64,000 bases of DNA, taken from assembly GCF_017814915.1 (NCBI RefSeq), contig NZ_JAGIPZ010000001.1:435559-499558 (forward strand), written 5' to 3'. Below the pieces are notes generated by a model that was given only the letters and a program-made list of their open reading frames with translations, ran no database searches and had not been told where the DNA came from. Positions 1-64,000 of the stretch are shown here, one piece after another (the first letter of the stretch is position 1; every line of letters starts with the position of its first letter). The position numbers and the translations under genes were made by a program. This DNA is from Herbaspirillum sp. LeCh32-8. GTDB lineage: Bacteria > Pseudomonadota > Gammaproteobacteria > Burkholderiales > Burkholderiaceae_D.

Positions 1-1
1 T

Positions 2-77
2 GCGGGAGTAGCTCAGTTGGTAGAGCGATACCTTGCCAAGGTATAGGTCGAGAGTTCGAGACTCTTCTCCCGCTCCA
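2..77 (+). tRNA. tRNA-Gly (GCC)
   Basis: A complete cloverleaf is visible. The acceptor strand GCGGGAG (2-8) pairs with CTCCCGC (67-73), the D stem is GCTC/GAGC, the anticodon stem ATACC/GGTAT closes the loop TTGCCAA, and the T loop is TTCGAGA. CCA is encoded. The anticodon GCC lies at 35-37. Its promoter lies before the window; a hairpin terminator follows directly. Confidence 0.97.
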
Positions 78-84
78 AAATCGA

Positions 85-116
85 AAAAGAGGAAGCCTGA
101 TGGCTTCCTCTTTTCG
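85..116 (+). terminator. Rho-independent terminator after tRNA-Gly
   Basis: An 11-bp stem AAGAGGAAGCC / GGCTTCCTCTT with a short loop, followed by a T run, eight bases after the tRNA 3' end. Confidence 0.85.
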
Positions 117-495
117 TTTCTGCTTTTCCTTCCTGTTTTTTCTCATCTGTATTCGCTGCCGGTGTCGCCGTACCGGGGAGCTTTCGTGCTGCTTTCGCCG
201 CGCGCGATGAATCGCCGAGGGGCGGTATTCAGACACATCACGATAGTTAGGACAGCGCTTTTTTTTGCGTCGTTTCCATGCGCCGATCCGGTGGGAGTGG
301 CTGCGATTTTTGTTGATTTTTCTTGCCGGAATTCATGTGTGGCACAACAATTTTTGAGTCCAAGCAACGAAAATCAACTTATCGCACCACAAGCGCGCGA
401 TAAGTGAATTGCACAATTGCTATTGCCGGGTTTCCCATCTACATTGAGCGAAGCAGGCGTTCGCCTGTTCAACTCCATTTGATTCGGGGGAAACA
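117..495. other. Intergenic region upstream of cheV
   Basis: No convincing gene is seen. It contains a perfect 9-bp inverted repeat, ACTTATCGC (377-385) and GCGATAAGT (397-405), with 11 bases between the arms, about 90 bases before cheV. Each arm contains GCGATAA or its complement, which loosely resembles the -10 of a flagellar sigma-28 promoter, but no good -35 accompanies it. Confidence 0.5.
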
Positions 496-1461
496 ATGGA
501 CAGCTTTCAAAAAGAGATTGATGAAAGAACCAATCTCACGGCATCCAACAAGTTCGAGCTTCTGTTGTTCCGTCTGGGGACGGATCCGCACGGAGAGCGT
601 TCCGAGCTGTTCGGCATCAACGTGTTCAAGATTCGCGAGATCGTTCCGATGCCGCCGGTTACCAAGGCCGCAGGCACGCAGTCGCCGATGCTGGGCATGG
701 TCAACATTCGTGGCCAGATCATTTCCGTGATCGACTTGCCGGCCGTGGTGGGCTGTACGCCCAAGACCGGGCTGAACATCCTGCTGGTGACCGAATACGC
801 GCGCAGTACGCAGGCCTTTGCGGTGGAGTCGGTGGATGAGATCGTACGCCTGGAGTGGAAGCAGGTGTTGTCGGCCGAAACCAAGGCCGGCGGTCGCTTC
901 GTCACCAGTATTGCGCGTCTGGATTCCGATCAGGAGACCAGCCGCCTGGCGCAGGTGCTCGACGTCGAGCAGATCCTGCACGAGATCATGCCCAGCAATC
1001 GGGAAGAGAAGGTGGCCGGCATGGTCAAGGTGGATGGCCGCATGAAGGCGGGCACCATCGCCATCGCGGCGGATGACTCCAAGGTCGCGCGTTCGCTGAT
1101 CGAGCAAGGCCTGAATGCGATGGACATCCCGTTCGAGATGCACAACACCGGCATGGATGCGTGGCAGAAGATCCAGCGCATCGCGCGTGAAGCGCGCGCT
1201 GAAGGCGTACCGATCACCGACAAGATCGCTTTTGTGCTGACCGACCTGGAAATGCCCGAAATGGACGGCTTCACGCTGACCCGCAACATCAAGGCGGATG
1301 ATTTCCTGAAGCGGATCCCGGTGATCGTCCACTCCTCGCTGTCCGGCGAGGCCAACGAGGATCACGTGCGCAGCGTCGGCGGCGATGCCTATGTCGCCAA
1401 GTTCGAGGCCAATGCGTTGTCAGCCTCCATCCTGAGTGTGTTGAGTCCCGTGCCTGCCTGA
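496..1461 (+). CDS. cheV: Chemotaxis coupling/response regulator protein CheV
   Basis: 321 aa. An N-terminal CheW-like coupling domain (about residues 15-160, with the GMVNIRGQIISVIDLPAVVG block) precedes a C-terminal receiver domain (about 180-315). The receiver has the acidic pair ADDSK and the probable phospho-acceptor Asp250 in VLTDLEMPEMDGF; the usual receiver Lys is seen in YVAKFEANA. CheV couples chemoreceptors to CheA and is tuned by phosphorylation of its receiver. The ATG follows a GGGGGA ribosome site. It is a single-gene unit closed by a strong terminator. No receptors or CheA lie next to it, so it probably works with chemotaxis genes elsewhere. Confidence 0.93.
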   Translation: MDSFQKEIDERTNLTASNKFELLLFRLGTDPHGERSELFGINVFKIREIVPMPPVTKAAGTQSPMLGMVNIRGQIISVIDLPAVVGCTPKTGLNILLVTEYARSTQAFAVESVDEIVRLEWKQVLSAETKAGGRFVTSIARLDSDQETSRLAQVLDVEQILHEIMPSNREEKVAGMVKVDGRMKAGTIAIAADDSKVARSLIEQGLNAMDIPFEMHNTGMDAWQKIQRIAREARAEGVPITDKIAFVLTDLEMPEMDGFTLTRNIKADDFLKRIPVIVHSSLSGEANEDHVRSVGGDAYVAKFEANALSASILSVLSPVPA

Positions 1462-1503
1462 GCACCACTGGAAGCCCAGCCTTCAGCGCGCCAACAGAAC
1501 GCA

Positions 1504-1534
1504 AAAACGCCGGGTGCATGCCCGGCGTTTTCTT
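1504..1534 (+). terminator. Rho-independent terminator after cheV
   Basis: Stem AAAACGCCGGG (1504-1514) / CCCGGCGTTTT (1521-1531) with loop TGCATG and a T-rich tail. Confidence 0.85.
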
Positions 1535-1695
1535 TGGCTCGGCCTCGCCGCCGCGATTTGAACTGCCAGAAGCAGGGCGCAGCTGTTCCTCCCTCGGCGG
1601 CGCGCTATCTCGTATACTGTCGTCCTTTCCATTCCTGTCGCGCCACAGGCGGTGGTCCAGCCGGCCGTCACTTCCATCACCTCATTGACCTGTTC

Positions 1696-2730
1696 ATGCA
1701 GATTCCCGCCATTGCCCCCATTTACGATGCAGAACTGGCCGCGCGCCTGGATCGTCGCATCGACGACAAGACCAAGCCGCAGGGGAGCCTGGGCGTGCTG
1801 GAGCGACTGGCGCGGCAAATCGGCCTGATCCAGCGCAGCGAACGGCCCGTGACCGCCAGGCCGGCCATCGTGGTGTGCGCCGGCGACCATGGCGTGACCG
1901 CGGAAGGCGTGTCGGCCTATCCGCAAAGCGTGACCTGGCAGATGGTGGAAAATTTCCTGGCCGGCGGCGCCGCCATCAACGTCTTTGCGCAGCAGAACGC
2001 TTGCGCGCTGCATATCGTCGATACCGGCGTGAACCATGATTTCGGAGTGCGTGCCGGCCTGGTCGATCGCAAGGTCGCGCCGGGCACGCGCAACTTCTGC
2101 GAGCAGGCCGCCATGAGCTCCGCGCAGTGCGAGCGCGCTCTGCAAGCCGGCATGCAATTCGTCGACGAGTTGGATTGCGACGTGCTCGGTTTCGGCGAGA
2201 TGGGCATCGGCAACACCACCGCAGCTGCCGCACTGATGGCGGCGCTGACCGGCATTGCCGCGCGCGACTGCGTGGGCGCGGGCACCGGCCTGGATGAGCA
2301 GGGCGTCGCCCGCAAGCGTGAAGTAGTCGAGCGCGCTCTGCGCCTGCACGCCGATGCGCGCGATCCGCTGGCCATCCTGGCCGCGTTCGGCGGTTTCGAG
2401 ATCGCCTTCATCGCCGGCGCCATGCTGCGGGGCGCGCAGCTGCGCAAGGTCTTGCTGGTGGATGGATTCATCGTTACCTCTGCGCTGCTGGTGGCGTCTG
2501 CCCTGCAGCCTGCGGTGCAGGACTATTGCGTGTTCTCGCACTGCTCGGATGAGGCCGGGCACCGCCGCATGCTGGATCACCTGAAGGCGCGTCCGCTGAT
2601 GCAGCTCGACCTGCGTCTGGGAGAGGGCACCGGCAGCGCGCTGGCCTTGCCGCTGCTGCGCGCGGCGGTCAACTTCCTGGAGCGCATGGCGACCTTCTCG
2701 TCGGCCAGCGTCAGCGGAAAACATGACTGA
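1696..2730 (+). CDS. cobT: Nicotinate-nucleotide--dimethylbenzimidazole phosphoribosyltransferase CobT
   Basis: 344 aa, the normal family length. It makes alpha-ribazole phosphate from NaMN and 5,6-dimethylbenzimidazole for the lower ligand of cobalamin. Family landmarks are the N-terminal KTKPQGSLGVLE block, VCAGDHGVTAEGVSAYP, GFGEMGIGNTT, and the C-terminal LRLGEGTGSALA containing the catalytic Glu. The frame is open upstream to 1534, but the ATG at 1696 (MQIPAIAPIYD) fits the family N terminus. A -10-like TATACT lies at 1613-1618. I see no cobalamin riboswitch before it. It overlaps cobS by 8 bases, so cobT-cobS-cobC form one operon. Confidence 0.95.
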   Translation: MQIPAIAPIYDAELAARLDRRIDDKTKPQGSLGVLERLARQIGLIQRSERPVTARPAIVVCAGDHGVTAEGVSAYPQSVTWQMVENFLAGGAAINVFAQQNACALHIVDTGVNHDFGVRAGLVDRKVAPGTRNFCEQAAMSSAQCERALQAGMQFVDELDCDVLGFGEMGIGNTTAAAALMAALTGIAARDCVGAGTGLDEQGVARKREVVERALRLHADARDPLAILAAFGGFEIAFIAGAMLRGAQLRKVLLVDGFIVTSALLVASALQPAVQDYCVFSHCSDEAGHRRMLDHLKARPLMQLDLRLGEGTGSALALPLLRAAVNFLERMATFSSASVSGKHD

Positions 2731-3556
2731 GCCGATCGGCGACGGCACCCTGCAAGCGCCCTCCAGCCGGGGCGCGCTGCACCAGCTGCGCCTGTTCTTC
2801 ATCGCATTGCAATTCTTCACGCGCCTGCCCATCCCGCGCTGGGTGGGCTTTCACGCCGACTGGCTGCAGCGCTCGACCCGTTACTTCCCCCTGGTCGGCT
2901 GGGTCGTGGCCTGGGCGGCGGCGCTGGTCTATGTATTGGCGGCGCAGTTGTGGCCCCAGCCGGTCGCGGTGCTGCTCTCGACCATCGCCGGCATCTGGCT
3001 TACCGGCGCTTTTCATGAAGACGGTTTCGCCGACGTGTGCGACGGCCTGGGCGGCGGGCTCACGCGTGAGCGTGCGCTGGAGATCATGCGCGATTCGCGC
3101 GTCGGCGCTTACGGCGTGATCGGCATCGCGCTGCTGCTGGCGACTAAGGTGGCGGCGCTCAACGCGCTGCTGCCGTTCCAGCTGCTGGCCGCGCTGGGGA
3201 TTGCTCATCCGTTGTCGCGCTGGCTGGCGACCTGCCTGATCTGGCGGCTGGACTATGTGAGGGAAGAGGGCAAGGCCAAGCCGCTGGCGCAGCACATGGG
3301 CGGCGGCGAATTCCTGCTGGCCACCTGTTTCGCGGTCGTGCCCGTGATAGGTGTGATTTGCCTGGGCATGATGTCGTGGCAGCGGGTTGTGGCCGGGCTC
3401 GTGTTGGCGGCGATCGCCGCGGCCTGGCTGGCGCGTCGCTTCGTCAGGCGCCTGGGAGGCTATACCGGCGATTGCCTGGGCGCCGTGCAGCAATTGAGTG
3501 AAACCGCTTTTTACCTGGGCGCGCTGGCCGCGACGCCCGGCATCTTCAGATATTGA
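2723..3556 (+). CDS. cobS: Adenosylcobinamide-GDP ribazoletransferase CobS
   Basis: 277 aa integral membrane protein that joins adenosylcobinamide-GDP to alpha-ribazole(-phosphate), the last ring-assembly step of cobalamin synthesis. Typical features are FFTRLPIPRWVGF near the N terminus, the acidic FHEDGFADVCDGLGGG block expected to bind metal/substrate, DSRVGAYGVIG, and several hydrophobic segments. The ATG lies inside the end of cobT (8-base overlap), suggesting translational coupling. cobC follows 4 bases after the stop. Confidence 0.95.
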   Translation: MTEPIGDGTLQAPSSRGALHQLRLFFIALQFFTRLPIPRWVGFHADWLQRSTRYFPLVGWVVAWAAALVYVLAAQLWPQPVAVLLSTIAGIWLTGAFHEDGFADVCDGLGGGLTRERALEIMRDSRVGAYGVIGIALLLATKVAALNALLPFQLLAALGIAHPLSRWLATCLIWRLDYVREEGKAKPLAQHMGGGEFLLATCFAVVPVIGVICLGMMSWQRVVAGLVLAAIAAAWLARRFVRRLGGYTGDCLGAVQQLSETAFYLGALAATPGIFRY

Positions 3557-3560
3557 TCCC

Positions 3561-4175
3561 ATGAAGCTCCATCTCGTTCGCCATCCCCAACCCATCCTCG
3601 ACAAAAGCTACTGCTACGGCAGCAGCGACGTGGCGGTCGCCGCAGAGACGCTGGAACTGTGCAGCGAGCTGGTGGCGAGCCAGCTGCCGCGCGGCGTGCC
3701 GATCTGCTCCAGCCCCTTGCAGCGCTGCGCCGATCTGGCTCTGGCATTGGCGCAAGCATTGGGTGTGGAAAGCATCGCGTTGGATAGCGGCCTGCAGGAG
3801 ATGCATTTCGGCAGCTGGGAGCTGCGCGCCTGGGACGACATCGCCTGGGCCGAGGTCGAGGCCTGGAACCGCGATCTCGCGCATCACGCCCCGGGCGGCG
3901 GAGAGACCCTGGTGAACGTTGCGCAGCGCGTGTGGGAAGTGTTTGATGAGCTGTGCCTTGCGCGGGTGAGCGACACCATCGTGGTGTGCCACGGTGGTTC
4001 GATTCGCATGCTGCGCGCCTGCGCCGCGTGGCAGGCAGAGCATGGCGCCGGGGCCGCGCCGGATGCTACCGCGTTTGAGGCGATCGCCCTGCGTGCAGCG
4101 GCGGACCGGCGCGACATCGGCTTTGGCGAGGTGCTGCTGCTGGAGGTGGCGGAAGCGGCGCAACTGGCGGGATAG
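3561..4175 (+). CDS. cobC: Alpha-ribazole phosphatase CobC (histidine phosphatase family)
   Basis: 204 aa. The N-terminal LVRHPQP is the RHG/RHP catalytic motif of histidine phosphatases. A central LQEMHFGSWE provides the acid residue, and VVCHGGSIR carries the second catalytic His. It removes the 5'-phosphate from alpha-ribazole phosphate or adenosylcobalamin phosphate. The frame is open from 3498, but the ATG at 3561, just after the cobS stop, gives the motif at the normal position. It is the last gene of cobTSC and is followed by a terminator. Confidence 0.9.
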   Translation: MKLHLVRHPQPILDKSYCYGSSDVAVAAETLELCSELVASQLPRGVPICSSPLQRCADLALALAQALGVESIALDSGLQEMHFGSWELRAWDDIAWAEVEAWNRDLAHHAPGGGETLVNVAQRVWEVFDELCLARVSDTIVVCHGGSIRMLRACAAWQAEHGAGAAPDATAFEAIALRAAADRRDIGFGEVLLLEVAEAAQLAG

Positions 4176-4257
4176 TTGCAGAGCGGGGTGGGGCTATCAG
4201 CGCCTCTCCGTCGGATGGCAACATTGGCGGCGACCGGTAAAGCGGCAAAGCAAAAAG

Positions 4258-4285
4258 ACAAGAGACCTGACGGTCTCTTTTTTTC
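4258..4285 (+). terminator. Rho-independent terminator after cobC
   Basis: Stem AGAGACC (4261-4267) / GGTCTCT (4272-4278) followed by an uninterrupted T run. Confidence 0.85.
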
Positions 4286-4485
4286 GTCCCGCATCTGCAG
4301 CAGATATCCCGCATCCGCCTGTTTTGGGGACGCATGAGGGCCATGCCATGCGGCAAGTGGACTCAGGAATTTCCTTATACGATTACCAACTTTTTTTAAC
4401 TACTATTTGACCAATAGTCGCAAAAGGTCTTGTTTCCAATAGTAATATGTGGAAAAAATGACAACTAATTTTGGAGTGTTTTCTC

Positions 4486-4869
4486 ATGGCAATTGATATG
4501 TCCGGCAAGACGGTTCTCATCGTCGACGACAGCAAGGTTTCCAGGATGGTGATCAAGGCGCATATCATTGCGGCGCATCCGGACTGGAAAGTGCTGGAGG
4601 CGGGCAATGGGGAGGAGGCCGTCAAGCTGGTCGACCAGTCGCCGCCGGATTTCTGCACCATGGATATCAACATGCCGGGGATGCTCGGCACCGACGCCGC
4701 CGCCGCGATCCTGCAATCGCATCCGCAGGTGCGTATCGCCATTTTCTCGGCCAATATCCAGGAAACCGTCCAATCGCGCGCCCAGCAACTGGGTGCGACC
4801 TTCGTCGCCAAGCCGGTGACCGAAAAGTCGATCGGCCAGGCCCTGCAGCACTTCCTGGGGGCAGCGTGA
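4486..4869 (+). CDS. Stand-alone response regulator receiver protein
   Basis: 127 aa, a single receiver domain with no output domain. The acidic pair is in LIVDDSK, the phospho-acceptor is probably Asp60 in CTMDINMPG, a Ser lies in IFSANIQE at the Thr/Ser position, and Lys is in VAKPVTEKS. The ATG at 4486 follows TTGGAGTG; a TTG in frame at 4471 is the ribosome site region, not the start. It overlaps the next gene as GTGA, so it is probably co-translated with a CheC-type phosphatase and a diguanylate cyclase. No histidine kinase is adjacent. Confidence 0.9.
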   Translation: MAIDMSGKTVLIVDDSKVSRMVIKAHIIAAHPDWKVLEAGNGEEAVKLVDQSPPDFCTMDINMPGMLGTDAAAAILQSHPQVRIAIFSANIQETVQSRAQQLGATFVAKPVTEKSIGQALQHFLGAA

Positions 4870-5489
4870 CGATACTCTCCGAGATCGAAACCGATGCGCT
4901 GACCGAAATCTTCAACGTCGGCGCCGGGCGCGCTGCGCTGAGTTTGTCGGAAATCGTCGGCGATGAGGTTCGGTTATCCGTGCCGTCGGTCGAAGTGCTG
5001 CGCACGCGCGAAATCGATGAGCGCGTGCTGGCGCTGGCCAATGCGCGCTTCGCCACCGTCAGTCAGATTTTCGACGGCCCCTTCGATGCCGAGGCGGTGC
5101 TCTTGTTCACGGAAGAGCACGCGCTGGAGATCGTACGCGACATGATGGGCTCGCAGATGAGTCTGGACGAACTCGCCGAGTTCGAGCAAGAAGCCATGTG
5201 CGAGCTGGGCAACATCATCCTTAACGCCTGCCTGTCGGCCATGGCGGATATGCTGGGCATCACGCTCAATAGCTCGCTGCCGAACTACGCCGTCTCTTCC
5301 CCGGCCGAGATTTCCACGCGCCTGGCTACCGGCGAAAGCGAGGAGACCTACGTCCTGGTACTGCATATCGATCTGGTGATCGAAAAGCACCACACCGAAG
5401 GGCACCTGATCTTCCTGTTGAGCTCGACTTCGCTCAACAAACTCGTGACGCACATCCAGCGTTACCTGAACAACATCGCGCTGTCATGA
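4866..5489 (+). CDS. CheC-type receiver phosphatase
   Basis: 207 aa. Both copies of the CheC/CheX/FliY active-site pattern (D/S-x3-E-x2-N-x22-P) fit exactly by spacing. The first is Asp10, Glu14, Asn17, Pro40; the second is Glu109, Glu113, Asn116, Pro139, with Glu at the usual Asp/Ser position. Such proteins hydrolyse phospho-Asp on receiver domains. The start is GTG at 4866, overlapping the receiver gene's stop; the end overlaps the GGEEF gene as ATGA. The neighbour receiver is the obvious substrate. That pairing is inferred from the overlap, not shown. Confidence 0.85.
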   Translation: MTILSEIETDALTEIFNVGAGRAALSLSEIVGDEVRLSVPSVEVLRTREIDERVLALANARFATVSQIFDGPFDAEAVLLFTEEHALEIVRDMMGSQMSLDELAEFEQEAMCELGNIILNACLSAMADMLGITLNSSLPNYAVSSPAEISTRLATGESEETYVLVLHIDLVIEKHHTEGHLIFLLSSTSLNKLVTHIQRYLNNIALS

Positions 5490-6448
5490 CCAGCATCGTT
5501 CCAGGCCGCTTTGCCGCTGAAGACGTCTATGACAATCTGAACTTCGGATTGGTCATGCTGGACAAGGACTTCAACATCCTGCTCTGGAACCAATGGATGG
5601 TCAGGCACAGTCGTGTGCCGGCCGAAGGCGCCCTGAACGCCAACTTCATCGCGCTGTTCAACCAGCAGCTGGCGCCGGGCTTCCTGCGTGCGCTGTCCAA
5701 TACCATCAGTTACGGCTTGCCCGCGATGTTGTCGAGTGCCTTGCATCGTTCGCCGCTGCCGCTGTATCACGTCTATGTGCCCAACGACGGCGAGCCGCCG
5801 GCGCGCATGGTGCAATCGGTGGTGATGACGCCGATTGCGGCGCCGGACGGCAGCCGTTCCTGCCTGATTCAGATCAGCGACTCCAGCCACTCGGTCAAGC
5901 GCGAGAAAATCCTGATGTCGCACTCCGAGGCGCTCAAACGCCAGGTGGTGACCGACGGTCTGACCGGCGTGAACAACCGTCGCTTCTTCGACGAGAACTA
6001 CACGCTGGCGTTGCAGCAGGCCATGCGCAACCACAGCACGTTGTCGCTGTTCATGATCGACATCGATTTCTTCAAGCAATACAACGATCACTACGGACAC
6101 GTTGCCGGCGACCGCGTCCTCAAGCGGGTGGCCGAGACGCTCAAGGAGCAGCTGGCTTCGCCCACCGACGTATTTGCGCGATACGGCGGAGAGGAGTTCA
6201 TCATTCTCTCGGGCGGGCTGGAGAAGGACCAGGCGGCGGAGTTCGGCGAGCGCTTGCGCGAAAGTGTCAGTGCATTGGGAGAACCTCACGACAAATCGCT
6301 GGTCAACCGCTGTATGACGATCAGCGTTGGCGTATGTACTCGTGCTCCGGGCGAGGAGGTAGACGGCCGCAACCTGCTGGCCACCGCCGATGCCGCGTTG
6401 TACCGCGCCAAACTGGGCGGGCGCAACAAGGTGGTCTCCACCGACTGA
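5486..6448 (+). CDS. Diguanylate cyclase with N-terminal PAS-like sensor domain
   Basis: 320 aa. Residues of about 10-130 look like a PAS fold (NLNFGLVMLDKDFNILLWNQ). A GGDEF domain fills about 155-315, with substrate motif DGLTGVNNRRFFDE and active site RYGGEEF at 232-238, so it should make cyclic-di-GMP. The inhibitory I-site RxxD is incomplete: Asp is present five residues before GGEEF but the Arg position is Ser, so product inhibition may be absent. It is the last gene of the receiver-CheC-cyclase trio, overlapping the phosphatase gene by four bases. No membrane segment is seen. Confidence 0.92.
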   Translation: MTSIVPGRFAAEDVYDNLNFGLVMLDKDFNILLWNQWMVRHSRVPAEGALNANFIALFNQQLAPGFLRALSNTISYGLPAMLSSALHRSPLPLYHVYVPNDGEPPARMVQSVVMTPIAAPDGSRSCLIQISDSSHSVKREKILMSHSEALKRQVVTDGLTGVNNRRFFDENYTLALQQAMRNHSTLSLFMIDIDFFKQYNDHYGHVAGDRVLKRVAETLKEQLASPTDVFARYGGEEFIILSGGLEKDQAAEFGERLRESVSALGEPHDKSLVNRCMTISVGVCTRAPGEEVDGRNLLATADAALYRAKLGGRNKVVSTD

Positions 6449-6514
6449 GGGCGGCCAGACCGGCATTAATCGCCCGGTCAGTCGTCAAGGCAGCCGTCGA
6501 TTACTGCAGCAAAC

Positions 6515-6536
6515 ATGGCGCGCGAGGTCGCGCCAT
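6515..6536. terminator. Possible weak terminator hairpin after the GGEEF gene
   Basis: Perfect 8-bp stem ATGGCGCG / CGCGCCAT with a 6-base loop, but no T run follows, so termination is uncertain. Confidence 0.35.
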
Positions 6537-6771
6537 TATCCACCGATCCATCAATTGTCCAATTCTCGGGCAATTTATAGGAAACCCTTACCCGGCAAGG
6601 CTGTCCGATCTTCAGTCGCGGCTTATCAACAGACTTGTTCACAGCTTTTGTGAGTAACTTTTTTGCCGGCGTCTAACCCGCGTGGGGCGGGGATTTGCTC
6701 ACTTTGCGTATAATGCCGGGCTGCCGCACTGTTGATGGCGTGCAAATAATTTCCTTCCTGATAATGACCTG
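6537..6771. other. Intergenic region with DnaA-box-like cluster and a -10 element
   Basis: No gene is seen. Three 9-mers each one base away from TTATNCACA lie within 35 bases: TTATCAACA (6623-6631), TTGTTCACA (6635-6643) and, on the other strand, TTACTCACA (6649-6657). A TATAAT at 6709-6714 is a likely -10 for the secreted protein gene at 6772; its -35 is weak. Confidence 0.35.
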
Positions 6772-7206
6772 ATGCGACGACTGCTGTTACTGCTGTTGAC
6801 CTTCCTGCTCCCGCTGCAATTGCTGGCGGCGACGGTGGTCGACCTGCCGTCGCCGGTCGCGCAAGCGCATGCCGCTGCAAGCGCCGACGGCGAGGCGTGC
6901 CGGTCGCCTGAGGTTGCGACGATCAACCGGATTGTTGTCGATCCGGCACCCTTGCATGCCTCGACATTCGTCACTGACGGGGCTGTCGCGTCGTCTGCTG
7001 CACTGTCTGAATCCGGCGCCGGTCAGGATGGCGAAGAAGACGACGGCGCCGCGCCGTCCGCACAAGCCGAACTCGAAGATCACACCATCCCGGCGCGCAT
7101 CGCAACGCCGGACATTCCCTGGCAGCCGTTCCCGCACCTCTTCTCGGCTCCGTTGAGCTGGGCCTCCTTCGTGCGCGACCAGCAACGCCCACCGCCGCTA
7201 GTTTGA
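6772..7206 (+). CDS. Small secreted protein of unknown function
   Basis: 144 aa, not recognised. Residues 1-20 (MRRLLLLLLTFLLPLQLLAA) form a clear signal peptide. The remainder is low-complexity, rich in Ala, Asp, Glu and Pro, with an acidic GQDGEEDDGA patch and a Pro/Trp-containing C terminus (IPWQPFPHLF). A TATAAT element lies about 60 bases upstream. It precedes htpX on the same strand, with about 135 bases between them. Confidence 0.6.
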   Translation: MRRLLLLLLTFLLPLQLLAATVVDLPSPVAQAHAAASADGEACRSPEVATINRIVVDPAPLHASTFVTDGAVASSAALSESGAGQDGEEDDGAAPSAQAELEDHTIPARIATPDIPWQPFPHLFSAPLSWASFVRDQQRPPPLV

Positions 7207-7341
7207 TGTCCTTCATGCGCTGACCGCGCCGGGCGCTTGCGTCCGGGCGGGCGCATGCCTGTGCCTTCCTTTCGCAAGTTTCGCAATGCCGCGCCGCACC
7301 GGCAGAGGTGCCACGGCGCTTCAACCACCTCGGGAAAAATC

Positions 7342-8220
7342 ATGAAACGCATCATTCTGTTCCTCGTCACCAACTTGGCTGTGATGTTGGTGCTCAGCTT
7401 TACCGCCAGCCTGCTCGGCATCAACCGCTATCTCACCGCCAACGGCATGAACTTCGGCATGCTGCTGCTGTTCTGCGGCCTGATGGGCTTCGGCGGCTCC
7501 TTCATCTCGCTGTTCATGTCCAAGACCATCGCCAAGTGGTCCACCGGCGCGCGCGTAATCGAGCAGCCGCAGAACTCCACGGAGCTGTGGCTGATGACCA
7601 CTGTGCAAAACCTGGCGACCCGCGCACAGCTGCCGATGCCGGAAGTGGCGGTGTACGACGGCCCGCCCAACGCCTTTGCCACCGGCGCCAGCAAGAGCAA
7701 TTCGCTGGTGGCGGTGTCCACCGGCCTGCTGCAGGGCATGACCAAGGAGGAAGTGGAGGCGGTGCTGGCGCACGAGGTGGCGCACATCGCCAACGGCGAC
7801 ATGGTTACGCTCACCCTGATCCAGGGCGTGGTGAATACCTTTGTGATGTTCTTCGCGCGCATTGTCGGCTACTTCGTCGACTCCTTCCTGCGCCGTAACA
7901 ACGAGGAGAACAACGGTCCCGGCATCGGCTACATGGTGACCGTGTTCGTATGTGAGATCGTGTTCGGCATCCTGGCCAGCGTCATCGTCATGTACTTCTC
8001 GCGCCAGCGTGAATATCGCGCCGACGCCGGCGCCGCGTCGCTGATGGGTTCCAACGCGCCGATGATCAATGCGTTGCGCCGCCTGGGCGGCATGCAGTCC
8101 GACGGCTTGCCGCAAAACCTGCAGGCGTCCGGCATCTCGGGTCGCGAGTCGTGGCTGGGCCTGTTCTCCAGCCACCCGCCGCTGGAGTCGCGCATCGCCG
8201 CGCTGCAGTCGCGTCGCTGA
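7342..8220 (+). CDS. htpX: Membrane zinc metalloprotease HtpX
   Basis: 292 aa M48-family protease of the inner membrane that degrades misfolded membrane proteins. Two N-terminal hydrophobic segments (about 5-25 and 35-55) precede the zinc motif HEVAH in [13 protein letters not shown], then two more hydrophobic segments, and the third ligand Glu is probably in [10 protein letters not shown]. The frame is open from 7237, but the ATG at 7342 after GGGAAA gives the canonical MKRIILFL N terminus. Length and motifs match the family. Confidence 0.95.
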
Positions 8221-8237
8221 TCTCCCGGTCACGCATT

Positions 8238-8265
8238 CGTGCGGCGCCGCGCCATGCGCCGCACG
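8238..8265. terminator. GC-rich hairpin after htpX
   Basis: Perfect 9-bp inverted repeat CGTGCGGCG (8238-8246) / CGCCGCACG (8257-8265), 18 bases after the htpX stop. No T run, so it may be a weak or factor-assisted terminator. Confidence 0.4.
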
Positions 8266-8373
8266 GATGTTGCCGCACCGACATGTTGACGTGTTAGGCT
8301 TGCGGTCGTCGCCGGTGCTTCTTCTTCGCAGTCACTCCAAGACCATCATCCACCCAGAAAGGATCACTGACTG

Positions 8374-10032
8374 ATGCCCCATCACACCCCCCTCATCGCC
8401 ACCATTGTCGGCGGCCTGGTTCTGGCCTTCATCTTCGGCACCTTGGCTAACCGCTTCAGGATGCCGCCGTTGATCGGCTACCTGGTCGCCGGCATCGCCA
8501 TCGGTCCCTTCACGCCTGGCTTCGTCGGCGATGCCGACCTGGCGCAGGAGTTGGCCGAGATCGGCGTGATCCTGCTGATGTTCGGGGTGGGGCTGCATTT
8601 CTCGCTCAAGGATCTGCTGTCGGTGAAAAATATCGCTATCCCCGGCGCGGTGGCGCAGATCGCTATTGCCACGCTGCTGGGCATGGGGCTGGGGTGGGCG
8701 CTGGGCTGGCCGTTCGGTGAGGGCTTCCTGTTCGGGCTGGCGCTGTCGGTGGCCAGCACCGTGGTGCTGCTGACGGCGCTGCAGGAACGTCGTTTGGTGG
8801 AGACCAAGCGCGGTCGCATCGCCGTCGGTTGGCTGATCGTGGAAGACATCGCCATGGTGCTGGCGCTGGTGCTGATCCCGGCGCTCTCCGGCGTGCTGGG
8901 CGGCAAGGGCGACGCCCTGTCCGGCAACGCCTTGCTGCTGACGCTGGGCATCACGCTGGGCAAAGTGGTGGCCTTCGTGGCGGTGATGCTGATCGTCGGT
9001 CGTCGCGTGATCCCGTGGATCCTGGAGCGCATCGCCGACACCGGTTCGCGCGAGCTGTTTCGCCTCGCTGTGCTGGCCATTGCGCTCGGGTTTGCGCTTG
9101 GCTCGGCCTATGTGTTCGGCGTCTCGTTCGCGCTGGGCGCTTTCTTTGCCGGCATGATCTTGTCCGAATCCGAGCTGAGCCACCGCGCCGCCGAAGAGTC
9201 GCTGCCGCTGCGCGATGCTTTCTCCGTGCTGTTCTTCGTCTCGGTGGGCATGCTGTTCGATCCGTCGGTGCTGGTGCGCGAGCCACTGCTGGTGCTGGCG
9301 ACCGTGCTGATCATTGTGGTCGGCAAGTCGTTGGCGGCGCTGCTGATCGTGCGTGCCTTCGGCCATCCGATGTCGACCGCGCTGACCATCTCGGCCAGCC
9401 TGGCGCAGATCGGCGAGTTCTCCTTCATCCTCGCCACGCTGGGTATTTCACTGGATCTGCTGTCGCCCGTCGGGCGCGACCTGATTCTTGGCGGCGCGAT
9501 CCTGTCCATCCTGATCAATCCCTTGCTGTTCTCGCTACTGGACAGGCTGCAGGCGCGCGCGAGCGGCGAGGGCGATGCCGCCGCAGCCGAAGCGTCGCTG
9601 CAGACGGTGGATCTGGACGGTCACGTGGTGCTGGTCGGCTACGGCCGCGTGGGGCGCGGCATCGGCGAGCAATTGCGCGCCCAGGGGCATCCCTTCGTGG
9701 TGATTGAGGCGCAGCTGGAAAATGTCGATGCCTTGCGGGCCCAGGGCGTGCCGGTCATCTACGGCAATGGCGCTCAGAGCGAATTGCTGAAGGCCGCGGC
9801 CATCGAGCGCGCGCGCTGGCTGTTGGTGGCGATTCCGGAGGCGTTCGAGGCGGGACAACTGATTGAGCATGCGCGCGCCGCCAATCCTGCTGTGCAGATC
9901 GTGGCGCGTGCGCATTCGGATGCCGAGATCGAGCATCTGGAAAAGCATGGCGCGCATCAGGTGATCATGGGCGAACGCGAGATCGCGCGCGGCATGCTGG
10001 GGGTCATCGGCACCGGTGCACAGGGCGCTTGA
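8374..10032 (+). CDS. Kef/YbaL-type monovalent cation:proton antiporter (CPA2 family)
   Basis: 552 aa. Residues of about 1-385 form a CPA2 transporter domain with around a dozen hydrophobic segments. A cytoplasmic RCK/TrkA-N domain (about 408-545) follows, with nucleotide-binding motif VVLVGYGRVGRGIGEQL. This architecture is that of KefB/KefC/YbaL, which exchange K+ or Na+ for H+ under nucleotide or glutathione-adduct control. The order transporter then RCK and the lack of a long C-terminal extension fit YbaL best. The ATG follows AAAGGA. It stands alone and is closed by a hairpin terminator. Confidence 0.88.
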   Translation: MPHHTPLIATIVGGLVLAFIFGTLANRFRMPPLIGYLVAGIAIGPFTPGFVGDADLAQELAEIGVILLMFGVGLHFSLKDLLSVKNIAIPGAVAQIAIATLLGMGLGWALGWPFGEGFLFGLALSVASTVVLLTALQERRLVETKRGRIAVGWLIVEDIAMVLALVLIPALSGVLGGKGDALSGNALLLTLGITLGKVVAFVAVMLIVGRRVIPWILERIADTGSRELFRLAVLAIALGFALGSAYVFGVSFALGAFFAGMILSESELSHRAAEESLPLRDAFSVLFFVSVGMLFDPSVLVREPLLVLATVLIIVVGKSLAALLIVRAFGHPMSTALTISASLAQIGEFSFILATLGISLDLLSPVGRDLILGGAILSILINPLLFSLLDRLQARASGEGDAAAAEASLQTVDLDGHVVLVGYGRVGRGIGEQLRAQGHPFVVIEAQLENVDALRAQGVPVIYGNGAQSELLKAAAIERARWLLVAIPEAFEAGQLIEHARAANPAVQIVARAHSDAEIEHLEKHGAHQVIMGEREIARGMLGVIGTGAQGA

Positions 10033-10080
10033 GCTTCGGCGATATTTGGGTTTCGGCGATATCCCCGATATCCCGGGAGC

Positions 10081-10122
10081 GCAGGATCAAGCTGCGGCGT
10101 CTTGCGTCCTGCAGCATTTTTT
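10081..10122 (+). terminator. Terminator after the antiporter gene
   Basis: Arms GCAGGA (10081-10086) and TCCTGC, extended by CAAG/CTTG, followed by a run of six T. Confidence 0.6.
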
Positions 10123-10183
10123 CAGCCATGCTACAGTCCCGTCTGCCGTGGGGTTGGACTTCACGTCCACTGCACGGCAACAA

Positions 10184-10349
10184 GTTCTCGGGGCGGGGTG
10201 AAACTCCCCACCGGCGGTAATCCCGCGGCGCCACCCGGCGCCGGCAGGTAGCCCGCGAGCGCCCGGCAGTCGATTTGTTCGGCAGCCGGGGTCAGCAGAC
10301 CTGGTGAGATCCCGGGGCCGACGGTCACAGTCCGGATGAAAGAGAACGG
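10184..10349 (+). promoter_or_regulatory. FMN riboswitch (RFN element)
   Basis: The conserved RFN sequence blocks are readable in order: GTTCTCGGGGCGGGGTGAAA, CTCCCCACCGGCGGTAAT, AGCCCGCGAGCGCC, GTCAGCAGACCTGGTGAGAT, GGGGCCGACGGTCACAGTCC and GGATGAAAGAGAAC closing P1. It binds FMN and controls the downstream lumazine synthase gene. A GCTGCG/CGCAGC hairpin (10367-10380) follows with no T run, so control of translation seems more likely than intrinsic termination. That last point is inference. Confidence 0.96.
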
Positions 10350-10439
10350 GATGTCCGACACCGCGTGCTGCGTTCGCAGCGTGTGAGCGGCCGCGCATTC
10401 CCACGCCCTGTTTATTCATCGAACAGGAGTCCTGAACCC

Positions 10440-10973
10440 ATGTCTCAATCGCATCAAACGCAGCAAGCGCATCTTTCCGCAATCCATTCCCATCACGGCA
10501 AGCGCATCGCCTTCGTCCAGGCCAGCTGGCACAAGGACATCGTCGACCAGTGCCGCATCGCCTTTACCGAAGAAATGGGCAAGCTGGGCTGGCCGCTCGA
10601 GAGCATCGATTTCTTCGAGCTGCCCGGCGCCTTTGAAATCCCCCTGCACGCAAAAGTGCTGGCCAAGACCGGCAAGTATGCCGGCATCGTCGCCAGCGGC
10701 CTGGTGGTCGACGGCGGCATCTATCGCCATGACTTCGTCGCGCAATCGGTGATCTCGGCGCTGATGCAAGTGCAGCTGGAGTCCGAAGTGCCGGTATTCT
10801 CGGCAGTGCTGACGCCGCATCATTTCCATTCGCACGGCGAACACCAGACCTTCTTCCACGAGCATTTCCTGGTCAAGGGGCGCGAGGCGGCACATGCATG
10901 CGCCAGCACCGTGGCCAAGCTGGCGCAAGTGAAGGCGGCTGCGGCGGCGCAGCCGGCGTTGAACGCGGCGTAA
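10440..10973 (+). CDS. ribH: 6,7-dimethyl-8-ribityllumazine synthase, RibH2 type
   Basis: 177 aa. It condenses the pyrimidine intermediate with 3,4-dihydroxy-2-butanone 4-phosphate, the penultimate step of riboflavin synthesis. The N-terminal IAFVQASWHKDIVDQ, FELPGAFEIPLHAK, DGGIYRHDFVAQSVI and LTPHHFHSHGEHQTFFHEHF blocks resemble the Brucella/Mesorhizobium RibH2 class (decameric) rather than the icosahedral RibH class. That comparison is from memory of the family. The ATG at 10440 follows AGGAG; the frame is open from 10365. It is the only gene under the FMN riboswitch, so a second lumazine synthase may exist with the main rib genes elsewhere. Confidence 0.9.
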   Translation: MSQSHQTQQAHLSAIHSHHGKRIAFVQASWHKDIVDQCRIAFTEEMGKLGWPLESIDFFELPGAFEIPLHAKVLAKTGKYAGIVASGLVVDGGIYRHDFVAQSVISALMQVQLESEVPVFSAVLTPHHFHSHGEHQTFFHEHFLVKGREAAHACASTVAKLAQVKAAAAAQPALNAA

Positions 10974-10992
10974 CCCAGTTCGCTTCATGAGG

Positions 10993-11015
10993 GAGGGCGG
11001 CGCAATGCCGCCCTC
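10993..11015 (+). terminator. Hairpin after ribH2
   Basis: Perfect 9-bp stem GAGGGCGGC / GCCGCCCTC with a 5-base loop, 20 bases after the stop. No T run, so a weak terminator at best. Confidence 0.45.
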
Positions 11016-11153
11016 GCGCCAAACGGCATTCATTGAAGTAATGTTCTTGATGCTTGTGAAGCATTTGCTTACAAACATTACGCCTTTTCTCTAGATGCAC
11101 TGTGAGTGCAGGCCTATATTCACGATACGTATTCCAGAACAAGAGGAGCCATC

Positions 11154-11462
11154 GTGAAAAAATCGATTTCCATGATTGCCGGCATGTTTGCCATTGCGGC
11201 CGTGGCCGGTCTTTCCGCCGCCCCGGCCATGGCCGGACATGTGTCCATCGGCGTCAACATCGGCGTGCCCGGCGCTTACATGGCGCCGCAGCCGGTGTAT
11301 GTCCAGCCGGCGCCGGTGTACGCGCCGCCGCCTCCGGTGTATGTGCGCCCGGCGCCGGTCTACTACGTCAACCCGGCGCCGGTGTACGTGGAGCGCGACT
11401 ACTATCGTCGTCATCGCCACTGGCATCGTCCGCCGCCGCCTCCGGGCTACTGGCATCGCTGA
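11154..11462 (+). CDS. Small secreted PVY-repeat protein
   Basis: 102 aa, unknown function. GTG start after AAGAGGAG. A signal peptide spans about residues 1-26 (cleavage expected after AMA). The mature part contains five PVY units in a Pro/Tyr/Val-rich stretch, followed by a basic, aromatic and His-rich tail (DYYRRHRHWHRPPPPP). Tail composition suggests cell-envelope or polyanion/metal contact, but that is a guess. It is a single gene closed by a strong bidirectional terminator. Confidence 0.75.
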   Translation: MKKSISMIAGMFAIAAVAGLSAAPAMAGHVSIGVNIGVPGAYMAPQPVYVQPAPVYAPPPPVYVRPAPVYYVNPAPVYVERDYYRRHRHWHRPPPPPGYWHR

Positions 11463-11510
11463 TGCGCAAGCGTCCGGCTCGACGCCAACATCGGTATTGA
11501 GCGCGGCAAT

Positions 11511-11540
11511 AAAAATGGCGGCCTTGGGCCGCCATTTTTT
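11511..11540. terminator. Bidirectional terminator between convergent genes
   Basis: 13-bp stem AAAAATGGCGGCC / GGCCGCCATTTTT with a TTG loop; A run on one side and T run on the other, serving both the secreted-protein gene and the lipoprotein gene opposite. Confidence 0.9.
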
Positions 11541-11563
11541 GTTGTCTGCACGATGCTGGAGGC

Positions 11564-12142
11564 TTACTTCTGCGCCGGCTTGTCGTCGTCTTCGGTGTCC
11601 ACCAGCAGATAACGCTCGGCCGCGCCGAAGAAGCGATCATAGAAATCGGAAGAGCGGATGGTTTCGCTGGACACGCGCACCATGGAGTCGTCGCTGCTGC
11701 CGAACGGCATCGATACCGAACCCAGCACGCCCACGCCCAGGCTGGCCGACGAATTGCTCTTCTTTAACGCGAAGCCATCCTGGGTGGCGCTGACGAACAT
11801 GGTCGAGCTCTTGCCGTTGCCATTGGAGGCGCACACCACGTGGAAGGCGATTTCCATGTGCTTGTCGCTGGCCGGCTGGAAGCTCTTGTTGCCGTCCAGC
11901 GAATTATCGGTAGTCTTGTTGATGATGTAGCCCTGGCCCAGCAAGGCGCGGCGCGCGGCCTCGCATACCGCTTTTTCGCTGCCGGGGAAGCTGCGCGAGA
12001 AGGCGCTGGTGTCGCTGAACTCTTCCTGATGATAGAACGCGGTCTTGCCGGTCGTGCAGGCGGCAAGGCTCAGGGAGAGTGCGGCGATGAGGCAGGACAA
12101 GCGAGAAAAGCGCGAGCGTGACATGTGGGGCGTACGGGACAT
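11564..12142 (-). CDS. DUF2242-like outer-membrane lipoprotein
   Basis: 192 aa from the ATG at 12142 (preceded by GGAG); an in-frame ATG at 12124 is also possible. A lipoprotein signal ends in the lipobox LAAC. The mature part (FYHQEEFSDTSAFSRSFPGSEKAVCEAARRALLGQGY) resembles the DUF2242 family, whose function I do not know. The last residues are charged (DTEDDDKPAQK). Monocistronic, convergent with the PVY-repeat gene and divergent from the nitronate monooxygenase gene. Confidence 0.75.
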   Translation of the reverse strand: MSRTPHMSRSRFSRLSCLIAALSLSLAACTTGKTAFYHQEEFSDTSAFSRSFPGSEKAVCEAARRALLGQGYIINKTTDNSLDGNKSFQPASDKHMEIAFHVVCASNGNGKSSTMFVSATQDGFALKKSNSSASLGVGVLGSVSMPFGSSDDSMVRVSSETIRSSDFYDRFFGAAERYLLVDTEDDDKPAQK

Positions 12143-12407
12143 GATGCAGCGGATCTCCGGCGGCAAAAAATCGGGTGGCCTGAATTGTAAGGGATTCGAT
12201 GCGCGGCGGGTTTGTCGAGTTCGTAAATATCAGTAACGGTCGCGTAATCGGTAGTAACGTAGCTGATCGGTCGCGCATGTTCATGCAACGTGCTCGCGGG
12301 GAAATTTCCGTCCGGCCGCGCTCCTGCCGGTTTGCATGAGGCCTGCTATGCTTGACGGCATCGCATACCTGATGCGGCCAATCACGGACCATCATACGGA
12401 TCATCAC

Positions 12408-13457
12408 ATGAGCGCACTGCAAACACTGTTCGGCATCAACATTCCCCTGATCCAGGCTCCGATGGCGGGCGTCCAGCTGCATGGACTGGCGGCGGCGGTG
12501 TCCAATGCCGGCGCACTGGGTTCGCTGCCTTGCGCGATGCTGGCGCCAGCTGCCCTGCAGGAGGAGCTGACCAAGCTGCGCGCGGCCACCGACCAGCCCT
12601 ATAACGTCAACTTCTTTGCCCACACCAATCCCGAGCCGGACGCGGCCCGCGAGCAGGCGTGGCGCCAGGCGCTGGGGCCGTACTACGAAGAGTTCGGCAT
12701 CGATCCCGCGTCGATCGGCGCCGGTCCCGGTCGCCAGCCCTTCAGTGCGCAAGTGGCCGACTTGCTGGAAGAGTTCAAGCCCAAGGTGGTCAGTTTTCAT
12801 TTCGGCTTGCCGGCGCCGGAGCTGATGCAGCGCGTGCGTGCCTGGGGTTCGCGCATCATTGCGTCGGCCACCACGGTGGAGGAGGGCAAGTGGCTGGCCG
12901 AGCGCGGCGTCGATGCCGTCATCGCTCAAGGCGTGGAAGCGGGCGGGCATCGCGGCATTTTCCTGTCCGACGATCTCACCACGCAGATCGGCACCTTCAG
13001 TCTTGTGCCGCAGCTCGCGCGCGCGCTCAAGGTGCCGGTGATCGCCGCCGGCGGCATTGCGGATGCCAACGGCGTGGCCGCGGCGATGGCGTTGGGCGCG
13101 GCAGGGGTGCAGGTCGGCACGGCCTACATGCTGTGTCCCGAGGCCATCACCAGTGCCTTGCATCGTACAGCGCTCAAGAGCGACCGCGCGCGCCATACGG
13201 CCTTGACCAATTTATTTACCGGTCGTCCGGCGCGCGGCATCGTCAATCGCGTCATGCGTGAGCTCGGGCCTATCAGCGCACTGGCGCCGGCATTTCCCCT
13301 GGCGACATCAGGTATCGCGCCGCTGCGCGCCAAGGCCGAGGCCGCCGGCATCGATGATTTCACTTCAATGTGGTCGGGGCAGAACGCCGACGGCTGCAAG
13401 GAGATTCCCGCTGCGGAGCTGACACGTGAGTTGGCCGCAGGATTCGCCGCACACTGA
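12408..13457 (+). CDS. Nitronate monooxygenase (2-nitropropane dioxygenase family)
   Basis: 349 aa FMN-dependent TIM-barrel enzyme that oxidises alkyl nitronates, such as propionate 3-nitronate, to carbonyl compound and nitrite. Motifs are the N-terminal IPLIQAPMAG, VDAVIAQGVEAGGHRG (containing the characteristic GGHRG), PVIAAGGIADANGVAAAMALGAAGVQVGTAY and a C-terminal WSGQ. The frame opens at 12336, but the ATG at 12408 (MSALQTLFGINIPLI) fits the family. The ribosome site is weak. It stands alone. Confidence 0.9.
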   Translation: MSALQTLFGINIPLIQAPMAGVQLHGLAAAVSNAGALGSLPCAMLAPAALQEELTKLRAATDQPYNVNFFAHTNPEPDAAREQAWRQALGPYYEEFGIDPASIGAGPGRQPFSAQVADLLEEFKPKVVSFHFGLPAPELMQRVRAWGSRIIASATTVEEGKWLAERGVDAVIAQGVEAGGHRGIFLSDDLTTQIGTFSLVPQLARALKVPVIAAGGIADANGVAAAMALGAAGVQVGTAYMLCPEAITSALHRTALKSDRARHTALTNLFTGRPARGIVNRVMRELGPISALAPAFPLATSGIAPLRAKAEAAGIDDFTSMWSGQNADGCKEIPAAELTRELAAGFAAH

Positions 13458-13665
13458 AGCGCGCAGCAGCAGTCGGTTTTGTTATCGCCAGATGAGAAAG
13501 GCTGGGGCGGATCGTCGGGAAGGCGTCACAGACGTAAAATTGTTTGAGAATCTGCCCCGCTGTAAGCAATATTTAATGAATTGGTGGTATCGTCCCGGCA
13601 TCAGAACTATCGTGAATCCACATGGGAACGCGCGGATTCGAACAACGCCTTGTTTAAAGATAGCA

Positions 13666-13887
13666 ATGGATAAAACTCAGAAAGCGGAATTGGAGCGCAT
13701 CCAGAAGGAACTGGTGGATGCTCACAATAAGGCTGCCTGGCAAATGGCGGCTACCATCATCAAGGCATCGCTGGTCAAGGACGGCATGGACCAGCCACCG
13801 ACTGCAGCCGAGCTGGCCGATCTCAACGCCACCATCACCAACCTGCGCAGCGTCGCCGAAGACGCGCTGGAGCTGCTCAAGCGCTGA
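13666..13887 (+). CDS. Small helical protein of unknown function
   Basis: 73 aa from the ATG at 13666 (MDKTQKAELERIQKELVDAH). The whole protein is charged and predicted helical, with heptad-like spacing in ELERIQKELVDAHNKA and DLNATITNLRSVAEDALELLKR. No signal peptide or membrane segment. Not recognised. It lies immediately before the tRNA-Leu promoter and the mobile element's left end, on the host side (GC-rich codons). Confidence 0.6.
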   Translation: MDKTQKAELERIQKELVDAHNKAAWQMAATIIKASLVKDGMDQPPTAAELADLNATITNLRSVAEDALELLKR

Positions 13888-13983
13888 GCCTTCCCGCAGC
13901 GATAGCGCGGCACATGGCCCAGGCCATCGTGCCGTTTTTATTTGCAGGGATACAAAACATTCCCGGGAACGGCCTGAACTCGC

Positions 13984-13992
13984 TGTTATAAT
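13984..13992 (+). promoter_or_regulatory. Extended -10 promoter of the (now split) host tRNA-Leu
   Basis: TG-T-TATAAT, an extended -10 with the hexamer at 13987-13992, about 39 bases before the tRNA 5' half. No good -35 is visible. Transcription from here would run through the broken 5' half into the element, towards its intact tRNA-Leu and recombinase genes. Confidence 0.6.
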
Positions 13993-14030
13993 GCGAACCT
14001 TTTTCGGCGACCGATCGCCGGATTCCACCC

Positions 14031-14075
14031 GCCTGAGTGGTGAAATTGGTAGACACAGCGGACTTAAAATCCGCC
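14031..14075 (+). pseudogene. 5' half of disrupted host tRNA-Leu (UAA)
   Basis: Contains acceptor strand GCCTGAG (14031-14037), the D arm and a complete anticodon stem-loop: GCGGA, loop CTTAAAA with anticodon TAA, TCCGC, then one C. The sequence then departs from any tRNA pattern at ACTTTCATG. The missing 3' part is at 19961-20013, where CTCAGGC pairs perfectly with GCCTGAG. Joined at the shared TCCGCC, the two pieces give a complete tRNA-Leu with long variable arm. Confidence 0.92.
14070..14075 (+). repeat. Left 6-bp core direct repeat TCCGCC
   Basis: Identical to the right copy at 19960-19965; probable crossover region of the recombinase. It lies in the 3' side of the anticodon stem of the split tRNA-Leu. 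Confidence 0.8.
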
Positions 14076-14103
14076 ACTTTCATGTTTTTCGGAGCTGGTA
14101 AAA

Positions 14104-14129
14104 ACTTTCACGTTAAATTAAAATGGACA
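14104..14129 (+). repeat. Left copy of 26-bp imperfect terminal inverted repeat
   Basis: Matches the complement of 19932-19957 at 22 of 26 positions. Conserved parts are ACTTTCA-G-TTAA and AAAATGGACA. A further left copy of just the outer 9 bp (ACTTTCATG) sits 28 bases outward at 14076-14084, next to the core. Confidence 0.75.
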
Positions 14130-14152
14130 ACTGGTAGCTGATGTTCATTCCT

Positions 14153-14239
14153 GCCGGGATGGCGAAATTGGTAGACGCATGGGACTTAAAATCCCCCGCC
14201 CGTTAGGGCGTGCGGGTTCGATTCCCGCTCCCGGCACCA
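14153..14239 (+). tRNA. tRNA-Leu (UAA) carried by the mobile element
   Basis: Complete gene. Acceptor GCCGGGA (14153-14159) pairs with TCCCGGC (14229-14235), the discriminator is A, and CCA is encoded at 14237-14239. The D stem is GCG/CGC, the anticodon loop CTTAAAA has TAA at 14187-14189, the long variable arm has stem GCCC/GGGC, and the T stem is GCGGG/CCCGC. The anticodon stem has one outer T-C mismatch (positions 27-43). It differs from the split host gene in acceptor, variable and T arms, so it is a foreign isoacceptor, not a duplicated copy. It ends 31 bases before the first recombinase start. Confidence 0.95.
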
Positions 14240-14270
14240 TCTGGATATTGGCCTTTAGGATTGAGGGTCC

Positions 14271-15677
14271 ATGCCAGAGTCCAAAGAAAAACGTCGAGAA
14301 ATAATTCCGCTACTCAGTCCCACATGTGTCAGTGAGTCGGTTTCCCCTGGTGATGTCCAGGTTAAATACCGTCATAGGGGACGAGAAGTTTCCTACCACC
14401 GTCGTTACGCTGGCCGAAAAAATGGCCCGCGTGAGATTCCCCGTGTTCCAATCGTTCTCACTGTGGACGGAAGTCCTTGGGTTGAAGCTAGTCTTTACTT
14501 GCTCGACCGCGCCAAAGGAAAGCCACTAACCACAGGCTCCCTTGCCCCAATAGCAGCCGATTTGGCCACCTACCGAGCGTGGCTCGATGAATATGGCTTC
14601 GAGTGGGACGATTTCGATAGTCACGACAAATACGCCACTCCGACTTATCAATACCGTGCGTTTCTAGGCGACGAGATGGATGCCGGCCGGCTGAAGAGAA
14701 GCCTCGCTCGGAGGCGTATCTCTAGTCTTCAAGGCTTTTACAGGCACATGATGGAGCACCCCCGCTACGGTTTTGAGCCCGTCCATCGGCCGTGGCGGGA
14801 GAAGAAGATTGGGCTTCCTTCTACTGATGGCAAGGGTTTTGAGCGAATCATTGAGGTTACCACTACTGATTTGGCTGTCGCTGGAGCCGAGACTGGAACT
14901 GCGTGGGATTTGACCATCAATGATGGTGGACAGCTGCGACCACTTCCCATGGTCGAACAGGTAGCGCTGTTCAATGCACTGAAATCGCTCGGAAACACAG
15001 AGTATTGGTTAATGCATCTTGTATCAGTCATCACAGGCGCTCGCATCCAGACCGTGCTCACGCTGAGACTCAAATACTTTCTTGCACCGCCGACGGCTCA
15101 AGGCAAGCTATTCAAACTTCAATGCGGGCCAGGAACAGGAATCGACACGAAATTCAACAAAGCCAAAGTTTGGCTGTCCATCCCGAGAGCGCTGTATGAG
15201 GCGCTGCACACATATGCCAAATCTGAGCGTGCGCTAAGGCGCCAAGATAAGTCAGTGACTGGTCGTGATGGCGATAACTATCTGTTCCTCACTCAGCATG
15301 GAAACCCGTTCTATGAGGCCAAGGACGACCTGCTGAAAATTGGGCGAGGCAAGAAAACTCAGAAAGTGGCCCAGGGCGTATGGGACTTTATCAATAAGCA
15401 AGTAATCCCCGAAGTGCGAAAGACACTCCCAGACTTCTCGTACCGATTCCACGACATGCGCGCAACCTTTGGCCTAAATTGGTGCGACGCTATCGAGCGC
15501 ATCGAAGGCGGGAAGCATAGCTACCAATGGGCACTGAATCAGTTAAAGCAGCGCATGTGGCATAACGATTCAAAAACGACAGAGCATTACCTAAAGTATC
15601 GTCAAAATCACGAGCTGCTCGAAAAGGCCGAAGAAGCTTATGGATTGTGGCTGAGTGGATTGATTGAGAGCACGTGA
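14271..15677 (+). CDS. Tyrosine recombinase 1 of the element
   Basis: 468 aa with the full catalytic set by position: Arg258 in TGARIQTVL, His394 and Arg397 in HDMRATF, His431 in RMWHND and nucleophile Tyr440 in TEHYLKY. The N-terminal half (about 1-210) would be the DNA-binding arm. The ATG follows GAGGG and lies only 31 bases after the element's tRNA-Leu, so tRNA and recombinases may share a transcript. It overlaps the next gene by four bases (GTGA). Codon use is less GC-rich than in host genes. It probably catalyses strand exchange at the TCCGCC core. Confidence 0.9.
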   Translation: MPESKEKRREIIPLLSPTCVSESVSPGDVQVKYRHRGREVSYHRRYAGRKNGPREIPRVPIVLTVDGSPWVEASLYLLDRAKGKPLTTGSLAPIAADLATYRAWLDEYGFEWDDFDSHDKYATPTYQYRAFLGDEMDAGRLKRSLARRRISSLQGFYRHMMEHPRYGFEPVHRPWREKKIGLPSTDGKGFERIIEVTTTDLAVAGAETGTAWDLTINDGGQLRPLPMVEQVALFNALKSLGNTEYWLMHLVSVITGARIQTVLTLRLKYFLAPPTAQGKLFKLQCGPGTGIDTKFNKAKVWLSIPRALYEALHTYAKSERALRRQDKSVTGRDGDNYLFLTQHGNPFYEAKDDLLKIGRGKKTQKVAQGVWDFINKQVIPEVRKTLPDFSYRFHDMRATFGLNWCDAIERIEGGKHSYQWALNQLKQRMWHNDSKTTEHYLKYRQNHELLEKAEEAYGLWLSGLIEST

Positions 15678-17479
15678 AGATGAAGGTTAATGCTGGTTCA
15701 AGGAGCAGAATGCCTGCTCTCGCATTCCCTTGCGAAGAAGTCCCGGAGCTGTTCAAGCCTGAGAATAGCGTTCTGGAGCTGACGGACGGCTCGCGCATTT
15801 CTATTTTCAAACTTTGCTACTTAGTCCGCCCGACTGATGGGAGGTCGAACGGGGATTACACAGAAAAGTCGGCTCTCCGAATAGCAGCGCTTCCGGGCGT
15901 CCTATTGAAGTTGTCAAATTTTTTTAGAGTCAAAGGCCTCAAAAGTCCCACGCAAGCCAACTACCTTCGTTTCTTACAGAATTTTTTTGATTGGGCTGAT
16001 TTAGCCGAAAATGAGGGGCGATTCGAGGCGGTGCTTACGGATACAGGGCTAGCGGTGGCGGCCATCGAAGGCTATAACGCATGGCAAAAAGCAATGGTTC
16101 AAGTGGGCAAGTTGGGGCTAAATACCGCTTCGGCTCACGTAAAGGCGCTCCGCACAATGTTGTCGGAATTGCATGAGCAGGACTATGCCGAAGAAACTGA
16201 AGTTCTGGCTGCATCTAATCGCACAAAAAAGCCCACGGTTCCTGCTGAATCATCTGATGTGCAACATTTTCTTTCTGCCGTTGCTGGTGCTTTCGACCTT
16301 TGTGCGGAAATAGTATTAAAGCCGGGCTACGCTGAGGAAAAAGAATGGGAGGTAGTGGCCACTAATGGCGCTACAGAGCAAAAGTATCTTTTTCGTCGCG
16401 ATGCTGACGGGATGGTGGCCCTGGACCTGGCCTGCATGTGTTTCGCAGCCCTGGCCATCGGGGACTCAGGTACAAACGAGGCTCAAATCACTCGAATGGA
16501 CTATTCGGACGAGATTTACGAACAATTGGCTGATGCGAACATCGTCACTATGCGTCGTAAAGAAGTTAAGTTCCGAGCGGGAGGTAAAGAGGTGCCCGTC
16601 CACTTCACCGCGGTTGTGCGGACACGTTTCCATACGTACTTGGCGTTGCGCACTCGAATTCTCGAACTTTTTCCGAATGATGACTTGGAAGCCGCCTTGT
16701 TTCTTCGGTTGGTTGTCGCTCAGAAAACTGAATTTGCTTCGTTTAACGCCATTGGCTGCAAACGGGTCACCGACCTCTTAGACACGCTTCGAGGACGATT
16801 CAATACTTGGTTTGGTTTGCCGCTGCCTAAGGTCACTCTACGGCAACTGCGATTGCACACTGGGAACAAATTCACTGAAATAGCCGGACCCAAAGTGTCT
16901 GCTGAACGCTTGGGTCACTCCTTGCGAACTGCCATTAGGAACTACAACAACGGGCCCCAGAGCACGCGAAACAGCGAGCTCGGGGATTTCTTTGGTTCCG
17001 TCGCTAAGAGCGCTGTAGAGGCTGCCAGGACCGGTGACGAACAAGTACCGCCAGACACTGAACTGGTAACGGGCGCCTGCAAGGAGCGAGGTAAGCCCCA
17101 GCTCTTGACTGCAGCTCCTGTTACCGTCGAGCCAGACTGTCGTAAAACAGAGGGGTGCCTGTTTTGCGCCCAATACCGAGTGCACGCAGACGAAAAAGAC
17201 ATGAGGAAACTGATTAGTTGTAATTATGTTATGAAGCGTCTTGCATTGAGAAGTGGCTCAGCGAACGACGTCGAGATGATTTATCAAGCAATCATGGCGC
17301 GGGTGCATACACTCCTGGCCGAGCTCAGCCAGCGAAGTCCTGACGTATTTGAAGCGGTTAAGAAGGATGTTCAGGTAAATCAGAATCTAAGCCCATATTG
17401 GGCCGCACGCTTCCGACAACTTTGCCTTCTCGGTGTAATTACCGCGCCTGTGGACTCTCAAGAAGGAGCCGGCGCATGA
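15674..17479 (+). CDS. Tyrosine recombinase-like protein 2, degenerate active site
   Basis: 601 aa from a GTG overlapping the previous stop (ATG at 15680 also possible). The C-terminal recombinase fold is recognisable: LRQLRLHTG (Arg390, Arg393), LGHSLRTAIRNYNNG with His415 and Tyr424. However, the first catalytic Arg is replaced by Asn268 in GDSGTNEAQITRM, and the usual HxxR His is Arg390. A Cys-rich tail (DCRKTEGCLFCAQYRV...SC) may bind zinc. It may have a structural rather than catalytic role in a hetero-complex. It overlaps recombinase 3 as ATGA. Confidence 0.85.
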   Translation: MKMKVNAGSRSRMPALAFPCEEVPELFKPENSVLELTDGSRISIFKLCYLVRPTDGRSNGDYTEKSALRIAALPGVLLKLSNFFRVKGLKSPTQANYLRFLQNFFDWADLAENEGRFEAVLTDTGLAVAAIEGYNAWQKAMVQVGKLGLNTASAHVKALRTMLSELHEQDYAEETEVLAASNRTKKPTVPAESSDVQHFLSAVAGAFDLCAEIVLKPGYAEEKEWEVVATNGATEQKYLFRRDADGMVALDLACMCFAALAIGDSGTNEAQITRMDYSDEIYEQLADANIVTMRRKEVKFRAGGKEVPVHFTAVVRTRFHTYLALRTRILELFPNDDLEAALFLRLVVAQKTEFASFNAIGCKRVTDLLDTLRGRFNTWFGLPLPKVTLRQLRLHTGNKFTEIAGPKVSAERLGHSLRTAIRNYNNGPQSTRNSELGDFFGSVAKSAVEAARTGDEQVPPDTELVTGACKERGKPQLLTAAPVTVEPDCRKTEGCLFCAQYRVHADEKDMRKLISCNYVMKRLALRSGSANDVEMIYQAIMARVHTLLAELSQRSPDVFEAVKKDVQVNQNLSPYWAARFRQLCLLGVITAPVDSQEGAGA

Positions 17480-19392
17480 CAACCGGAGTGGCCGATTTTT
17501 CGATACTGACTGACCCGACGGCGGAAGCTTTAGTGCCTGGTTCGAGCCGGACGTACTTTCCACCTAATCACGTGGTCACCAGAGATAGCATTGGAAATCC
17601 AGTATCTCGTTATTCAGAAGAGTCTTGGGACTTTGCCGCCATTTCGACAGCTCGAGAAACTCGAGTATGGTTTTATGGACAGACATCAGGTGTTGACCAT
17701 CCGGAGCTCGATTGGCTTCTGAGAGAGCAAGGCAAGGCTCTAGTTTGCCAGTATCTCGAAGGTGGTTCTATTCGCGCTTTTTCTACGATATATCGGGTCA
17801 ATCTGGTATGCGTGAAATGGTGTGAATATGCTCGAACGTGCGAAATGGAGCTGTTTGACGTTCTGTGCGCACCAGACTTGTTAAAAGAACATTTGCTCAG
17901 TTTGAGCTCTGTCGACATATCTCTCACGGGCTCTCTTATTACCGCTCTGTGGAAGGGGCGAAAGCGATTTGGTATTAAGCCAAACCGTGCGGCGTTGAGA
18001 GCTGTCATGACGGAGGTGTATGCTTCGCTGCCAGAAAACCAGCAGACACCCCTCATTCCAAGCAAAATTTACACCGCAATCCTTGGGAATCTCATTTCCC
18101 AGATGGATGTTATTGAGCATAACCTTGACCATCTCTTAGCCGCATTTCAGACTTGCCGAGACTTGGAGGTTCAACTAGACGGTGAACGCGATAGAAATCG
18201 GCGAACTGCGGCCCGGCGTGCATCCCTGGACGGATATGTGGAAAAGCTGCGCGAGCTTGGCTACAAAAGCGGTTCGATAGAAAACTTCGTCCGAGGGATG
18301 ATTAACAAATATCAATCGACCTTGATGTTTGTCGTCATCGCCTTCACTGGAATGCGCGTAGGTGAGTGCGTAAAACTACCGGTGGAAAATGTCCTATCCA
18401 AAGTCATGCACCTTGATACGGCGCATTGGCTAATAAATGGCTTCACTCATAAATTACATTTTGGCATCAAAAAAGAGGCCAGTTGGGTCACGGTAGAAGA
18501 AGGGCGTCGGGCAGTGCAGATTGCTTTACGTATTTCCAACGCTGTATATGACGGTGTCGGCCGGCCGGACGGAGAGCGCATACTTTTCTGTTCGTCCGGA
18601 AATCCATGTGAAATCAAAGGCAGTACACAGCTCATCGAAGGGCGGTCATGGGTGCAATCTATTGTCTGTCCGATAATTTCTCAAGAGGACCTCAACGAGC
18701 TTGAGATTATTCGTCTCGACAGGGATTGGGAGCTTGATGGCATTGCAGTTGGACACGTTTGGCCGATTGCCCCTCACCAACTTAGGCGTTCGCTCGCGGT
18801 CTACGCACATCGCTCGGGAATGGTATCGCTGCCCAGTTTGAAGGCCCAACTGCAGCATATTACGGAAGAAATGACGCTGTACTATTCCTCAGGATTCCAA
18901 GATGCCGCGAATGTGGTCTTTGACCGAGACCATTTCTCTTACGACTGGAATTCCGCTAATGCCGAGTCATCGTATTTCGGCATGGCACTAGGAGTTTTGC
19001 TCAATAACGAGGAGCTGCTTGGTGCTGGGGCAAATTGGCTCATGAGCGACCGTGTTCAGGCTTCGCCGGTGTCTGCTCACTCGCGGGCCGAATCGCTCGA
19101 GTTATTTAAAAAAGGACAACTGGCCTTCAATGAGACGCCATTGGGCGGCTGTATGTCGACCGAGCCATGCAAGACGATGCCCTTGGAGCCCATTCAATAC
19201 GAATGCCTTGAAAGTAACTGTCCCAATTTGGTTGTCTTCGGCAAGCGCCTAGACCTCGTGATACGCACTCAAGAGAACGTTGTCTCTGTGCTTGCTTCGA
19301 GCAGCCCAGATGGCGTCGAGCACCGGCTCGAGGCCGCTAACCTGCAAACACTTCTAAACGCACGTATGCGCCTCAAGCGAGTCGACCAATGA
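17476..19392 (+). CDS. Tyrosine recombinase 3 of the element
   Basis: 638 aa from the ATG at 17476 (AAGGAG before it; overlaps the previous stop). The catalytic set is intact: Arg294 in FTGMRVGE, His434 and Arg437 in PHQLRRS, His461 in QLQHITEE and Tyr469 or Tyr470 in LYYSSG. The C-terminal region has four spaced Cys (GGCMSTEPC ... ECLESNC), a probable zinc site of the kind seen in TnpB-like recombinases. A longer open frame to 17398 is ignored. It overlaps the small downstream gene by four bases. Confidence 0.9.
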   Translation: MTTGVADFSILTDPTAEALVPGSSRTYFPPNHVVTRDSIGNPVSRYSEESWDFAAISTARETRVWFYGQTSGVDHPELDWLLREQGKALVCQYLEGGSIRAFSTIYRVNLVCVKWCEYARTCEMELFDVLCAPDLLKEHLLSLSSVDISLTGSLITALWKGRKRFGIKPNRAALRAVMTEVYASLPENQQTPLIPSKIYTAILGNLISQMDVIEHNLDHLLAAFQTCRDLEVQLDGERDRNRRTAARRASLDGYVEKLRELGYKSGSIENFVRGMINKYQSTLMFVVIAFTGMRVGECVKLPVENVLSKVMHLDTAHWLINGFTHKLHFGIKKEASWVTVEEGRRAVQIALRISNAVYDGVGRPDGERILFCSSGNPCEIKGSTQLIEGRSWVQSIVCPIISQEDLNELEIIRLDRDWELDGIAVGHVWPIAPHQLRRSLAVYAHRSGMVSLPSLKAQLQHITEEMTLYYSSGFQDAANVVFDRDHFSYDWNSANAESSYFGMALGVLLNNEELLGAGANWLMSDRVQASPVSAHSRAESLELFKKGQLAFNETPLGGCMSTEPCKTMPLEPIQYECLESNCPNLVVFGKRLDLVIRTQENVVSVLASSSPDGVEHRLEAANLQTLLNARMRLKRVDQ

Positions 19393-19796
19393 ACAAGGCT
19401 ACAGATAAGTATTTCGAGGCGTTAAAGCGGCTCCAGGCGGCGGGCAAGAAGATAAATAACGATACCGTAGCTATTGAGGCTGGTTCCAAGAAGGGAAGCA
19501 TCAAAAGCGGGCGTCCTTCCCATGAGGCTCTCGTTCAAGCCATTGACGCAGCCGCCGCGGCCGCCAAGGATGCAAGGGCTTCTGACCCGGTGCCCGGACT
19601 TCGCGAAGACGTCAAGGGCCTCCGGCAGCGGCTGGATGAGGCCTTGGAGCGTGAAATCAACCTATTGGATGAATTGCTGACCGTGCGTTATGAGCGTGAT
19701 ACTTTGCGCGAAGAAGTCAAATCACTGCGCAGTGGAAACCTGCAGTTGTTCTCCAGGAAGTCCTCCGGCAAAAAGCCGCACCCAGAGGCTGACTAA
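19389..19796 (+). CDS. Small coiled-coil accessory protein (TnpC-like position)
   Basis: 135 aa. An N-terminal basic segment (about 1-50) contains a helix-turn-helix-like stretch, TDKYFEALKRLQAAGKKINNDTVAIEAGSKKGSIKSGRPS (too weak to name). It is followed by an Ala-rich stretch and a coiled coil (about 70-120, LREDVKGLRQRLDEALEREINLLDE). By size and place it matches TnpC of Tn554, an accessory orientation/efficiency factor. Similarity to KfrA-like DNA-binding proteins is also possible. Last gene of the element. Confidence 0.75.
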   Translation: MNKATDKYFEALKRLQAAGKKINNDTVAIEAGSKKGSIKSGRPSHEALVQAIDAAAAAAKDARASDPVPGLREDVKGLRQRLDEALEREINLLDELLTVRYERDTLREEVKSLRSGNLQLFSRKSSGKKPHPEAD

Positions 19797-19838
19797 GTCA
19801 CCTTGCTTGAGTAGATTGACGGATTGGCAAGGGTGGAA

Positions 19839-19940
19839 AAATGGACAGTATCACTCGCCTGTGTCCATTTCTGCGAATTTTTGATGGACATATGATTTTT
19901 CATAACTCCTTGATTTATTTATTGTTGGAAATGTCCATTT
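19839..19940. repeat. Subterminal AAATGGACA repeats at the right end
   Basis: The 9-mer AAATGGACA occurs at 19839-19847 (+), 19862-19870 (-) and 19932-19940 (-), with a close copy ATGGACA at 19884-19890. One copy is at the left end, 14121-14129. These are probably accessory or arm-type binding sites for the element's recombinases. Confidence 0.6.
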
Positions 19941-19957
19941 TCTGTTAACATGAAAGT
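19932..19957 (-). repeat. Right copy of 26-bp imperfect terminal inverted repeat
   Basis: Read on the minus strand it begins ACTTTCATGTTAAC and ends AAAATGGACA; 22 of 26 bases match the left copy at 14104-14129. Confidence 0.75.
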
Positions 19958-19959
19958 AC

Positions 19960-19965
19960 TCCGCC
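19960..19965 (+). repeat. Right 6-bp core direct repeat TCCGCC
   Basis: Second copy of the core; its last bases restart the host tRNA-Leu sequence. Confidence 0.8.
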
Positions 19966-20013
19966 GCTTACCCGTGAGGGGGCGTGCCGGTTCGACCCCG
20001 GCCTCAGGCACCA
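19961..20013 (+). pseudogene. 3' half of disrupted host tRNA-Leu (UAA)
   Basis: Contains the end of the anticodon stem, the variable arm, the T arm GCCGG-TTCGACC-CCGGC, the acceptor strand CTCAGGC (20003-20009), the discriminator A and CCA (20011-20013). It lacks acceptor 5' strand, D arm and anticodon and has no promoter of its own. Confidence 0.92.
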
Positions 20014-20153
20014 TGCGGCAAGCTCCGCAGCCCGCGACGGCGGGTATTCCTTTCCATTCATGCTGATCAATACGCTTGCGCCGCGCATTTGCCGCGTCGG
20101 CAACGGCAGCTGTACGCATGTGTCGTTACGGCAAGTCGCGGCGGGATAGTAAA

Positions 20154-21053
20154 ATGTCGACTTCATCCACCAGACGAGCCGAGACCATGACTGAAGCTGT
20201 AGTGAAAACAGTGCAGTGCATTTCGCCCGCCGGATTGCACACGATGGCCTACAAGGAATGGGGCGACGCCCGCAATCCCAATGTGCTGGTGTGCGTGCAT
20301 GGCGTGACGCGCGTGTCGGACGACTTCGATCGCATGGCGCGCGAGCTGTGCGATACCTACCGCGTGGTGTGTCCCGATGTGGTCGGGCGCGGCCGTTCCG
20401 GTCGCCTGAAGAATCCTCAGTTCTATACCGTGCCGCAATATGTGAGCGATATGGTGACGCTGCTGGCGCGCCTGGATGCGGAGATCGTCGACTGGTTCGG
20501 CACCTCGATGGGCGGCCTGATCGGCATGGGCCTAGCCTCGCTGCCGGAAAACCCGATCCGCCGCCTGGTGTTGAACGACATCGGCCCGTCCATCAACGGA
20601 TCGGCGCTGGCCCGCATCGGCGAGTACATCGGCCAGGATGTGCGCTTCGATACCTTTGAAGAAGCCGCCAATTACATCCGTACGATTTCCGCCAGTTTCG
20701 GTACCCACAGCGACGAGGAGTGGCACAAGCTGGCCCACGACGTGCTGCGCCAGAACGACGAGGGCAAGTGGGTGCGCCACTACGACCTGTCGTTGGCGGT
20801 GCCGTTCAAGCTGACCACGCCCGAGGTCGCCAGCGCCGCCGAGCAGATGCTGTGGGCCGCCTATGATGCGATTCGTTGTCCGACCTTGCTGGTGCGCGGC
20901 GCCCATTCCGACCTGCTGTTGCCCGAGGTGGCGCAGCAAATGACGCAGCGCGGCCCCAAGGCCAGGCTGGTCGAGCTGCCCGACGTCGGCCATGCGCCGA
21001 CCTTCATGCATGCCGACCAGATCGAGCTGGCCAAGCAGTTCCTGCTGGGCTGA
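20154..21053 (+). CDS. Alpha/beta hydrolase
   Basis: 299 aa from the ATG at 20154; the ATG at 20187 (MTEAVVKTVQCISPAG) is an equally plausible start. Alpha/beta-hydrolase fold with oxyanion VCVHGVTR, nucleophile Ser in WFGTSMGGLIG, probable acid Asp in RGAHSDLLLP and catalytic His in DVGHAPTF. The natural ester or C-C bond substrate is unknown. It is followed on the same strand by ridA and relA and may be co-transcribed with them. It is the first host gene after the mobile element. Confidence 0.85.
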   Translation: MSTSSTRRAETMTEAVVKTVQCISPAGLHTMAYKEWGDARNPNVLVCVHGVTRVSDDFDRMARELCDTYRVVCPDVVGRGRSGRLKNPQFYTVPQYVSDMVTLLARLDAEIVDWFGTSMGGLIGMGLASLPENPIRRLVLNDIGPSINGSALARIGEYIGQDVRFDTFEEAANYIRTISASFGTHSDEEWHKLAHDVLRQNDEGKWVRHYDLSLAVPFKLTTPEVASAAEQMLWAAYDAIRCPTLLVRGAHSDLLLPEVAQQMTQRGPKARLVELPDVGHAPTFMHADQIELAKQFLLG

Positions 21054-21120
21054 TCCCGCGCTTTTGAATATTTGATCTGAACCGCCAGTCCGCTGGCACC
21101 CGATGAATAAAGGAAACAAC

Positions 21121-21471
21121 ATGTCCGTACAACGCCTGCACGTCGGCAAGCGCCTCTCCGAAGTGGCCATCCACAACGGCACCGTCTACCTGGCCGGCCA
21201 GATCGCCGAAGACACCACCCAGAACATCGAAGGCCAGACCCGCGAGGTGCTGGGCCATATCGATCGCCTGCTGGCTGAAGCAGGCAGCGACAAGAGCAAG
21301 ATCCTGTCGTGCCAGATCTTCCTGTCCGACGTGAAGGACTTTGCCGGCATGAACGCTGTGTGGGATGAGTGGGTTGCCGCCGGCAATGCGCCGCCGCGCG
21401 CGACCGTCGAGTCCAAGCTGGCGCGTCCGGAACTGCTGGTGGAAATCATCATCGTCGCCGCTCAGAAGTAA
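21121..21471 (+). CDS. RidA/YjgF-family protein (YoaB-like)
   Basis: 116 aa. The family hydrolyses reactive enamine/imine intermediates to 2-keto acids plus ammonia. Landmarks are YLAGQIAED near residue 20-30, the conserved Arg in APPRATVES, the LARPELLVEI block and the expected short length. The ATG at 21121 follows AAGGAAAC. It lies 67 bases after the hydrolase and 6 bases before relA, so very likely sits in an operon with the stringent-response gene. Confidence 0.9.
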   Translation: MSVQRLHVGKRLSEVAIHNGTVYLAGQIAEDTTQNIEGQTREVLGHIDRLLAEAGSDKSKILSCQIFLSDVKDFAGMNAVWDEWVAAGNAPPRATVESKLARPELLVEIIIVAAQK

Positions 21472-21477
21472 GTTGCC

Positions 21478-23730
21478 ATGGTTTCGGTAGCAAGCATCCA
21501 CGGCGAAGGCCTGGCTGCGATCACCGCCGGGCTGGGGCCCGACGACGTCGCTCGTGTTGAAAAAGCGCTGGCCGGCTTGGAGCCGCTGTATCAGGACAAG
21601 CAGATATTGTCCGGCCAGAACGCGCTGCAATTCGTCTTGTCGGTCGCCAGTGTGCTGACCGCGCTCAACGTCGACGCGCCGACGCGCATCGCCGGACTGG
21701 TGTTCGAGGCGCAACTGCTGTATCCGGAGTTGGCGGAAAAACTCGAGGAGCAATATGGCCGCGAGATCGCCGACCTGGTCGGCAACGTACGCCAGTTGAT
21801 GCGTTTCCATAGCCTCAGTTTCAATGCCCCGCAGCAGGAGGTGCTGCGCGGGAAGAATGCCGCCCAGCAGGCCGCGGCACAGGTCGAGACCTTGCGCAAG
21901 ATGTTGCTGGCGATGGCCACCGACATGCGCGCGGTGCTGGTGCGCCTGGCCTCGCGGGTGGCGACGCTGCGCTATTTTGCCGAGACCAAGCAGGAAAACG
22001 AGGCCAGCGCGCAATACGCCCGCGAAACCTTCGAGCTGTATGCGCCGCTGGCTAACCGCCTGGGGATCTGGCAGCTGAAGTGGGAGCTGGAAGATCTGTC
22101 GTTCCGCTTCCTGGAGCCGGCCACGTACAAGCGCATCGCCAAGATGCTGGAGGAAAAGCGGCTTGAGCGCGAGGCCTTCGTCGCCAACGCGATCGCGCGC
22201 CTGCGCGGAGAAATGGCGGCGCAAGGGGTCAAGGCTGAGGTCAGCGGCCGCCCCAAGCATATCTACAGCATCTGGAACAAGATGCGCGGCAAGTCCATCG
22301 ACTTTTCCGAGCTCTACGACGTGCGTGCGTTCCGGGTGATCGTGGACGACGTCAAGACCTGCTACACGGTGCTGGGCATCGTGCATGACATCTGGACGCC
22401 GATTCCCGAAGAGTTCGACGACTACATCTCGCGCCCCAAGCAGAACGGCTACCAGTCGCTGCATACGGTAGTGCTGGCCGAGGACGGCCGCGCGCTGGAA
22501 GTGCAGATCCGTACCCACGAGATGCACCATTTCGCCGAATACGGCGTGGCCGCGCACTGGCGTTACAAGGAAAGCGGCGGCTCCAATTTCTCGGCGCAGA
22601 AGTACGACGAGAAGATTGCCTGGTTGCGCCAGCTGCTGGCCTGGAAGAATGAAGTCACCGACGCCGTGGTGGATCAGGAGGAGGTGCGCCGCGATTGGGT
22701 GGAAAAGCTCAAGTCCGCCACCCTGGACGAGCGTATCTATGTGCTCACGCCGCAGGCGCGTGTGATCGAGCTGCCCAGCGGCTCCACGCCGATCGACTTT
22801 GCTTACCACCTGCACAGCGACGTCGGTCATCGTTGTCGCGGCGCGCGCGTGGATGGCGTGATGGTGCCGCTGAACACGGTGTTGAAGAACGGCCAGACGG
22901 TCGAGATCATCACCGCCAAGAGCGGGCCGGGCGTGGGGCCGTCGCGCGACTGGCTCAGTTCCGACTACACCGCCAGTTCGCGCACGCGCTCCAAGATTCG
23001 CGCCTGGTTCAATGCGATCGAGCAGCAGGAGACTTTGTCGGTAGGCCGCAGCCTGCTGGAAAAAACGCTGCAGCGCGAGGGCAAGACCGCCGTTAATCTG
23101 GAAGAGCTGGCACAGAAGCTGGGCTTCGCCAAGGTGGATGATCTATGTCTGTCGCTGGCCAAGGAAGAATTCAGCCTGCGCCATGTCGAGCAGGCCCTGC
23201 ACGAGGGCGAGGACAAGAAGCCCGAGATCGACGACGAGACCCTGATCACGCGCAAGAGCCGCGCCTCCAGCATCGTGCAGGGTGCTAAGTCCGGCGTGCT
23301 GGTGGTCGGTACCGACGGCCTGCTGACCCAGCTGGCGCGTTGCTGCAAGCCGGCGCCGCCGGATCCGATCGCCGGGTTTGTCACGCGCGGCAAGGGGGTG
23401 TCGATCCATCGGGTGGATTGCAAGAACTTCGCCGAGATGAGTGCGCACGCGCCGGAGCGCGTGATCCAGACTACCTGGGGCGCGCCGGCCAAGGATACGG
23501 TGTATCCCGTCGATATTTTCGTGCTGGCCAGCGATCGCCAAGGCTTGCTGCGCGATATCTCCGATATCTTCTTGCGCGACAAGATCAATGTCATCGGCGT
23601 GAGCACCCAGAGCAGCAAGGGGCATGCGCGTATGGCTTTCACGGCGGAGATCGCGTCGACCGAGCAGCTGCAGAAAGCGCTGTCGGTGATTCGTGAGGTC
23701 AAGGGCGTGATCGAGGCCAAGCGCCAGTAG
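21478..23730 (+). CDS. relA: (p)ppGpp synthetase RelA
   Basis: 750 aa. Domain order: degenerate, non-hydrolytic HD domain (about 20-190; the catalytic His-Asp pair is not visible), synthetase domain (about 240-370, with RPKHIYSIWNKM, DVRAFRVIV, QNGYQSLHTVV and EVQIRTHEMHHFAEYGVAAHW), TGS domain (about 405-470, IYVLTPQARVIELP), a helical/Cys region (LARCCKPAPPDPI...RVDCKNF) and a C-terminal ACT domain. It makes (p)ppGpp on ribosomes with uncharged tRNA. Loss of the HD motif points to RelA rather than a bifunctional SpoT. Short spacing to ridA suggests one operon. Confidence 0.94.
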   Translation: MVSVASIHGEGLAAITAGLGPDDVARVEKALAGLEPLYQDKQILSGQNALQFVLSVASVLTALNVDAPTRIAGLVFEAQLLYPELAEKLEEQYGREIADLVGNVRQLMRFHSLSFNAPQQEVLRGKNAAQQAAAQVETLRKMLLAMATDMRAVLVRLASRVATLRYFAETKQENEASAQYARETFELYAPLANRLGIWQLKWELEDLSFRFLEPATYKRIAKMLEEKRLEREAFVANAIARLRGEMAAQGVKAEVSGRPKHIYSIWNKMRGKSIDFSELYDVRAFRVIVDDVKTCYTVLGIVHDIWTPIPEEFDDYISRPKQNGYQSLHTVVLAEDGRALEVQIRTHEMHHFAEYGVAAHWRYKESGGSNFSAQKYDEKIAWLRQLLAWKNEVTDAVVDQEEVRRDWVEKLKSATLDERIYVLTPQARVIELPSGSTPIDFAYHLHSDVGHRCRGARVDGVMVPLNTVLKNGQTVEIITAKSGPGVGPSRDWLSSDYTASSRTRSKIRAWFNAIEQQETLSVGRSLLEKTLQREGKTAVNLEELAQKLGFAKVDDLCLSLAKEEFSLRHVEQALHEGEDKKPEIDDETLITRKSRASSIVQGAKSGVLVVGTDGLLTQLARCCKPAPPDPIAGFVTRGKGVSIHRVDCKNFAEMSAHAPERVIQTTWGAPAKDTVYPVDIFVLASDRQGLLRDISDIFLRDKINVIGVSTQSSKGHARMAFTAEIASTEQLQKALSVIREVKGVIEAKRQ

Positions 23731-23869
23731 GCGAAGGGCGCGATTTGTACGGGGAGGAGGGCGATGTGAAAGGCGTTGCTTTCTTCCCCGTTGGTCGCAA
23801 GTGCAAGCCGTTGGATGCTGTGTGAAATGAGGGGGGATAAAATATTTTCATATTTTTGTCATTTACCCC

Positions 23870-23898
23870 TTGGCAAAAGTGAAAAGGCGTCCTATACT
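23870..23898 (+). promoter_or_regulatory. Sigma-70 promoter of tRNA-Val
   Basis: -35 TTGGCA (23870-23875), 17-base spacer, -10 TATACT (23893-23898), 14 bases before the tRNA. Confidence 0.8.
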
Positions 23899-23912
23899 CT
23901 TGCTTCTTCGTT

Positions 23913-23989
23913 AGGCGCGTAGCTCAGCTGGTTAGAGCACTACCTTGACATGGTAGGGGTCGTTGGTTCGAGTCCAATCGTGCCTACCA
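23913..23989 (+). tRNA. tRNA-Val (GAC)
   Basis: Acceptor AGGCGCG (23913-23919) pairs with CGTGCCT (one G-T pair), anticodon loop TTGACAT with anticodon GAC, T loop TTCGAGT, CCA encoded. Confidence 0.96.
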
Positions 23990-24032
23990 ATTCTTCTGTT
24001 GATGCGGTCGAGTTGGATAGCGAAGAAAAACT

Positions 24033-24066
24033 GAAATGGAAGCGCGTATGCGGCTTCCATTTTTGT
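24033..24066 (+). terminator. Terminator after tRNA-Val
   Basis: 10-bp stem AAATGGAAGC / GCTTCCATTT with a T-rich tail. Confidence 0.8.
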
Positions 24067-24403
24067 TTTGTGCGCTCGGTTTTTCTTCCTCCGCTATCTC
24101 TCATTCCTCTCCCGGTTCTTGTCTGCCTTTGTGGTGCTCATGGCGAGTGCGGTGCATAAGCGCTGCGCGGATGTGATTGGCGTTTGTGCATGACAAGGGG
24201 TGTGGGATTCAATCCTGTGCGATGAGAGGCACCTGCGCGTAATGGCGGCAAAACTGCCCCTGATCAACTGAGATGATAATTTCTCTTGGTCGAATCCTCG
24301 CTGTCGTGAGGAAACTTTCTGAAAATGCTTTAAACTTGCGATCGAATTTTTTCGTGAGTTTTCTATCTAACCCAATATCTTTCTACGGACGCGCGACTTA
24401 GCT
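24067..24403. other. Intergenic region before cheY
   Basis: No gene or structured RNA is recognised. I looked for a flagellar sigma-28 promoter: GATGATAA at 24272-24279 resembles a -10 but lacks a matching -35. Confidence 0.4.
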
Positions 24404-24811
24404 ATGGCGGCAGATGATCAGTATTTCTTAGTGGTCGATGACTTTTCGACAATGCGGCGTATCGTCAGCGGCCTGCTGAAGGAGCTGGAGTACACCAGGA
24501 TTGCCGAGGCGGATGACGGTTCGTCGGCGTTGAAAATCCTTGAGGGCGGCGCCATGCCGATCACCTTCGTGCTCACGGACTGGAACATGCCTGTGATGGA
24601 TGGCCTGACCCTGCTCAAGAAGATCCGCTCCACGCCGGCGCTGGCGCATCTGCCGGTATTGATGATTACGGCCGAGGCCAAGAAGGAGAACATCGTCGAG
24701 GCGGCGCAGTCGGGCGCGGACGGTTATATCGTCAAGCCGTTCAACGCGGCCACGCTGAAGGAGAAGATCGAGAAGATCCTGGCGCGTCGCGCCAATCTCG
24801 AAAAGGCATAA
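24404..24811 (+). CDS. cheY: CheY-like chemotaxis response regulator
   Basis: 135 aa single receiver domain. Acidic pair [10 protein letters not shown], phospho-acceptor Asp59 in [12 protein letters not shown], Thr in [11 protein letters not shown] and Lys in [15 protein letters not shown], all as in enterobacterial CheY. It should bind the flagellar switch when phosphorylated. The ribosome site is weak. It stands alone, away from other chemotaxis genes, and a second copy elsewhere is possible. A terminator follows. Confidence 0.9.
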
Positions 24812-24848
24812 GGGGGTGCGGGTTGCTGGCCCGTTGCATGCTCGAATG

Positions 24849-24878
24849 AAAAACGGCATCCCAGTGGATGCCGTTTTT
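24849..24878 (+). terminator. Terminator after cheY
   Basis: 8-bp stem CGGCATCC / GGATGCCG with A run before and T run after. Confidence 0.9.
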
Positions 24879-24907
24879 GTTTGTGCGCAACGCGCGTTGG
24901 GTCGGGC

Positions 24908-25099
24908 TCAGCCGCGGTTCAGTCCGAAGTAGGGGAGGATGTCTCCGCGGGTCCATGACTTCACCTCGGTGCCATTCTGCAATACCCGGTATTCCTGATG
25001 GCGTTCGCCGTTATCCAGCTCTACCGTGCGGCTTTGCAGGGTGTATGAAACATCGTTGATCACGGTATGGTGTTCGATGCAATTGTGTTCGTCAGGCAT
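24908..25099 (-). CDS. Small protein of unknown function
   Basis: 63 aa, soluble and charged (MPDEHNCIEHHTVINDVSYT ... YFGLNRG). On the minus strand a good GGAGA ribosome site lies 8 bases before the ATG, which supports a real gene. No family recognised. It is antisense-oriented to its neighbours, between cheY and the thrS leader. Confidence 0.6.
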   Translation of the reverse strand: MPDEHNCIEHHTVINDVSYTLQSRTVELDNGERHQEYRVLQNGTEVKSWTRGDILPYFGLNRG

Positions 25100-25348
25100 G
25101 TTGCGGTTCTCCGAAGGGCAGCGTGGATCGTAGCACGGGAGGGCGCCTGTATTTATGACTGTGTTGCGTTAAAAAAGCTCATTTGCATCTGTTAATGGTG
25201 AAAGAATTTTGAACAATTGGCGGCATGCAATTGTTGTGCGGAATTGTCGGACTTGGAGTAACTGCATGTAATTGTGCATAACGCCTTATTCATGCCTGAA
25301 GTTGGTTGTTGGGCAAGTAATGAACTTGTTCGGGCGCGGGCATTAATT

Positions 25349-25357
25349 TGCTATAAT
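25349..25357 (+). promoter_or_regulatory. Extended -10 promoter of the thrS operon
   Basis: TG-C-TATAAT with hexamer at 25352-25357; no strong -35. Located about 110 bases before the Thr-rich leader ORF. Confidence 0.6.
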
Positions 25358-25465
25358 CAACGGCTCATCGATTGGCATATGCATTGGCCGCCCGACCGAT
25401 GGGGCGCGCAGTCTTTGCGCGGATCCACACATTCATTCTGTAAGAGCGAGAAAGGCAAACCGGTT

Positions 25466-25507
25466 ATGACACCGCGAACTACCACCGAGGGTTTCGAGCG
25501 ACGCTAG
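25466..25507 (+). CDS. Threonine-rich leader peptide of thrS
   Basis: 13 codons: MTPRTTTEGFERR, with four Thr codons (ACA, ACT, ACC, ACC), three in a row. AAAGG lies upstream (spacing about 11). The stop is 23 bases before a terminator hairpin that precedes thrS. This is the arrangement of a transcription attenuator, where shortage of charged tRNA-Thr would stall the ribosome and prevent termination. Inference from sequence layout; no expression evidence. Confidence 0.6.
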   Translation: MTPRTTTEGFERR

Positions 25508-25529
25508 TCGGGTTCTTTTTCGTCTTAAG

Positions 25530-25560
25530 AAAAAGCGCGGCTGGCCCGCGTTTTTTTTCG
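25530..25560 (+). terminator. Attenuator-type terminator before thrS
   Basis: A run, stem CGCGG (25536-25540) / CCGCG (25546-25550), then eight T. It lies between the leader ORF and thrS with no gene to end other than the leader. Confidence 0.75.
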
Positions 25561-25627
25561 TCCGTCATTTTTGACATCATCTACCCAAAACAGGCAAGGC
25601 AGCATGGCTGCCGACATGGAGTGCAAA

Positions 25628-27535
25628 ATGGTTTCAGTTCGTCTTCCCGATGGTTCGCAACGCCAGTTCGATGGCCCGGTGACGGTGGCGCAGGTCGCCG
25701 CCAATATCGGCACCGGCCTGGCCAAGGCGGCGCTGGCAGGCCGCGTTGACGGCAAGCTGGTGGATACTTCATTCCTGATCGACAAGGATTCTGATCTGGC
25801 CATCGTGACCGACAAGGATGCTGACGGCCTGGAAGTGATCCGCCACTCCACCGCCCACTTGCTGGCCTATGCCGTCAAGGAGCTGTTCCCTGACGCGCAG
25901 GTGACCATCGGCCCGGTGATCGACAACGGCTTCTACTACGACTTCTCGTACAAGCGTCCCTTCACCCCTGAGGACCTTGAGGCGATCGAGAAGAAGATGG
26001 CCGAGCTGGCCAAGAAGGATGAGCCGGTGACCCGCAAGGTGCTGCCGCGCGACGAGGCGGTGAGCTACTTCAAGTCCATCGGCGAAGACTACAAGGCAGA
26101 GATCATCGCCTCCATTCCGCAGAACGAGGACGTCTCGCTGTACAGCGAGGGCAAGTTCACCGACCTGTGCCGTGGTCCGCACGTACCGTCCACCGGCAAG
26201 CTGAAGGTGTTCAAGCTGATGAAGCTGGCCGGCGCCTACTGGCGCGGCGACTCCAACAACGAGATGCTGCAGCGCGTGTACGGCACCGCCTGGGCCAAGA
26301 AGGAAGACCAAGAGGCCTACCTGCACATGCTGGAAGAGGCCGAGAAGCGCGACCACCGCAAGCTGGGTCGCGCGCTGGACCTGTTCCACTTCCAGGACGA
26401 GGCGCCGGGCCTGATCTTCTGGCACCCCAAGGGCTGGTCGATCTGGCAACAGGTCGAGCAATACATGCGTCGCATCTATCAGGACAGCGGCTATCAGGAA
26501 GTGAAGGCGCCGCAGATCCTGGATCGTTCGCTGTGGGAAAAGACCGGTCATTGGGATAACTACCGTGACAACATGTTCACCACCGAGTCGGAAAACCGCG
26601 CCTATGCGCTCAAGCCGATGAACTGCCCGGGTCATATCCAGATCTTCAACTCCGGCCTGCACAGCTACCGCGACCTGCCGCTGCGTTACGGCGAGTTCGG
26701 CCAATGCCACCGGAACGAGCCGTCCGGCGCGCTGCACGGCATGATGCGCGTGCGCGGTTTCACTCAGGATGACGGTCACATCTTCTGTACCGAAGACCAG
26801 GTCCAGGAAGAAGTTGCTGCCTTCAACAAGGTGGTGCGTGAAGTCTATGATTGCTTCGGCTTCAAGGAAGTCGCGGTCAAGCTGGCGCTGCGTCCGGAAA
26901 AGCGCATCGGCGCCGAAGAGGTCTGGGACAAGGCGGAAAACGCGCTGCGCGAAGCCATTCGCGCCTCCGGCTCGGAGTGGGAGGAGTTGCCGGGCGAGGG
27001 CGCCTTCTACGGCCCCAAGATCGAATACCACCTGAAGGACTCGATCGGCCGTTCCTGGCAGTGCGGCACCATGCAGGTCGATTTCTCGATGCCGGCGCGC
27101 CTGGGTGCGGAATATGTCACGGAAGACAACGACCGCAAGGTGCCGGTGATGCTGCACCGTGCGATCGTCGGCTCGCTGGAGCGCTTCATCGCCATCCTGA
27201 TCGAGAACCATGCCGGCGCGATGCCGCTGTGGCTTGCTCCGGTGCAAGTTGTGGTGCTGAATATTTCCGACGCGCAAGCCGATTACGTCAAGAGCGTTGC
27301 ACAAACGCTGAAGAAACAAGGGTTTAGGGTCGAGACCGATTTGCGCAACGAGAAGATTACCTATAAAATACGGCAGCATTCCATTCAGAAGCCGCCCTAT
27401 ATCTTGGTTGTCGGCGATAAAGAACGGGATGCCAACACAGTGGCCGTGCGTGCGCGGGGCAATGTCGATCTGGGCGTGATGTCCATCGACACCTTGGTGG
27501 AGCGCCTCAAAACTGAGGTCGACACCAAAGCCTGA
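25628..27535 (+). CDS. thrS: Threonyl-tRNA synthetase
   Basis: 635 aa, normal length. Order: TGS domain (about 1-62), editing domain ([16 protein letters not shown], with the usual HxxxH), class II catalytic core with [10 protein letters not shown] (zinc Cys), motif 2 [26 protein letters not shown] and motif 3 region [19 protein letters not shown], and C-terminal anticodon-binding domain (about 535-635). The ATG at 25628 follows GGAG; an upstream ATG at 25571 would add 19 non-family residues. First gene of the translation block, probably regulated by the Thr leader upstream. Confidence 0.97.
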
Positions 27536-27617
27536 TCAAGTTGATCGGAGGAAGCAAAAGCTTCCTCTTCAGCGCAAAAGCACGGCTTAATTTATTGGAT
27601 TTTAAAAGGAAACGGCA

Positions 27618-28142
27618 ATAGCTACTGACAAGTCGTCGCATCGCCTGAATCGCGAGATCACTGCGCCGGAAGTGCGCTTATCGGGTGTCAATAACGAGCC
27701 GCTGGGCATCGTCAGCTTGGCAGAGGCCTTACGCCTGTCGGAAGAGGCGGAAGTGGATCTGGTCGAGATCGCGCCAACCGCTCAGCCTCCGGTCTGCCGC
27801 TTGATGGACTATGGCAAGTTCAAGTACCAGGAGCAGAAGAAAGCTCACGAAGCCAAGCTCAAGCAGAAGGTCATCCAGGTCAAGGAAGTCAAATTCCGTC
27901 CTGGCACCGATGATGGCGATTACAACATCAAGCTGCGCAACCTGACCAAGTTCCTGGAAGAAGGGGACAAGACCAAGATCACGCTGCGTTTCCGCGGTCG
28001 CGAAATGGCCCACCAGGAGATCGGCATGCGCATGCTGGAGCGTTTGAAGGCTGATTTGGAGCCTTTCGGCCAAGTCGAGCAGTTTCCCAAGATGGAAGGT
28101 CGCCAGATGATCATGGTCCTGGCGCCCAAGAAAAAGAAGTAA
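27618..28142 (+). CDS. infC: Translation initiation factor IF-3
   Basis: 174 aa. The start is a non-standard ATA (27618-27620) placed 5-6 bases after AAAAGGAAA; there is no in-frame ATG, GTG or TTG that keeps the family N terminus ([20 protein letters not shown]). E. coli infC uses AUU and is autoregulated because IF-3 rejects such starts; an AUA here would serve the same role. The N domain ([28 protein letters not shown]), linker and C domain ([13 protein letters not shown]) are complete. It lies between thrS and rpmI. Confidence 0.93.
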
Positions 28143-28382
28143 GCAGTCACTGCAGTTAGCCGTATCCGGACGATGTCTCCCCGATATCGTCCGCGCCGCG
28201 AAAGCGGTCAAGCGTAAGGCCGACAAAGGATTTGCCCGGTGCAGTCAAATGTGCAGGGCAAAAGCGGCGAGGGTGAAAATCCCGCGCCGTCAAATAAGTG
28301 AGAGCAGGCATCAAAGAGCAGCGAGCATTGCTGCCACCTGCAATCATCAAAAAATGGAGCTGTCCGGAAGGACAGAGTTGCT
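28143..28382 (+). promoter_or_regulatory. infC-rpmI leader with Shine-Dalgarno hairpin
   Basis: 240 bases without a gene. Just before rpmI is a hairpin CTGTCC (28360-28365), GNRA-type loop GGAA, GGACAG (28370-28375). The only good ribosome site, GGAAGGA, lies in its loop and 3' arm. In E. coli L20 represses rpmI translation through RNA structure in this interval; the layout here fits a similar control. This is inference. Confidence 0.45.
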
Positions 28383-28580
28383 ATGCCTAAGATGAAATCG
28401 AAGAGCAGCGCGAAGAAGCGTTTTCGCGTTCGCCCGGGTGGCACCGTCAAGCGCGGTCAAGCCTTCAAGCGTCACATCCTGACCAAGAAGACCACCAAGA
28501 ACAAGCGTCAACTGCGCGGTACTGAGGGCGTCCACGAGACGAACCTGAATTCCGTTCGCGCAATGCTGCCGTTCGCTTAA
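28383..28580 (+). CDS. rpmI: 50S ribosomal protein L35
   Basis: 65 aa, highly basic, with the family N terminus [16 protein letters not shown] and [18 protein letters not shown]. Part of the large subunit. Ribosome site is inside a hairpin (see leader entry). rplT follows 25 bases later. Confidence 0.97.
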
Positions 28581-28605
28581 CCTCACACTCAATTAAGGAG
28601 CTACT

Positions 28606-28968
28606 ATGCCTAGAGTCAAACGTGGGGTAACAGCGCGTGCCCGTCACAAGAAAGTCCTCGCCCTCGCCAAGGGTTACCGCGGTCGTCGTAAAAACGTCTA
28701 CCGTATTGCCAAGCAAGCAGTCATGCGCGCTGGTCAATACGCGTACCGTGACCGTCGTAACAAGAAGCGCGTGTTCCGTGCCCTGTGGATCGCCCGTATC
28801 AACGCCGCTGCGCGTTCGCACGGCGTGACCTACAGCGTGTTCATGAACGGCCTGAAGAAGGCTGCGATCGAACTGGACCGTAAGGTTCTGGCCGACATGG
28901 CTGTCACCGACAAGGCTGCATTCGCCGCCATCGTCAACCAGGTGAAGGCCAACATCGCTGCCGCCTAA
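28606..28968 (+). CDS. rplT: 50S ribosomal protein L20
   Basis: 120 aa with the family start [27 protein letters not shown] and the C-terminal block [22 protein letters not shown]. Binds 23S rRNA early in assembly and is the known autoregulator of this operon in other bacteria. AAGGAG precedes the ATG. Confidence 0.98.
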
Positions 28969-29072
28969 ATCGTCAGCGTGTTGATGCGGTCGCCGGCGGC
29001 CTCTACGTCAACGTTTCTACGTTAAATTATGCAGCCGGCGCTGCAATCCTGCGGGGCAAAGGTGAAATACCG

Positions 29073-29183
29073 ATGCCCCGTATGTTTTTGATCCACCGAT
29101 TTTCTGATCCCGCTTTGTGCGCGGATCTTTTTCTTTTCGACTTCGTCGTCGGATTTTCGATTGGAGCGAGACTTACCGCATGA
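29073..29183 (+). CDS. Phenylalanine-rich leader ORF overlapping pheS start
   Basis: 36 codons beginning [12 protein letters not shown], with six Phe residues (5, 10, 20, 22, 24, 28). A strong AAAGGTGA ribosome site lies 7 bases before the ATG. A hairpin with T tract (29106-29138) lies inside the ORF. Its TGA stop overlaps the pheS ATG as ATGA. Position and composition are those of an attenuation leader like E. coli pheM, with added translational coupling to pheS. Function is inferred; it is shorter than usual annotation cut-offs and easily missed. Confidence 0.55.
29106..29138 (+). terminator. Possible attenuator terminator before pheS
   Basis: Stem GATCCCGC / GCGCGGATC (one bulged C), loop TTTGT, followed by TTTTTCTTTT. 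It sits inside the Phe-rich leader ORF, after two of its Phe codons. Confidence 0.55.
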
Positions 29184-30208
29184 ATCCCCTAGACCAACTT
29201 CTGGGTCAACTCGTTACGCAGGCACAAGGCGATTTCGCCGCCGCGATTGACGCCGCCGCACTGGAAAACGCCAAGGCCAAGTACCTCGGCAAGACCGGCC
29301 AGATCACCGAGCAGATGAAGGGACTGGGCAAGCTGGCTCCCGAAGAGCGCAAGGCCCAAGGGGCGATCATCAACGTCGCCAAGGAACAGATCGAAAACGC
29401 GCTCAATGCGCGTCGCGACGAACTGGCCAACGCCCAGATGCAGGCGCGCCTGAATGCGGAAGCGATCGACGTCACGTTGCCCGGCCGTGGTCGCGGCGTC
29501 GGCGGCATCCATCCTGTGATGCGCTCGTGGCAGCGCGTCGAGGAAATCTTCCGCTCCATCGGTTTCGACGTGGCCGACGGCCCGGAAATCGAGACCGACT
29601 GGACCAACTTCACTGCATTGAACAGCCCGGAAAACCACCCGGCGCGCTCGATGCAGGACACCTTCTACATCGAAGGCAACGACACCCAGGGCAAGCCGCT
29701 GCTGCTGCGTACCCACACCAGCCCGATGCAGGTGCGCTACGCCCGCATGAACAAGCCGCCGATCAAGGTCATCGCCCCGGGTCGTACTTACCGCGTCGAC
29801 AGCGACGCCACCCACTCGCCGATGTTCCACCAGGTCGAGGGCCTGTGGATCGCCGAGGACATCAGTTTCGCCGACCTGAAGGGTGTCTACCTCAACTTCG
29901 TCAAGGCCTTCTTCGAGACCGACGACCTGCAGGTGCGCTTCCGTCCCTCGTACTTCCCGTTCACCGAGCCTTCGGCCGAGATCGACATCGCCTTCGGCAG
30001 CGGTCCGCTGAAGGGCCGCTGGCTGGAAGTCTCCGGCGCCGGCCAGGTGCACCCGACCGTGGTGCGCAACATGGGCCTGGATCCCGAGCAGTACATCGGT
30101 TTCGCGTTCGGCTCCGGCCTTGAGCGCCTGACCATGTTGCGTTACGGGATCAACGACCTGCGCCTGTTCTACGAAGGCGACCTGCGCTTCCTGAAGCAAT
30201 TCAATTAA
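29180..30208 (+). CDS. pheS: Phenylalanyl-tRNA synthetase alpha subunit
   Basis: 342 aa. N-terminal coiled coil (about 1-95), then class II core: motif 1 [19 protein letters not shown], motif 2 [24 protein letters not shown], motif 3 [18 protein letters not shown]. Forms an alpha2-beta2 enzyme with PheT. The start ATG at 29180 gives the usual [11 protein letters not shown]; a longer open frame to 29117 is not needed. Overlaps the leader ORF stop. pheT follows after 66 bases. Confidence 0.97.
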
Positions 30209-30274
30209 ATCGATAACGAAGCGCGCCGCGTGCCAGAACGCGGCGCGTCCGGCTGATAGCTGAAAGTCTGAATC

Positions 30275-32701
30275 ATGCAATTCTCTGAAAACTGGTTGCG
30301 CACGATGGTTAATCCGAACATGACGTCGGATGAGCTCTCGCATTCGCTGACAATGTCCGGCCTGGAAGTGGAAGAAGTCGAGCCGGTCGCGCCGCCCTTC
30401 ACCAATGTGGTGGTGGGCGAGGTGCTGGAAGTGACCAAGCACCCCGACGCCGATCGCCTGAACGTGTGCCGCGTCAACGTGCACACCGGCACCATCCTCA
30501 ACATCGTGTGCGGCGCTCCCAACGTGCGCGCCGGCCTGAAGGTGCCGTGCGCCATGGTGGGCGCCGTGCTGCCGCCGGGCGCCGATGGCAAGCCTTTCGA
30601 AATCAAGGTCGGCAAGCTGCGCGGCGTGGAATCGCAGGGCATGCTGTGCTCGGCGCGCGAGCTGAAGCTGTCGGACGAAAACAGTGGCCTGCTGGAGCTG
30701 CCGGACGATGCCCCGGTCGGCCAGAATTTCCGTGATTACCTGCAGTTGAACGACCTCAAGTTCACCATCAAGCTGACCCCCAACAAGGCCGACTGCCTGT
30801 CGGTGCTGGGTGTGGCGCGCGAAGTGTCGGCGCTGACCGGCGCGCCGCTGAAGGCGCCGGCGTTCCAGTCGGTCGCATCTAACTTGGATGAGAAGCTGCC
30901 GGTGCGCATTTCCGCGCCCGACCTGTGCGGTCGCTTCGCCGGTCGCGTGATCCGCGGCCTCAATGCCAAAGCCGCAACCCCGCAGTGGATGAAGCAGCGC
31001 CTGGAGCGCAGCGGCCAGCGTCCGATCTCGGCGCTGGTGGACATCTCCAACTATGTGATGCTGGAGCTGGGTCGTCCGTCGCACGTGTTCGACCTGGACA
31101 AGATCCACGGCGGCCTCGATGTGCGCTGGGGCAAGAAGGGCGAGTCGCTCAAGCTCCTCAACGGCAATACCGTGGACATCGACGAATGGGTCGGCGTGAT
31201 CTCGGACGAGAAGGAAATCGAATCGCTGGCCGGCATCATGGGCGGCGACTCCACCGCCGTTTCGCTGGACACCGCCAACATCTATCTGGAAGCGGCTTTC
31301 TGGTTCCCGCAGGCGATCCAGGGCCGTGCGCGCCGCTACAATTTCTCGACCGATGCCGCTCATCGCTTCGAGCGCGGCGTGGACTTCGCCACCGTGGTCG
31401 ACCACATCGAGCGCATCACCGCGCTGCTGATCGAAATCTGCGGCACCCCGAATACCAAAATCGGCCCGGTCGACGACCAGATCGTCAACCTGCCCAAGCG
31501 CGAGCCGGTGCAGCTGCGCACCGCGCGCGCCACCAAAGTGATCGGCGTGGCCATCACCGACGAGATGGTGTCCGACATCTTCAAGCGCCTCGGCCTGTCG
31601 TTCACGCAAGAGCCGGGCCTGTTCTCGGTGACGCCGCCGTCCTATCGCTTCGACATCGAGATCGAGGAAGACCTGATCGAAGAAGTCGCCCGCGTCTACG
31701 GTTTCGAAAACATCCCGACCTTGCCGCCGGTGGCTGCCAACGCCATGCGCATCGCGCCGGAGAATACCCGTTCGCTGTTCGCCATCCGTCGTCTGCTGGC
31801 TGACCAGGACTATCAGGAGGTGGTCAACTTCAGCTTCGTCGAGACGGCGTGGGAAGCGGACTTCGCCGGCAATGCTGATCCGATCAAGCTGCAGAACCCG
31901 ATCGCCAGCCAGATGAGCGTGATGCGTTCCTCGCTGATCGCCGGCCTGGTCGCCAACGCGCGCTACAACATCAATCGCAAGGCTTCGCGCATTCGTGTGT
32001 TCGAAGCCGGTGCGGTATTCAGCAAGAACGTCGCCGTCGCCGACGGCCCGCTGTCGGTGGCCGGTTTCGACCAGCCCAAGCGCGTCGCCGCACTGGCCTA
32101 CGGCCCGGTGGTGGAAGAGCAGTGGGGGCAGGGCAGCCGCAACGTCGACTTCTTCGATGTCAAGGCCGATCTTGAGGCCCTGTTCGCGCCGCGCACGCTG
32201 CGCTTTGCCAAAACCGAACACCCGGCCCTGCATCCGGGACGCTCGGCGCAGGTGATGCTGGGTGAGCAAGTCATCGGCGTGATCGGCGAACTGCACCCCA
32301 AGTGGCAGCAAAAATACGACCTGCCGCTGGCGCCGGTGGTGTTCGAGGTGGATGCTGATGCATTGCAGCAGCGCGACCTGCCGACTTACGCCGAAATCTC
32401 CAAGTTCCCGGCGGTCAGCCGTGACCTGGCGCTGGTGGTCAAGCAGCCGGTGGCGGCCCAGCAATTACTGGATATTTTCGCTGCCGAAAAGCAGGCCAAC
32501 CCGGCGTGCGGTATCATCCAAGCCATTGTTTTATTTGATGAATATCAAGGCAAGGGTCTGGAAAATGACGAAAAAAGCCTTGCGTTCCGATTCACCTTGC
32601 AAGATACTCAAAACACCCTTCAGGATGACAAGGTCGACGTTGCGATGAGTGCTCTGGTGACAGCAGCGACCGCAAAGCTTGGCGCCAGATTGCGTGCCTG
32701 A
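30275..32701 (+). CDS. pheT: Phenylalanyl-tRNA synthetase beta subunit
   Basis: 808 aa. N-terminal B1/B8 and tRNA-binding (EMAP-like) domain about 40-150, B3/B4 editing domain with [21 protein letters not shown]5 domain, catalytic-like core and C-terminal ferredoxin-fold anticodon-binding domain (about 715-808, [19 protein letters not shown]). The family start [14 protein letters not shown] is intact. Followed 66 bases later by ihfA. Confidence 0.97.
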
Positions 32702-32767
32702 TGTGATCCCCGCGAGTAAAACTAAAACAGACCGGAATCGGTATTACAGGCCCTGTCATTCATCGCC

Positions 32768-33181
32768 ATGAACAATGTGAATTCGAACGAATTTCAATCC
32801 GTATTGGATGCCGACCTGCATCGCGCCGTGATGGAATCGCAGGCGCGTTCGCAAGCCGACAAGAGCCTGCCCACGCTGACCAAGGCCGAACTGGCCGAAC
32901 TTTTGTTCGAGCAGGTCGGTCTGAACAAGCGCGAAGCCAAGGACATGGTGGAAACCTTCTTCGACGAGATCCGCAACGCCCTTGAGCGCGGCGAGGCCGT
33001 CAAGCTGTCCGGCTTCGGCAACTTCCAGCTGCGCGACAAGCCGCAACGGCCTGGCCGCAATCCGAAGACCGGTGAAGAAATTCCCATCACGGCACGGCGT
33101 GTGGTCACGTTCCACGCCAGCCAGAAACTCAAGGAAATGGTGGAGCTCTCCAGCGGCAATCCCGTTGAGTTGCCCGTCTAA
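32768..33181 (+). CDS. ihfA: Integration host factor alpha subunit
   Basis: 137 aa as written, longer than the usual ~100. The IHF core starts near residue 34 ([30 protein letters not shown]) and has the DNA-bending arm around [20 protein letters not shown] with the intercalating Pro. The first 33 residues ([18 protein letters not shown]...) are an extension; no good ribosome site precedes either the ATG at 32768 or the in-frame ATG at 32831 (GTG at 32828), so the true start is uncertain. Operon order pheT-ihfA-merR is common in related bacteria. Confidence 0.9.
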
Positions 33182-33184
33182 TCT

Positions 33185-33589
33185 ATGAACGATCGCGTCA
33201 ACAAACCAGCGGCAATCGTCTTGCCGCCGATTCCCGCCAAGCGCTATTTCACGATCGGCGAAGTCAGCGAACTGTGCGGCGTGAAGCCGCACGTGCTACG
33301 TTACTGGGAGCAGGAATTCACCCAGTTGAAGCCGGTGAAGCGTCGCGGCAATCGCCGCTATTACCAACACCACGAAGTGCTGCTGATCCGCCGTATCCGT
33401 GAGCTGCTGTACGAGCAGGGCTTCACCATCAGCGGCGCGCGCAACAAGCTTGATGGCAGCAACGAGCCCGAGCAGCCGGAGATCGTGCAGCCGCCCGCCA
33501 TCAGCCTGGACGAAGAGGGTATCGAGCGCGTGCGCGCCGAGCTGCTCAACGTGCTCGACATTCTGCGTCCCGGCGCGCGACAGGCATAA
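33185..33589 (+). CDS. MerR-family transcriptional regulator
   Basis: 134 aa. N-terminal winged-helix HTH of MerR type (about 22-90: YFTIGEVSELCGVKPHVLRYWEQEF, RRYYQHHEVLLIRRIRELLYEQGFTI). A short C-terminal part has no Cys/His metal site and shows only a helix, so no effector is implied. It follows ihfA by 3 bases, as in many betaproteobacteria, and is the last gene of the block. Target unknown. Confidence 0.9.
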   Translation: MNDRVNKPAAIVLPPIPAKRYFTIGEVSELCGVKPHVLRYWEQEFTQLKPVKRRGNRRYYQHHEVLLIRRIRELLYEQGFTISGARNKLDGSNEPEQPEIVQPPAISLDEEGIERVRAELLNVLDILRPGARQA

Positions 33590-33626
33590 GGCTTTAGGCC
33601 TAAGCCGACACGTCGGCGCCTGCGCG

Positions 33627-33658
33627 AAAAACCGCTGCCTCGCGCAGCGGTTTTTTTA
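33627..33658 (+). terminator. Terminator at the end of the translation block
   Basis: Stem CCGCTGC / GCAGCGG with A run before and seven T after. Confidence 0.9.
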
Positions 33659-33700
33659 TTGCCCCCGGATTTTTTTACAGCATTTCATTTCGCATCGCTC

Positions 33701-34225
33701 ATGGATCAGACAGGCAAGAACGTGAAGCACACATGGCGGCCGATGACGGCAGCCGATCTCGATCATGTGATGGCGGTGGCTGCCGTGGTGCATGCCGGAT
33801 TCTTCGAGCGGCGGGAAGTCTTCGTTGAGCGCCTGGCGCTATATCCGCAGGGATGCCTGATCGCGGCGGGCGAGGGCGGTGACGTCATCGGTTACGCCTT
33901 CATGCATCCGGCGCGTCTGGGCGTGCCGCCGGCGCTGGACAGCAGGCTGCAGCAGATCGATGCGGCGGCTGATTGCCTCTATCTGCATGACGTTGCTTTG
34001 CTGCCTGCTGCACGCGGCGCGGGCTTGGGGCGTGCGTTGATGGCGTTGTTGTCTGCATTGATGGCGTGCGAGGCCTATGCGCAGGCGGCGCTGGTGGCGG
34101 TGCATGGCTCGGCGCCGTATTGGCGTAGCTTCGGCTTCGATGACGTGGCCGCGCCTTCGGCCGCGCTGCGCGACAAGCTGGCCAGCTATGATGCGCAGGC
34201 CTTGTATCTAGTGAAGCGGATTTGA
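33701..34225 (+). CDS. GNAT-family N-acetyltransferase
   Basis: 174 aa from the ATG at 33701 (GTG at 33722 also possible). Acetyl-CoA-dependent transferase fold: WRPMTAADLDHVMAVAA N-terminal strand/helix, LHDVALLPAARGAGLGRALMALL containing the pyrophosphate-binding loop (R/Q-x-x-G-x-G/A as RGAGLG), and C-terminal HGSAPYWRSFGFDDV. The acceptor is unknown. Single gene followed by a terminator. Confidence 0.85.
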   Translation: MDQTGKNVKHTWRPMTAADLDHVMAVAAVVHAGFFERREVFVERLALYPQGCLIAAGEGGDVIGYAFMHPARLGVPPALDSRLQQIDAAADCLYLHDVALLPAARGAGLGRALMALLSALMACEAYAQAALVAVHGSAPYWRSFGFDDVAAPSAALRDKLASYDAQALYLVKRI

Positions 34226-34244
34226 TGAGGCAAGCGTGCTGCAA

Positions 34245-34274
34245 AAAAAGCCGGGCGGATGCCCGGCTTTTTTA
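34245..34274. terminator. Bidirectional terminator
   Basis: Stem AAAAAGCCGGGC / GCCCGGCTTTTT with GGAT loop, between the GNAT gene and the PAP2 gene on the other strand. Confidence 0.9.
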
Positions 34275-34397
34275 TTGGCCGATGCCGATACCGGTGTCGG
34301 TGGCGTCGCGCATGGCATCGCATGTCGATGCGACCTTCACCGCATCACAGGTGGGCGGCGCGTCTCGCCACATCGCGCACACGTACCGCTGTGCGCG

Positions 34398-35006
34398 TCA
34401 AAGCGGGATGGTGCGCGAATACACCTGATCGCGTCCCGACAGCGATTGCGCAATCTGTTTGAGCAGCGCCTGCGTGGGGGCGGGCTGGCCTGCCGTTCCG
34501 GTGAGCATGAAGGCGGCGGCCGCCACCAGCACCAGGCTTGCGCGCAAGCTTTTACGCTCCGGCGCCAACCCGCGGCAGAACCACCACGCCGCCGCCGCGC
34601 CCACCATCAATCCGGTGACGACTTCTGACGCGGAGTGCACCTTGATCATGAAGCGCGAGAGACCCACCGACAGCAGCAGCGCGCAGGCGAGCGTTAGTGC
34701 CAAGCCGCGCGCCTGTGCTGATCTGCCTTCCGTGAGCAGCACCGCCAGCGTCAGGTAAAGCGCCGTCGCCGATGCCGTGTGGCCGCTGATGCCGGTGAAG
34801 TTGTAGAGCAGCGGCGGCGTGATGTTCCAGCCCATGAAGAGCAGCTTGGTGATTACCACGATCATCATCGCCACGCCGAACGCCAGCAGCCAGCGCAGCA
34901 TCTGCCGCCACCAGCCGTTCAAGCCCAGCCACAGCGCCACCATGCAGGCGCCGGGAACGGTGAAGGCGCTGTCGCCTAAAAAGGTAATGGTGTGCCACCA
35001 GCTCAT
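34398..35006 (-). CDS. PAP2-superfamily membrane phosphatase
   Basis: 202 aa with about six hydrophobic segments. Of the PAP2 phosphatase signature, the GISGHTASATALYL block (His general acid) and SRFMIKVHSASEVVTG (nucleophilic His) are clear; the first Lys-containing block is probably ITKLLFMGW. Family members dephosphorylate lipid phosphates such as undecaprenyl pyrophosphate or phosphatidic acid. Next to an exopolysaccharide locus, recycling of the lipid carrier is an attractive role, but it is on the opposite strand and not tied to it by an operon. Confidence 0.85.
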   Translation of the reverse strand: MSWWHTITFLGDSAFTVPGACMVALWLGLNGWWRQMLRWLLAFGVAMMIVVITKLLFMGWNITPPLLYNFTGISGHTASATALYLTLAVLLTEGRSAQARGLALTLACALLLSVGLSRFMIKVHSASEVVTGLMVGAAAAWWFCRGLAPERKSLRASLVLVAAAAFMLTGTAGQPAPTQALLKQIAQSLSGRDQVYSRTIPL

Positions 35007-35448
35007 GTATTGAATTCCGACATTTGAAGAACCTATTTCCGACTCCAGCGATCTTAAGTTTTGTTCGGTGTGACAAATGAATATTTATTAGATGTCCATC
35101 GATAACTTTGCGGCATCAGCCTGAAGATGAGGTTGATTGCCGGCGGTGGCGCAAGTTCGCGCAAGAGCAAAACTTGTCGCCAATTCCGGGCTTGTCGGCA
35201 TTACGGGAGCAGAAACTTCCTGCTTTCCTACAGCGGCTGTCGGGATTCTCCGATTGACGAACATTGAGTGTTTTTGCATTAACACATATTTTTACACTCT
35301 GCAACAAATTTCTCCAATTTTTTTTGATTAATTGGCGAAAATGATGCATGATGAAACCTGATTTTTCCTGTTGCGATGCAGCAATAGCGGCGCCGGAAAT
35401 TGCCATTGTTTTAAAAGACGAATTAAAAAAGAAAGGACATTGGGAAAT
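35007..35448. other. Divergent intergenic region before the polysaccharide locus
   Basis: AT-rich, no gene recognised. TTGGC (35332-35336) and ATGCA (35344-35348) give the GG-N10-GC spacing of a sigma-54 promoter about 100 bases before epsL; see the separate entry. Confidence 0.4.
35332..35348 (+). promoter_or_regulatory. Candidate sigma-54 promoter of the eps locus
   Basis: -24 TTGGC and -12 ATGCA with GG and GC exactly 10 bases apart. The -12 box is one base off the TTGCA consensus. Some exosortase-linked polysaccharide loci are known to be RpoN-controlled, which makes it worth listing. Confidence 0.35.
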
Positions 35449-36687
35449 ATGGCTTGGCAGGTTAACCAATGGAGTACCCGTCGAAAGAGCGCGCAAGTCC
35501 TTGCTTTGATTGCCTTTGCGACGATGCAGCAGGCGCGTGCGGCGGACGACCAACAAGTCATCACCCCTTACGCGCAATACTCGATTCTCTACGACGACAA
35601 TTTGCTGCGACTGCGAGATGCCGCCGCTGCGCAATCCGCCGTCGGCACCACCCAGATGTCCGATTACGTGCATTCCACCGTAGGAGGGATTCGCTTCGAC
35701 AGGATGTTCAGCCGTCAGCACATCAAGCTGGATGCCAGTCTCAACAAAAACAGTTTCGATTACTTCAAGCAGTTCGATAACGATGGCCGCGATCTCAATG
35801 CCTATTGGGGCTGGGCTCTCGGCGAGCATTTGACGGGCGACATCGGGTATGTGTATTCGCAGGCCCTGACGCCGTTCCAGAACCTGCGCGTGCTGGAGAA
35901 AAACATCCGCACGATGCAGACCAAGTACGCAACGATTGCATGGCAGCTGCATCCGGACTGGACCGTGCGCGCACAGTATTCGCGCTTCGGCCTGGACTAC
36001 GACCTGCAGTCCCAGCAGGCGAACAACTTCACGCAGGACATCGCCGACCTGGGCCTGGATTACACCGCACGCAGCGGCAGCATCGCCGGCGTGGTGGTGC
36101 GGCATACGAAGGCGAACTATCCGGAGTCGACGGTGCTCAACAACGGTTCGTCGATCAACAACTCGTTCACCCAGGATGAGCTCAAGGCGCGCGTGACCTG
36201 GCTCTACAGCGCCAAGACCAAGCTGCAGTTCCTGGGCGGCTATGTCACCCGCGAGCGCGTCAATGGCGGCTCTGCGGATTACAGCGGATTCAACGCGCGC
36301 CTGATCGCGGACTGGCAGGCAACTGCAAAGACGGCGTTCAAAATGAATCTTTGGCGCGAGATCGGTGGTCTGAGCGACGTGGATGCGAACTACGCATTGA
36401 CCACCGGCATCAGTCTGGCGGCAACGCTGAAGGCGTCCGACAAGCTGAGGTTCGACGGATCGCTCGATTATCAGCGCCGCAACTACAACGGCGCGGCGGT
36501 TATCACAGGCGTCACTCCTTCCAGCCGGAAGGACAGGTATCAGAAGGCCAGTTTCGGCATTACTTACTACCCGACCAGATCGCTCTCGCTGATGATGGGT
36601 ATCTATCGGGAAGATGTGCAGTCAAACATCGACAGTTTCGGCTACGTCTCCAACGGTATTGCATTGACCACGCGCTATGAGTTCTGA
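35449..36687 (+). CDS. epsL: Outer-membrane beta-barrel protein EpsL
   Basis: 412 aa. Signal peptide about 1-31 (cleavage after QARA), then repeated amphipathic strands typical of a barrel (PYAQYSILYDDNLLRLRD, ITYYPTRSLSLMMGIYRED) ending in a C-terminal aromatic residue (TTRYEF). This matches the EpsL family linked to exosortase-type exopolysaccharide loci; it probably helps secretion or anchoring at the outer membrane. The ATG at 35449 is chosen because it gives the signal peptide. The next gene starts about 10 bases after its stop. Confidence 0.85.
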   Translation: MAWQVNQWSTRRKSAQVLALIAFATMQQARAADDQQVITPYAQYSILYDDNLLRLRDAAAAQSAVGTTQMSDYVHSTVGGIRFDRMFSRQHIKLDASLNKNSFDYFKQFDNDGRDLNAYWGWALGEHLTGDIGYVYSQALTPFQNLRVLEKNIRTMQTKYATIAWQLHPDWTVRAQYSRFGLDYDLQSQQANNFTQDIADLGLDYTARSGSIAGVVVRHTKANYPESTVLNNGSSINNSFTQDELKARVTWLYSAKTKLQFLGGYVTRERVNGGSADYSGFNARLIADWQATAKTAFKMNLWREIGGLSDVDANYALTTGISLAATLKASDKLRFDGSLDYQRRNYNGAAVITGVTPSSRKDRYQKASFGITYYPTRSLSLMMGIYREDVQSNIDSFGYVSNGIALTTRYEF

Positions 36688-36697
36688 GGCCCCAAAA

Positions 36698-38113
36698 ATG
36701 AATAACGAAATCCAAGACACTTTGCCATTGGTCAATGTGAAGCCCAATGTGATCGTGATGGTCTTCAAGCGCCTGCTTGAGCCGGCCCTGATCGTGAGTT
36801 ATCTGTGGGTGCTGGTGCGCCTGAACGGCCTGTCGTTCTCCGGTGACTATTGGGTGCTGGCGATCATGGCCTTCTTCATCAGCTCCTATTTCTTCTCCGA
36901 GTTCCACGAGCGTCGCCTGCGCCGCAACCCCAAGGGCGTGCACTCGGTGGCGCCGATCTTCATCGACTGGCTGGCCGTGGTCGCGGTGCTGGGTCTGATC
37001 GGCTACATCTGCGAGTTCTACCAGCAGTTCTCGCCGCAAGTGATCACCGCCTGGGTGCTGGGCACGCCGATCGGCCTGATGGTGTCGCAATATGCGCAGG
37101 GCCGCGTGATGCGCGACCTGCACACCAAGGGCGAAGTCAGCAAGGCCATCATCATCGGCGTCAACCCGGCCGCGCTGAAGATGGCCGAGCGCATGGAAAA
37201 CTATCCGGCGCTGATGATCAAGCTGATGGGCTTTTTCGATGACCGTGAAATCAACCGCCAGCCGCAGGGCACCTTCACCCCGCTGATGGGCAAGATGTCC
37301 GATGTGGCCGCCTACGTGCGCAAGCACAACATCAACATGGTCTACATCAGCATGCCGATCTCGGCGCAGCCGCGCGTGCTGCAGATGATCGACGAGCTGC
37401 AGGACACCACCGCCTCGATCTACTTCGTCCCCGACATCTACATCTTCAACTTGATCCAGGCCCGCTTCGACTACGTCGGCGGCATGGCGGTGATGGCCAT
37501 CTGCGAGACGCCGTTCACCGGCATGAACAACTTCATCAAGCGCGTCAGCGACATCATCCTGGCCTCCATCATCCTGCTGATGCTGTTGCCGGTGCTGATG
37601 GTGGTGTCGATCTGCGTGAAGGCCACTTCGCCGGGACCGATCATCTTCAAGCAGCGCCGTTACGGCCTCGATGGCGAAGAGATCGTGGTCTACAAATTCC
37701 GCTCCATGACCGTCATGGAAGACGGCGCCGCCGTCAAGCAGGCCCAGAAAGGCGACATGCGACTGACCAAGATCGGCGGCTTCCTGCGCAAGAGTTCGCT
37801 GGATGAATTGCCGCAGTTCGTCAATGTCCTGCAGGGCCGCATGAGCATCGTAGGGCCACGTCCGCATGCGGTCGCGCACAACGAGTTGTATCGCAAGCAG
37901 ATCAAGGGCTACATGCTGCGTCACAAGGTCAAGCCGGGCATCACCGGTTGGGCGCAGGTCAACGGCCTGCGCGGCGAGACCGAGACGCTGGACAAGATGA
38001 AGGCGCGTATCGAGTTCGACCTGGAGTACCTGCGTCGCTGGTCGCTCACCTTTGACCTGTGGATCATCGTCCAGACCGTGCGCCTGGTGCTCAAGCGCGA
38101 AAACGCTTACTAG
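36698..38113 (+). CDS. Undecaprenyl-phosphate glycosyl-1-phosphate transferase (priming enzyme)
   Basis: 471 aa. Several N-terminal membrane segments, a central nucleotide-fold-like region (about 145-260), and a C-terminal bacterial sugar transferase domain (about 280-471) with KRVSDIILASIILLMLLPVL, FKQRRYGLDGEEIVVYKFRSM, LRKSSLDELPQFVNVLQGRMSIVGPRPHA. It loads the first sugar phosphate, often glucose or galactose, on undecaprenyl phosphate. The ATG at 36698 follows GAGG; an ATG at 36677 overlapping epsL would add 7 residues. The WcaJ-type length suggests glucose-1-phosphate, which is inference. Confidence 0.9.
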   Translation: MNNEIQDTLPLVNVKPNVIVMVFKRLLEPALIVSYLWVLVRLNGLSFSGDYWVLAIMAFFISSYFFSEFHERRLRRNPKGVHSVAPIFIDWLAVVAVLGLIGYICEFYQQFSPQVITAWVLGTPIGLMVSQYAQGRVMRDLHTKGEVSKAIIIGVNPAALKMAERMENYPALMIKLMGFFDDREINRQPQGTFTPLMGKMSDVAAYVRKHNINMVYISMPISAQPRVLQMIDELQDTTASIYFVPDIYIFNLIQARFDYVGGMAVMAICETPFTGMNNFIKRVSDIILASIILLMLLPVLMVVSICVKATSPGPIIFKQRRYGLDGEEIVVYKFRSMTVMEDGAAVKQAQKGDMRLTKIGGFLRKSSLDELPQFVNVLQGRMSIVGPRPHAVAHNELYRKQIKGYMLRHKVKPGITGWAQVNGLRGETETLDKMKARIEFDLEYLRRWSLTFDLWIIVQTVRLVLKRENAY

Positions 38114-38243
38114 GCCGCCCCCTAACAACAAACAGAAACGGGCGGATCTTGCACCATCGCAGGCATTGCGGAGCTGTCGGCCGCAGTGTGGGGCAGTTGC
38201 CGCCTTTTCACTCACCGAGACATCAACACTGAAAGCTCTGAGG

Positions 38244-39179
38244 ATGACAAAAAGAACATATCGACTGTCCGCCGCCACGGGGGGACTGAAAGCCGCAGCC
38301 TGCATCTCGCTGCTGGGATTGCTGGCGGCATGCGGCAGCAAGAATGAGGCTTCGTCCGGCCAGGCGCTGGCCAGCGTCGACGGCAAGGAAATCACCGTAC
38401 ACCAGCTCAACGCGGAGCTGGGCCGGGGCGGTGCGCGCGAAGCCAGCAAGCAGGTGCTGGACGGCCTGGTGGCGCGGCAACTGCTGATCAATGCCGCCAA
38501 GAAGGACAAGCTCGACGCCAACCCGACCGTGCTGGCCAACATGGAGCGCGCCAAGGATCTGGTGCTGGCGCAGAGCTACGTGCAGATGAAGCTCTCCAAG
38601 CCGTCGCGCCCGACCCAGCAGGAGATCGCCGACTTTTACGGCCAGCATCCCGACTGGTTCGCGCAGCGCAAGCAGTTTGAATTCTCGGAGCTGGTGATCA
38701 GCAACGCCAACCTGAGCAAGGAATTGAATGAACTAATGGTGGGTACGCGCCCTCTTGAAGAGGTCGCCGCATGGCTGAGCTCGCGCAACATCGCCTTCAG
38801 CCGCCTGCAGGTGACCAAGACATCGATGGATCTGCCGCCGCCGATGCTGGCCGAATTGAAGACCATGGAGCGCGGCCACCTGTTCATCGTCAAGGAAGGC
38901 GAGGCCGCCATCCTGACCTCGTTGGCGGACGTCAAGCCGGCCCCGTTGACATCGGTGGCCGCCGCGCCGCAGATCGAGCAGTACCTGATGGCGCAACGGC
39001 AGGGCCAGATCACCGACCAGGCGATCGGCAACTTGAGGGCCGAAGCCAAGATCGATTACTTCGACAAGGCCAAGTCGCTGAAGGACAACGCGCAGGCGGC
39101 GCCGGCCGCCGCGACTGCTGCCGATCCGGCAGGCGCCAAGGACGACTCGGTCGCGCGCGGCCTGTCCGGGCTCAAGTGA
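38244..39179 (+). CDS. epsD: EpsD-family lipoprotein, peptidyl-prolyl isomerase-like
   Basis: 311 aa. Lipoprotein signal with lipobox LLAAC at about residue 30. The mature part resembles SurA/PpiD-type chaperone-isomerases: a helical region (GREIT-like VDGKEITVHQLNAELG, QVLDGLVARQLLINAAKK) and a parvulin-like segment (about 125-230). This is the EpsD protein of exosortase-linked loci; a folding role for the secretion apparatus is assumed. The C-terminal ~40 residues are Ala-rich. 130 bases separate it from the priming enzyme. Confidence 0.8.
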   Translation: MTKRTYRLSAATGGLKAAACISLLGLLAACGSKNEASSGQALASVDGKEITVHQLNAELGRGGAREASKQVLDGLVARQLLINAAKKDKLDANPTVLANMERAKDLVLAQSYVQMKLSKPSRPTQQEIADFYGQHPDWFAQRKQFEFSELVISNANLSKELNELMVGTRPLEEVAAWLSSRNIAFSRLQVTKTSMDLPPPMLAELKTMERGHLFIVKEGEAAILTSLADVKPAPLTSVAAAPQIEQYLMAQRQGQITDQAIGNLRAEAKIDYFDKAKSLKDNAQAAPAAATAADPAGAKDDSVARGLSGLK

Positions 39180-39293
39180 GGCCGCGAGACGGCATTCGAC
39201 AGATTTGATGGTGGGCTAACCGACGTACCCGATGCATCCGCAGGACCGATGCCTTCGATGTACCAACAGACGTAAATCCGGAGTTAAAAAAAC

Positions 39294-40085
39294 ATGATGA
39301 AAAAAATCTTACTGCTGCTCGCAGGCCTGATGATCGCCGGTTTCGGCCCCTCCGCCTTCGCGGACGACATTCCCCTCGGACCGGGCGACGTGATCCGCGT
39401 CAACGTCTATGGCAGTCAGGACCTGACCCTGGAAACCCGCGTGAGCGAAGCCGGTTCCATCAGCTATCCGCTGATCGGCGAAGTGCAGGTCGGCGGCATG
39501 TCGACCTCGCAGGCCGAGCGCAAGATCGCCGACCTGCTGAAGAAGGGCGGCTACCTGGTCAACCCGCAGGTCAACATCCTGGTCACCACGCCGCAAAGCC
39601 AGATGGTCTCGGTACTGGGCCAGGTCTACAAGCCGGGCCGCTATCCACTGGACGGCAAGCGCAACATCGCTGACGCGATCGCGCTGGCCGGCGGCGTGAA
39701 CCCCGACGGCGGCGATACCATCACCATCGTGCGCACCGTCAATGGCCAGATCAGCCGCACCCTGGTGGACATCTACGCCATCACCCACAACGGCGACACC
39801 AGCGAACTGCCGACGATTTCGCCCAATGACGTGATCTATGTGGAACGCTCGCTGCGCTTCTACATCTACGGCGAGGTGCAACGTCCCGGCATGTACAAGC
39901 TGGAGCGCGGCACCACCGTGCTGCAGGCGCTGTCGGTGGGCGGCGGCCTGACCCCGCGCGGCACCGAGCGCGGCCTGCTGGTCAAGCGCCGCGATGCTGA
40001 GGGCGCGCTGCAGGAAGTGCCGGTCAAGAAGGAAGACATGCTGCAGGCCGACGACATCGTCTATGTCAAGGAGAGCTGGTTCTGA
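39294..40085 (+). CDS. epsE: Polysaccharide export protein EpsE (Wza-like)
   Basis: 263 aa. Signal peptide 1-23 (AFA|DD), no lipobox. Poly_export motif LGPGDVIRVNVYGSQDLTLETRVSEAGSISYPLIGEVQV, followed by two SLBB segments (VSVLGQVYKPGRYPLDGKRNIADAIALAGG and FYIYGEVQRPGMYKLERGTTVLQALSVGGG). It forms the periplasmic/outer-membrane channel for the polymer. Located just before the chain-length protein, as usual. Confidence 0.92.
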   Translation: MMKKILLLLAGLMIAGFGPSAFADDIPLGPGDVIRVNVYGSQDLTLETRVSEAGSISYPLIGEVQVGGMSTSQAERKIADLLKKGGYLVNPQVNILVTTPQSQMVSVLGQVYKPGRYPLDGKRNIADAIALAGGVNPDGGDTITIVRTVNGQISRTLVDIYAITHNGDTSELPTISPNDVIYVERSLRFYIYGEVQRPGMYKLERGTTVLQALSVGGGLTPRGTERGLLVKRRDAEGALQEVPVKKEDMLQADDIVYVKESWF

Positions 40086-40177
40086 CCTTGGGTCGGAACC
40101 GGGAAAACACAGATGCGCGCCTCGGCTGACAGAGCGACGACGCGCACCATTCGCCAGATTTTCCAGGAGTAACGAGA

Positions 40178-41584
40178 ATGAACCTATCCCAGTTTCTGCT
40201 GATCCTGCGGGCGCACATGAAGATCATCCTGCTGATCTTCGGCGTCACCGTGGCGACCGCCCTGGTGGTCAGCCTGCTGCTGCCCAAGACCTACAAGGCG
40301 ACGTCCTCGGTCGTCTTGAACTACAAGGCCAACGACCCCGTCACCGGCCTGATGGTCACGGCCCAGGCGCTGCCGGGCTACATGCCGACCCAGGTCGACA
40401 TCATCAACAGCCGCAACGTCGTGCTGACCGTGATCGACAACCTGAAGCTGGTCAACGAGCCGGCCGTGAAGGCCAGCTACGCCAGCAGCGGTTCGCCGCT
40501 GGACATTCGCAACTGGCTGGCCGACGCGCTGTCGCCCAACCTGGATGCAGTCGCCTCGCGCGACAGCAGCGTGATCGACATCACCTACAAGGGCCGCGAC
40601 CCGCAGTTCGTGGCGACCATGGCCAACGCCTTCGCCGAGGCTTACCAGCAGGTGAGCATGCAGCTGAAGCTGGATCCGACCCGCAAGGCATCGGTCTACT
40701 TCAACGACCAGATCAAGGTGCTGCGCGAAAACTATGAAAAGGCGCAGAACCGCCTGTCGAAGTACCAGCAGGAAAACGGCATCACCAACCTCGACAATCG
40801 CATGGACGTCGAGAACAACCGCCTGAACGATCTCTCCACGCAGCTGGTGGCCGCACAGGGAGCTTTGTCGGAAGCCCAGTCGCGCCGCCAGGCCGCCGGC
40901 AGCGCCGCCAACTCGCCCGACGTGCTGGCAAATCCTCTGGTGCAGAACCTGAGGGCCAACGTCGCAGCCTCCGAGGCCCGCTTCGCGCAGGCCGCCAAGC
41001 GCCTGGGCACCAACCATCCGGACTACCTGAACGCCAAGGCGGAGCTGGACGGCCTGCGTGCGCAGCTGAACGCGGCGATCGCCTCGACCTCGGCCAGCGT
41101 CAGCACCAACGCTTCGATCCTGGCCAAGCGTGAAGCCGAGATTCGCGGCGAGTTCGACGCGCAAAAGAAGAAGGTGCTGGATCTGAACCGCAGCCGCGAC
41201 GAACTCTCGGTGCTGCAGCGTGACCTCGACAGCGCCCAGAAGGCCTATGAGCTGACCTCGCAGCGCTTCACCCAGACTAATCTGGAAGGCCAGTCCAACC
41301 AGTCGGATATCTCGCTGCTGGCCACCGCCGTGCCGCCGACCGGCCCGGCCAGCCCGCGCATCTTCGTCAACCTGGTGCTGTCGATGTTCGTCGGCCTGGT
41401 GCTGGGCGTGATGGCCGCGCTGGGTCTGGAACTGATCAACCGCCGCGTGCGTTCGGAGGTGGACCTGGTCGAAGGCCTGGGCCTGCCGGTGCTGGGCAGC
41501 ATCGCACGCCCCAGCCTGCATGCGCGCCGCGGCAGCCGCCGCCCGGCGCTGGCCCGCAACGTCAGATCGCTGCCCGCCGCCTGA
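40178..41584 (+). CDS. epsF: Chain-length determinant protein EpsF (Wzz/PCP family)
   Basis: 468 aa. Two terminal membrane segments (about 14-34 and 395-415) flank a long periplasmic coiled coil (about 170-345). The Wzz-type start FLLILRAHMKIILLIFG and the C-terminal P-rich PPTGPASPRIFVNL before TM2 are as expected for co-polymerases. A cytoplasmic tail without kinase motifs fits a split EpsF/EpsG pair, with EpsG next door supplying the ATPase. The ATG follows GGAG. Confidence 0.92.
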   Translation: MNLSQFLLILRAHMKIILLIFGVTVATALVVSLLLPKTYKATSSVVLNYKANDPVTGLMVTAQALPGYMPTQVDIINSRNVVLTVIDNLKLVNEPAVKASYASSGSPLDIRNWLADALSPNLDAVASRDSSVIDITYKGRDPQFVATMANAFAEAYQQVSMQLKLDPTRKASVYFNDQIKVLRENYEKAQNRLSKYQQENGITNLDNRMDVENNRLNDLSTQLVAAQGALSEAQSRRQAAGSAANSPDVLANPLVQNLRANVAASEARFAQAAKRLGTNHPDYLNAKAELDGLRAQLNAAIASTSASVSTNASILAKREAEIRGEFDAQKKKVLDLNRSRDELSVLQRDLDSAQKAYELTSQRFTQTNLEGQSNQSDISLLATAVPPTGPASPRIFVNLVLSMFVGLVLGVMAALGLELINRRVRSEVDLVEGLGLPVLGSIARPSLHARRGSRRPALARNVRSLPAA

Positions 41585-41651
41585 GGCGGGGAGCCCAGAC
41601 CGGTTTGCCGGATCACAACGTACCTCGCGTACACAACGAATCGGAACTCAC

Positions 41652-42533
41652 ATGGACACTGCAATCCTGATCAGCAACAAGGCCAGCAACACCTTGCCCA
41701 GCCGCTCCATCGGCGCGATCCTGATCGACATGGGCAAGCTCACGCCGGACAAGGCCGAGCGCATCCTGCGCCTGCAACGCGAACGCGGCATGCGTTTCGG
41801 CGACGCCGCCATCCAGCTGGGTCTGCTGACCCAGGACGACATCGATCATGCGCTGTCGTCCCAGTTCGACTACCCCTACCTGCAAAAGGGCGAGAGCCTG
41901 GTCAGCCAGGAAGTGGTGGCCGCCTACGACCCCTTCAGCCCGGAAGTGGAAACCCTGCGCGCGCTGCGCAGCCAGCTGATGCTGCGCTGGTTCGACGCCG
42001 ATAACGGCCACAAGTCGCTGGCCGTGACCAGCCCGGGCAGCGGCGAAGGGCGCAGCTACCTGGCCGCCAACCTGGCGGTGGTGTTCTCCCAGCTGGGGGA
42101 ACGTACGCTGCTGATCGATGGCGACATGCGCAATCCGCGCCAGCATGAACTGTTCGGCCTGGACAACCGCTTCGGCCTGTCGGCGGTGATCGCCGGTCGC
42201 GCCGGCGCGGCCGAATCCATCCATCGCGTGCCCGCGCTGGTGGACCTGTCGGTGATGACCTCCGGTCCCACCCCGCCCAACCCGCAGGAGCTGCTGGGGC
42301 GCGCGCCGTTCGCGCAGCTGCTGCAGCAGCTGGCGCCCAGCTATGACGTGATCGTGATCGACACGCCGCCGGGCATCGACTGCGCCGACGCCCAGATGGT
42401 GTCCGTTCGTACCGGCGCGGCGCTGATGGTGGTGCGCAAGAACGTCAGCCACATCACCAGCGTGCGCACCCTGGCCGATACCCTCGCCAGCGCCCACGTG
42501 CGCGTGGTGGGCAGCGTGCTCAACGAGTTCTGA
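41652..42533 (+). CDS. epsG: EpsG-family BY-kinase-like ATPase
   Basis: 293 aa. An N-terminal domain (about 14-85, [23 protein letters not shown]) like the GspE/MshE N-domain precedes a ParA/MinD-type kinase domain. Walker A is [14 protein letters not shown] with Arg in place of the usual Lys; Walker A' [18 protein letters not shown] and Walker [12 protein letters not shown] are intact. No Tyr cluster is seen at the C terminus. It should regulate polymerisation with EpsF. The Arg variant is, from memory, shared by the EpsG family. Confidence 0.88.
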
Positions 42534-42561
42534 TGCCCATCGACCCCGGCCAAGGCGCACC

Positions 42562-44205
42562 ATGACCATCGAGCAGACCCTCCCGCTGCAGGAAAAGAAG
42601 AAGCTGAGCTTGTCGCCCTGGCTGGTGATCGCCGTCGGCCTGGCGGCGATGTACATCCCCAGCTTCATCGACCTGTTCCACGGCGTGTGGGGCACCGAGC
42701 GCAATGCGCACGGGCCCATCGTGCTGGCGGTGGCCTGCGTCTATCTGTTCGTGCGGGTGCGCCAGCTGCGCGAGGAGGGCCTGATCGAACGTCGTCCCGC
42801 GCCGCTGGCCGGCGGCCTGGTGCTGCTGTTCGGTTTGCTGTGCTTCGCCCTGGGGCGCTCGCAGACGGTGCTGTTCATGGAGGCGGGATCGCTGATCCCG
42901 ATTCTGGCCGGACTGGTGCTGATGTTCTTCGGCGTGCGCACCTGCCGCCGCCTGTGGTTCGCGTTCTTCTTCATGCTGTTCATGGTGCCGCTGCCGGCCT
43001 CGGTGGTGGACCTGCTGACCCAGCCGCTGAAGATCGGCGTGTCCTTTGCCTCCGAGCACCTGCTGCGCGCCTTCGATTACCCGATCGCCCGCAGCGGCGT
43101 GATCCTGTACATGGGCCAATACCAGCTGCTGGTGGCCGACGCCTGCGCCGGCTTGAACTCGCTGTTCACGCTGGAGGCGCTGGGCCTGCTCTACATGAAC
43201 CTGGTGCGGCACCAGTCGCTGCTGCGCAATACCACGCTGGCGCTGCTGATCGTGCCGATCTCGTTTACCGCCAACACGGTGCGCGTGGTGGTGCTGGCGC
43301 TGATCACCTACTACATGGGCGATGCGGCGGGGCAGGGCTTCCTGCACGGCTTCGCCGGCATGCTGCTGTTCCTGGTGGCGCTGGGCCTGATCATCGGCCT
43401 GGACAGCGTGCTGCGCCTGATCGCGGTGCGTTACGCCCGCTGGCGCGGCATGGCCGAACCGGAGGCGGTGCCGCGCGTGCGCAAGCAGGCCCGCGAGGAG
43501 CGCAGCGGCCTGTTCGCCATCGGCCTGCCGACGGCGCTGGTGCTGGCGGTCGGCATGGTGGCCTCGGTCGGCGCAGCGCATGCGCTGGCCCCGCATGAGG
43601 CCAATGTGGTCAAGACCACCAGGTTCGACTCCTTCGTGCCGGCGCAATTCGGCGAGTGGCGCGAAGTGCCGTCGCCTTATGTGCAGGTCAGCGTGGACGT
43701 GCAGGACGGCACAACGCGCGACTACGACCAGCCCTATGACGACGTGCTCAGCCGCACCTACGTCAACAGCCGCGGCGAGCAGGTGATGCTGGCGCTGGCC
43801 TATGCCAACGAACAGATGCAGGACGTGAAGATCCACCCGCCCGAGGTGTGCTACATCGCCCAGGGCTTCGTGATGATGGGCGGCGCGCCGCTGGCCATGC
43901 AGACCGCCGAAGGCAAACCGGTCACGGGGCAGCGCTTCCTGGCGCGCAACAACGACCGGCTGGAAGCGGTCAGCTACTGGATGCGCATCGGCGACGCCTT
44001 CCCGGACGGCGGCCTGGCCGCGCGCTGGAAGATCTTCACCGCCGGCATGGCCGGGCGGATTTCCGACGGCATCCTGGTGCGCGCCTCCAGCCTGGTGCAG
44101 AACCCGTCCCAGCAGGAGGGCGCCTATGCGCTGCAGCAGCGCTTCCTGAAGGACCTGGAGGCCGCCATGCACCGCGGCCATCCGGGGCTGATGGTGCCAG
44201 CCTGA
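42562..44205 (+). CDS. Exosortase B fused to EpsI
   Basis: 547 aa. Residues of about 1-310 are a multi-pass exosortase with Cys in [21 protein letters not shown], Arg in [14 protein letters not shown] and His in [12 protein letters not shown], the expected catalytic triad. A cytoplasmic linker, one membrane segment (about 320-345) and a periplasmic EpsI-type domain (about 350-547, [23 protein letters not shown]) follow. Exosortases cut PEP-CTERM sorting signals; no PEP-CTERM protein is encoded here. XrtB type is inferred from the EpsL/D/E/F/G company. Confidence 0.88.
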
Positions 44206-44364
44206 TTTATATCCAAACGGCCGCGGTCGGCGCCCGGCGTCTTCATCCCCGAGGCGCGACCGTGCTCAATTCATCCACGCCGTGCAAGGCGGACTGCAAC
44301 GGGCGAGCGTGCCCGGCCGCGCATCGTTGCCGGCCAATGCGGCCGCAAGCAGAGGAATAAAAGC

Positions 44365-45795
44365 ATGAAAAATACCACCCTCGACAAATCGCAACTGGTC
44401 GTACTGGCCGCCGCTGTGCTGGTCTCGATACTGGTCGGCATGGCGCTGCCGGTATTCACCGGCCTGGCCGGCAACAGCATCGGCAAGCTGGCGGCGCTGC
44501 CGGCGCTGTTCGTGCTGGGCGGCCTGTTCATCTTCAACCGCCGTTTGCTGCTGTTGATGATCTTCTTCCTGCGCGCCTCGGGCGACATCGTGCTGGAGTC
44601 GACCCGCGTGGGCGGCACCGGCGGCGTCGGCCTGGGCGGCGCGATCAACGCGCTGATCATCCTGATCGCCTTCCTGTTCGTGGTGGAGAAGCCCAAGCTG
44701 CTGCCGCGCCGCGTGATCGTGCCGTGGCTGATCCTGATGGCGGTGGCCTGCGTCGGCGTGGTGATCTCGCCGGACCGCGGCGCGGCAATCAAGATCGTGC
44801 TGTCGTTGTCGTCCTATTTCGCGGTGTTCATCTGCGCCTTCTACGTGGTGCGCTCGCCCGAAGATTTTCGCTCGATGGTCAAGCTGATGGTGGCCTCGTC
44901 GGTCATCCCGGCGCTGTACGCGATCGTCAACACCGCACTGCACGCCAGGGGCGGGCTGGCCAATTTCCGCCTGCAGAGTACCTTCGGCCACCCCAACATC
45001 TTTGCCTTCTACCTGACGCTGGTGATTTCGCTGGGCCTGTACATGGTCAAGAAGAAGGAGTTCGCGCTCAACCAGTTCCAGCGCTTCGTACTGGTCGGCT
45101 ACATGGTCGGCCTGTTCGGGCTGCTGCTGCTGACGCAGACGCGCAGTGCGTGGATCGCCTGCTTCATGCTGTTTGCGGTGTACGGCCTGATCTTCGAGCG
45201 GCGCTACCTGATCTACCTGGCGGTGCTGCCGATGCTGGCGCTGCTGGTGCCCAGCGTGCAGGAGCGCGTGATGCAGCTCGACAGCGGCAACACCGTCGAG
45301 ACCTACGCCAAGCTGAACTCCTTCGCCTGGCGCGTCTACCTGTGGGAGTCGGGCCTGAAGTGGATGTCGGTCTCGCGCTACCTGACCGGCTATGGCGTGG
45401 AGTCCTTCCCGTACTACTCGCAGACCTTCTTCCCGCTGGCCGGCACTACCAAGTGGGGCGCCCACAGCGTGTTCGTGCAGTGGTTCTTCGACACCGGCCT
45501 CATCGGCACGGTGGCTTACCTGGCCGTGTTCTTCCAGGTGGCGCGCATGCTGATCAAGCTCTACGCGCTGGACCGCCTGGGCGCGGTGATCCTGATCTGT
45601 ACCCTGATCGAGTACCTGGTGGTGTCGGCCTCCGACAACCTGCTGGCCTACCTAGCGTTCAACTGGTACTTCTGGCTGTTCCTGGGGATGGGGTGCTCGG
45701 TCTATTTCAACAGCGAAGCCTTCCAGGCCGAACAGCTGAAGAAGAAAACGCGCGGCGCGCAGCAAGCCGGCATGCAGGGATTGCGTCGCGCCTGA
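44365..45795 (+). CDS. O-antigen ligase/polymerase-family protein (Wzy-like)
   Basis: 476 aa with about 11-12 membrane segments. It has a large periplasmic loop (about 310-390) containing TYAKLNSFAWRVYLWESGLKWMSVSRYLTGYGVESFP and GAHSVFVQWFFDTG, the pattern of the WaaL/Wzy family. Most likely it polymerises lipid-linked repeat units in the periplasm. The ATG follows AGAGGA. A 159-base gap separates it from the exosortase gene. Confidence 0.87.
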   Translation: MKNTTLDKSQLVVLAAAVLVSILVGMALPVFTGLAGNSIGKLAALPALFVLGGLFIFNRRLLLLMIFFLRASGDIVLESTRVGGTGGVGLGGAINALIILIAFLFVVEKPKLLPRRVIVPWLILMAVACVGVVISPDRGAAIKIVLSLSSYFAVFICAFYVVRSPEDFRSMVKLMVASSVIPALYAIVNTALHARGGLANFRLQSTFGHPNIFAFYLTLVISLGLYMVKKKEFALNQFQRFVLVGYMVGLFGLLLLTQTRSAWIACFMLFAVYGLIFERRYLIYLAVLPMLALLVPSVQERVMQLDSGNTVETYAKLNSFAWRVYLWESGLKWMSVSRYLTGYGVESFPYYSQTFFPLAGTTKWGAHSVFVQWFFDTGLIGTVAYLAVFFQVARMLIKLYALDRLGAVILICTLIEYLVVSASDNLLAYLAFNWYFWLFLGMGCSVYFNSEAFQAEQLKKKTRGAQQAGMQGLRRA

Positions 45796-45869
45796 GGCCC
45801 GCCGCGATCGTTCCCCGCTGATGCGGCGTGCCCGAACGCCGCTCGCTCAACATTGCCACAAGAGATGAC

Positions 45870-47126
45870 ATGCCAACAAAAATAGCCTATTTCATCAACC
45901 AGTATCCCAAGGTCAGCCACAGCTTCATCCGGCGTGAAATCGCCGCCGTGGAGGAGCAGGGCTTCGAGGTGCAGCGCATCGCGCTGCGCGGCTGGGATGC
46001 CGAGGTCGTCGACGAGGACGACCGTGCCGAGCGCGCGCGTACGCAGTACATCCTGCAGCGCGGCATGGGCGGCCTGCTGGCGCCGCTGGCGCGCCGGCTG
46101 ATGGCGCGGCCGGGCAGGTTCTTCTCGGCGCTCGGGCTGGCCTTCAGGATGGCCATGCGCGGTGAGCGTTCGCTGCCTTACCACCTGGTCTACCTGGCCG
46201 AGGCGGCGCAGGTGGTCGAGTGGACCGCCGCCTTCGGCGCGCATCACATCCACGCCCACTTCGGCACCAACTCCACCGAGATCGTGATGCTGGCGCAAGC
46301 CCTGGGCGGCCCGTCCTACAGCTTCACCGTGCACGGCCCGGAGGAGTTCGACAAGCCGTTCGCGTTGGGTCTGGATGAAAAAATTCGCCGCTCGGCCTTC
46401 ACCGTGGCCATCACCTCGTTCTGCCAGAGCCAGCTGTACCGCTGGGTCGAGCAATCCGCCTGGAGCAAGGTCGCCATCGTGCATTGCGGCCTCGACCGCG
46501 GCTTTTATGCCGGCGCGCCGACGCAGGTGGCGGCGGCGCCGCGGCTGGTGTGCGTGGGCCGCCTGTGCGAGCAGAAGGGCCAACTGCTGCTGGTGGACGC
46601 AGCCGCCCAGCTGCATCGGAAGGGCCTGGATTTCGAGCTGGTGCTGGCCGGCGACGGCGAGATGCGTCCGCAGATCGAAGAGCAGATCCGCCGCCACGGC
46701 CTGCAGGACAAGATCCGCATCACCGGCTGGATCAGCAGCAAGCAGGTGCGCGACGAGCTGCTGGCTGCGCGCGCGCTGGTGCTGCCCAGTTTCGCCGAAG
46801 GCCTGCCGGTGGTGATCATGGAGGCCATGGCGCTGCGCCGCCCGGTGCTGACTACTTATGTGGCCGGCATCCCTGAGCTGGTGCTGCAGGGCGAGAACGG
46901 CTGGCTGTTCCCGGCCGGCGACGTCGAGCGGCTGGTGGAGTCGATGGAGCAGTGCCTGGCCGCCTCGCCCGAGCAGCTTGAACGCATGGGCGTGGCCGCA
47001 CAGGTGCGCGCGGTGGAGCGTCACTCGATCAGCGTCGAGGCCGGCAAGCTGGCGCGCCTGTTCGCGCTGCATGCAACGCCGCAGGCGCAGCGCATTCACG
47101 CAGCGCAGGTGGAGGGCGCGCAATGA
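45870..47126 (+). CDS. Glycosyltransferase family 4 (colanic-acid WcaL-like)
   Basis: 418 aa GT-B enzyme. N-terminal KIAYFINQYPKVSHSFIRREI, HIHAHFGTNSTEIVMLAQ and SFTVHGPEEFD blocks, then C-terminal donor site RLVCVGRLCEQKGQLLLVDA and the E-x7-E motif in SFAEGLPVVIMEAMALRRPV. It retains anomeric configuration. The ATG at 45870 is chosen; the frame opens at 45828. Its stop overlaps the next acyltransferase (ATGA). Confidence 0.9.
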   Translation: MPTKIAYFINQYPKVSHSFIRREIAAVEEQGFEVQRIALRGWDAEVVDEDDRAERARTQYILQRGMGGLLAPLARRLMARPGRFFSALGLAFRMAMRGERSLPYHLVYLAEAAQVVEWTAAFGAHHIHAHFGTNSTEIVMLAQALGGPSYSFTVHGPEEFDKPFALGLDEKIRRSAFTVAITSFCQSQLYRWVEQSAWSKVAIVHCGLDRGFYAGAPTQVAAAPRLVCVGRLCEQKGQLLLVDAAAQLHRKGLDFELVLAGDGEMRPQIEEQIRRHGLQDKIRITGWISSKQVRDELLAARALVLPSFAEGLPVVIMEAMALRRPVLTTYVAGIPELVLQGENGWLFPAGDVERLVESMEQCLAASPEQLERMGVAAQVRAVERHSISVEAGKLARLFALHATPQAQRIHAAQVEGAQ

Positions 47127-48247
47127 CGGTGGCCCACGCCAAGCAGCGCGACGACGAGGTGCTGACCGCCGAGCGCCCCGGCGCCGCCGGCAGCATGGTG
47201 CACACCCAGCACAAGGAAATTGCCTCGCTGGACGGCTGGCGCGCGGTGGCCATCGCCATCGTGTTCCTGAGCCATGCAGGGCTGGGCAAGATCGTGCCCG
47301 GCGGCCTGGGCGTGACGATTTTCTTTTTCCTCAGCGGCTACCTGATCACCACCTTGCTGGTGCGCGAATTCACCAAGACCGGCGGCATCAACATCCGCCA
47401 CTTCTACGTGCGCCGCGTCTTGCGATTGACGCCGCCGCTGCTGCTGGTGCTGACCATCACCTACCTGCTGACGCACTATGGCGTCTTCACCGGCCACGCC
47501 GGATGGAGCGGCTTCTTTGCCCAGCTGTTCTACTTCGCCAACTACTACGTGCTGTTCTTCGATGCCGGCCATACGGTGCCGCAGGGCACCGGCGTGTTCT
47601 GGTCGCTGGCGGTGGAGGAGCATTTCTATTTCGTCTTCCCGGCGCTGTTCATGCTGCTGATGCGCCGCGCCGACCATCGCCGCATTCCGCTCTACCTGCT
47701 GGGCCTGTGCGCGGCCTTCCTTGCCTGGCGCTACTACCTGGTGGTGGGCACCGGCTCCTCGATGGAGCGCACCTATTACGCTACCGACACCCGCATCGAT
47801 TCCATCCTCTTCGGCTGCATTCTGGCCACGCTGAAGCTGCCCGACGCGTGGCGCGCCTTCCTGATGCGTCCCGCAGCGCGCATGGTAGGCGTGGGCGCGG
47901 GCGTGTTCCTGCTGCTGCTGTCGCTGGTGGTGCGCGACGACGTGTTTCGCGAGACGCTGCGCTACTCGGTGCAGGGCGTTGCGCTGATCCCGCTGTTCTT
48001 TTATTCGGTGTCGCACCCGCAGAGTTTTCCGTTCCGCTGGCTCAACCTGCGCTGGGTGCAGCGCATCGGGATCTATTCCTATTCGATCTACCTGTCGCAT
48101 GAAGTCCTGTTGAGCAACGTGGATTGGGTGTCCTCCAATCCGGCGCTCAACATTCTGGCGGCGCTGGTGTTCTCACTGTTGTTCGCCATGCTGGTGGACC
48201 GCTTCATCGACGTGCCGCTGCGCGCGGTGCGCGCACGATTCCGCTAA
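47123..48247 (+). CDS. Acyltransferase family 3 (OafA-like)
   Basis: 374 aa, about ten membrane segments. Signature EIASLDGWRAVAIAIVFLSHAG with the catalytic His, FFFLSGYLITTLL, FYVRRVLRLTPPLLL and SLAVEEHFYFVFPALFML. It transfers an acyl group, commonly acetyl, across the membrane onto sugars. A good GGAGG precedes the ATG, which overlaps the GT4 gene. No SGNH domain, unlike the next gene. Confidence 0.9.
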   Translation: MTVAHAKQRDDEVLTAERPGAAGSMVHTQHKEIASLDGWRAVAIAIVFLSHAGLGKIVPGGLGVTIFFFLSGYLITTLLVREFTKTGGINIRHFYVRRVLRLTPPLLLVLTITYLLTHYGVFTGHAGWSGFFAQLFYFANYYVLFFDAGHTVPQGTGVFWSLAVEEHFYFVFPALFMLLMRRADHRRIPLYLLGLCAAFLAWRYYLVVGTGSSMERTYYATDTRIDSILFGCILATLKLPDAWRAFLMRPAARMVGVGAGVFLLLLSLVVRDDVFRETLRYSVQGVALIPLFFYSVSHPQSFPFRWLNLRWVQRIGIYSYSIYLSHEVLLSNVDWVSSNPALNILAALVFSLLFAMLVDRFIDVPLRAVRARFR

Positions 48248-48309
48248 GCGGGCCGGCTTGTCCGGCCTGCTTGATCCGCTCATTCCAACGCAAGATTGGA
48301 GGCATTGAC

Positions 48310-50403
48310 GTGTTACTGATCAATAAAAATGATGCCGGACAACCGGCAAACCTGAAGGGCCGCCACGGGGAAGCGGCAGGGGAGGTCGCGCCCGCCGCGA
48401 TCCAGTCCCCCCATCCGGGGCTGCATCCCAAATACCGTCCCGACATCGACGGCCTGCGCGCCATCGCGGTCGGCTCGGTGGTGATCTTCCACGCCTTCCC
48501 GGAGTGGTTCGCGGGCGGCTTTATCGGCGTGGACATCTTCTTCGTGATCTCAGGATTCCTGATCTCGCTGATCATCTTCAACAACCTGGAGCACGGGCGC
48601 TTCTCCATCATCGACTTTTACGTGCGACGGGTGAAGCGCATCTTCCCCGCGCTGATGACGGTGATGACGTTGTGCATGGCCGCGGGCTGGGTGGTGCTGT
48701 TCGCCGACGAATACAAGCAGCTGGGCAAGCACCTGTTCGGCGGCTCGACCTTCATCTCCAACTTCCTGTTCTGGCGCGAGAGCGGCTACTTCGACAACTC
48801 GGCCGAGACCAAGCCGCTGCTGCACCTGTGGAGCTTGGCCATCGAGGAGCAGTTCTACCTGTTCTGGCCGCTCCTGCTGGCCTTTGTCTGGAAGCGCCGC
48901 TGGGGCTTCCTGGGCATCATGGGCGTGATCGCCGCGCTGTCGTTCGCGGTCAACATCTACCTGATCGGGCACGACCAGACGGCTGCCTTCTACTCGCCGC
49001 TGGCGCGCTTCTGGGAGCTGATGGTGGGCGGCGCGCTGGGCTACATCACTTTGCACCGGCAAGACCTCAACCGCCACTACAAGAACCTGCAGGCCTGGCT
49101 GGGTGTGGGCTTGCTGGTGGTGGGCTTTGCCTTGATGGACGGTTCGCGCGCCTTCCCGGGCTGGTGGGCGCTGCTGCCGGCGATCGGTGCGTTCCTGCTG
49201 TTGTCGGCCGGGCCTGAGGCCTGGTTCAACCGCACCGTGCTGGCCAGCAAGCCGATGGTGTGGATCGGCCTGATCAGCTATCCGCTTTACCTGTGGCACT
49301 GGCCGCTGCTGGCGTTCGCCACCATCATCGAGGGCCAGACCGCGCCGCTGGCGGTGCGCGCCGCCGCGCTGGCGGGCGGCGTGCTGCTGGCCTGGTTGAC
49401 CTTCCTGTTCATCGAGCGGCCGCTGCGCGGCTCCGGCAACATGCGCGTGGTGCTGGCGCTGCTGGCCGTCAATGTAGCTGTGGGACTGGGCGGGATGGCC
49501 ATCTACAAGAACGACGGCTACGACCAGCGCGCGCTCAACAAGAAGCTGGACTACCTGTCCCAGAACGACATCTTCGAGGGCTCGCGCAATTCCGACGGCA
49601 GCTGCAGCCGCCTGAACCGGCTCAACGGCGTGGATGAAGAAGTGTGCCTGTCCAACTCGGCCGCGCCGCAGACCCTGTTCGTCGGCGACAGTCACGTCAT
49701 GGCGCTGCACTCGGCGATCTTCTCGCGCCAGGTGAACATGCCTGCCATCATGGTGGCCGGCCACGCCTGCCGCGTTTATCCCAACCTGCCGTACCAGGCC
49801 ACGCACCTGCTGCGCTGGTCCAACAACTGCACGGCGATTGCCAATGAAGCGATCTCGGTGGCCGGCAAGCTGCCCTCGATCAGCACGGTGGTCATCAGCG
49901 GCGCCTATCCGCGCGACAACCTGGACCGCCCGTCCGAGTATGCCGTCGACGGCCGGACCTTGAGCGCGCGCGAGGCCTTCCTGTCCGGCTACGGCGCGCT
50001 GATCGACAGCTTCGCCAAGGCCGGCAAGCGGGTGGTGTTCGTGACCGACGTGCCTTACCTGAAGCTCGATCCGCACTCCTGCGTGAACCGCTTCGAGGAC
50101 GGCGTCTCGCGCGAATGTGCCTTTACCCAGGCCGAGCACCGCAGCATCCGCAAGGACTACGACGCCGCCGTTGCCGAGCTGCAGCGGCGTCATCCGGCGG
50201 CAGCCTTCTTCAATCCCGAGTCGCTGTTCTGTCGCGACGGCATGTGCCGCGCCAAGCAGGGCGACGCCTACCTGTACAACGACACCCAGCACGTCAGCCT
50301 GGCCGCGTCGACGTACTTGCTGGGCACGATGCAGCAGCAGGGCCTGTTGCCGGCTGCGCAAGCACCGGCGCGGCCGCAGCAACAGGCGCAGCCGGCGCAA
50401 TGA
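48310..50403 (+). CDS. Acyltransferase 3-SGNH fusion (OafA/YrhL type)
   Basis: 697 aa from a GTG 8 bases after TGGAGG. After a ~40-residue N-terminal tail comes an acyltransferase-3 membrane domain (about 45-405; YRPDIDGLRAIAVGSVVIFHAFP, FFVISGFLISLIIFNNLE, LWSLAIEEQFYLFWPL). A periplasmic SGNH hydrolase-like domain (about 430-690) follows with LFVGDSHVMALHS and C-terminal DTQHVSLAAS supplying Ser, Asp and His. In two-domain enzymes of this kind the membrane part imports the acyl group and the SGNH part places it on the glycan. Confidence 0.9.
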   Translation: MLLINKNDAGQPANLKGRHGEAAGEVAPAAIQSPHPGLHPKYRPDIDGLRAIAVGSVVIFHAFPEWFAGGFIGVDIFFVISGFLISLIIFNNLEHGRFSIIDFYVRRVKRIFPALMTVMTLCMAAGWVVLFADEYKQLGKHLFGGSTFISNFLFWRESGYFDNSAETKPLLHLWSLAIEEQFYLFWPLLLAFVWKRRWGFLGIMGVIAALSFAVNIYLIGHDQTAAFYSPLARFWELMVGGALGYITLHRQDLNRHYKNLQAWLGVGLLVVGFALMDGSRAFPGWWALLPAIGAFLLLSAGPEAWFNRTVLASKPMVWIGLISYPLYLWHWPLLAFATIIEGQTAPLAVRAAALAGGVLLAWLTFLFIERPLRGSGNMRVVLALLAVNVAVGLGGMAIYKNDGYDQRALNKKLDYLSQNDIFEGSRNSDGSCSRLNRLNGVDEEVCLSNSAAPQTLFVGDSHVMALHSAIFSRQVNMPAIMVAGHACRVYPNLPYQATHLLRWSNNCTAIANEAISVAGKLPSISTVVISGAYPRDNLDRPSEYAVDGRTLSAREAFLSGYGALIDSFAKAGKRVVFVTDVPYLKLDPHSCVNRFEDGVSRECAFTQAEHRSIRKDYDAAVAELQRRHPAAAFFNPESLFCRDGMCRAKQGDAYLYNDTQHVSLAASTYLLGTMQQQGLLPAAQAPARPQQQAQPAQ

Positions 50404-50408
50404 AGAAA

Positions 50409-50434
50409 CCCCGCCGTCCGTGAGGAGGGCGGGG
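50409..50434 (-). terminator. Hairpin terminator for the minus-strand gene
   Basis: Read on the minus strand: CCCCGCC / GGCGGGG stem followed by TTTCTTC. Located between convergent genes. Confidence 0.5.
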
Positions 50435-50469
50435 CTGCGTTGCGGGTGGTGCCGTCGGGCGGTGTTGCT

Positions 50470-51873
50470 TCAGTCCGCCTTCAGCAATTCGCCGCCGGCG
50501 CTGGAGACGCCGCTGGTGCCGCTCCTGGCGTAGATCGCCAGGGCCGGCGTGGTGGCGGTCCAGGTGAAGGTCTTGCTCTGGCCGTTGTCGAGATAACCGG
50601 TGTCAACCGTCATCTTGCCGGCCGCCTGGTCATACACCGAGAAGCGCAGCTTGGCGCCGCCGGTGGTGCGGGCGGTGATCTTGTAGGTGGCGCCCATGAC
50701 CGGCTTGGCCCAGGTCACCGCGTTCATGCCGCGGTTGCTGTAGTTGACCACTTCCGAGACCGTGGTGGTGGCCGGGAACACCACGGCCTGGTCCCAGGAG
50801 CTGTACTTGCCCAGGGCGCTGCCGGATTGCTGGGTCCAGGTGCCGCGCATGGACAGCAGGTTGAGGTTTTGCGTCGGCGTGAAGGTCTTGCCGTTGCCGT
50901 CGATCCAGCCCGATGCGCCGGTGACACGTCGCAGGGCGGCGCGGATGACCTGCAGCTCGCTGGCCACGGTGTTGTTCCAGCCGTTGGGATGCAGGTTGTA
51001 GCCGGCGCCGATCTCGGCATAGATGACGAAGGGCGTGCCGGTGTTGGCGTCGACGATGTAGGCGCCGTAGCGCTTGAGGGTCTCGGCCACGCGGCGCAGC
51101 TCGGGGTCGGTCAGCTGGCTGGTGTTGAAGGACGGCGGCAGCATCACCAGCGCGCCTTCCGGGAATTTGCCGCTGTTGAGTTTGGCGGCGTTGGTGTCGG
51201 CCGAGGTGGCCGGGAACACGTAGGTCGGGTTGGCCGAGAGGCCGTTGAAGGTCAGCGACATCGCCAGCGCGTGCGCATAGTACTCCGGCTTTTCCGCCAC
51301 CTCGTGGGTGCGGATCAGCCCGCCCGAGGCCGGCACGCCGGTGGCGCGCGCGCCTTGATAGTAATGGCCGGGATCGGGCCAGCCGCGACCGTTCAGCGGC
51401 GCCCATGAATACTGCGCGGCGGTCCATTGCGTGCCTTGCTGCTTGAGCTGCCAGAACGAATGGATGATGTTGTTGGCCGGGTCGACGATGTCGGCATGAC
51501 CGTCCGAACCGGGCGCCGGCTTGGCGGCGGCAGGCCAGTGCGGGATGGTGACGTCGTGATAGTTCTCGTCGTCGGTATTGAACAGGCCCTTGCTGCCGGA
51601 GGCGCCGGTCACGGTGACCGCCGGGTCTTGCGGCGAGGCCAGGAACACGCCGGTGGAGTAGGCATTGGCGGTGATCGCCGGGAAGTAGCTCGAGGTCGGG
51701 ATGACGTCCTCGCCGAAGGTCGGGTTGACCGGGCGGCTGTTCCACAGGGAGTCCGCCGCAAACGGTTTGCGATAGGTGCCCCAGTCGTCGGCCACGGCCG
51801 AGGTGCAAGCCCAGACGGTGCTCAGCATCACGACCGCCGGAAGTAACCGAAGTGCGCGTGGTTGAGGTTGCAT
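50470..51873 (-). CDS. Secreted protein of unknown function within the eps locus
   Basis: 467 aa from the ATG at 51873 (AAAGGAG 5 bases before it; the ATG at 51876 is too close). Signal peptide about 1-28 (AVADD). The large middle part is rich in Trp, Tyr, Pro and Gly (FAADSLWNSRPVNP, GRGWPDPGHYYQGARATGVP, GGLIRTHEVAEKPEYYAHAL). A C-terminal beta-rich segment (about 360-455, ATYKITARTTGGAKLRFSVYDQ) could be a carbohydrate-binding fold. No PEP-CTERM tail. Not recognised; a role in modifying or cutting the polysaccharide is only suggested by location. It is opposite in strand to the locus. Confidence 0.75.
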   Translation of the reverse strand: MQPQPRALRLLPAVVMLSTVWACTSAVADDWGTYRKPFAADSLWNSRPVNPTFGEDVIPTSSYFPAITANAYSTGVFLASPQDPAVTVTGASGSKGLFNTDDENYHDVTIPHWPAAAKPAPGSDGHADIVDPANNIIHSFWQLKQQGTQWTAAQYSWAPLNGRGWPDPGHYYQGARATGVPASGGLIRTHEVAEKPEYYAHALAMSLTFNGLSANPTYVFPATSADTNAAKLNSGKFPEGALVMLPPSFNTSQLTDPELRRVAETLKRYGAYIVDANTGTPFVIYAEIGAGYNLHPNGWNNTVASELQVIRAALRRVTGASGWIDGNGKTFTPTQNLNLLSMRGTWTQQSGSALGKYSSWDQAVVFPATTTVSEVVNYSNRGMNAVTWAKPVMGATYKITARTTGGAKLRFSVYDQAAGKMTVDTGYLDNGQSKTFTWTATTPALAIYARSGTSGVSSAGGELLKAD

Positions 51874-52183
51874 CATTGCTCCTTTGTGATGAAAGTGGGA
51901 TGAGGAGAAGAAGGCGACTTCTTGTTATGTTGGGCTGGCGCTGCGCTTGCGGATGCGGTCGGCCGATGTCGGCGACCACGATGCATTGACCGCGTGAAAC
52001 GATCTGCGTTTCGAATTCTTTTGCGGTTGTGGAGATTCATGTGGAATTTTTTCGATGATGAGCTCTCCAAAAATAGATGCGATGCGGCATGAACCCGCAA
52101 GCCTCTTCGACAACCGCTGAGGCCGAGGTTCCGCCTGACATTGCGAGTATGCCGTCAAGGCGTCTGTTAATGAAAGATCGACC
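51874..52183. other. Divergent intergenic region
   Basis: About 310 bases between the minus-strand secreted protein gene and the GT2 gene; must hold both promoters. No clear consensus promoter, terminator or small gene is seen. Confidence 0.4.
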
Positions 52184-53371
52184 ATGATCCTTGCACTGCA
52201 ATATCTCCTGTTATTGGCTCTTCTGTTGCTGACCGTGCCCGTTGTGGTGCTGTTGGTGCAGGTGATGGTGGCGCGCTTCGGGCGCGCGCACCTGTCGCCG
52301 GGCAGCCAGCGCCGTCCCGGCATCGCGGTGCTGGTGCCGGCGCACAACGAGGCCGCCGGCATCGCCGAGGTGGTGCGCGGCATTCGCGACCAGCTGCTGC
52401 CGGGCGACCGCGTGCTGGTGGTGGCCGACAATTGTTCCGATACCACCGCAGTGCTGGCGCGATCGGCCGGGGCCGAGGTGAGTGAACGTTTTCACGACGC
52501 GCTGCGCGGCAAGGGCTACGCGCTGGACCACGGCATCCGCCAATTGTCGGCGCAGCCGCCCGAGGTGCTGATCATGGTCGACGCCGACTGCCTGCTGGGC
52601 AAGGGCGCGCTGGACCGCATCGCCCGCGTGTGCGCGCACAGCGGTCGTCCGGTGCAGGCGCTGTACCTGATGCACGCGCCGGAAAGCGCCGGCCCGATGC
52701 GCCGCATCGCCGAATTCGCCTGGGTGGTGAAGAACCTGGTGCGCCCGCTGGGCTTCCAGAAGCTGGGCCAGCCGTGCCAGCTCATGGGCACCGGCATGGC
52801 CTTCACCTGGGAGCAGATCCGCAGCGCCGAGCTGGCCAACGGCCACATCGTCGAAGACATGAAGCTGGGCGTGGACCTGGCCGGCAGCGGCCAGGCGCCA
52901 TTGTTCTGCCCGGATGCGATGGTCTACAGCTTCTTCCCCAGCAGCGAGAGTGGCGCCCAGACCCAGCGCACGCGCTGGGAACATGGGCATTTGAGCGTAA
53001 TCATGAGTTACGTGCCGCGCCTGCTGGCCGGTGCGGTCAAGACCGGCAACGGCGCGCTGGCCGCGCTGGCGCTGGATCTGTGCGTGCCGCCGCTGGCGCT
53101 GCTGGTGATGCTGGTGGTGGCGGGCTGGTGCGTGGCGCTGCTGGGTGCGCTGCTGTTCGCCTGGTCCTGGCCGCTGGCGCTGGCCAGCGTGCTGCTGCTG
53201 GCGATCGGCGCGTCGGTGATGCTGGCCTGGTCGGGCTTCGGCCGCCAGGTGCTGAGCCTGGGCGAGCTGTTGTCCGCTTTCGGTTACGTGGCGCGCAAGC
53301 TGCCGCTCTATTTCAAATTTTTGTTCAACCGCCAGGTGGAATGGGTGAGGTCAAAACGTGACTCTGAATAA
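52184..53371 (+). CDS. Glycosyltransferase family 2, membrane-bound
   Basis: 395 aa. N-terminal membrane segment (1-28), GT2 domain (about 45-280) with AVLVPAHNEAAGI, metal-binding VDADC, acceptor/acid site HIVEDMKLGVDL and QTQRTRWEHGHL (QxxRW), then two to three C-terminal membrane segments (about 285-350). The layout is that of processive or polyprenyl-linked GT2 enzymes; the QxxRW motif is typical of processive ones such as cellulose or NodC-like synthases. It overlaps the next gene by 14 bases. Confidence 0.88.
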   Translation: MILALQYLLLLALLLLTVPVVVLLVQVMVARFGRAHLSPGSQRRPGIAVLVPAHNEAAGIAEVVRGIRDQLLPGDRVLVVADNCSDTTAVLARSAGAEVSERFHDALRGKGYALDHGIRQLSAQPPEVLIMVDADCLLGKGALDRIARVCAHSGRPVQALYLMHAPESAGPMRRIAEFAWVVKNLVRPLGFQKLGQPCQLMGTGMAFTWEQIRSAELANGHIVEDMKLGVDLAGSGQAPLFCPDAMVYSFFPSSESGAQTQRTRWEHGHLSVIMSYVPRLLAGAVKTGNGALAALALDLCVPPLALLVMLVVAGWCVALLGALLFAWSWPLALASVLLLAIGASVMLAWSGFGRQVLSLGELLSAFGYVARKLPLYFKFLFNRQVEWVRSKRDSE

Positions 53372-54551
53372 CGCTCAGGCGCTGGATCCTTCGCTGTTGG
53401 CCGCGTCGGCCGACAGCGCGCAATCCCTGCCGCAATCGCTGTCCAACTTCGACCGCGACGTCTACTGCATCCTCGGCCTGCCGTTCGACCGGGTCAGCCT
53501 GGAGCAGGCCGGGGGCATCATGCGCAACGCGGCTGCGGCCGGGCGTCGCTGCTTTCTTTCCACGCCCAACCTGAACTTCGCGGTGGCGTGCATGGACGAC
53601 GCGGCCTTCCGCAATTCGGTGATCCAAAGCGACCTGTCGATCGCCGACGGCATGCCGCTGGTGTGGATCGCCAAGGCGCAGGGCCTGCCCATCCGCGAAC
53701 GGGTGGCCGGCTCATCGCTGTTCCAGGCGCTGCGCGAACGCAAGGCCGGCGCCTCCGAACGCCAGATGCGCGTGTATTTCTTCGGCGGCCCGCCGGGCGT
53801 GGCCGAGGCCGCCGCCGAGCGCCTCAACGCCGAGCCCTCGGCCATGCGCAGCGTGGGCTTCGCTTCGCCGGGTTTCGGCACCATCGAGCAGATGAGCGAT
53901 GCCGACACCATCAACCGCATCAACGACAGCGGCGCCGATTTCCTGGTGGTGGCGCTGGGCGCCAAGAAGGGCCAGGCCTGGATCCAGCACAACCTGAAGC
54001 AATTGAAGGCGCCGCTGGTGAGTCACTTGGGCGCGGTGGTCAATTTCGTCGCCGGCACCGTGTCGCGCGCGCCGGTATGGGCGCAAAAGACCGGCCTGGA
54101 ATGGCTGTGGCGCATCAAGGAAGAACCCAAGCTGTGGCGTCGTTATTGGGACGACGGCGTGGCGCTGTTGAACCTGCTGGCCTGGCGCGTGCTGCCCTGC
54201 GCCTGGGAGTCGCGCCGCCGCCGGCCTGCCGCCACCGATTACGAGGAAGCCGGGATGCAGTGCCGCCGCGATCGCGGCGATTGCGAACTGTTGCTCTCCG
54301 GCGCCATCGGCGCCCCCAATATCGCCAAGCTGCGCCAAGTGTTGAAGCAGGCCGCCGCAGCCGACGAGCCGGTGGTGGTCGACTGCGCCAAGGTCAGCCA
54401 CATCGACGGCGCGGCGCTGGCGTCGCTGATGCTGCTGTACGGCGACTGCGTGGCGCGTGGGCGGCCGTGGGCGGTGATCAACCCCGGCGCGCCGCTGCGT
54501 CGGCAGTTCGCGCTGCATTGCGCCGACTATCTGCTGCAGCCGCTGGCCTGA
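53358..54551 (+). CDS. WecG/TagA/CpsF glycosyltransferase fused to a STAS-like domain
   Basis: 397 aa, GTG start 8 bases after GTGAGG. Residues of about 35-275 are a GT26 enzyme: LGLPFDRVSLEQAGGIM, STPNLNFAVACMDD, LSIADGMPLVWIAKAQG, VALGAKKGQAWI, LGAVVNFVAGTVSRAPVW and LEWLWRIKEEPKLWRRY. The usual family length is ~250. The extra C-terminal ~100 residues (about 305-397, CELLLSGAIGAPN, VVVDCAKVSHIDGAALASLMLLYGD) look like a STAS fold. The Ser/Thr phosphorylated in anti-anti-sigma factors is replaced by Gly (HIDGAAL). The role of the fusion is unknown. Confidence 0.85.
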   Translation: MTLNNAQALDPSLLAASADSAQSLPQSLSNFDRDVYCILGLPFDRVSLEQAGGIMRNAAAAGRRCFLSTPNLNFAVACMDDAAFRNSVIQSDLSIADGMPLVWIAKAQGLPIRERVAGSSLFQALRERKAGASERQMRVYFFGGPPGVAEAAAERLNAEPSAMRSVGFASPGFGTIEQMSDADTINRINDSGADFLVVALGAKKGQAWIQHNLKQLKAPLVSHLGAVVNFVAGTVSRAPVWAQKTGLEWLWRIKEEPKLWRRYWDDGVALLNLLAWRVLPCAWESRRRRPAATDYEEAGMQCRRDRGDCELLLSGAIGAPNIAKLRQVLKQAAAADEPVVVDCAKVSHIDGAALASLMLLYGDCVARGRPWAVINPGAPLRRQFALHCADYLLQPLA

Positions 54552-54594
54552 GCGCGGCGCCGATCATTCATTCACCATCAGCGTTGAGGTATGC

Positions 54595-54834
54595 ATGAAA
54601 GCAATCATTTCACCGGCCGCAATGCCGCCCCGGGACGCGGTTTGCGCCGATTCGGGACTGGTTCTAAGCGGCCGCTTCGAGTACACTCGCGGTACGTTGT
54701 CGGCTTTCCCCGATCCCATTGAATTCGGCATTGCAGCGGCGCTGCATGCCCAACAACAAGACACCCATTGGAAGACGGCGCACGACGGCTGCCTGCAGCA
54801 GCCCGGCGCGCCGGAACAAGCCTGGAGGGCCTGA
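54595..54834 (+). CDS. Possible small ORF upstream of manC
   Basis: 79 aa beginning MKAIISPAAMPPRDAV, no recognised domain, with a plausible GAGG ribosome site 8 bases before the ATG. Its stop lies 2 bases before the manC start, so it could be a leader coupled to manC or chance. Composition is unremarkable. Confidence 0.35.
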   Translation: MKAIISPAAMPPRDAVCADSGLVLSGRFEYTRGTLSAFPDPIEFGIAAALHAQQQDTHWKTAHDGCLQQPGAPEQAWRA

Positions 54835-54836
54835 AT

Positions 54837-56252
54837 ATGAAGATCTATCCCGTCATCCTGTCCGGCGGCGCCGGAACCCGCCTGTGGCCGCTGTCGCGCG
54901 CCGCCTATCCCAAGCAGCTGCTGCCGCTGGTGAGCGAGCAGACCATGATGCAGGAGACCGTCACCCGCGTCTGCGCCTGGCCGGAAGCGCTGGCGCCGGT
55001 GCTGGTCTGCGGCAACGAGCACCGCTTCATGATTGCCGAGCAGATGCGCGAGATCGACGTGCGCCCGCACGCCATCATGCTTGAGCCGCAGGGCAAGAAC
55101 ACCGCGCCGGCCGTGGCCGCCGCCGCCTTCCAGCTGCTGCGCCAGGATCCCGAGGCGGTCATGCTGGTGTTGCCGGCCGACCACGTGATCAAGGATCGCG
55201 CCGCCTTCCATGAAGCGGTGCGCCGCGCCATGGTCTCGGTCGAGCAGGGCGCGCTGGTGACCTTCGGCATCCAGCCGTCCAAGCCGGAAACCGGTTACGG
55301 CTACATCCTGCGCGGCGAGGCGCATGGCGACACCGGCAACTTCGCCGTCGACAGCTTCGTCGAGAAGCCGGACGCCGTGCGCGCCCAGGCTTTCCTCGAT
55401 GACGGCCGCTACTACTGGAACAGCGGCATGTTCCTGTTCCGCGCCCGCGATTTCCTGGACGAGCTGGAACAGCATCGTCCGCTGATCGCCGCCGCGGTCA
55501 AGGAGGCCGTGTCCAAGGCCTACGCCGACCTCGACTTCTGCCGCCTGGACGAGTCGGCCTTTGCCTCCTCGCCCTCGGAGTCGATCGACTACGCCGTGAT
55601 GGAGAACACCAAGCGCGCCGTGGTGGTGCCGGCCGACATCGGCTGGAGCGACGTCGGCTCCTGGAGCGCATTGCAGGAAGTGATGCCGGCCGACGCCAAC
55701 GGCAACGTGGTGCGCGGCGATGTGCACCTGGACGGCGTCTCGAACACGCTGGTGCGCGCTGAAAGCCGCATGGTGGCGGTGCTGGGCGTCGACGATCTGG
55801 TGATCGTCGAGACCGACGACGCGGTGCTGGTGGCGCACAAGGACAAGGCCCAGGATGTGAAGGGCGTGGTCGACACGCTCAAGAACAGCAAGCGCAGCGA
55901 GCATATTCACCACAAGCGCGTGTTCCGCCCCTGGGGCAGCTATGAGAGCGTGGACGAGGGCGAGCGCTTCCAGGTCAAGCGCATCATCGTCAAACCGGGC
56001 GAGAAGCTGTCGCTGCAGATGCATTACCACCGCGCCGAACATTGGGTGGTGGTGAGCGGCTCGGCGCTGGTCACGCGCGGCGAAGAGGTCACGCTGCTGA
56101 GCGAGAACGAGTCCATCTACCTGCCCATCGGCGTCACCCACCGCCTGGAGAACCCGGGCAAGCTGCCGCTGCACCTGATCGAGGTGCAGTCGGGCAGCTA
56201 CCTGGGCGAGGACGACATCGTGCGTTTTGAAGACGTCTACAAGCGCGCCTGA
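54837..56252 (+). CDS. manC: Mannose-1-phosphate guanylyltransferase / mannose-6-phosphate isomerase
   Basis: 471 aa bifunctional enzyme. The N-terminal nucleotidyltransferase (about 1-285) has ILSGGAGTRLWPLSRAAYPKQLLPL and FVEKPD. The C-terminal type II isomerase cupin (about 350-471) has RPWGSYE, PGEKLSLQMHYHRAEHWVVVSGSA with metal-binding His, and SENESIYLPIGVTHRLENPG. Makes GDP-mannose, which implies mannose or a mannose-derived sugar such as fucose or rhamnose in the polymer. The ATG at 54837 follows GGAGG. A bidirectional terminator ends this transcription unit. Confidence 0.95.
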   Translation: MKIYPVILSGGAGTRLWPLSRAAYPKQLLPLVSEQTMMQETVTRVCAWPEALAPVLVCGNEHRFMIAEQMREIDVRPHAIMLEPQGKNTAPAVAAAAFQLLRQDPEAVMLVLPADHVIKDRAAFHEAVRRAMVSVEQGALVTFGIQPSKPETGYGYILRGEAHGDTGNFAVDSFVEKPDAVRAQAFLDDGRYYWNSGMFLFRARDFLDELEQHRPLIAAAVKEAVSKAYADLDFCRLDESAFASSPSESIDYAVMENTKRAVVVPADIGWSDVGSWSALQEVMPADANGNVVRGDVHLDGVSNTLVRAESRMVAVLGVDDLVIVETDDAVLVAHKDKAQDVKGVVDTLKNSKRSEHIHHKRVFRPWGSYESVDEGERFQVKRIIVKPGEKLSLQMHYHRAEHWVVVSGSALVTRGEEVTLLSENESIYLPIGVTHRLENPGKLPLHLIEVQSGSYLGEDDIVRFEDVYKRA

Positions 56253-56269
56253 GCAGGGTGCCTGGAAGT

Positions 56270-56300
56270 AAAAAAGGAGAGCCGAGGCTCTCCTTTTTTT
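56270..56300. terminator. Bidirectional terminator
   Basis: Stem GGAGAGCC / GGCTCTCC flanked by A run and T run, between manC and the minus-strand operon. Confidence 0.9.
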
Positions 56301-56349
56301 ATGGCTGAATCATCGCTGCAGCCGGTTGCCGCAGCGGGACGCCGCCGGT

Positions 56350-57309
56350 TCAGTTGTTGATGGCCGCTACCGGGATATCCATCACGACCGGTCCTTCCGC
56401 GCGGGCCTTGCGGTGGTTCGCAGCAAACAGGGCCTCGACCACTTCCCAGGGCTTTTCGTCGAACTTGCGGGCGAACAGGACCTCGCCGCCCGGCAGCGGG
56501 CAATTGTGGTTGGCCGAGTTCATCACCACCGGCTGGGCGAAGTGTTCAAGGTGGAGTTCCTTGAGCGTGTCCGGGCTCATCTGGTTGGGGCGCCAGTTGG
56601 TGTAGGTAATGCTGGGAGCGAGCGTGCCGGCGAAATGGGAATTGCCGAGGATGGTCTGGAAGAAGAATTCGTCCGAGCAATCCACGTGGTGCGAAAAGCG
56701 CACGAAGCGCGGGTGCTCGGCGACATAGTCCAGGATGTAATGGCAGGCCTTGCCGGTAATGGCCCACCACTGCGAGCCGGCCATCGGCTGCAGCTCACCC
56801 AACGCAGCCTGGTAGTCGCGCAGCGGCGCGTACTTGTTGATCAGGTCTTGCAGGTTCCACTTCAGGCGCAGCATCGGTTTGGCGCGGCGCAGCCAGTAGT
56901 GCTGCAAGCGCCCCAGCGTCTTGCCGTACTGCTCGTTGGGCATGGCGAAGGCTTCCATGAAATTGGCGTCCGGCTGGCGCGCGAAGAAGTCTTCGATATA
57001 GCCGGTCGGCTGCACCGGCAGCGTTGCCCCGGACAACAGCACCACACGGTTGAAGCCGGAGTCGTGGCGCATCGCCATGGCCATCATGTCCAGCGTGGCC
57101 TGCACCAGCGAGAAATCGGCCCAGGCGCCGTTGATGCGGTGCTCGCAGAAGTACACGCGCGGCATGTCCTTCAATGCGCTGAAGATGGAGATGTCGGCCT
57201 TGCTGTCGATGTGCACGAAAAAGCTGGCGTGCTCGCTGGAGAGCTCGCCGACCAACCGCGCCAGCAGCTTCGGATTGTTGTGCGCAAGGATCAGGTAGGC
57301 AATCTTCAT
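56350..57309 (-). CDS. Core-2/I-branching-like (GT14) glycosyltransferase
   Basis: 319 aa from the ATG at 57309 (AAGGA 8 bases before). Family landmarks: MKIAYLILAHNNPKLLARLV, FFVHIDSKADISIF, FNRVVLLSGATLPVQP, AGSQWWAITGKACHYILDYV and SDEFFFQTILGNS. Bacterial members usually transfer xylose or GlcNAc-type sugars; the donor here is unknown. Last gene of a three-gene minus-strand operon with a pyruvyl transferase and a flippase. Confidence 0.85.
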   Translation of the reverse strand: MKIAYLILAHNNPKLLARLVGELSSEHASFFVHIDSKADISIFSALKDMPRVYFCEHRINGAWADFSLVQATLDMMAMAMRHDSGFNRVVLLSGATLPVQPTGYIEDFFARQPDANFMEAFAMPNEQYGKTLGRLQHYWLRRAKPMLRLKWNLQDLINKYAPLRDYQAALGELQPMAGSQWWAITGKACHYILDYVAEHPRFVRFSHHVDCSDEFFFQTILGNSHFAGTLAPSITYTNWRPNQMSPDTLKELHLEHFAQPVVMNSANHNCPLPGGEVLFARKFDEKPWEVVEALFAANHRKARAEGPVVMDIPVAAINN

Positions 57310-57320
57310 CGTCACGTCCT

Positions 57321-58322
57321 TTACTCCTTGACCAGGGTGGTCAGCGGGCTTTCGCGCGTCCACTGGTTCATGTAGGTGGAATTCTTGCCGTAGCTGTTGT
57401 CGATCACGATGTTCTTCTTGTCCATCAGGCAGGACAGGATGTGGCCGTGCAGGCGGTCGGTGACGATGGTCTCGTGGTCGGCGAACAGGCGCACCGCCTT
57501 GCGCACGAAGCGGCGCGACACCGGCACCCAGAACCACAGCGCCAGCCGGGTCAGGGCGCGATCCCAGCCGTAGCGGTCGAAGCGCCATTCGAGCTTGGCG
57601 AAGAGCGTCATAAGCTTACGCTCGTCGCCGATCACTTCGACCCAGTCGGTGGTGGTGCGGATCGGCAGGTCGCGCAGGCTGTCCGGCGTCTTCGGTTTTT
57701 CCGGGTCGACGCGCTGGATGCGCACATTGCCCTGGGCGGCGCCGCCGGCGTACTGGATCGGGTACAGGTGATGCGCCATGTCGGGCACCAGGTAGACCTT
57801 GTCGGTGAATTCATGCGCCATCTTTTCCGAGACCGTATCGCGCACGAACAGGTGCAGGTCGGGATGGCGGCGGATCACCTGCGCCGAGCTGGCGCGCGCC
57901 TCAGGGGAAGAGAAAAACAGCGTCTGCGGCATCAGGATAATGCGGTTGTTGGGGAAGGCCGAGATCAGCTTTTCGCGCAGTGCATGGATGTTGCCGTAGA
58001 TGTCGCCGAAGTTGCCGCCGCCGTGGAACACCAGGATGTCGTTGGCGCGCACCCACTTGTGGTCGAAGTAATAGGTGTTGGACACGGTGGCCGGCGTCAG
58101 GCCGTGGTCCTTGAAGAAGCGCACTGTGCCAAGCATGATCAGCAGGTCGCCGATGTTGTCGTGCACCGGGATGTCGATGTAATGAAAACGCTGGCCCTTG
58201 AGCATCGCGGCAATCGCTTCATGGTGCAGCTTGAGGTCCTGCATGATCTCCTGGTGTTTCTGCATGGTGGTCTTTTCTTGTGTGAGGTCCTGGCGCGGCA
58301 GGCCGCCGGCGATGGTGTTCAT
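57321..58322 (-). CDS. Polysaccharide pyruvyl transferase family protein
   Basis: 333 aa from the ATG at 58322 (AAGGAG, overlap of four bases with the flippase stop); an internal ATG at 58265 is possible. It shows the family's N-terminal HYIDIPVHDNIGDLLIMLGTVRFF, ILVFHGGGNFGDIY with the G-rich loop, PQTLFFSS, LFVRDTVSEKMA and C-terminal TDRLHGHILSCLMDKKNIVIDNSYGKN. It would add ketal-linked pyruvate from PEP to a sugar, giving the polymer negative charge. Confidence 0.88.
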   Translation of the reverse strand: MNTIAGGLPRQDLTQEKTTMQKHQEIMQDLKLHHEAIAAMLKGQRFHYIDIPVHDNIGDLLIMLGTVRFFKDHGLTPATVSNTYYFDHKWVRANDILVFHGGGNFGDIYGNIHALREKLISAFPNNRIILMPQTLFFSSPEARASSAQVIRRHPDLHLFVRDTVSEKMAHEFTDKVYLVPDMAHHLYPIQYAGGAAQGNVRIQRVDPEKPKTPDSLRDLPIRTTTDWVEVIGDERKLMTLFAKLEWRFDRYGWDRALTRLALWFWVPVSRRFVRKAVRLFADHETIVTDRLHGHILSCLMDKKNIVIDNSYGKNSTYMNQWTRESPLTTLVKE

Positions 58323-59656
58323 ACGGGTTCTCCTTTGCTTACGCGCCGGGCTTGCAGGCGCGCCTTGATCATGGACCAGCCTTTTTGCAGCTCGTCCCGC
58401 GAAGGGAACAGGCGCGGCACCGGCTCCTTCAGGACGTAGGGATAGATCGCCAGCGTGATGGCCATGCGCAGCGACGCGCCCAGCAACATCAGCAGGCCCA
58501 GGTAGACCGAGATGTTTTCCTTGGGCAGGAAGGGCAGCAGCGCCACCACCGGCAGCACCGAGATCAGCTGGCGCACCAGCACCAGGCCCGGGCGGCCGGC
58601 GGCGTTGAAGCGCTGCGCCAGGGTCCAGCCGGCGCCGGAGACCACGCACTCGAACATCAGCACGCAGAAGGTCGGCGTGACGGACGCGAACTTGGGGCCG
58701 TAGACCAGCTGAATCAGCCAGGGCGAGAGCAGGGCGCCGATGCCGGCCAGCGCCATCATGGGCAGGAAGGTCAGGCGGAAGGCGATGTTGATGCTGTGGG
58801 TCAGCTCTTTCTCATCCTTGCCGGCGTAGCGCGAATAGAGCGCCGTGTTCATCGCGTCGAACAGCACGCCGATCAGGCGCGAGGTGGTGAAGGCCAGCGA
58901 GTAGTAGCCGAACTCGACGATGGTGCCGACCTTGAGCAGGTAGACCTTGTCGAAGTTGGTCAGCGCCAGGCCGATCAGCACCGTGCCGTGCTGGTTAAAG
59001 GCGTATTTGAGCAGGTGACCGGTGGAGGCGTCGCGCGGCGGCTGCGCATCCGGCGCAAGCGTCACCGGCTGGAACACGTTCTTGCCGGCCCAGTGCAGGC
59101 ACAGCGCGATCAGCGTCAGCGCGCAGACCAGCTGGCCGATCAGCACGTAGACGAATTCGACCGGACGAAACGCCAGGAACAGCAACACCAGCGCCGCCAG
59201 GTTGAGGAACACGCCGACGATGCGGGTCACATTGAGGAAGCTCAGGCTGGGCTGCATCTGAGTCAGGTTGACCAGGTAGTTCTGCAGCGCCGTCACCAGC
59301 GCGAAGCCGGTGATCAGCGCCATGTGTCCGCGCAGTTGCGGGTCATGGTTGAACAGCAGGCCGCCCAGCGCCAGCACCGCCGCCAGCAGGCCGATGAACA
59401 GCGCCGACAGGAACACGAAGCGCTTCTGGTGAAAACGTTGCCCGGCGCCGCGGTGATAGATGTAACTGAAGGCCAGCCCGCAGGCGGCCACCGAACTGGA
59501 GAGCGTGACGATCAGCACCGCGCCCGACAACAGGCCGCGGCCTTCCGGCCCCAGCATGCGCGCTGTGAGCACGGAGATGAAGAAGCCAATGGCGGTGACC
59601 CCCACCGTGGTAAGCAGGGTCTTGCCCGAGGATTTGACGATTTCTTTGAATGACAT
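58319..59656 (-). CDS. Wzx-type polysaccharide flippase
   Basis: 445 aa, about 12 membrane segments, MOP/Wzx pattern from the first helix (SSGKTLLTTVGVTAIGFFISVLTARMLGPEGRGLL) to the central LLKYAFNQHGTVLIGLALTNFDKVYLLKVG. It moves lipid-linked repeat units to the periplasm for polymerisation. First gene of the minus-strand operon. The ribosome site is weak. Confidence 0.88.
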   Translation of the reverse strand: MSFKEIVKSSGKTLLTTVGVTAIGFFISVLTARMLGPEGRGLLSGAVLIVTLSSSVAACGLAFSYIYHRGAGQRFHQKRFVFLSALFIGLLAAVLALGGLLFNHDPQLRGHMALITGFALVTALQNYLVNLTQMQPSLSFLNVTRIVGVFLNLAALVLLFLAFRPVEFVYVLIGQLVCALTLIALCLHWAGKNVFQPVTLAPDAQPPRDASTGHLLKYAFNQHGTVLIGLALTNFDKVYLLKVGTIVEFGYYSLAFTTSRLIGVLFDAMNTALYSRYAGKDEKELTHSINIAFRLTFLPMMALAGIGALLSPWLIQLVYGPKFASVTPTFCVLMFECVVSGAGWTLAQRFNAAGRPGLVLVRQLISVLPVVALLPFLPKENISVYLGLLMLLGASLRMAITLAIYPYVLKEPVPRLFPSRDELQKGWSMIKARLQARRVSKGEPV

Positions 59657-60091
59657 TCGGCTTTTGGCGTAGTAATGACTTCAACGGGTGGAATACCTGC
59701 GCCCGGGCTTGTCGCCGGCTGCGCCTGCTGAGCTTGCGCCGGGCTGCCTGCACGCGATGCCTGTTGCCTGTATTCCTCGTTTGCTTTGTTGCGAATGCGG
59801 CCGCCTGATATTGCTTTATCTGAAAGCGGATGAAGCGCACTGGAAGTGCAGCTCCCCCGAGGGGGAATGCGCCTTGCGGGTCGTGGACACCCTCGGGCCA
59901 GCGCCGTGAATGTTTCAAATTGTTGCGGCGCACATCGGTTATTGACGAGATAAAACCGCAAGCTTTGAGATGCTGTTACCGAAAATAATTCCCGGTTCGC
60001 AGAACTTTTTGTGTCCCGCAGAGCTCCCTGTATCTATAAAAATGAAAGCGGGCCACACCGGCCTGTCGATGTCCGATAGGAAACATTCGCC
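59657..60091. other. Divergent intergenic region
   Basis: 435 bases between the minus-strand flippase operon and the plus-strand acetyltransferase-galE operon. It must contain both promoters. No convincing consensus or small gene was seen; short open frames here lack ribosome sites. Confidence 0.4.
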
Positions 60092-60634
60092 ATGAGCAGA
60101 GACACCGACTGGGAAGCAGATTTGTTGCGATACAACATGCGCCGTCCCTTCCTCAAGGAACAGTCGATCTGGGCCATCTGGGTCTATCGCTGGGGCCGTC
60201 GTATCGAGGCCCGTCCCCCGGGATTGACCAGGAAGGTGCACAACGCGCTGTACTGGATCGCGTTTCGCTTCGTCGAGACCGCGTTCGGCATCAGCCTGCC
60301 GCGTACCGCGAAGATCGGCCCCGGGCTACGCATCTGGCACTTCGGCAATATCTTCTTGCACGGCGAGGTGGTGATCGGCGCCGGCTGCACGCTGCGCCAG
60401 GGCGTGACCATTGGCAACCGCCGTGAAGGCGGGTCGGTGCCGGTCATCGGCGACAACGTCGAGTTCGGCGCCTATGCCCAGGTGTTCGGCGCAGTGCATA
60501 TCGGCGACGGCGGCAAGGTCGGCGCGATGTCGGTGGTGCTGGACGACGTGCCGCCGGGCGCTACTGCGGTGGGCGCGCCGGCGCGCATCGTGACCAAGGA
60601 TGTGGGCAAGGAAGCGCTTGCCCTGAAGAATTGA
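60092..60634 (+). CDS. Serine acetyltransferase-like hexapeptide-repeat protein
   Basis: 180 aa. An N-terminal helical part (about 1-75) is followed by a left-handed beta-helix of hexapeptide repeats ([86 protein letters not shown]) as in CysE/EPS-associated O-acetyltransferases. Being in the locus, it more likely acetylates a sugar than L-serine. AGGAAAC precedes the ATG. galE follows after 29 bases. Confidence 0.85.
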
Positions 60635-60663
60635 CCCCAACAAGTCCTGACAAGGAATCCACA

Positions 60664-61695
60664 ATGACGAGTTCCACCATCCTGGTTACCGGCGGCGCCG
60701 GTTACATCGGTTCCCACACCTGCGTCGAGCTCATCCATGCCGGCTATGACGTGGTCGTGCTGGACAACCTCTGCAACAGCCGCGCCAGCGTGATCGACCG
60801 GGTGGAACAGATCGCCGGGCGCAAGCCGCATTTCGTGCAGGGCGACATCCGCGATCCGGAGGTGCTGGACCGCATCTTCAATGAATACAAGATCCACGCC
60901 GTGATCCATTTCGCCGGCCTGAAGGCGGTGGGCGAATCGGTGGCGCAGCCGCTGCGCTACTACGACAACAACGTCAACGGCAGCAATGTGCTGTTCGAGG
61001 CGATGGGGCGCCACGGCGTGAAGAACATCGTGTTCAGCTCCTCGGCCACGGTCTACGGCGATCCGGCCAGCGTGCCGATCACGGAAGAGTTTCCGCTCTC
61101 GGCCACCAACCCCTATGGCCGCAGCAAGCTGATGGTGGAGCAGATCCTGGGCGACCTGCACAAGTCCGATCCGAGCTGGCGCATCGCGCTGCTGCGCTAC
61201 TTCAACCCGGTCGGCGCGCACGAGAGCGGCCTGATTGGCGAAGACCCCAGCGGTATCCCCAACAACCTGCTGCCCTTCATCGCGCAGGTGGCCGACGGCC
61301 GCCGCGCCGCGCTGTCGGTCTACGGCAGCGACTACCCGACCACCGACGGCACCGGCGTGCGCGACTACATCCACGTGGTCGACCTGGCGCTGGGCCACCT
61401 GAAGACCTTGCGCAAGCTGGAAGACGGCCCCGGCGTCTACGTCTACAACCTCGGCACCGGCCGCGGCAACAGCGTGCTGGAAATGCTGGCCGCCTTCGAA
61501 AAAGCCTGCGGCAAGACGCTGCCTTACCAGCTGGCCGAGCGCCGTCCCGGCGACATCGCGATGTGCTACGCCGCCACCCAGCGCGCGCAGAGTGAACTGG
61601 GCTGGCGCGCGCAGCGCGGAGTGGAGGCGATGTGCGCCGACACTTGGCGCTGGCAGGCGCTGGCCAAACAACTGTCGGAGAACGAGGCCGCCTGA
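60664..61695 (+). CDS. galE: UDP-glucose 4-epimerase
   Basis: 343 aa short-chain dehydrogenase family enzyme. N-terminal NAD motif [25 protein letters not shown], and the catalytic Tyr-x3-Lys in [32 protein letters not shown] and [18 protein letters not shown]. Interconverts UDP-glucose and UDP-galactose (possibly UDP-GlcNAc/GalNAc), supplying the donor for the polymer. AAGGA lies before the ATG. Confidence 0.95.
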
Positions 61696-61751
61696 GGCGC
61701 GCCTCGGTCTTCCTCCATTTCATCTCAGGCTGACACTCAGGAGTTTCATTT

Positions 61752-62828
61752 ATGGCGACCATCGACGTCCTGCTTCCGGTAAAGAACGGCGTGGATTTTC
61801 TGGCGGAATCGCTGGACAGCGTGCTTGCGCAAACCTACCGGGACTGGCGCCTCATCGTGCTCGACCACGGCTCCACCGACGGCAGCCGCGAGATGGCCGA
61901 GCGCTACCACGAGAAGGATCCGCGCGTGGAGCTGCATAGCTTCCCGGAGGCGGACGGTTTGTCCGGCCTGCTCAACAAGGGCCTGGAGATCAGCGACTGC
62001 CGCTACGTGATGCGACATGACGCCGACGACATCTGCTACCCGCGTCGCATGGAGATTTCGCTGGCGGCCTTCGAGAGCCATCCCGAATGCATGGCCATCG
62101 GCGGCCAGGCCGACGTGATCGACGCCCAGGGTGCGCCCATCGGCGACATGAAGATGCCCATCGGCGGCAAGCGCGTGGGCGCGGCCAGCCTGTTTCGCAA
62201 CCCGATCGCGCACCCGACCGCGATGCTCGACTTCACCGAAGTGCAGAAGGCGGGCATCCGTTACGGCGTGGACTTCCTGAAGCTGTTCCCGGAAGAACGC
62301 CGCATGACCGTGAAGAACCTTGCCGAGGACTATTACCTGTTCGGCCAGCTCGGCATCCAGGGCAAGTGCAACAACGTACCGGAGAAGCTGATCAAGTACC
62401 GCTGGCACGGCAACAACGTCAGCGCCAAGCGCTTCGACGAGCAGATGACCGTGTCGCTGCAGGTGTCGCGCTACCTGGCGCATGCCTTCTCGCTGATGCA
62501 TGACGTCAAGTACTTCGACCCGGCGCCGTTCTGCAACCACGGCGGCCTGCTGTTCGATATCGACGGCCGCAGCGACTTCTCGGCCGAGTTCGAACGCATG
62601 GCCGCCAGCGTGCGCGAAGGCTTCGACTATTCGCCGGAGGTCGAGCGCGAGCTGACCTTCCGCAAGCTGGCCACCACCCGCAATGAAGTCTCGCTGCTGT
62701 GGCGCTATTTCTTCTTCCAAAGCGGCAATGTGCCGGAAACCGGCGAGTGGAACGCGGTGCGCTCCTGGCTGATTCGCCGCTTCCCGGGCAAGCGGCGCAT
62801 GAGCGCGCCGGCGGAGGTGCCGGCGTAA
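61752..62828 (+). CDS. Glycosyltransferase family 2
   Basis: 358 aa, soluble GT-A enzyme. N-terminal IDVLLPVKNGVDFLAESLDSVLAQTYRDWRLIVLDHGSTDGS, metal-binding MRHDADDICYPRRME (DAD/DD), and a C-terminal region of unknown role. AGGAG precedes the ATG by 8 bases. It sits between galE and a third acyltransferase, on the same strand, and probably adds one sugar to the repeat unit. Confidence 0.88.
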   Translation: MATIDVLLPVKNGVDFLAESLDSVLAQTYRDWRLIVLDHGSTDGSREMAERYHEKDPRVELHSFPEADGLSGLLNKGLEISDCRYVMRHDADDICYPRRMEISLAAFESHPECMAIGGQADVIDAQGAPIGDMKMPIGGKRVGAASLFRNPIAHPTAMLDFTEVQKAGIRYGVDFLKLFPEERRMTVKNLAEDYYLFGQLGIQGKCNNVPEKLIKYRWHGNNVSAKRFDEQMTVSLQVSRYLAHAFSLMHDVKYFDPAPFCNHGGLLFDIDGRSDFSAEFERMAASVREGFDYSPEVERELTFRKLATTRNEVSLLWRYFFFQSGNVPETGEWNAVRSWLIRRFPGKRRMSAPAEVPA

Positions 62829-63079
62829 GTGATGGCGGGCGTGTGGATGCAGCGTTGCGCTGCTGAGCTGCGGCCCGATATCTTCAGCCCGATTTTCAGC
62901 CCAATTGTGCGCCCGCGGAGCAGGGCCCCGCGCAGCCAAGCCCGGCCGTGGGAACCGCCCGCGCGTATGCGCAGTCTGTCGCGTATCGCCTTTCTTGGGC
63001 CGGCGTCCTGCCGAGCTGCGCCAAGCCGCTCCCGATCACACCGATTCACCCATCCACCGGACTGCAGAGGTACCGCGCC

Positions 63080-64000
63080 ATGACCGACTCCTCATCAACG
63101 CCCGCGTCCAAACAGGCGCACCTTCCCTGGCTGGACGGCCTGCGCGGCCTAGCCGCGTTCTGGGTGCTGGCCTCGCACGTGCAGATCCTCTCGGGCCTGC
63201 GCGACTTGCCGGTGCTGTCGTGGGGCGGCATTGCGGTGGACCTGTTCATGCTGCTGTCGGGCTTCCTGATGGCGCACAATTACTTCCTGCGACGCCAGGC
63301 CGAGCCCTGGGGCGAGTCGCGTACCTTCGTTCTGTTCTGGCTGCGCCGTTTCTTCCGTATCGCGCCGCTGTACTACCTGCTGCTGATCGTCGCGGTGGGC
63401 ATCGGCGGCATGCTGGCCGACGGCCGCTCGGCGATCGCCGCCATCTGGCCGAACACCGCCACGCCGCTGCGCCGCTATCTGGATGACAGCGCCATCAACT
63501 TCCTGGCGCACTTCAGCTTCGCCTTCGGCGTCCTGCCGGATTACGCTTTTCGCACGGCCTTGCCGGACTGGTCGATCGGACTGGAGATGCAGTTCTATCT
63601 GGTGTTCCCGTTTGTGATGCTGGCCGTGCTGCGGCTGGGCGCCTACGCCGGCACCTTCGGCGCGCTGGCGCTGTGCGTGGCGACGTGGTTCCTGTTTCCC
63701 GGTTACTTCGCCAGTTTCGAGATGCCGGCGTTCATCGGCATGAAGTTGTGCGTCTTCATGGCAGGCATGTGGATCGCCATCGGCCGCCAGAACGGCGCGA
63801 TGACGCGCGCGCTGGCGGCGGCGCTGGCGATGATGGTGATCTGGGCGCTGGTCGGTCGTCATCTCCACGCCGGCGAGCCTCGCATCCAGATCCTGTGCAG
63901 GCTGTGCATCGTGGTCGGCATGTTCTATCTGATGAACGACGGCAGCCTGCCGGGCAGTGCGCTGCTGGCGCGGCCTGTCGCATGGTTGCGCGGCAAGTTG
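63080..64000 (+). CDS. Acyltransferase family 3, truncated by the window end
   Basis: At least 307 codons, no stop before 64000. N-terminal LPWLDGLRGLAAFWVLASHV with the family His, DLFMLLSGFLMAHNYFLRR, FWLRRFFRIAPLYYLLLIVAVG and DWSIGLEMQFYLVFPFVML match the acyltransferase-3 signature. At least nine membrane segments are visible. AGAGG precedes the ATG at 63080. Likely the third acyl-group decorator of the same polysaccharide. Confidence 0.88.
   Translation, partial: MTDSSSTPASKQAHLPWLDGLRGLAAFWVLASHVQILSGLRDLPVLSWGGIAVDLFMLLSGFLMAHNYFLRRQAEPWGESRTFVLFWLRRFFRIAPLYYLLLIVAVGIGGMLADGRSAIAAIWPNTATPLRRYLDDSAINFLAHFSFAFGVLPDYAFRTALPDWSIGLEMQFYLVFPFVMLAVLRLGAYAGTFGALALCVATWFLFPGYFASFEMPAFIGMKLCVFMAGMWIAIGRQNGAMTRALAAALAMMVIWALVGRHLHAGEPRIQILCRLCIVVGMFYLMNDGSLPGSALLARPVAWLRGKL

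Follow-up and report, generated by a model that had tools for sequence, protein, structure and literature searches.

Organization of the Locus

The window, that is, the whole stretch of 64,000 nucleotides of Herbaspirillum sp. LeCh32-8 DNA that was analysed, contains a 5.9-kb element (14076-19965) that interrupts the tRNA-Leu(UAA) gene of the host; the break lies in the 3' arm of the anticodon stem and is flanked by two copies of TCCGCC. The 5' half of the gene (14031-14075, plus strand) runs from the acceptor strand GCCTGAG to the anticodon stem, whose end is the left 6-bp core (14070-14075, plus strand), placed from the sequence and by comparing the junction with relatives; the right copy of the core (19960-19965, plus strand) precedes the 3' half (19966-20013, plus strand), which ends in CTCAGGC and ACCA. 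Joined, the halves measure 93 nt, are typed by ARAGORN as tRNA-Leu(taa), and pair at 7/7 acceptor positions. Both halves and the shared hexamer were thus present as the initial annotation had described them, and so was the failure of the insertion to rebuild either half: taken by itself, the left half reaches 24.2 bits where the gathering score is 29, and the right half has no listed match. The split arrangement is not a product of chance, because it recurs in independent assemblies and the joined sequence is shaped like the intact gene of relatives. A further claim, that restoration by a short repeat is impossible at such a site, stands for this break and does not carry over to the family, since elements of the same family also break the T stem, and a distant relative the D loop. 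As for transcription, a -10-like box of the host gene, TATAAT (13987-13992, plus strand), is a putative promoter that would read via the broken half into the element; a motif like TATAATGCG lies 5' of the native tRNA-Leu gene in relatives.

Four co-directional genes (14271-19796), in an order kept in relatives, specify three tyrosine recombinases and one small protein. The first recombinase (14271-15677, plus strand; 468 aa) is GinA-like, with the R, HxxR, H and Y motifs present; the second (15674-17479, plus strand; 601 aa) is a GinB-like tyrosine-recombinase-like protein without the first catalytic Arg; the third (17476-19392, plus strand; 638 aa from the ATG at 17476) is GinC-like, with a weak match to Pfam Phage_integrase, below the cut-off; and the small protein (19389-19796, plus strand; 135 aa) is GinD-like. 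The first catalytic Arg is missing from the second recombinase over 36 aligned rows and present in the third over 37. Terminal inverted repeats bound the element, ACTTTCATGTT on the left (14076-14086, plus strand) and AACATGAAAGT on the right (19947-19957, minus strand), and four TGGACA/TGTCCA sites near the right end (at 19842, 19862, 19885 and 19932; 19842-19937, plus strand) are presumed to be arm-type recombinase sites, with spacings of 20, 23 and 47 versus 20, 23 and 48 in the related elements L100 and L106. Only 169 nt separate the stop codon of the last gene from the end of the right core, and no cargo is found there.

Homologue searches were made with the first recombinase only, of the three; its closest relatives (72-81%) are from Paraburkholderia. 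At E ≤ 1e-95, a cut-off strict enough to miss more distant members as well, none of the 144 genomes of the genus to which the genome of L114 belongs gave a match. No NCBIfam model of the Gamma-mobile trio family matched the four element proteins or 15 homologues of the first recombinase. No intron family matched up to E = 1 in 13400-20700, and nothing there marked the insert as a group I intron.

The Carried tRNA-Leu(UAA)

A full tRNA-Leu(UAA) gene with an encoded CCA, taken to be a rescue tRNA, lies inside the element at 14153-14239 (plus strand), 78 nt past the left junction, as had been claimed; it is called by ARAGORN, matches Rfam RF00005 with 58.3 bits, and is supported by covariation. 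Its earlier description as a foreign isoacceptor with different arms is right for the body, which is identical to the host tRNA-Leu(UAA) at 66 of 87 aligned positions, and does not fit the anticodon, which is that of the host gene. Upstream of it, a -10-like TAAAAT followed by the imperfect palindrome TGGACA...TGTTCA (14119-14152, plus strand) may act as its promoter and binding site; no sigma-70 consensus promoter was found at the left end of the element, where the best hexamer pair was not above shuffled sequences (140 of 200 were as good).

Judged from their aligned sequences, the carried tRNAs covary as functional tRNAs do: 98.5% of the cells are paired and 13 of 24 pairs have changed on both sides, values reached by none of 500 shuffles; a further measure, the number of further pair types, was matched by 19 of 500. 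TCCGC is absent from the anticodon stem in nine of the 11 carried UAA tRNAs, including all eight from elements that attack the anticodon stem. A general rule of a recoded, target-immune tRNA was considered and rejected, because the T-stem attackers L100 and L106, and also the distant element L171, keep their own core sequence in the carried tRNA.

Host Genome and Native Locus in Relatives

The host genome has 50 tRNAs by Rfam, 43 of which were typed by anticodon; the other seven span 73-74 nt, too short for leucine tRNAs. A second intact tRNA-Leu(UAA), whose presence would have weakened the initial annotation, was not found in this genome, rated 100% complete, by pattern searches that could miss a divergent second tRNA; the sole intact copy found is that of the element. 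Regarding codon use, the host gene read as infC has two UUA codons.

All 20 native loci of same-genus relatives whose full sequence was read have the 93-nt counterpart at this position, unbroken. In a same-genus relative, the tRNA-Leu(UAA) gene contains a group I intron-like insert. In seven same-genus genomes the native position holds another tRNA-Leu(UAA), and these were considered as fossils of reversed insertions; in the four that were compared (L081-L084), the orientation is one that native loci show as well, with collinear promoter and flanks, so that no element is implied. A match with three mismatches in another genome (G003) is a hairpin and not a tRNA.

Related Elements Elsewhere

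The search for other elements with a tRNA-Leu near the recombinases was positive: in ten more, a tRNA-Leu(UAA) stands immediately ahead of the first recombinase; nine of these visibly split a host gene, giving, with the window, 11 carriers and ten visibly split tRNA-Leu(UAA) genes; in the remaining one (L103) the tRNA is carried and the split host gene was not identified. The break point is in the anticodon stem, in either orientation, or in the T stem (L100, L106), and the element orientation is opposite in L097, L105, L109 and L202. Both tRNA halves could be read in the window and in L100, L106, L108, L244/L245 and L171; in L097, L104, L105 and L109 the contig ends before the second half, and the stretches examined for L202 did not show it. 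The halves are about 38.5 kb apart in L108 and about 45.9 kb apart in L245. In the genomes of eight other carriers (all except those of L097 and of L244, G988), a pattern search for a further UAA gene found none in seven, while in the eighth a contig ends inside the gene; conversely, an intact UAA gene is kept in seven of eight genomes with a tRNA-less related element.

Nested among the UAA carriers is a clade (L098, L099, L102, L107) with no tRNA, inserted at ychF; an icd insertion site was considered for these four and discarded, since the upstream protein instead reads as what we take to be YchF. L201, another relative inside the carrier group, is at another site and has no tRNA, a loss or absence that the tree test does not count. 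In the distant element L171, a tRNA-Leu(UAG) is split, a tRNA-Leu(UAG) is carried at the other end, and the direct repeat is TGGTAG. Other three-recombinase loci of the genus and order (L089-L096, L206-L209) showed no tRNA-Leu in the neighbourhood of the first recombinase; a tRNA-Arg call in L148 lies inside an ORF and was taken as spurious.

Interpretation

We consider it very probable that a GInt-like island has integrated, via its own tyrosine recombinases, into the single tRNA-Leu(UAA) gene of the host and inactivated it, and that integration is survivable because the island carries a whole tRNA-Leu(UAA). The sequences show a split gene, repeats both direct and inverted, relatives with an empty site, a genome in which no other intact UAA tRNA was found, and a tRNA cargo that recurs in elements at the same target and covaries structurally. 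According to the proposed mechanism, the recombinases would insert the element into the anticodon stem; an independently evolving tRNA-Leu(UAA), the first gene of the element, would be transcribed, probably on one transcript with the recombinases, and charged; decoding of UUA would make it essential; and excision would rejoin the two tRNA halves exactly. With the sole intact copy found being that of the element, the cell now appears to depend on it for tRNA-Leu(UAA), and the carried tRNA may in this sense be addiction-like.

The alternative that survives best, improbable as we judge it, is a carried tRNA that came along as chance cargo or a hitch-hiker, in a host that tolerates the loss of its gene otherwise, for example through low UUA use. 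Many mobile elements carry tRNAs without a known need, and UUA is indeed rare, with three codons across nine host genes counted; however, carriage follows the target, since tRNA-Leu(UAA) is the gene split by ten of the 11 UAA carriers and a tRNA is lacking in the nested ychF clade, the distant element does likewise with tRNA-Leu(UAG), and compensatory change preserves pairing in the carried tRNAs. Still less probable is a split gene that yields a functional tRNA, by joining of its halves or splicing of the 5.9-kb insert, with the carried gene as a spare. The full acceptor pairing of the halves would suit it, as would the tolerance of tRNA-Leu(UAA) genes for introns, exemplified by the same-genus relative above; but the insert, with its recombinase operon, terminal repeats and lack of intron family matches, is not intron-like, a substitution has already arisen in the anticodon loop of the broken half in L104, the element orientation is opposite in four carriers, and we know of no established trans-joined bacterial tRNA. 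Finally, that the ancestral gene of the host is the one at 14153-14239, with 14031/20013 an extra, decayed copy hit by accident, a reading suggested by the closeness of the two genes and their shared anticodon, is refuted as far as sampled and has almost no probability left, since element-free relatives hold the split 93-nt type at the locus and not the carried one, the carried signature occurs in one of 61 genomes (the host itself, none of 60 others), and the tRNA/first-recombinase neighbourhood recurs in related elements of other hosts.

Returning to the island with its rescue tRNA, a wider reading is offered tentatively, as one that is possible and that we do not yet favour: tRNA-dependent integration may have evolved repeatedly in three-recombinase islands, with target and carried tRNA changing together; a tRNA without TCCGC would let anticodon-stem attackers spare their own lifeline; and cells would be dependent until exact excision, possibly with lasting replacement of an essential host tRNA.

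These observations indicate that breaking and replacing a single-copy tRNA is not confined to phages and extends to recombinase-trio islands in Proteobacteria, whose targets include several points within one tRNA and, counting L171, two isoacceptors. The tRNA cargo becomes a predictor of the target. They also suggest how an island may land in essential, conserved DNA without restoring its target, and a natural route by which foreign tRNA genes could replace host ones. With the nested ychF clade, it becomes testable whether the target changed before the tRNA was lost or the reverse.

Comparison with Known Systems

Islander islands share a tyrosine integrase and a tRNA gene target and carry sequence that restores the split gene (PMC4383910), whereas the window element rebuilds it at neither junction. 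Closer is a Sinorhizobium meliloti case, in which a tRNA-Leu gene is likewise inactivated by integration in its centre and replaced by a tRNA, brought by the insert, that resembles that of another taxon (PMC11476347); it differs in being a prophage, in Alphaproteobacteria, and in replacing tRNA-Leu(UAG).

As for GInt islands (ginABCD; Bardaji et al. 2017, PMC5385486), that paper describes an operon like the present one, with three recombinase genes and one for a small protein reading in one direction at one end of the island, as well as insertion at specific sites, short direct repeats, and a model with a 6-7 nt staggered cut; excision as a circle needs all four genes. The direct repeats of GInts are 10-17 nt and imperfect, against the shorter ones seen here, the perfect 6-bp TCCGCC of the window and TGGTAG of L171. 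Their cargo of 2.5-70 kb lies between ginD and the 3' end, and the approximately 38.5 kb of L108 and 45.9 kb of L245 may be cargo of this kind; because the window element has no cargo between its last gene and its right end, it is called GInt-like and not a GInt. The first Arg is missing from GinC in that paper and from the second recombinase here, a difference only if the published gene names correspond to those used here. The published GInt sites (ABC transporter, ssb) had no match by eye in the loci looked at; in L147, an ORF for an ABC-type ATPase (5370-6620) lies about 1.4 kb upstream, away from the junction. The word tRNA is absent from the main text of the GInt paper, and no description of a tRNA-dependent mode in GInt islands was found in the open-licence PMC literature, among the matches listed.

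The initial annotation had stated that integrative elements normally restore the tRNA; this needs a published exception, the tRNA-dependent lysogeny of phages, such as phage Gaia with tRNA-Leu(CAA) (Guerrero-Bustamante and Hatfull 2024, PMC10865867). The window shares with it an attB in a host tRNA gene and a core too short (6 bp) to rebuild it. The published systems are temperate actinobacteriophages, while the window holds a Burkholderiales island with three recombinases, in which no phage gene was seen; its isoacceptor is UAA, its 6-bp core lies in the anticodon stem, and its tRNA directly precedes the recombinases. The 5.9-kb element, filled by its four recombination genes, is not a temperate phage; no viral contig encodes a relative, 50,697 phage records gave a single match (27.6%), and no head, tail or lysis families were found in L108 and L245, for which 20 of the 30 non-recombinase ORFs of at least 260 aa were compared with Pfam and 10 of these with PHROGs. 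In conclusion, the window element works like tRNA-dependent lysogeny and is not a member of it.

Split Host Gene and Carried tRNA

The 5′ half of the host tRNA-Leu(UAA) gene (GCCTGAG...AAAATCCGCC, 14031–14075) and its 3′ half (GCTTACC...CTCAGGCACCA, 19966–20013) were read directly from the sequence, and the 6 bp core TCCGCC is present at both junctions (14070–14075 and 19960–19965). The two core copies are 5,884 bp apart, or 5,890 bp including one copy, and the element has perfect 11 bp terminal inverted repeats, ACTTTCATGTT/AACATGAAAGT. The left half by itself scored 24.2, under the tRNA gathering score of 29; the 93 nt of the joined halves were called tRNA-Leu(taa) by ARAGORN. Inside the element lies an intact tRNA-Leu(UAA) with 58.3 bits (14153–14239, the carried gene), and the initial annotation, according to which the island breaks the host tRNA and supplies a replacement, was right about what it observed and, in essence, about what it means.

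After a 31-nt gap, the carried gene is followed by four co-directional, slightly overlapping genes: three encode tyrosine recombinases of 468, 601, and 638 aa and the fourth a 135-aa protein. The first and third recombinases had weak library matches, under cut-off, to XerC, XerA, and Pfam Phage_integrase, and they contain the R, HxxR, H, and Y motifs; library matches were absent for the second recombinase and the 135-aa protein. The first Arg is absent from the second recombinase in the window and in 36 of 36 aligned rows, and the last His of the third is substituted in the related loci L148 and L158.

As for the element ends, four TGGACA/TGTCCA sites occur 3′ of the last gene with a spacing of 20, 23, and 47 nt; the related elements L100 and L106 have them at 20, 23, and 48, L247 closes with the same sites at 31, 23, and 47, and in L212 two were found, not four. 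The sites recur although the first recombinases are only ∼46% identical or less, and they are putative recombinase arm sites.

Two other features of this genome were noted. A second, distant three-recombinase operon (L089, G000:C36:316000-330656) has a first recombinase ∼35–37% identical, and a search there for a tRNA found none. At 43551–43643, ARAGORN called a 93-nt tRNA-Ala(ggc) that lies within a long ORF and is absent from the Rfam list for the genome; it is probably spurious.

Native Locus in the Genus

Among 33 other genomes of the genus, 23 had the signature of the native gene, seven had a different UAA gene, and a UAA match was absent from three (G003, G023, and G027; pattern search, ≤2 mismatches). 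Full reading of 20 of the 23 native-signature genes revealed the split type, intact, in all 20; each locus adjoins the hydrolase gene found downstream in the window (tblastn), with variable tRNA orientation to it, and four (L055, L062, L072, and L077) also have the window's upstream gene. The signature of the carried gene occurred in one of 61 genomes searched, the window's own, and in none of the other 60. Because the native loci hold the intact split type and the carried signature is confined to this genome, the split gene is, by sequence comparison, ancestral at this locus and the carried gene arrived with the element, as first proposed.

Other variation occurs at this locus. In seven genomes of the genus (L053, L059, L064, L070, L073, L086, and L087), a tRNA-Leu(UAA) with another body, having acceptor GGGGGTA or GCCCCGA and anticodon stem AGGGA/TCCCT, occupies the position of the native one, and the native promoter and flanks are kept in the four compared. 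In G023 (L269:13095-13435), a tRNA-Leu(UAA) beside the same hydrolase gene has a ∼254-nt intron in its anticodon loop; the Rfam match to group I introns (E = 1.7e-7, 35.3 bits) is under the gathering score of 50. Finally, a stretch of G003 (L256, G003:C202) has a hairpin with GCGGACTTAAAATCCGC, the target sequence of the element, and ARAGORN detected no tRNA in it.

Probable Dependence on the Carried tRNA

The host assembly (5.03 Mb, completeness rating 100%) has 50 tRNAs by Rfam; the anticodon was typed for 43, and the other seven span 73–74 nt, a length below that of leucine tRNAs. The typed leucine tRNAs were CAA, CAG (two), UAG, GAG, and one intact UAA, that of the element, and a pattern search with ≤3 mismatches matched, besides the CAA gene, only the broken host half and the carried gene. 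Hence, by both approaches, the sole intact tRNA-Leu(UAA) found is the element's, in keeping with the replacement role given to it in the initial annotation. Under established decoding rules, UUA requires the UAA anticodon. This codon is rare in the nine host genes counted, with three occurrences, two of them within one gene that we take to be infC; the element's own four genes contain 14.

Regarding other genomes with a tRNA-carrying element, no further intact UAA gene was found by pattern search (≤2 mismatches) in those of L100, L103, L104, L106, L108, L109, and L202. In that of L105 (G437, a metagenome bin), a second contig (L228) holds an uninterrupted gene as far as the contig extends; this points either to an empty allele within a population of mixed filled and empty sites or to assembly overlap. 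Of the eight genomes with a related tRNA-less element, seven retain an intact UAA gene (L099, L101, L102, L107, L114, L128, and L201), and a match was not found in that of L098. The L110 genome also has one, and the sequence upstream of L110 is too short to judge tRNA carriage.

Related Elements

Scanning one genome for each species turned up 80 related loci, 72 with at least 300 bp upstream and eight too short to judge. ARAGORN identified a same-strand tRNA-Leu(UAA) just 5′ of the first recombinase in eight of the 72 (L097, L100, L103, L104, L105, L106, L108, and L109); a call in L148 was not counted, as it is within an ORF. Genome searches added L202 and L244, which brings the carriers to 11 with the window.

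A split host gene is visible in ten of the 11, and one was sought and not found at L103. Eight are broken at the anticodon stem; the element has the same orientation in the window, L104, L108, and L244 and the opposite one in L097, L105, L109, and L202, as expected for a target, GCGGACTTAAAATCCGC, with mirror-image arms. In L100 and L106, the T stem is broken in its 3′ arm. Both halves were recovered for L100, L106, L108 (∼38.5 kb apart), and L244/L245 (∼45.9 kb apart), and each rejoined pair was called tRNA-Leu(taa) by ARAGORN; the contig ends before the second half in L097, L104, L105, and L109, and for L202 the retrieved DNA showed no second half. Between the halves in L108 and L245, 20 of 30 ORFs of at least 260 aa were scanned; the genes there are of ordinary bacterial types, among them transposases and members of the GGDEF, chemoreceptor, catalase, and HlyD families.

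Elements of the same kind in Pseudomonas (L143, L144, L145, L152, L155, and L172) each follow an apparently truncated gene, presumably for an MscS-like channel, ending ...LHTVKVQN.

A distant case is L171, from a Methylophilus bin, a 5.9-kb element of the same four-gene kind with a first recombinase 30% identical. Its insertion point is the D loop of a tRNA-Leu(UAG), each junction has TGGTAG, and an intact tRNA-Leu(UAG) follows its last gene, on the opposite strand; the rejoined halves were called tRNA-Leu(tag) by ARAGORN. No further split tRNA came up when the surveyed recombinase loci were scanned by regular expression over 520 bp on the upstream side and 3.5 kb on the downstream side.

Evolution of the Carriers

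In a midpoint-rooted tree of 27 first recombinases, including ten of the 11 carriers (L244 left out), the carriers fall with the elements at a gene we take to be ychF in a single supported group (22 rows). Nested in this group, next to the carriers L104 and L108, are the ychF elements (L098, L099, L102, and L107 with L101, L110, and L128; 99/97); six of these seven have enough upstream sequence to judge, and a tRNA was found in none of the six. Carriers and ychF rows require one label change, leaving out L201, which lacks a tRNA and has no settled position. We read the group as tRNA loss along with a change of target, a direction that the tree, given its midpoint root, does not itself establish. 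Insertion in L098, L099, L102, and L107 is at the final ychF codons, so the closing residue(s) and the stop are specified by the junction; L201 (G597) interrupts an apparent aminotransferase gene.

The carried tRNAs diverge, with 65–71 of 83–87 positions identical between the window and the other carriers, and their stems are kept: 98.5% of cells are paired across the 11, and slid controls drop to 42–53%. Changes on both sides occur in 13 of 24 pairs; for both the paired fraction and this count, 0 of 500 shuffles came as high, and the further pair types were equalled by 19 of 500; these shuffle comparisons are inflated by relatedness.

Proposed Mechanism and Known Systems

Insertion, the split, the replacement gene, its recurrence in other elements, and stem covariation are established from sequence. 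The carried tRNA would be transcribed from a promoter at the element's left end, and in the window's orientation the host tRNA promoter (TATAAT at 13987) may also drive it; a single transcript with the recombinases is plausible. A search of 13900–14300 for a consensus promoter and terminator found neither. Several elements have a −10-like hexamer 26–28 bp 5′ of the tRNA; against shuffles, the best hexamer pair was clear only in L103 (0/200) and weak in L109 (30/200) and L244 (27/200). Core-to-core excision would restore the native gene.

Among the matches listed from the open-licence PMC literature, none described a replacement tRNA carried by a GInt or other island. The main text of the GInt paper does not contain the word tRNA (PMC5385486), and GInts and SEs are separate groups by PMC10214605. 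The recombination machinery of the element resembles that of GInts (PMC5385486), and it integrates in the manner of tRNA-dependent lysogeny (PMC10865867), with a similar prophage case in PMC11476347. What is new here is a family of recombinase-trio islands that integrates in this way, at several target points and, counting L171, in two isoacceptors.
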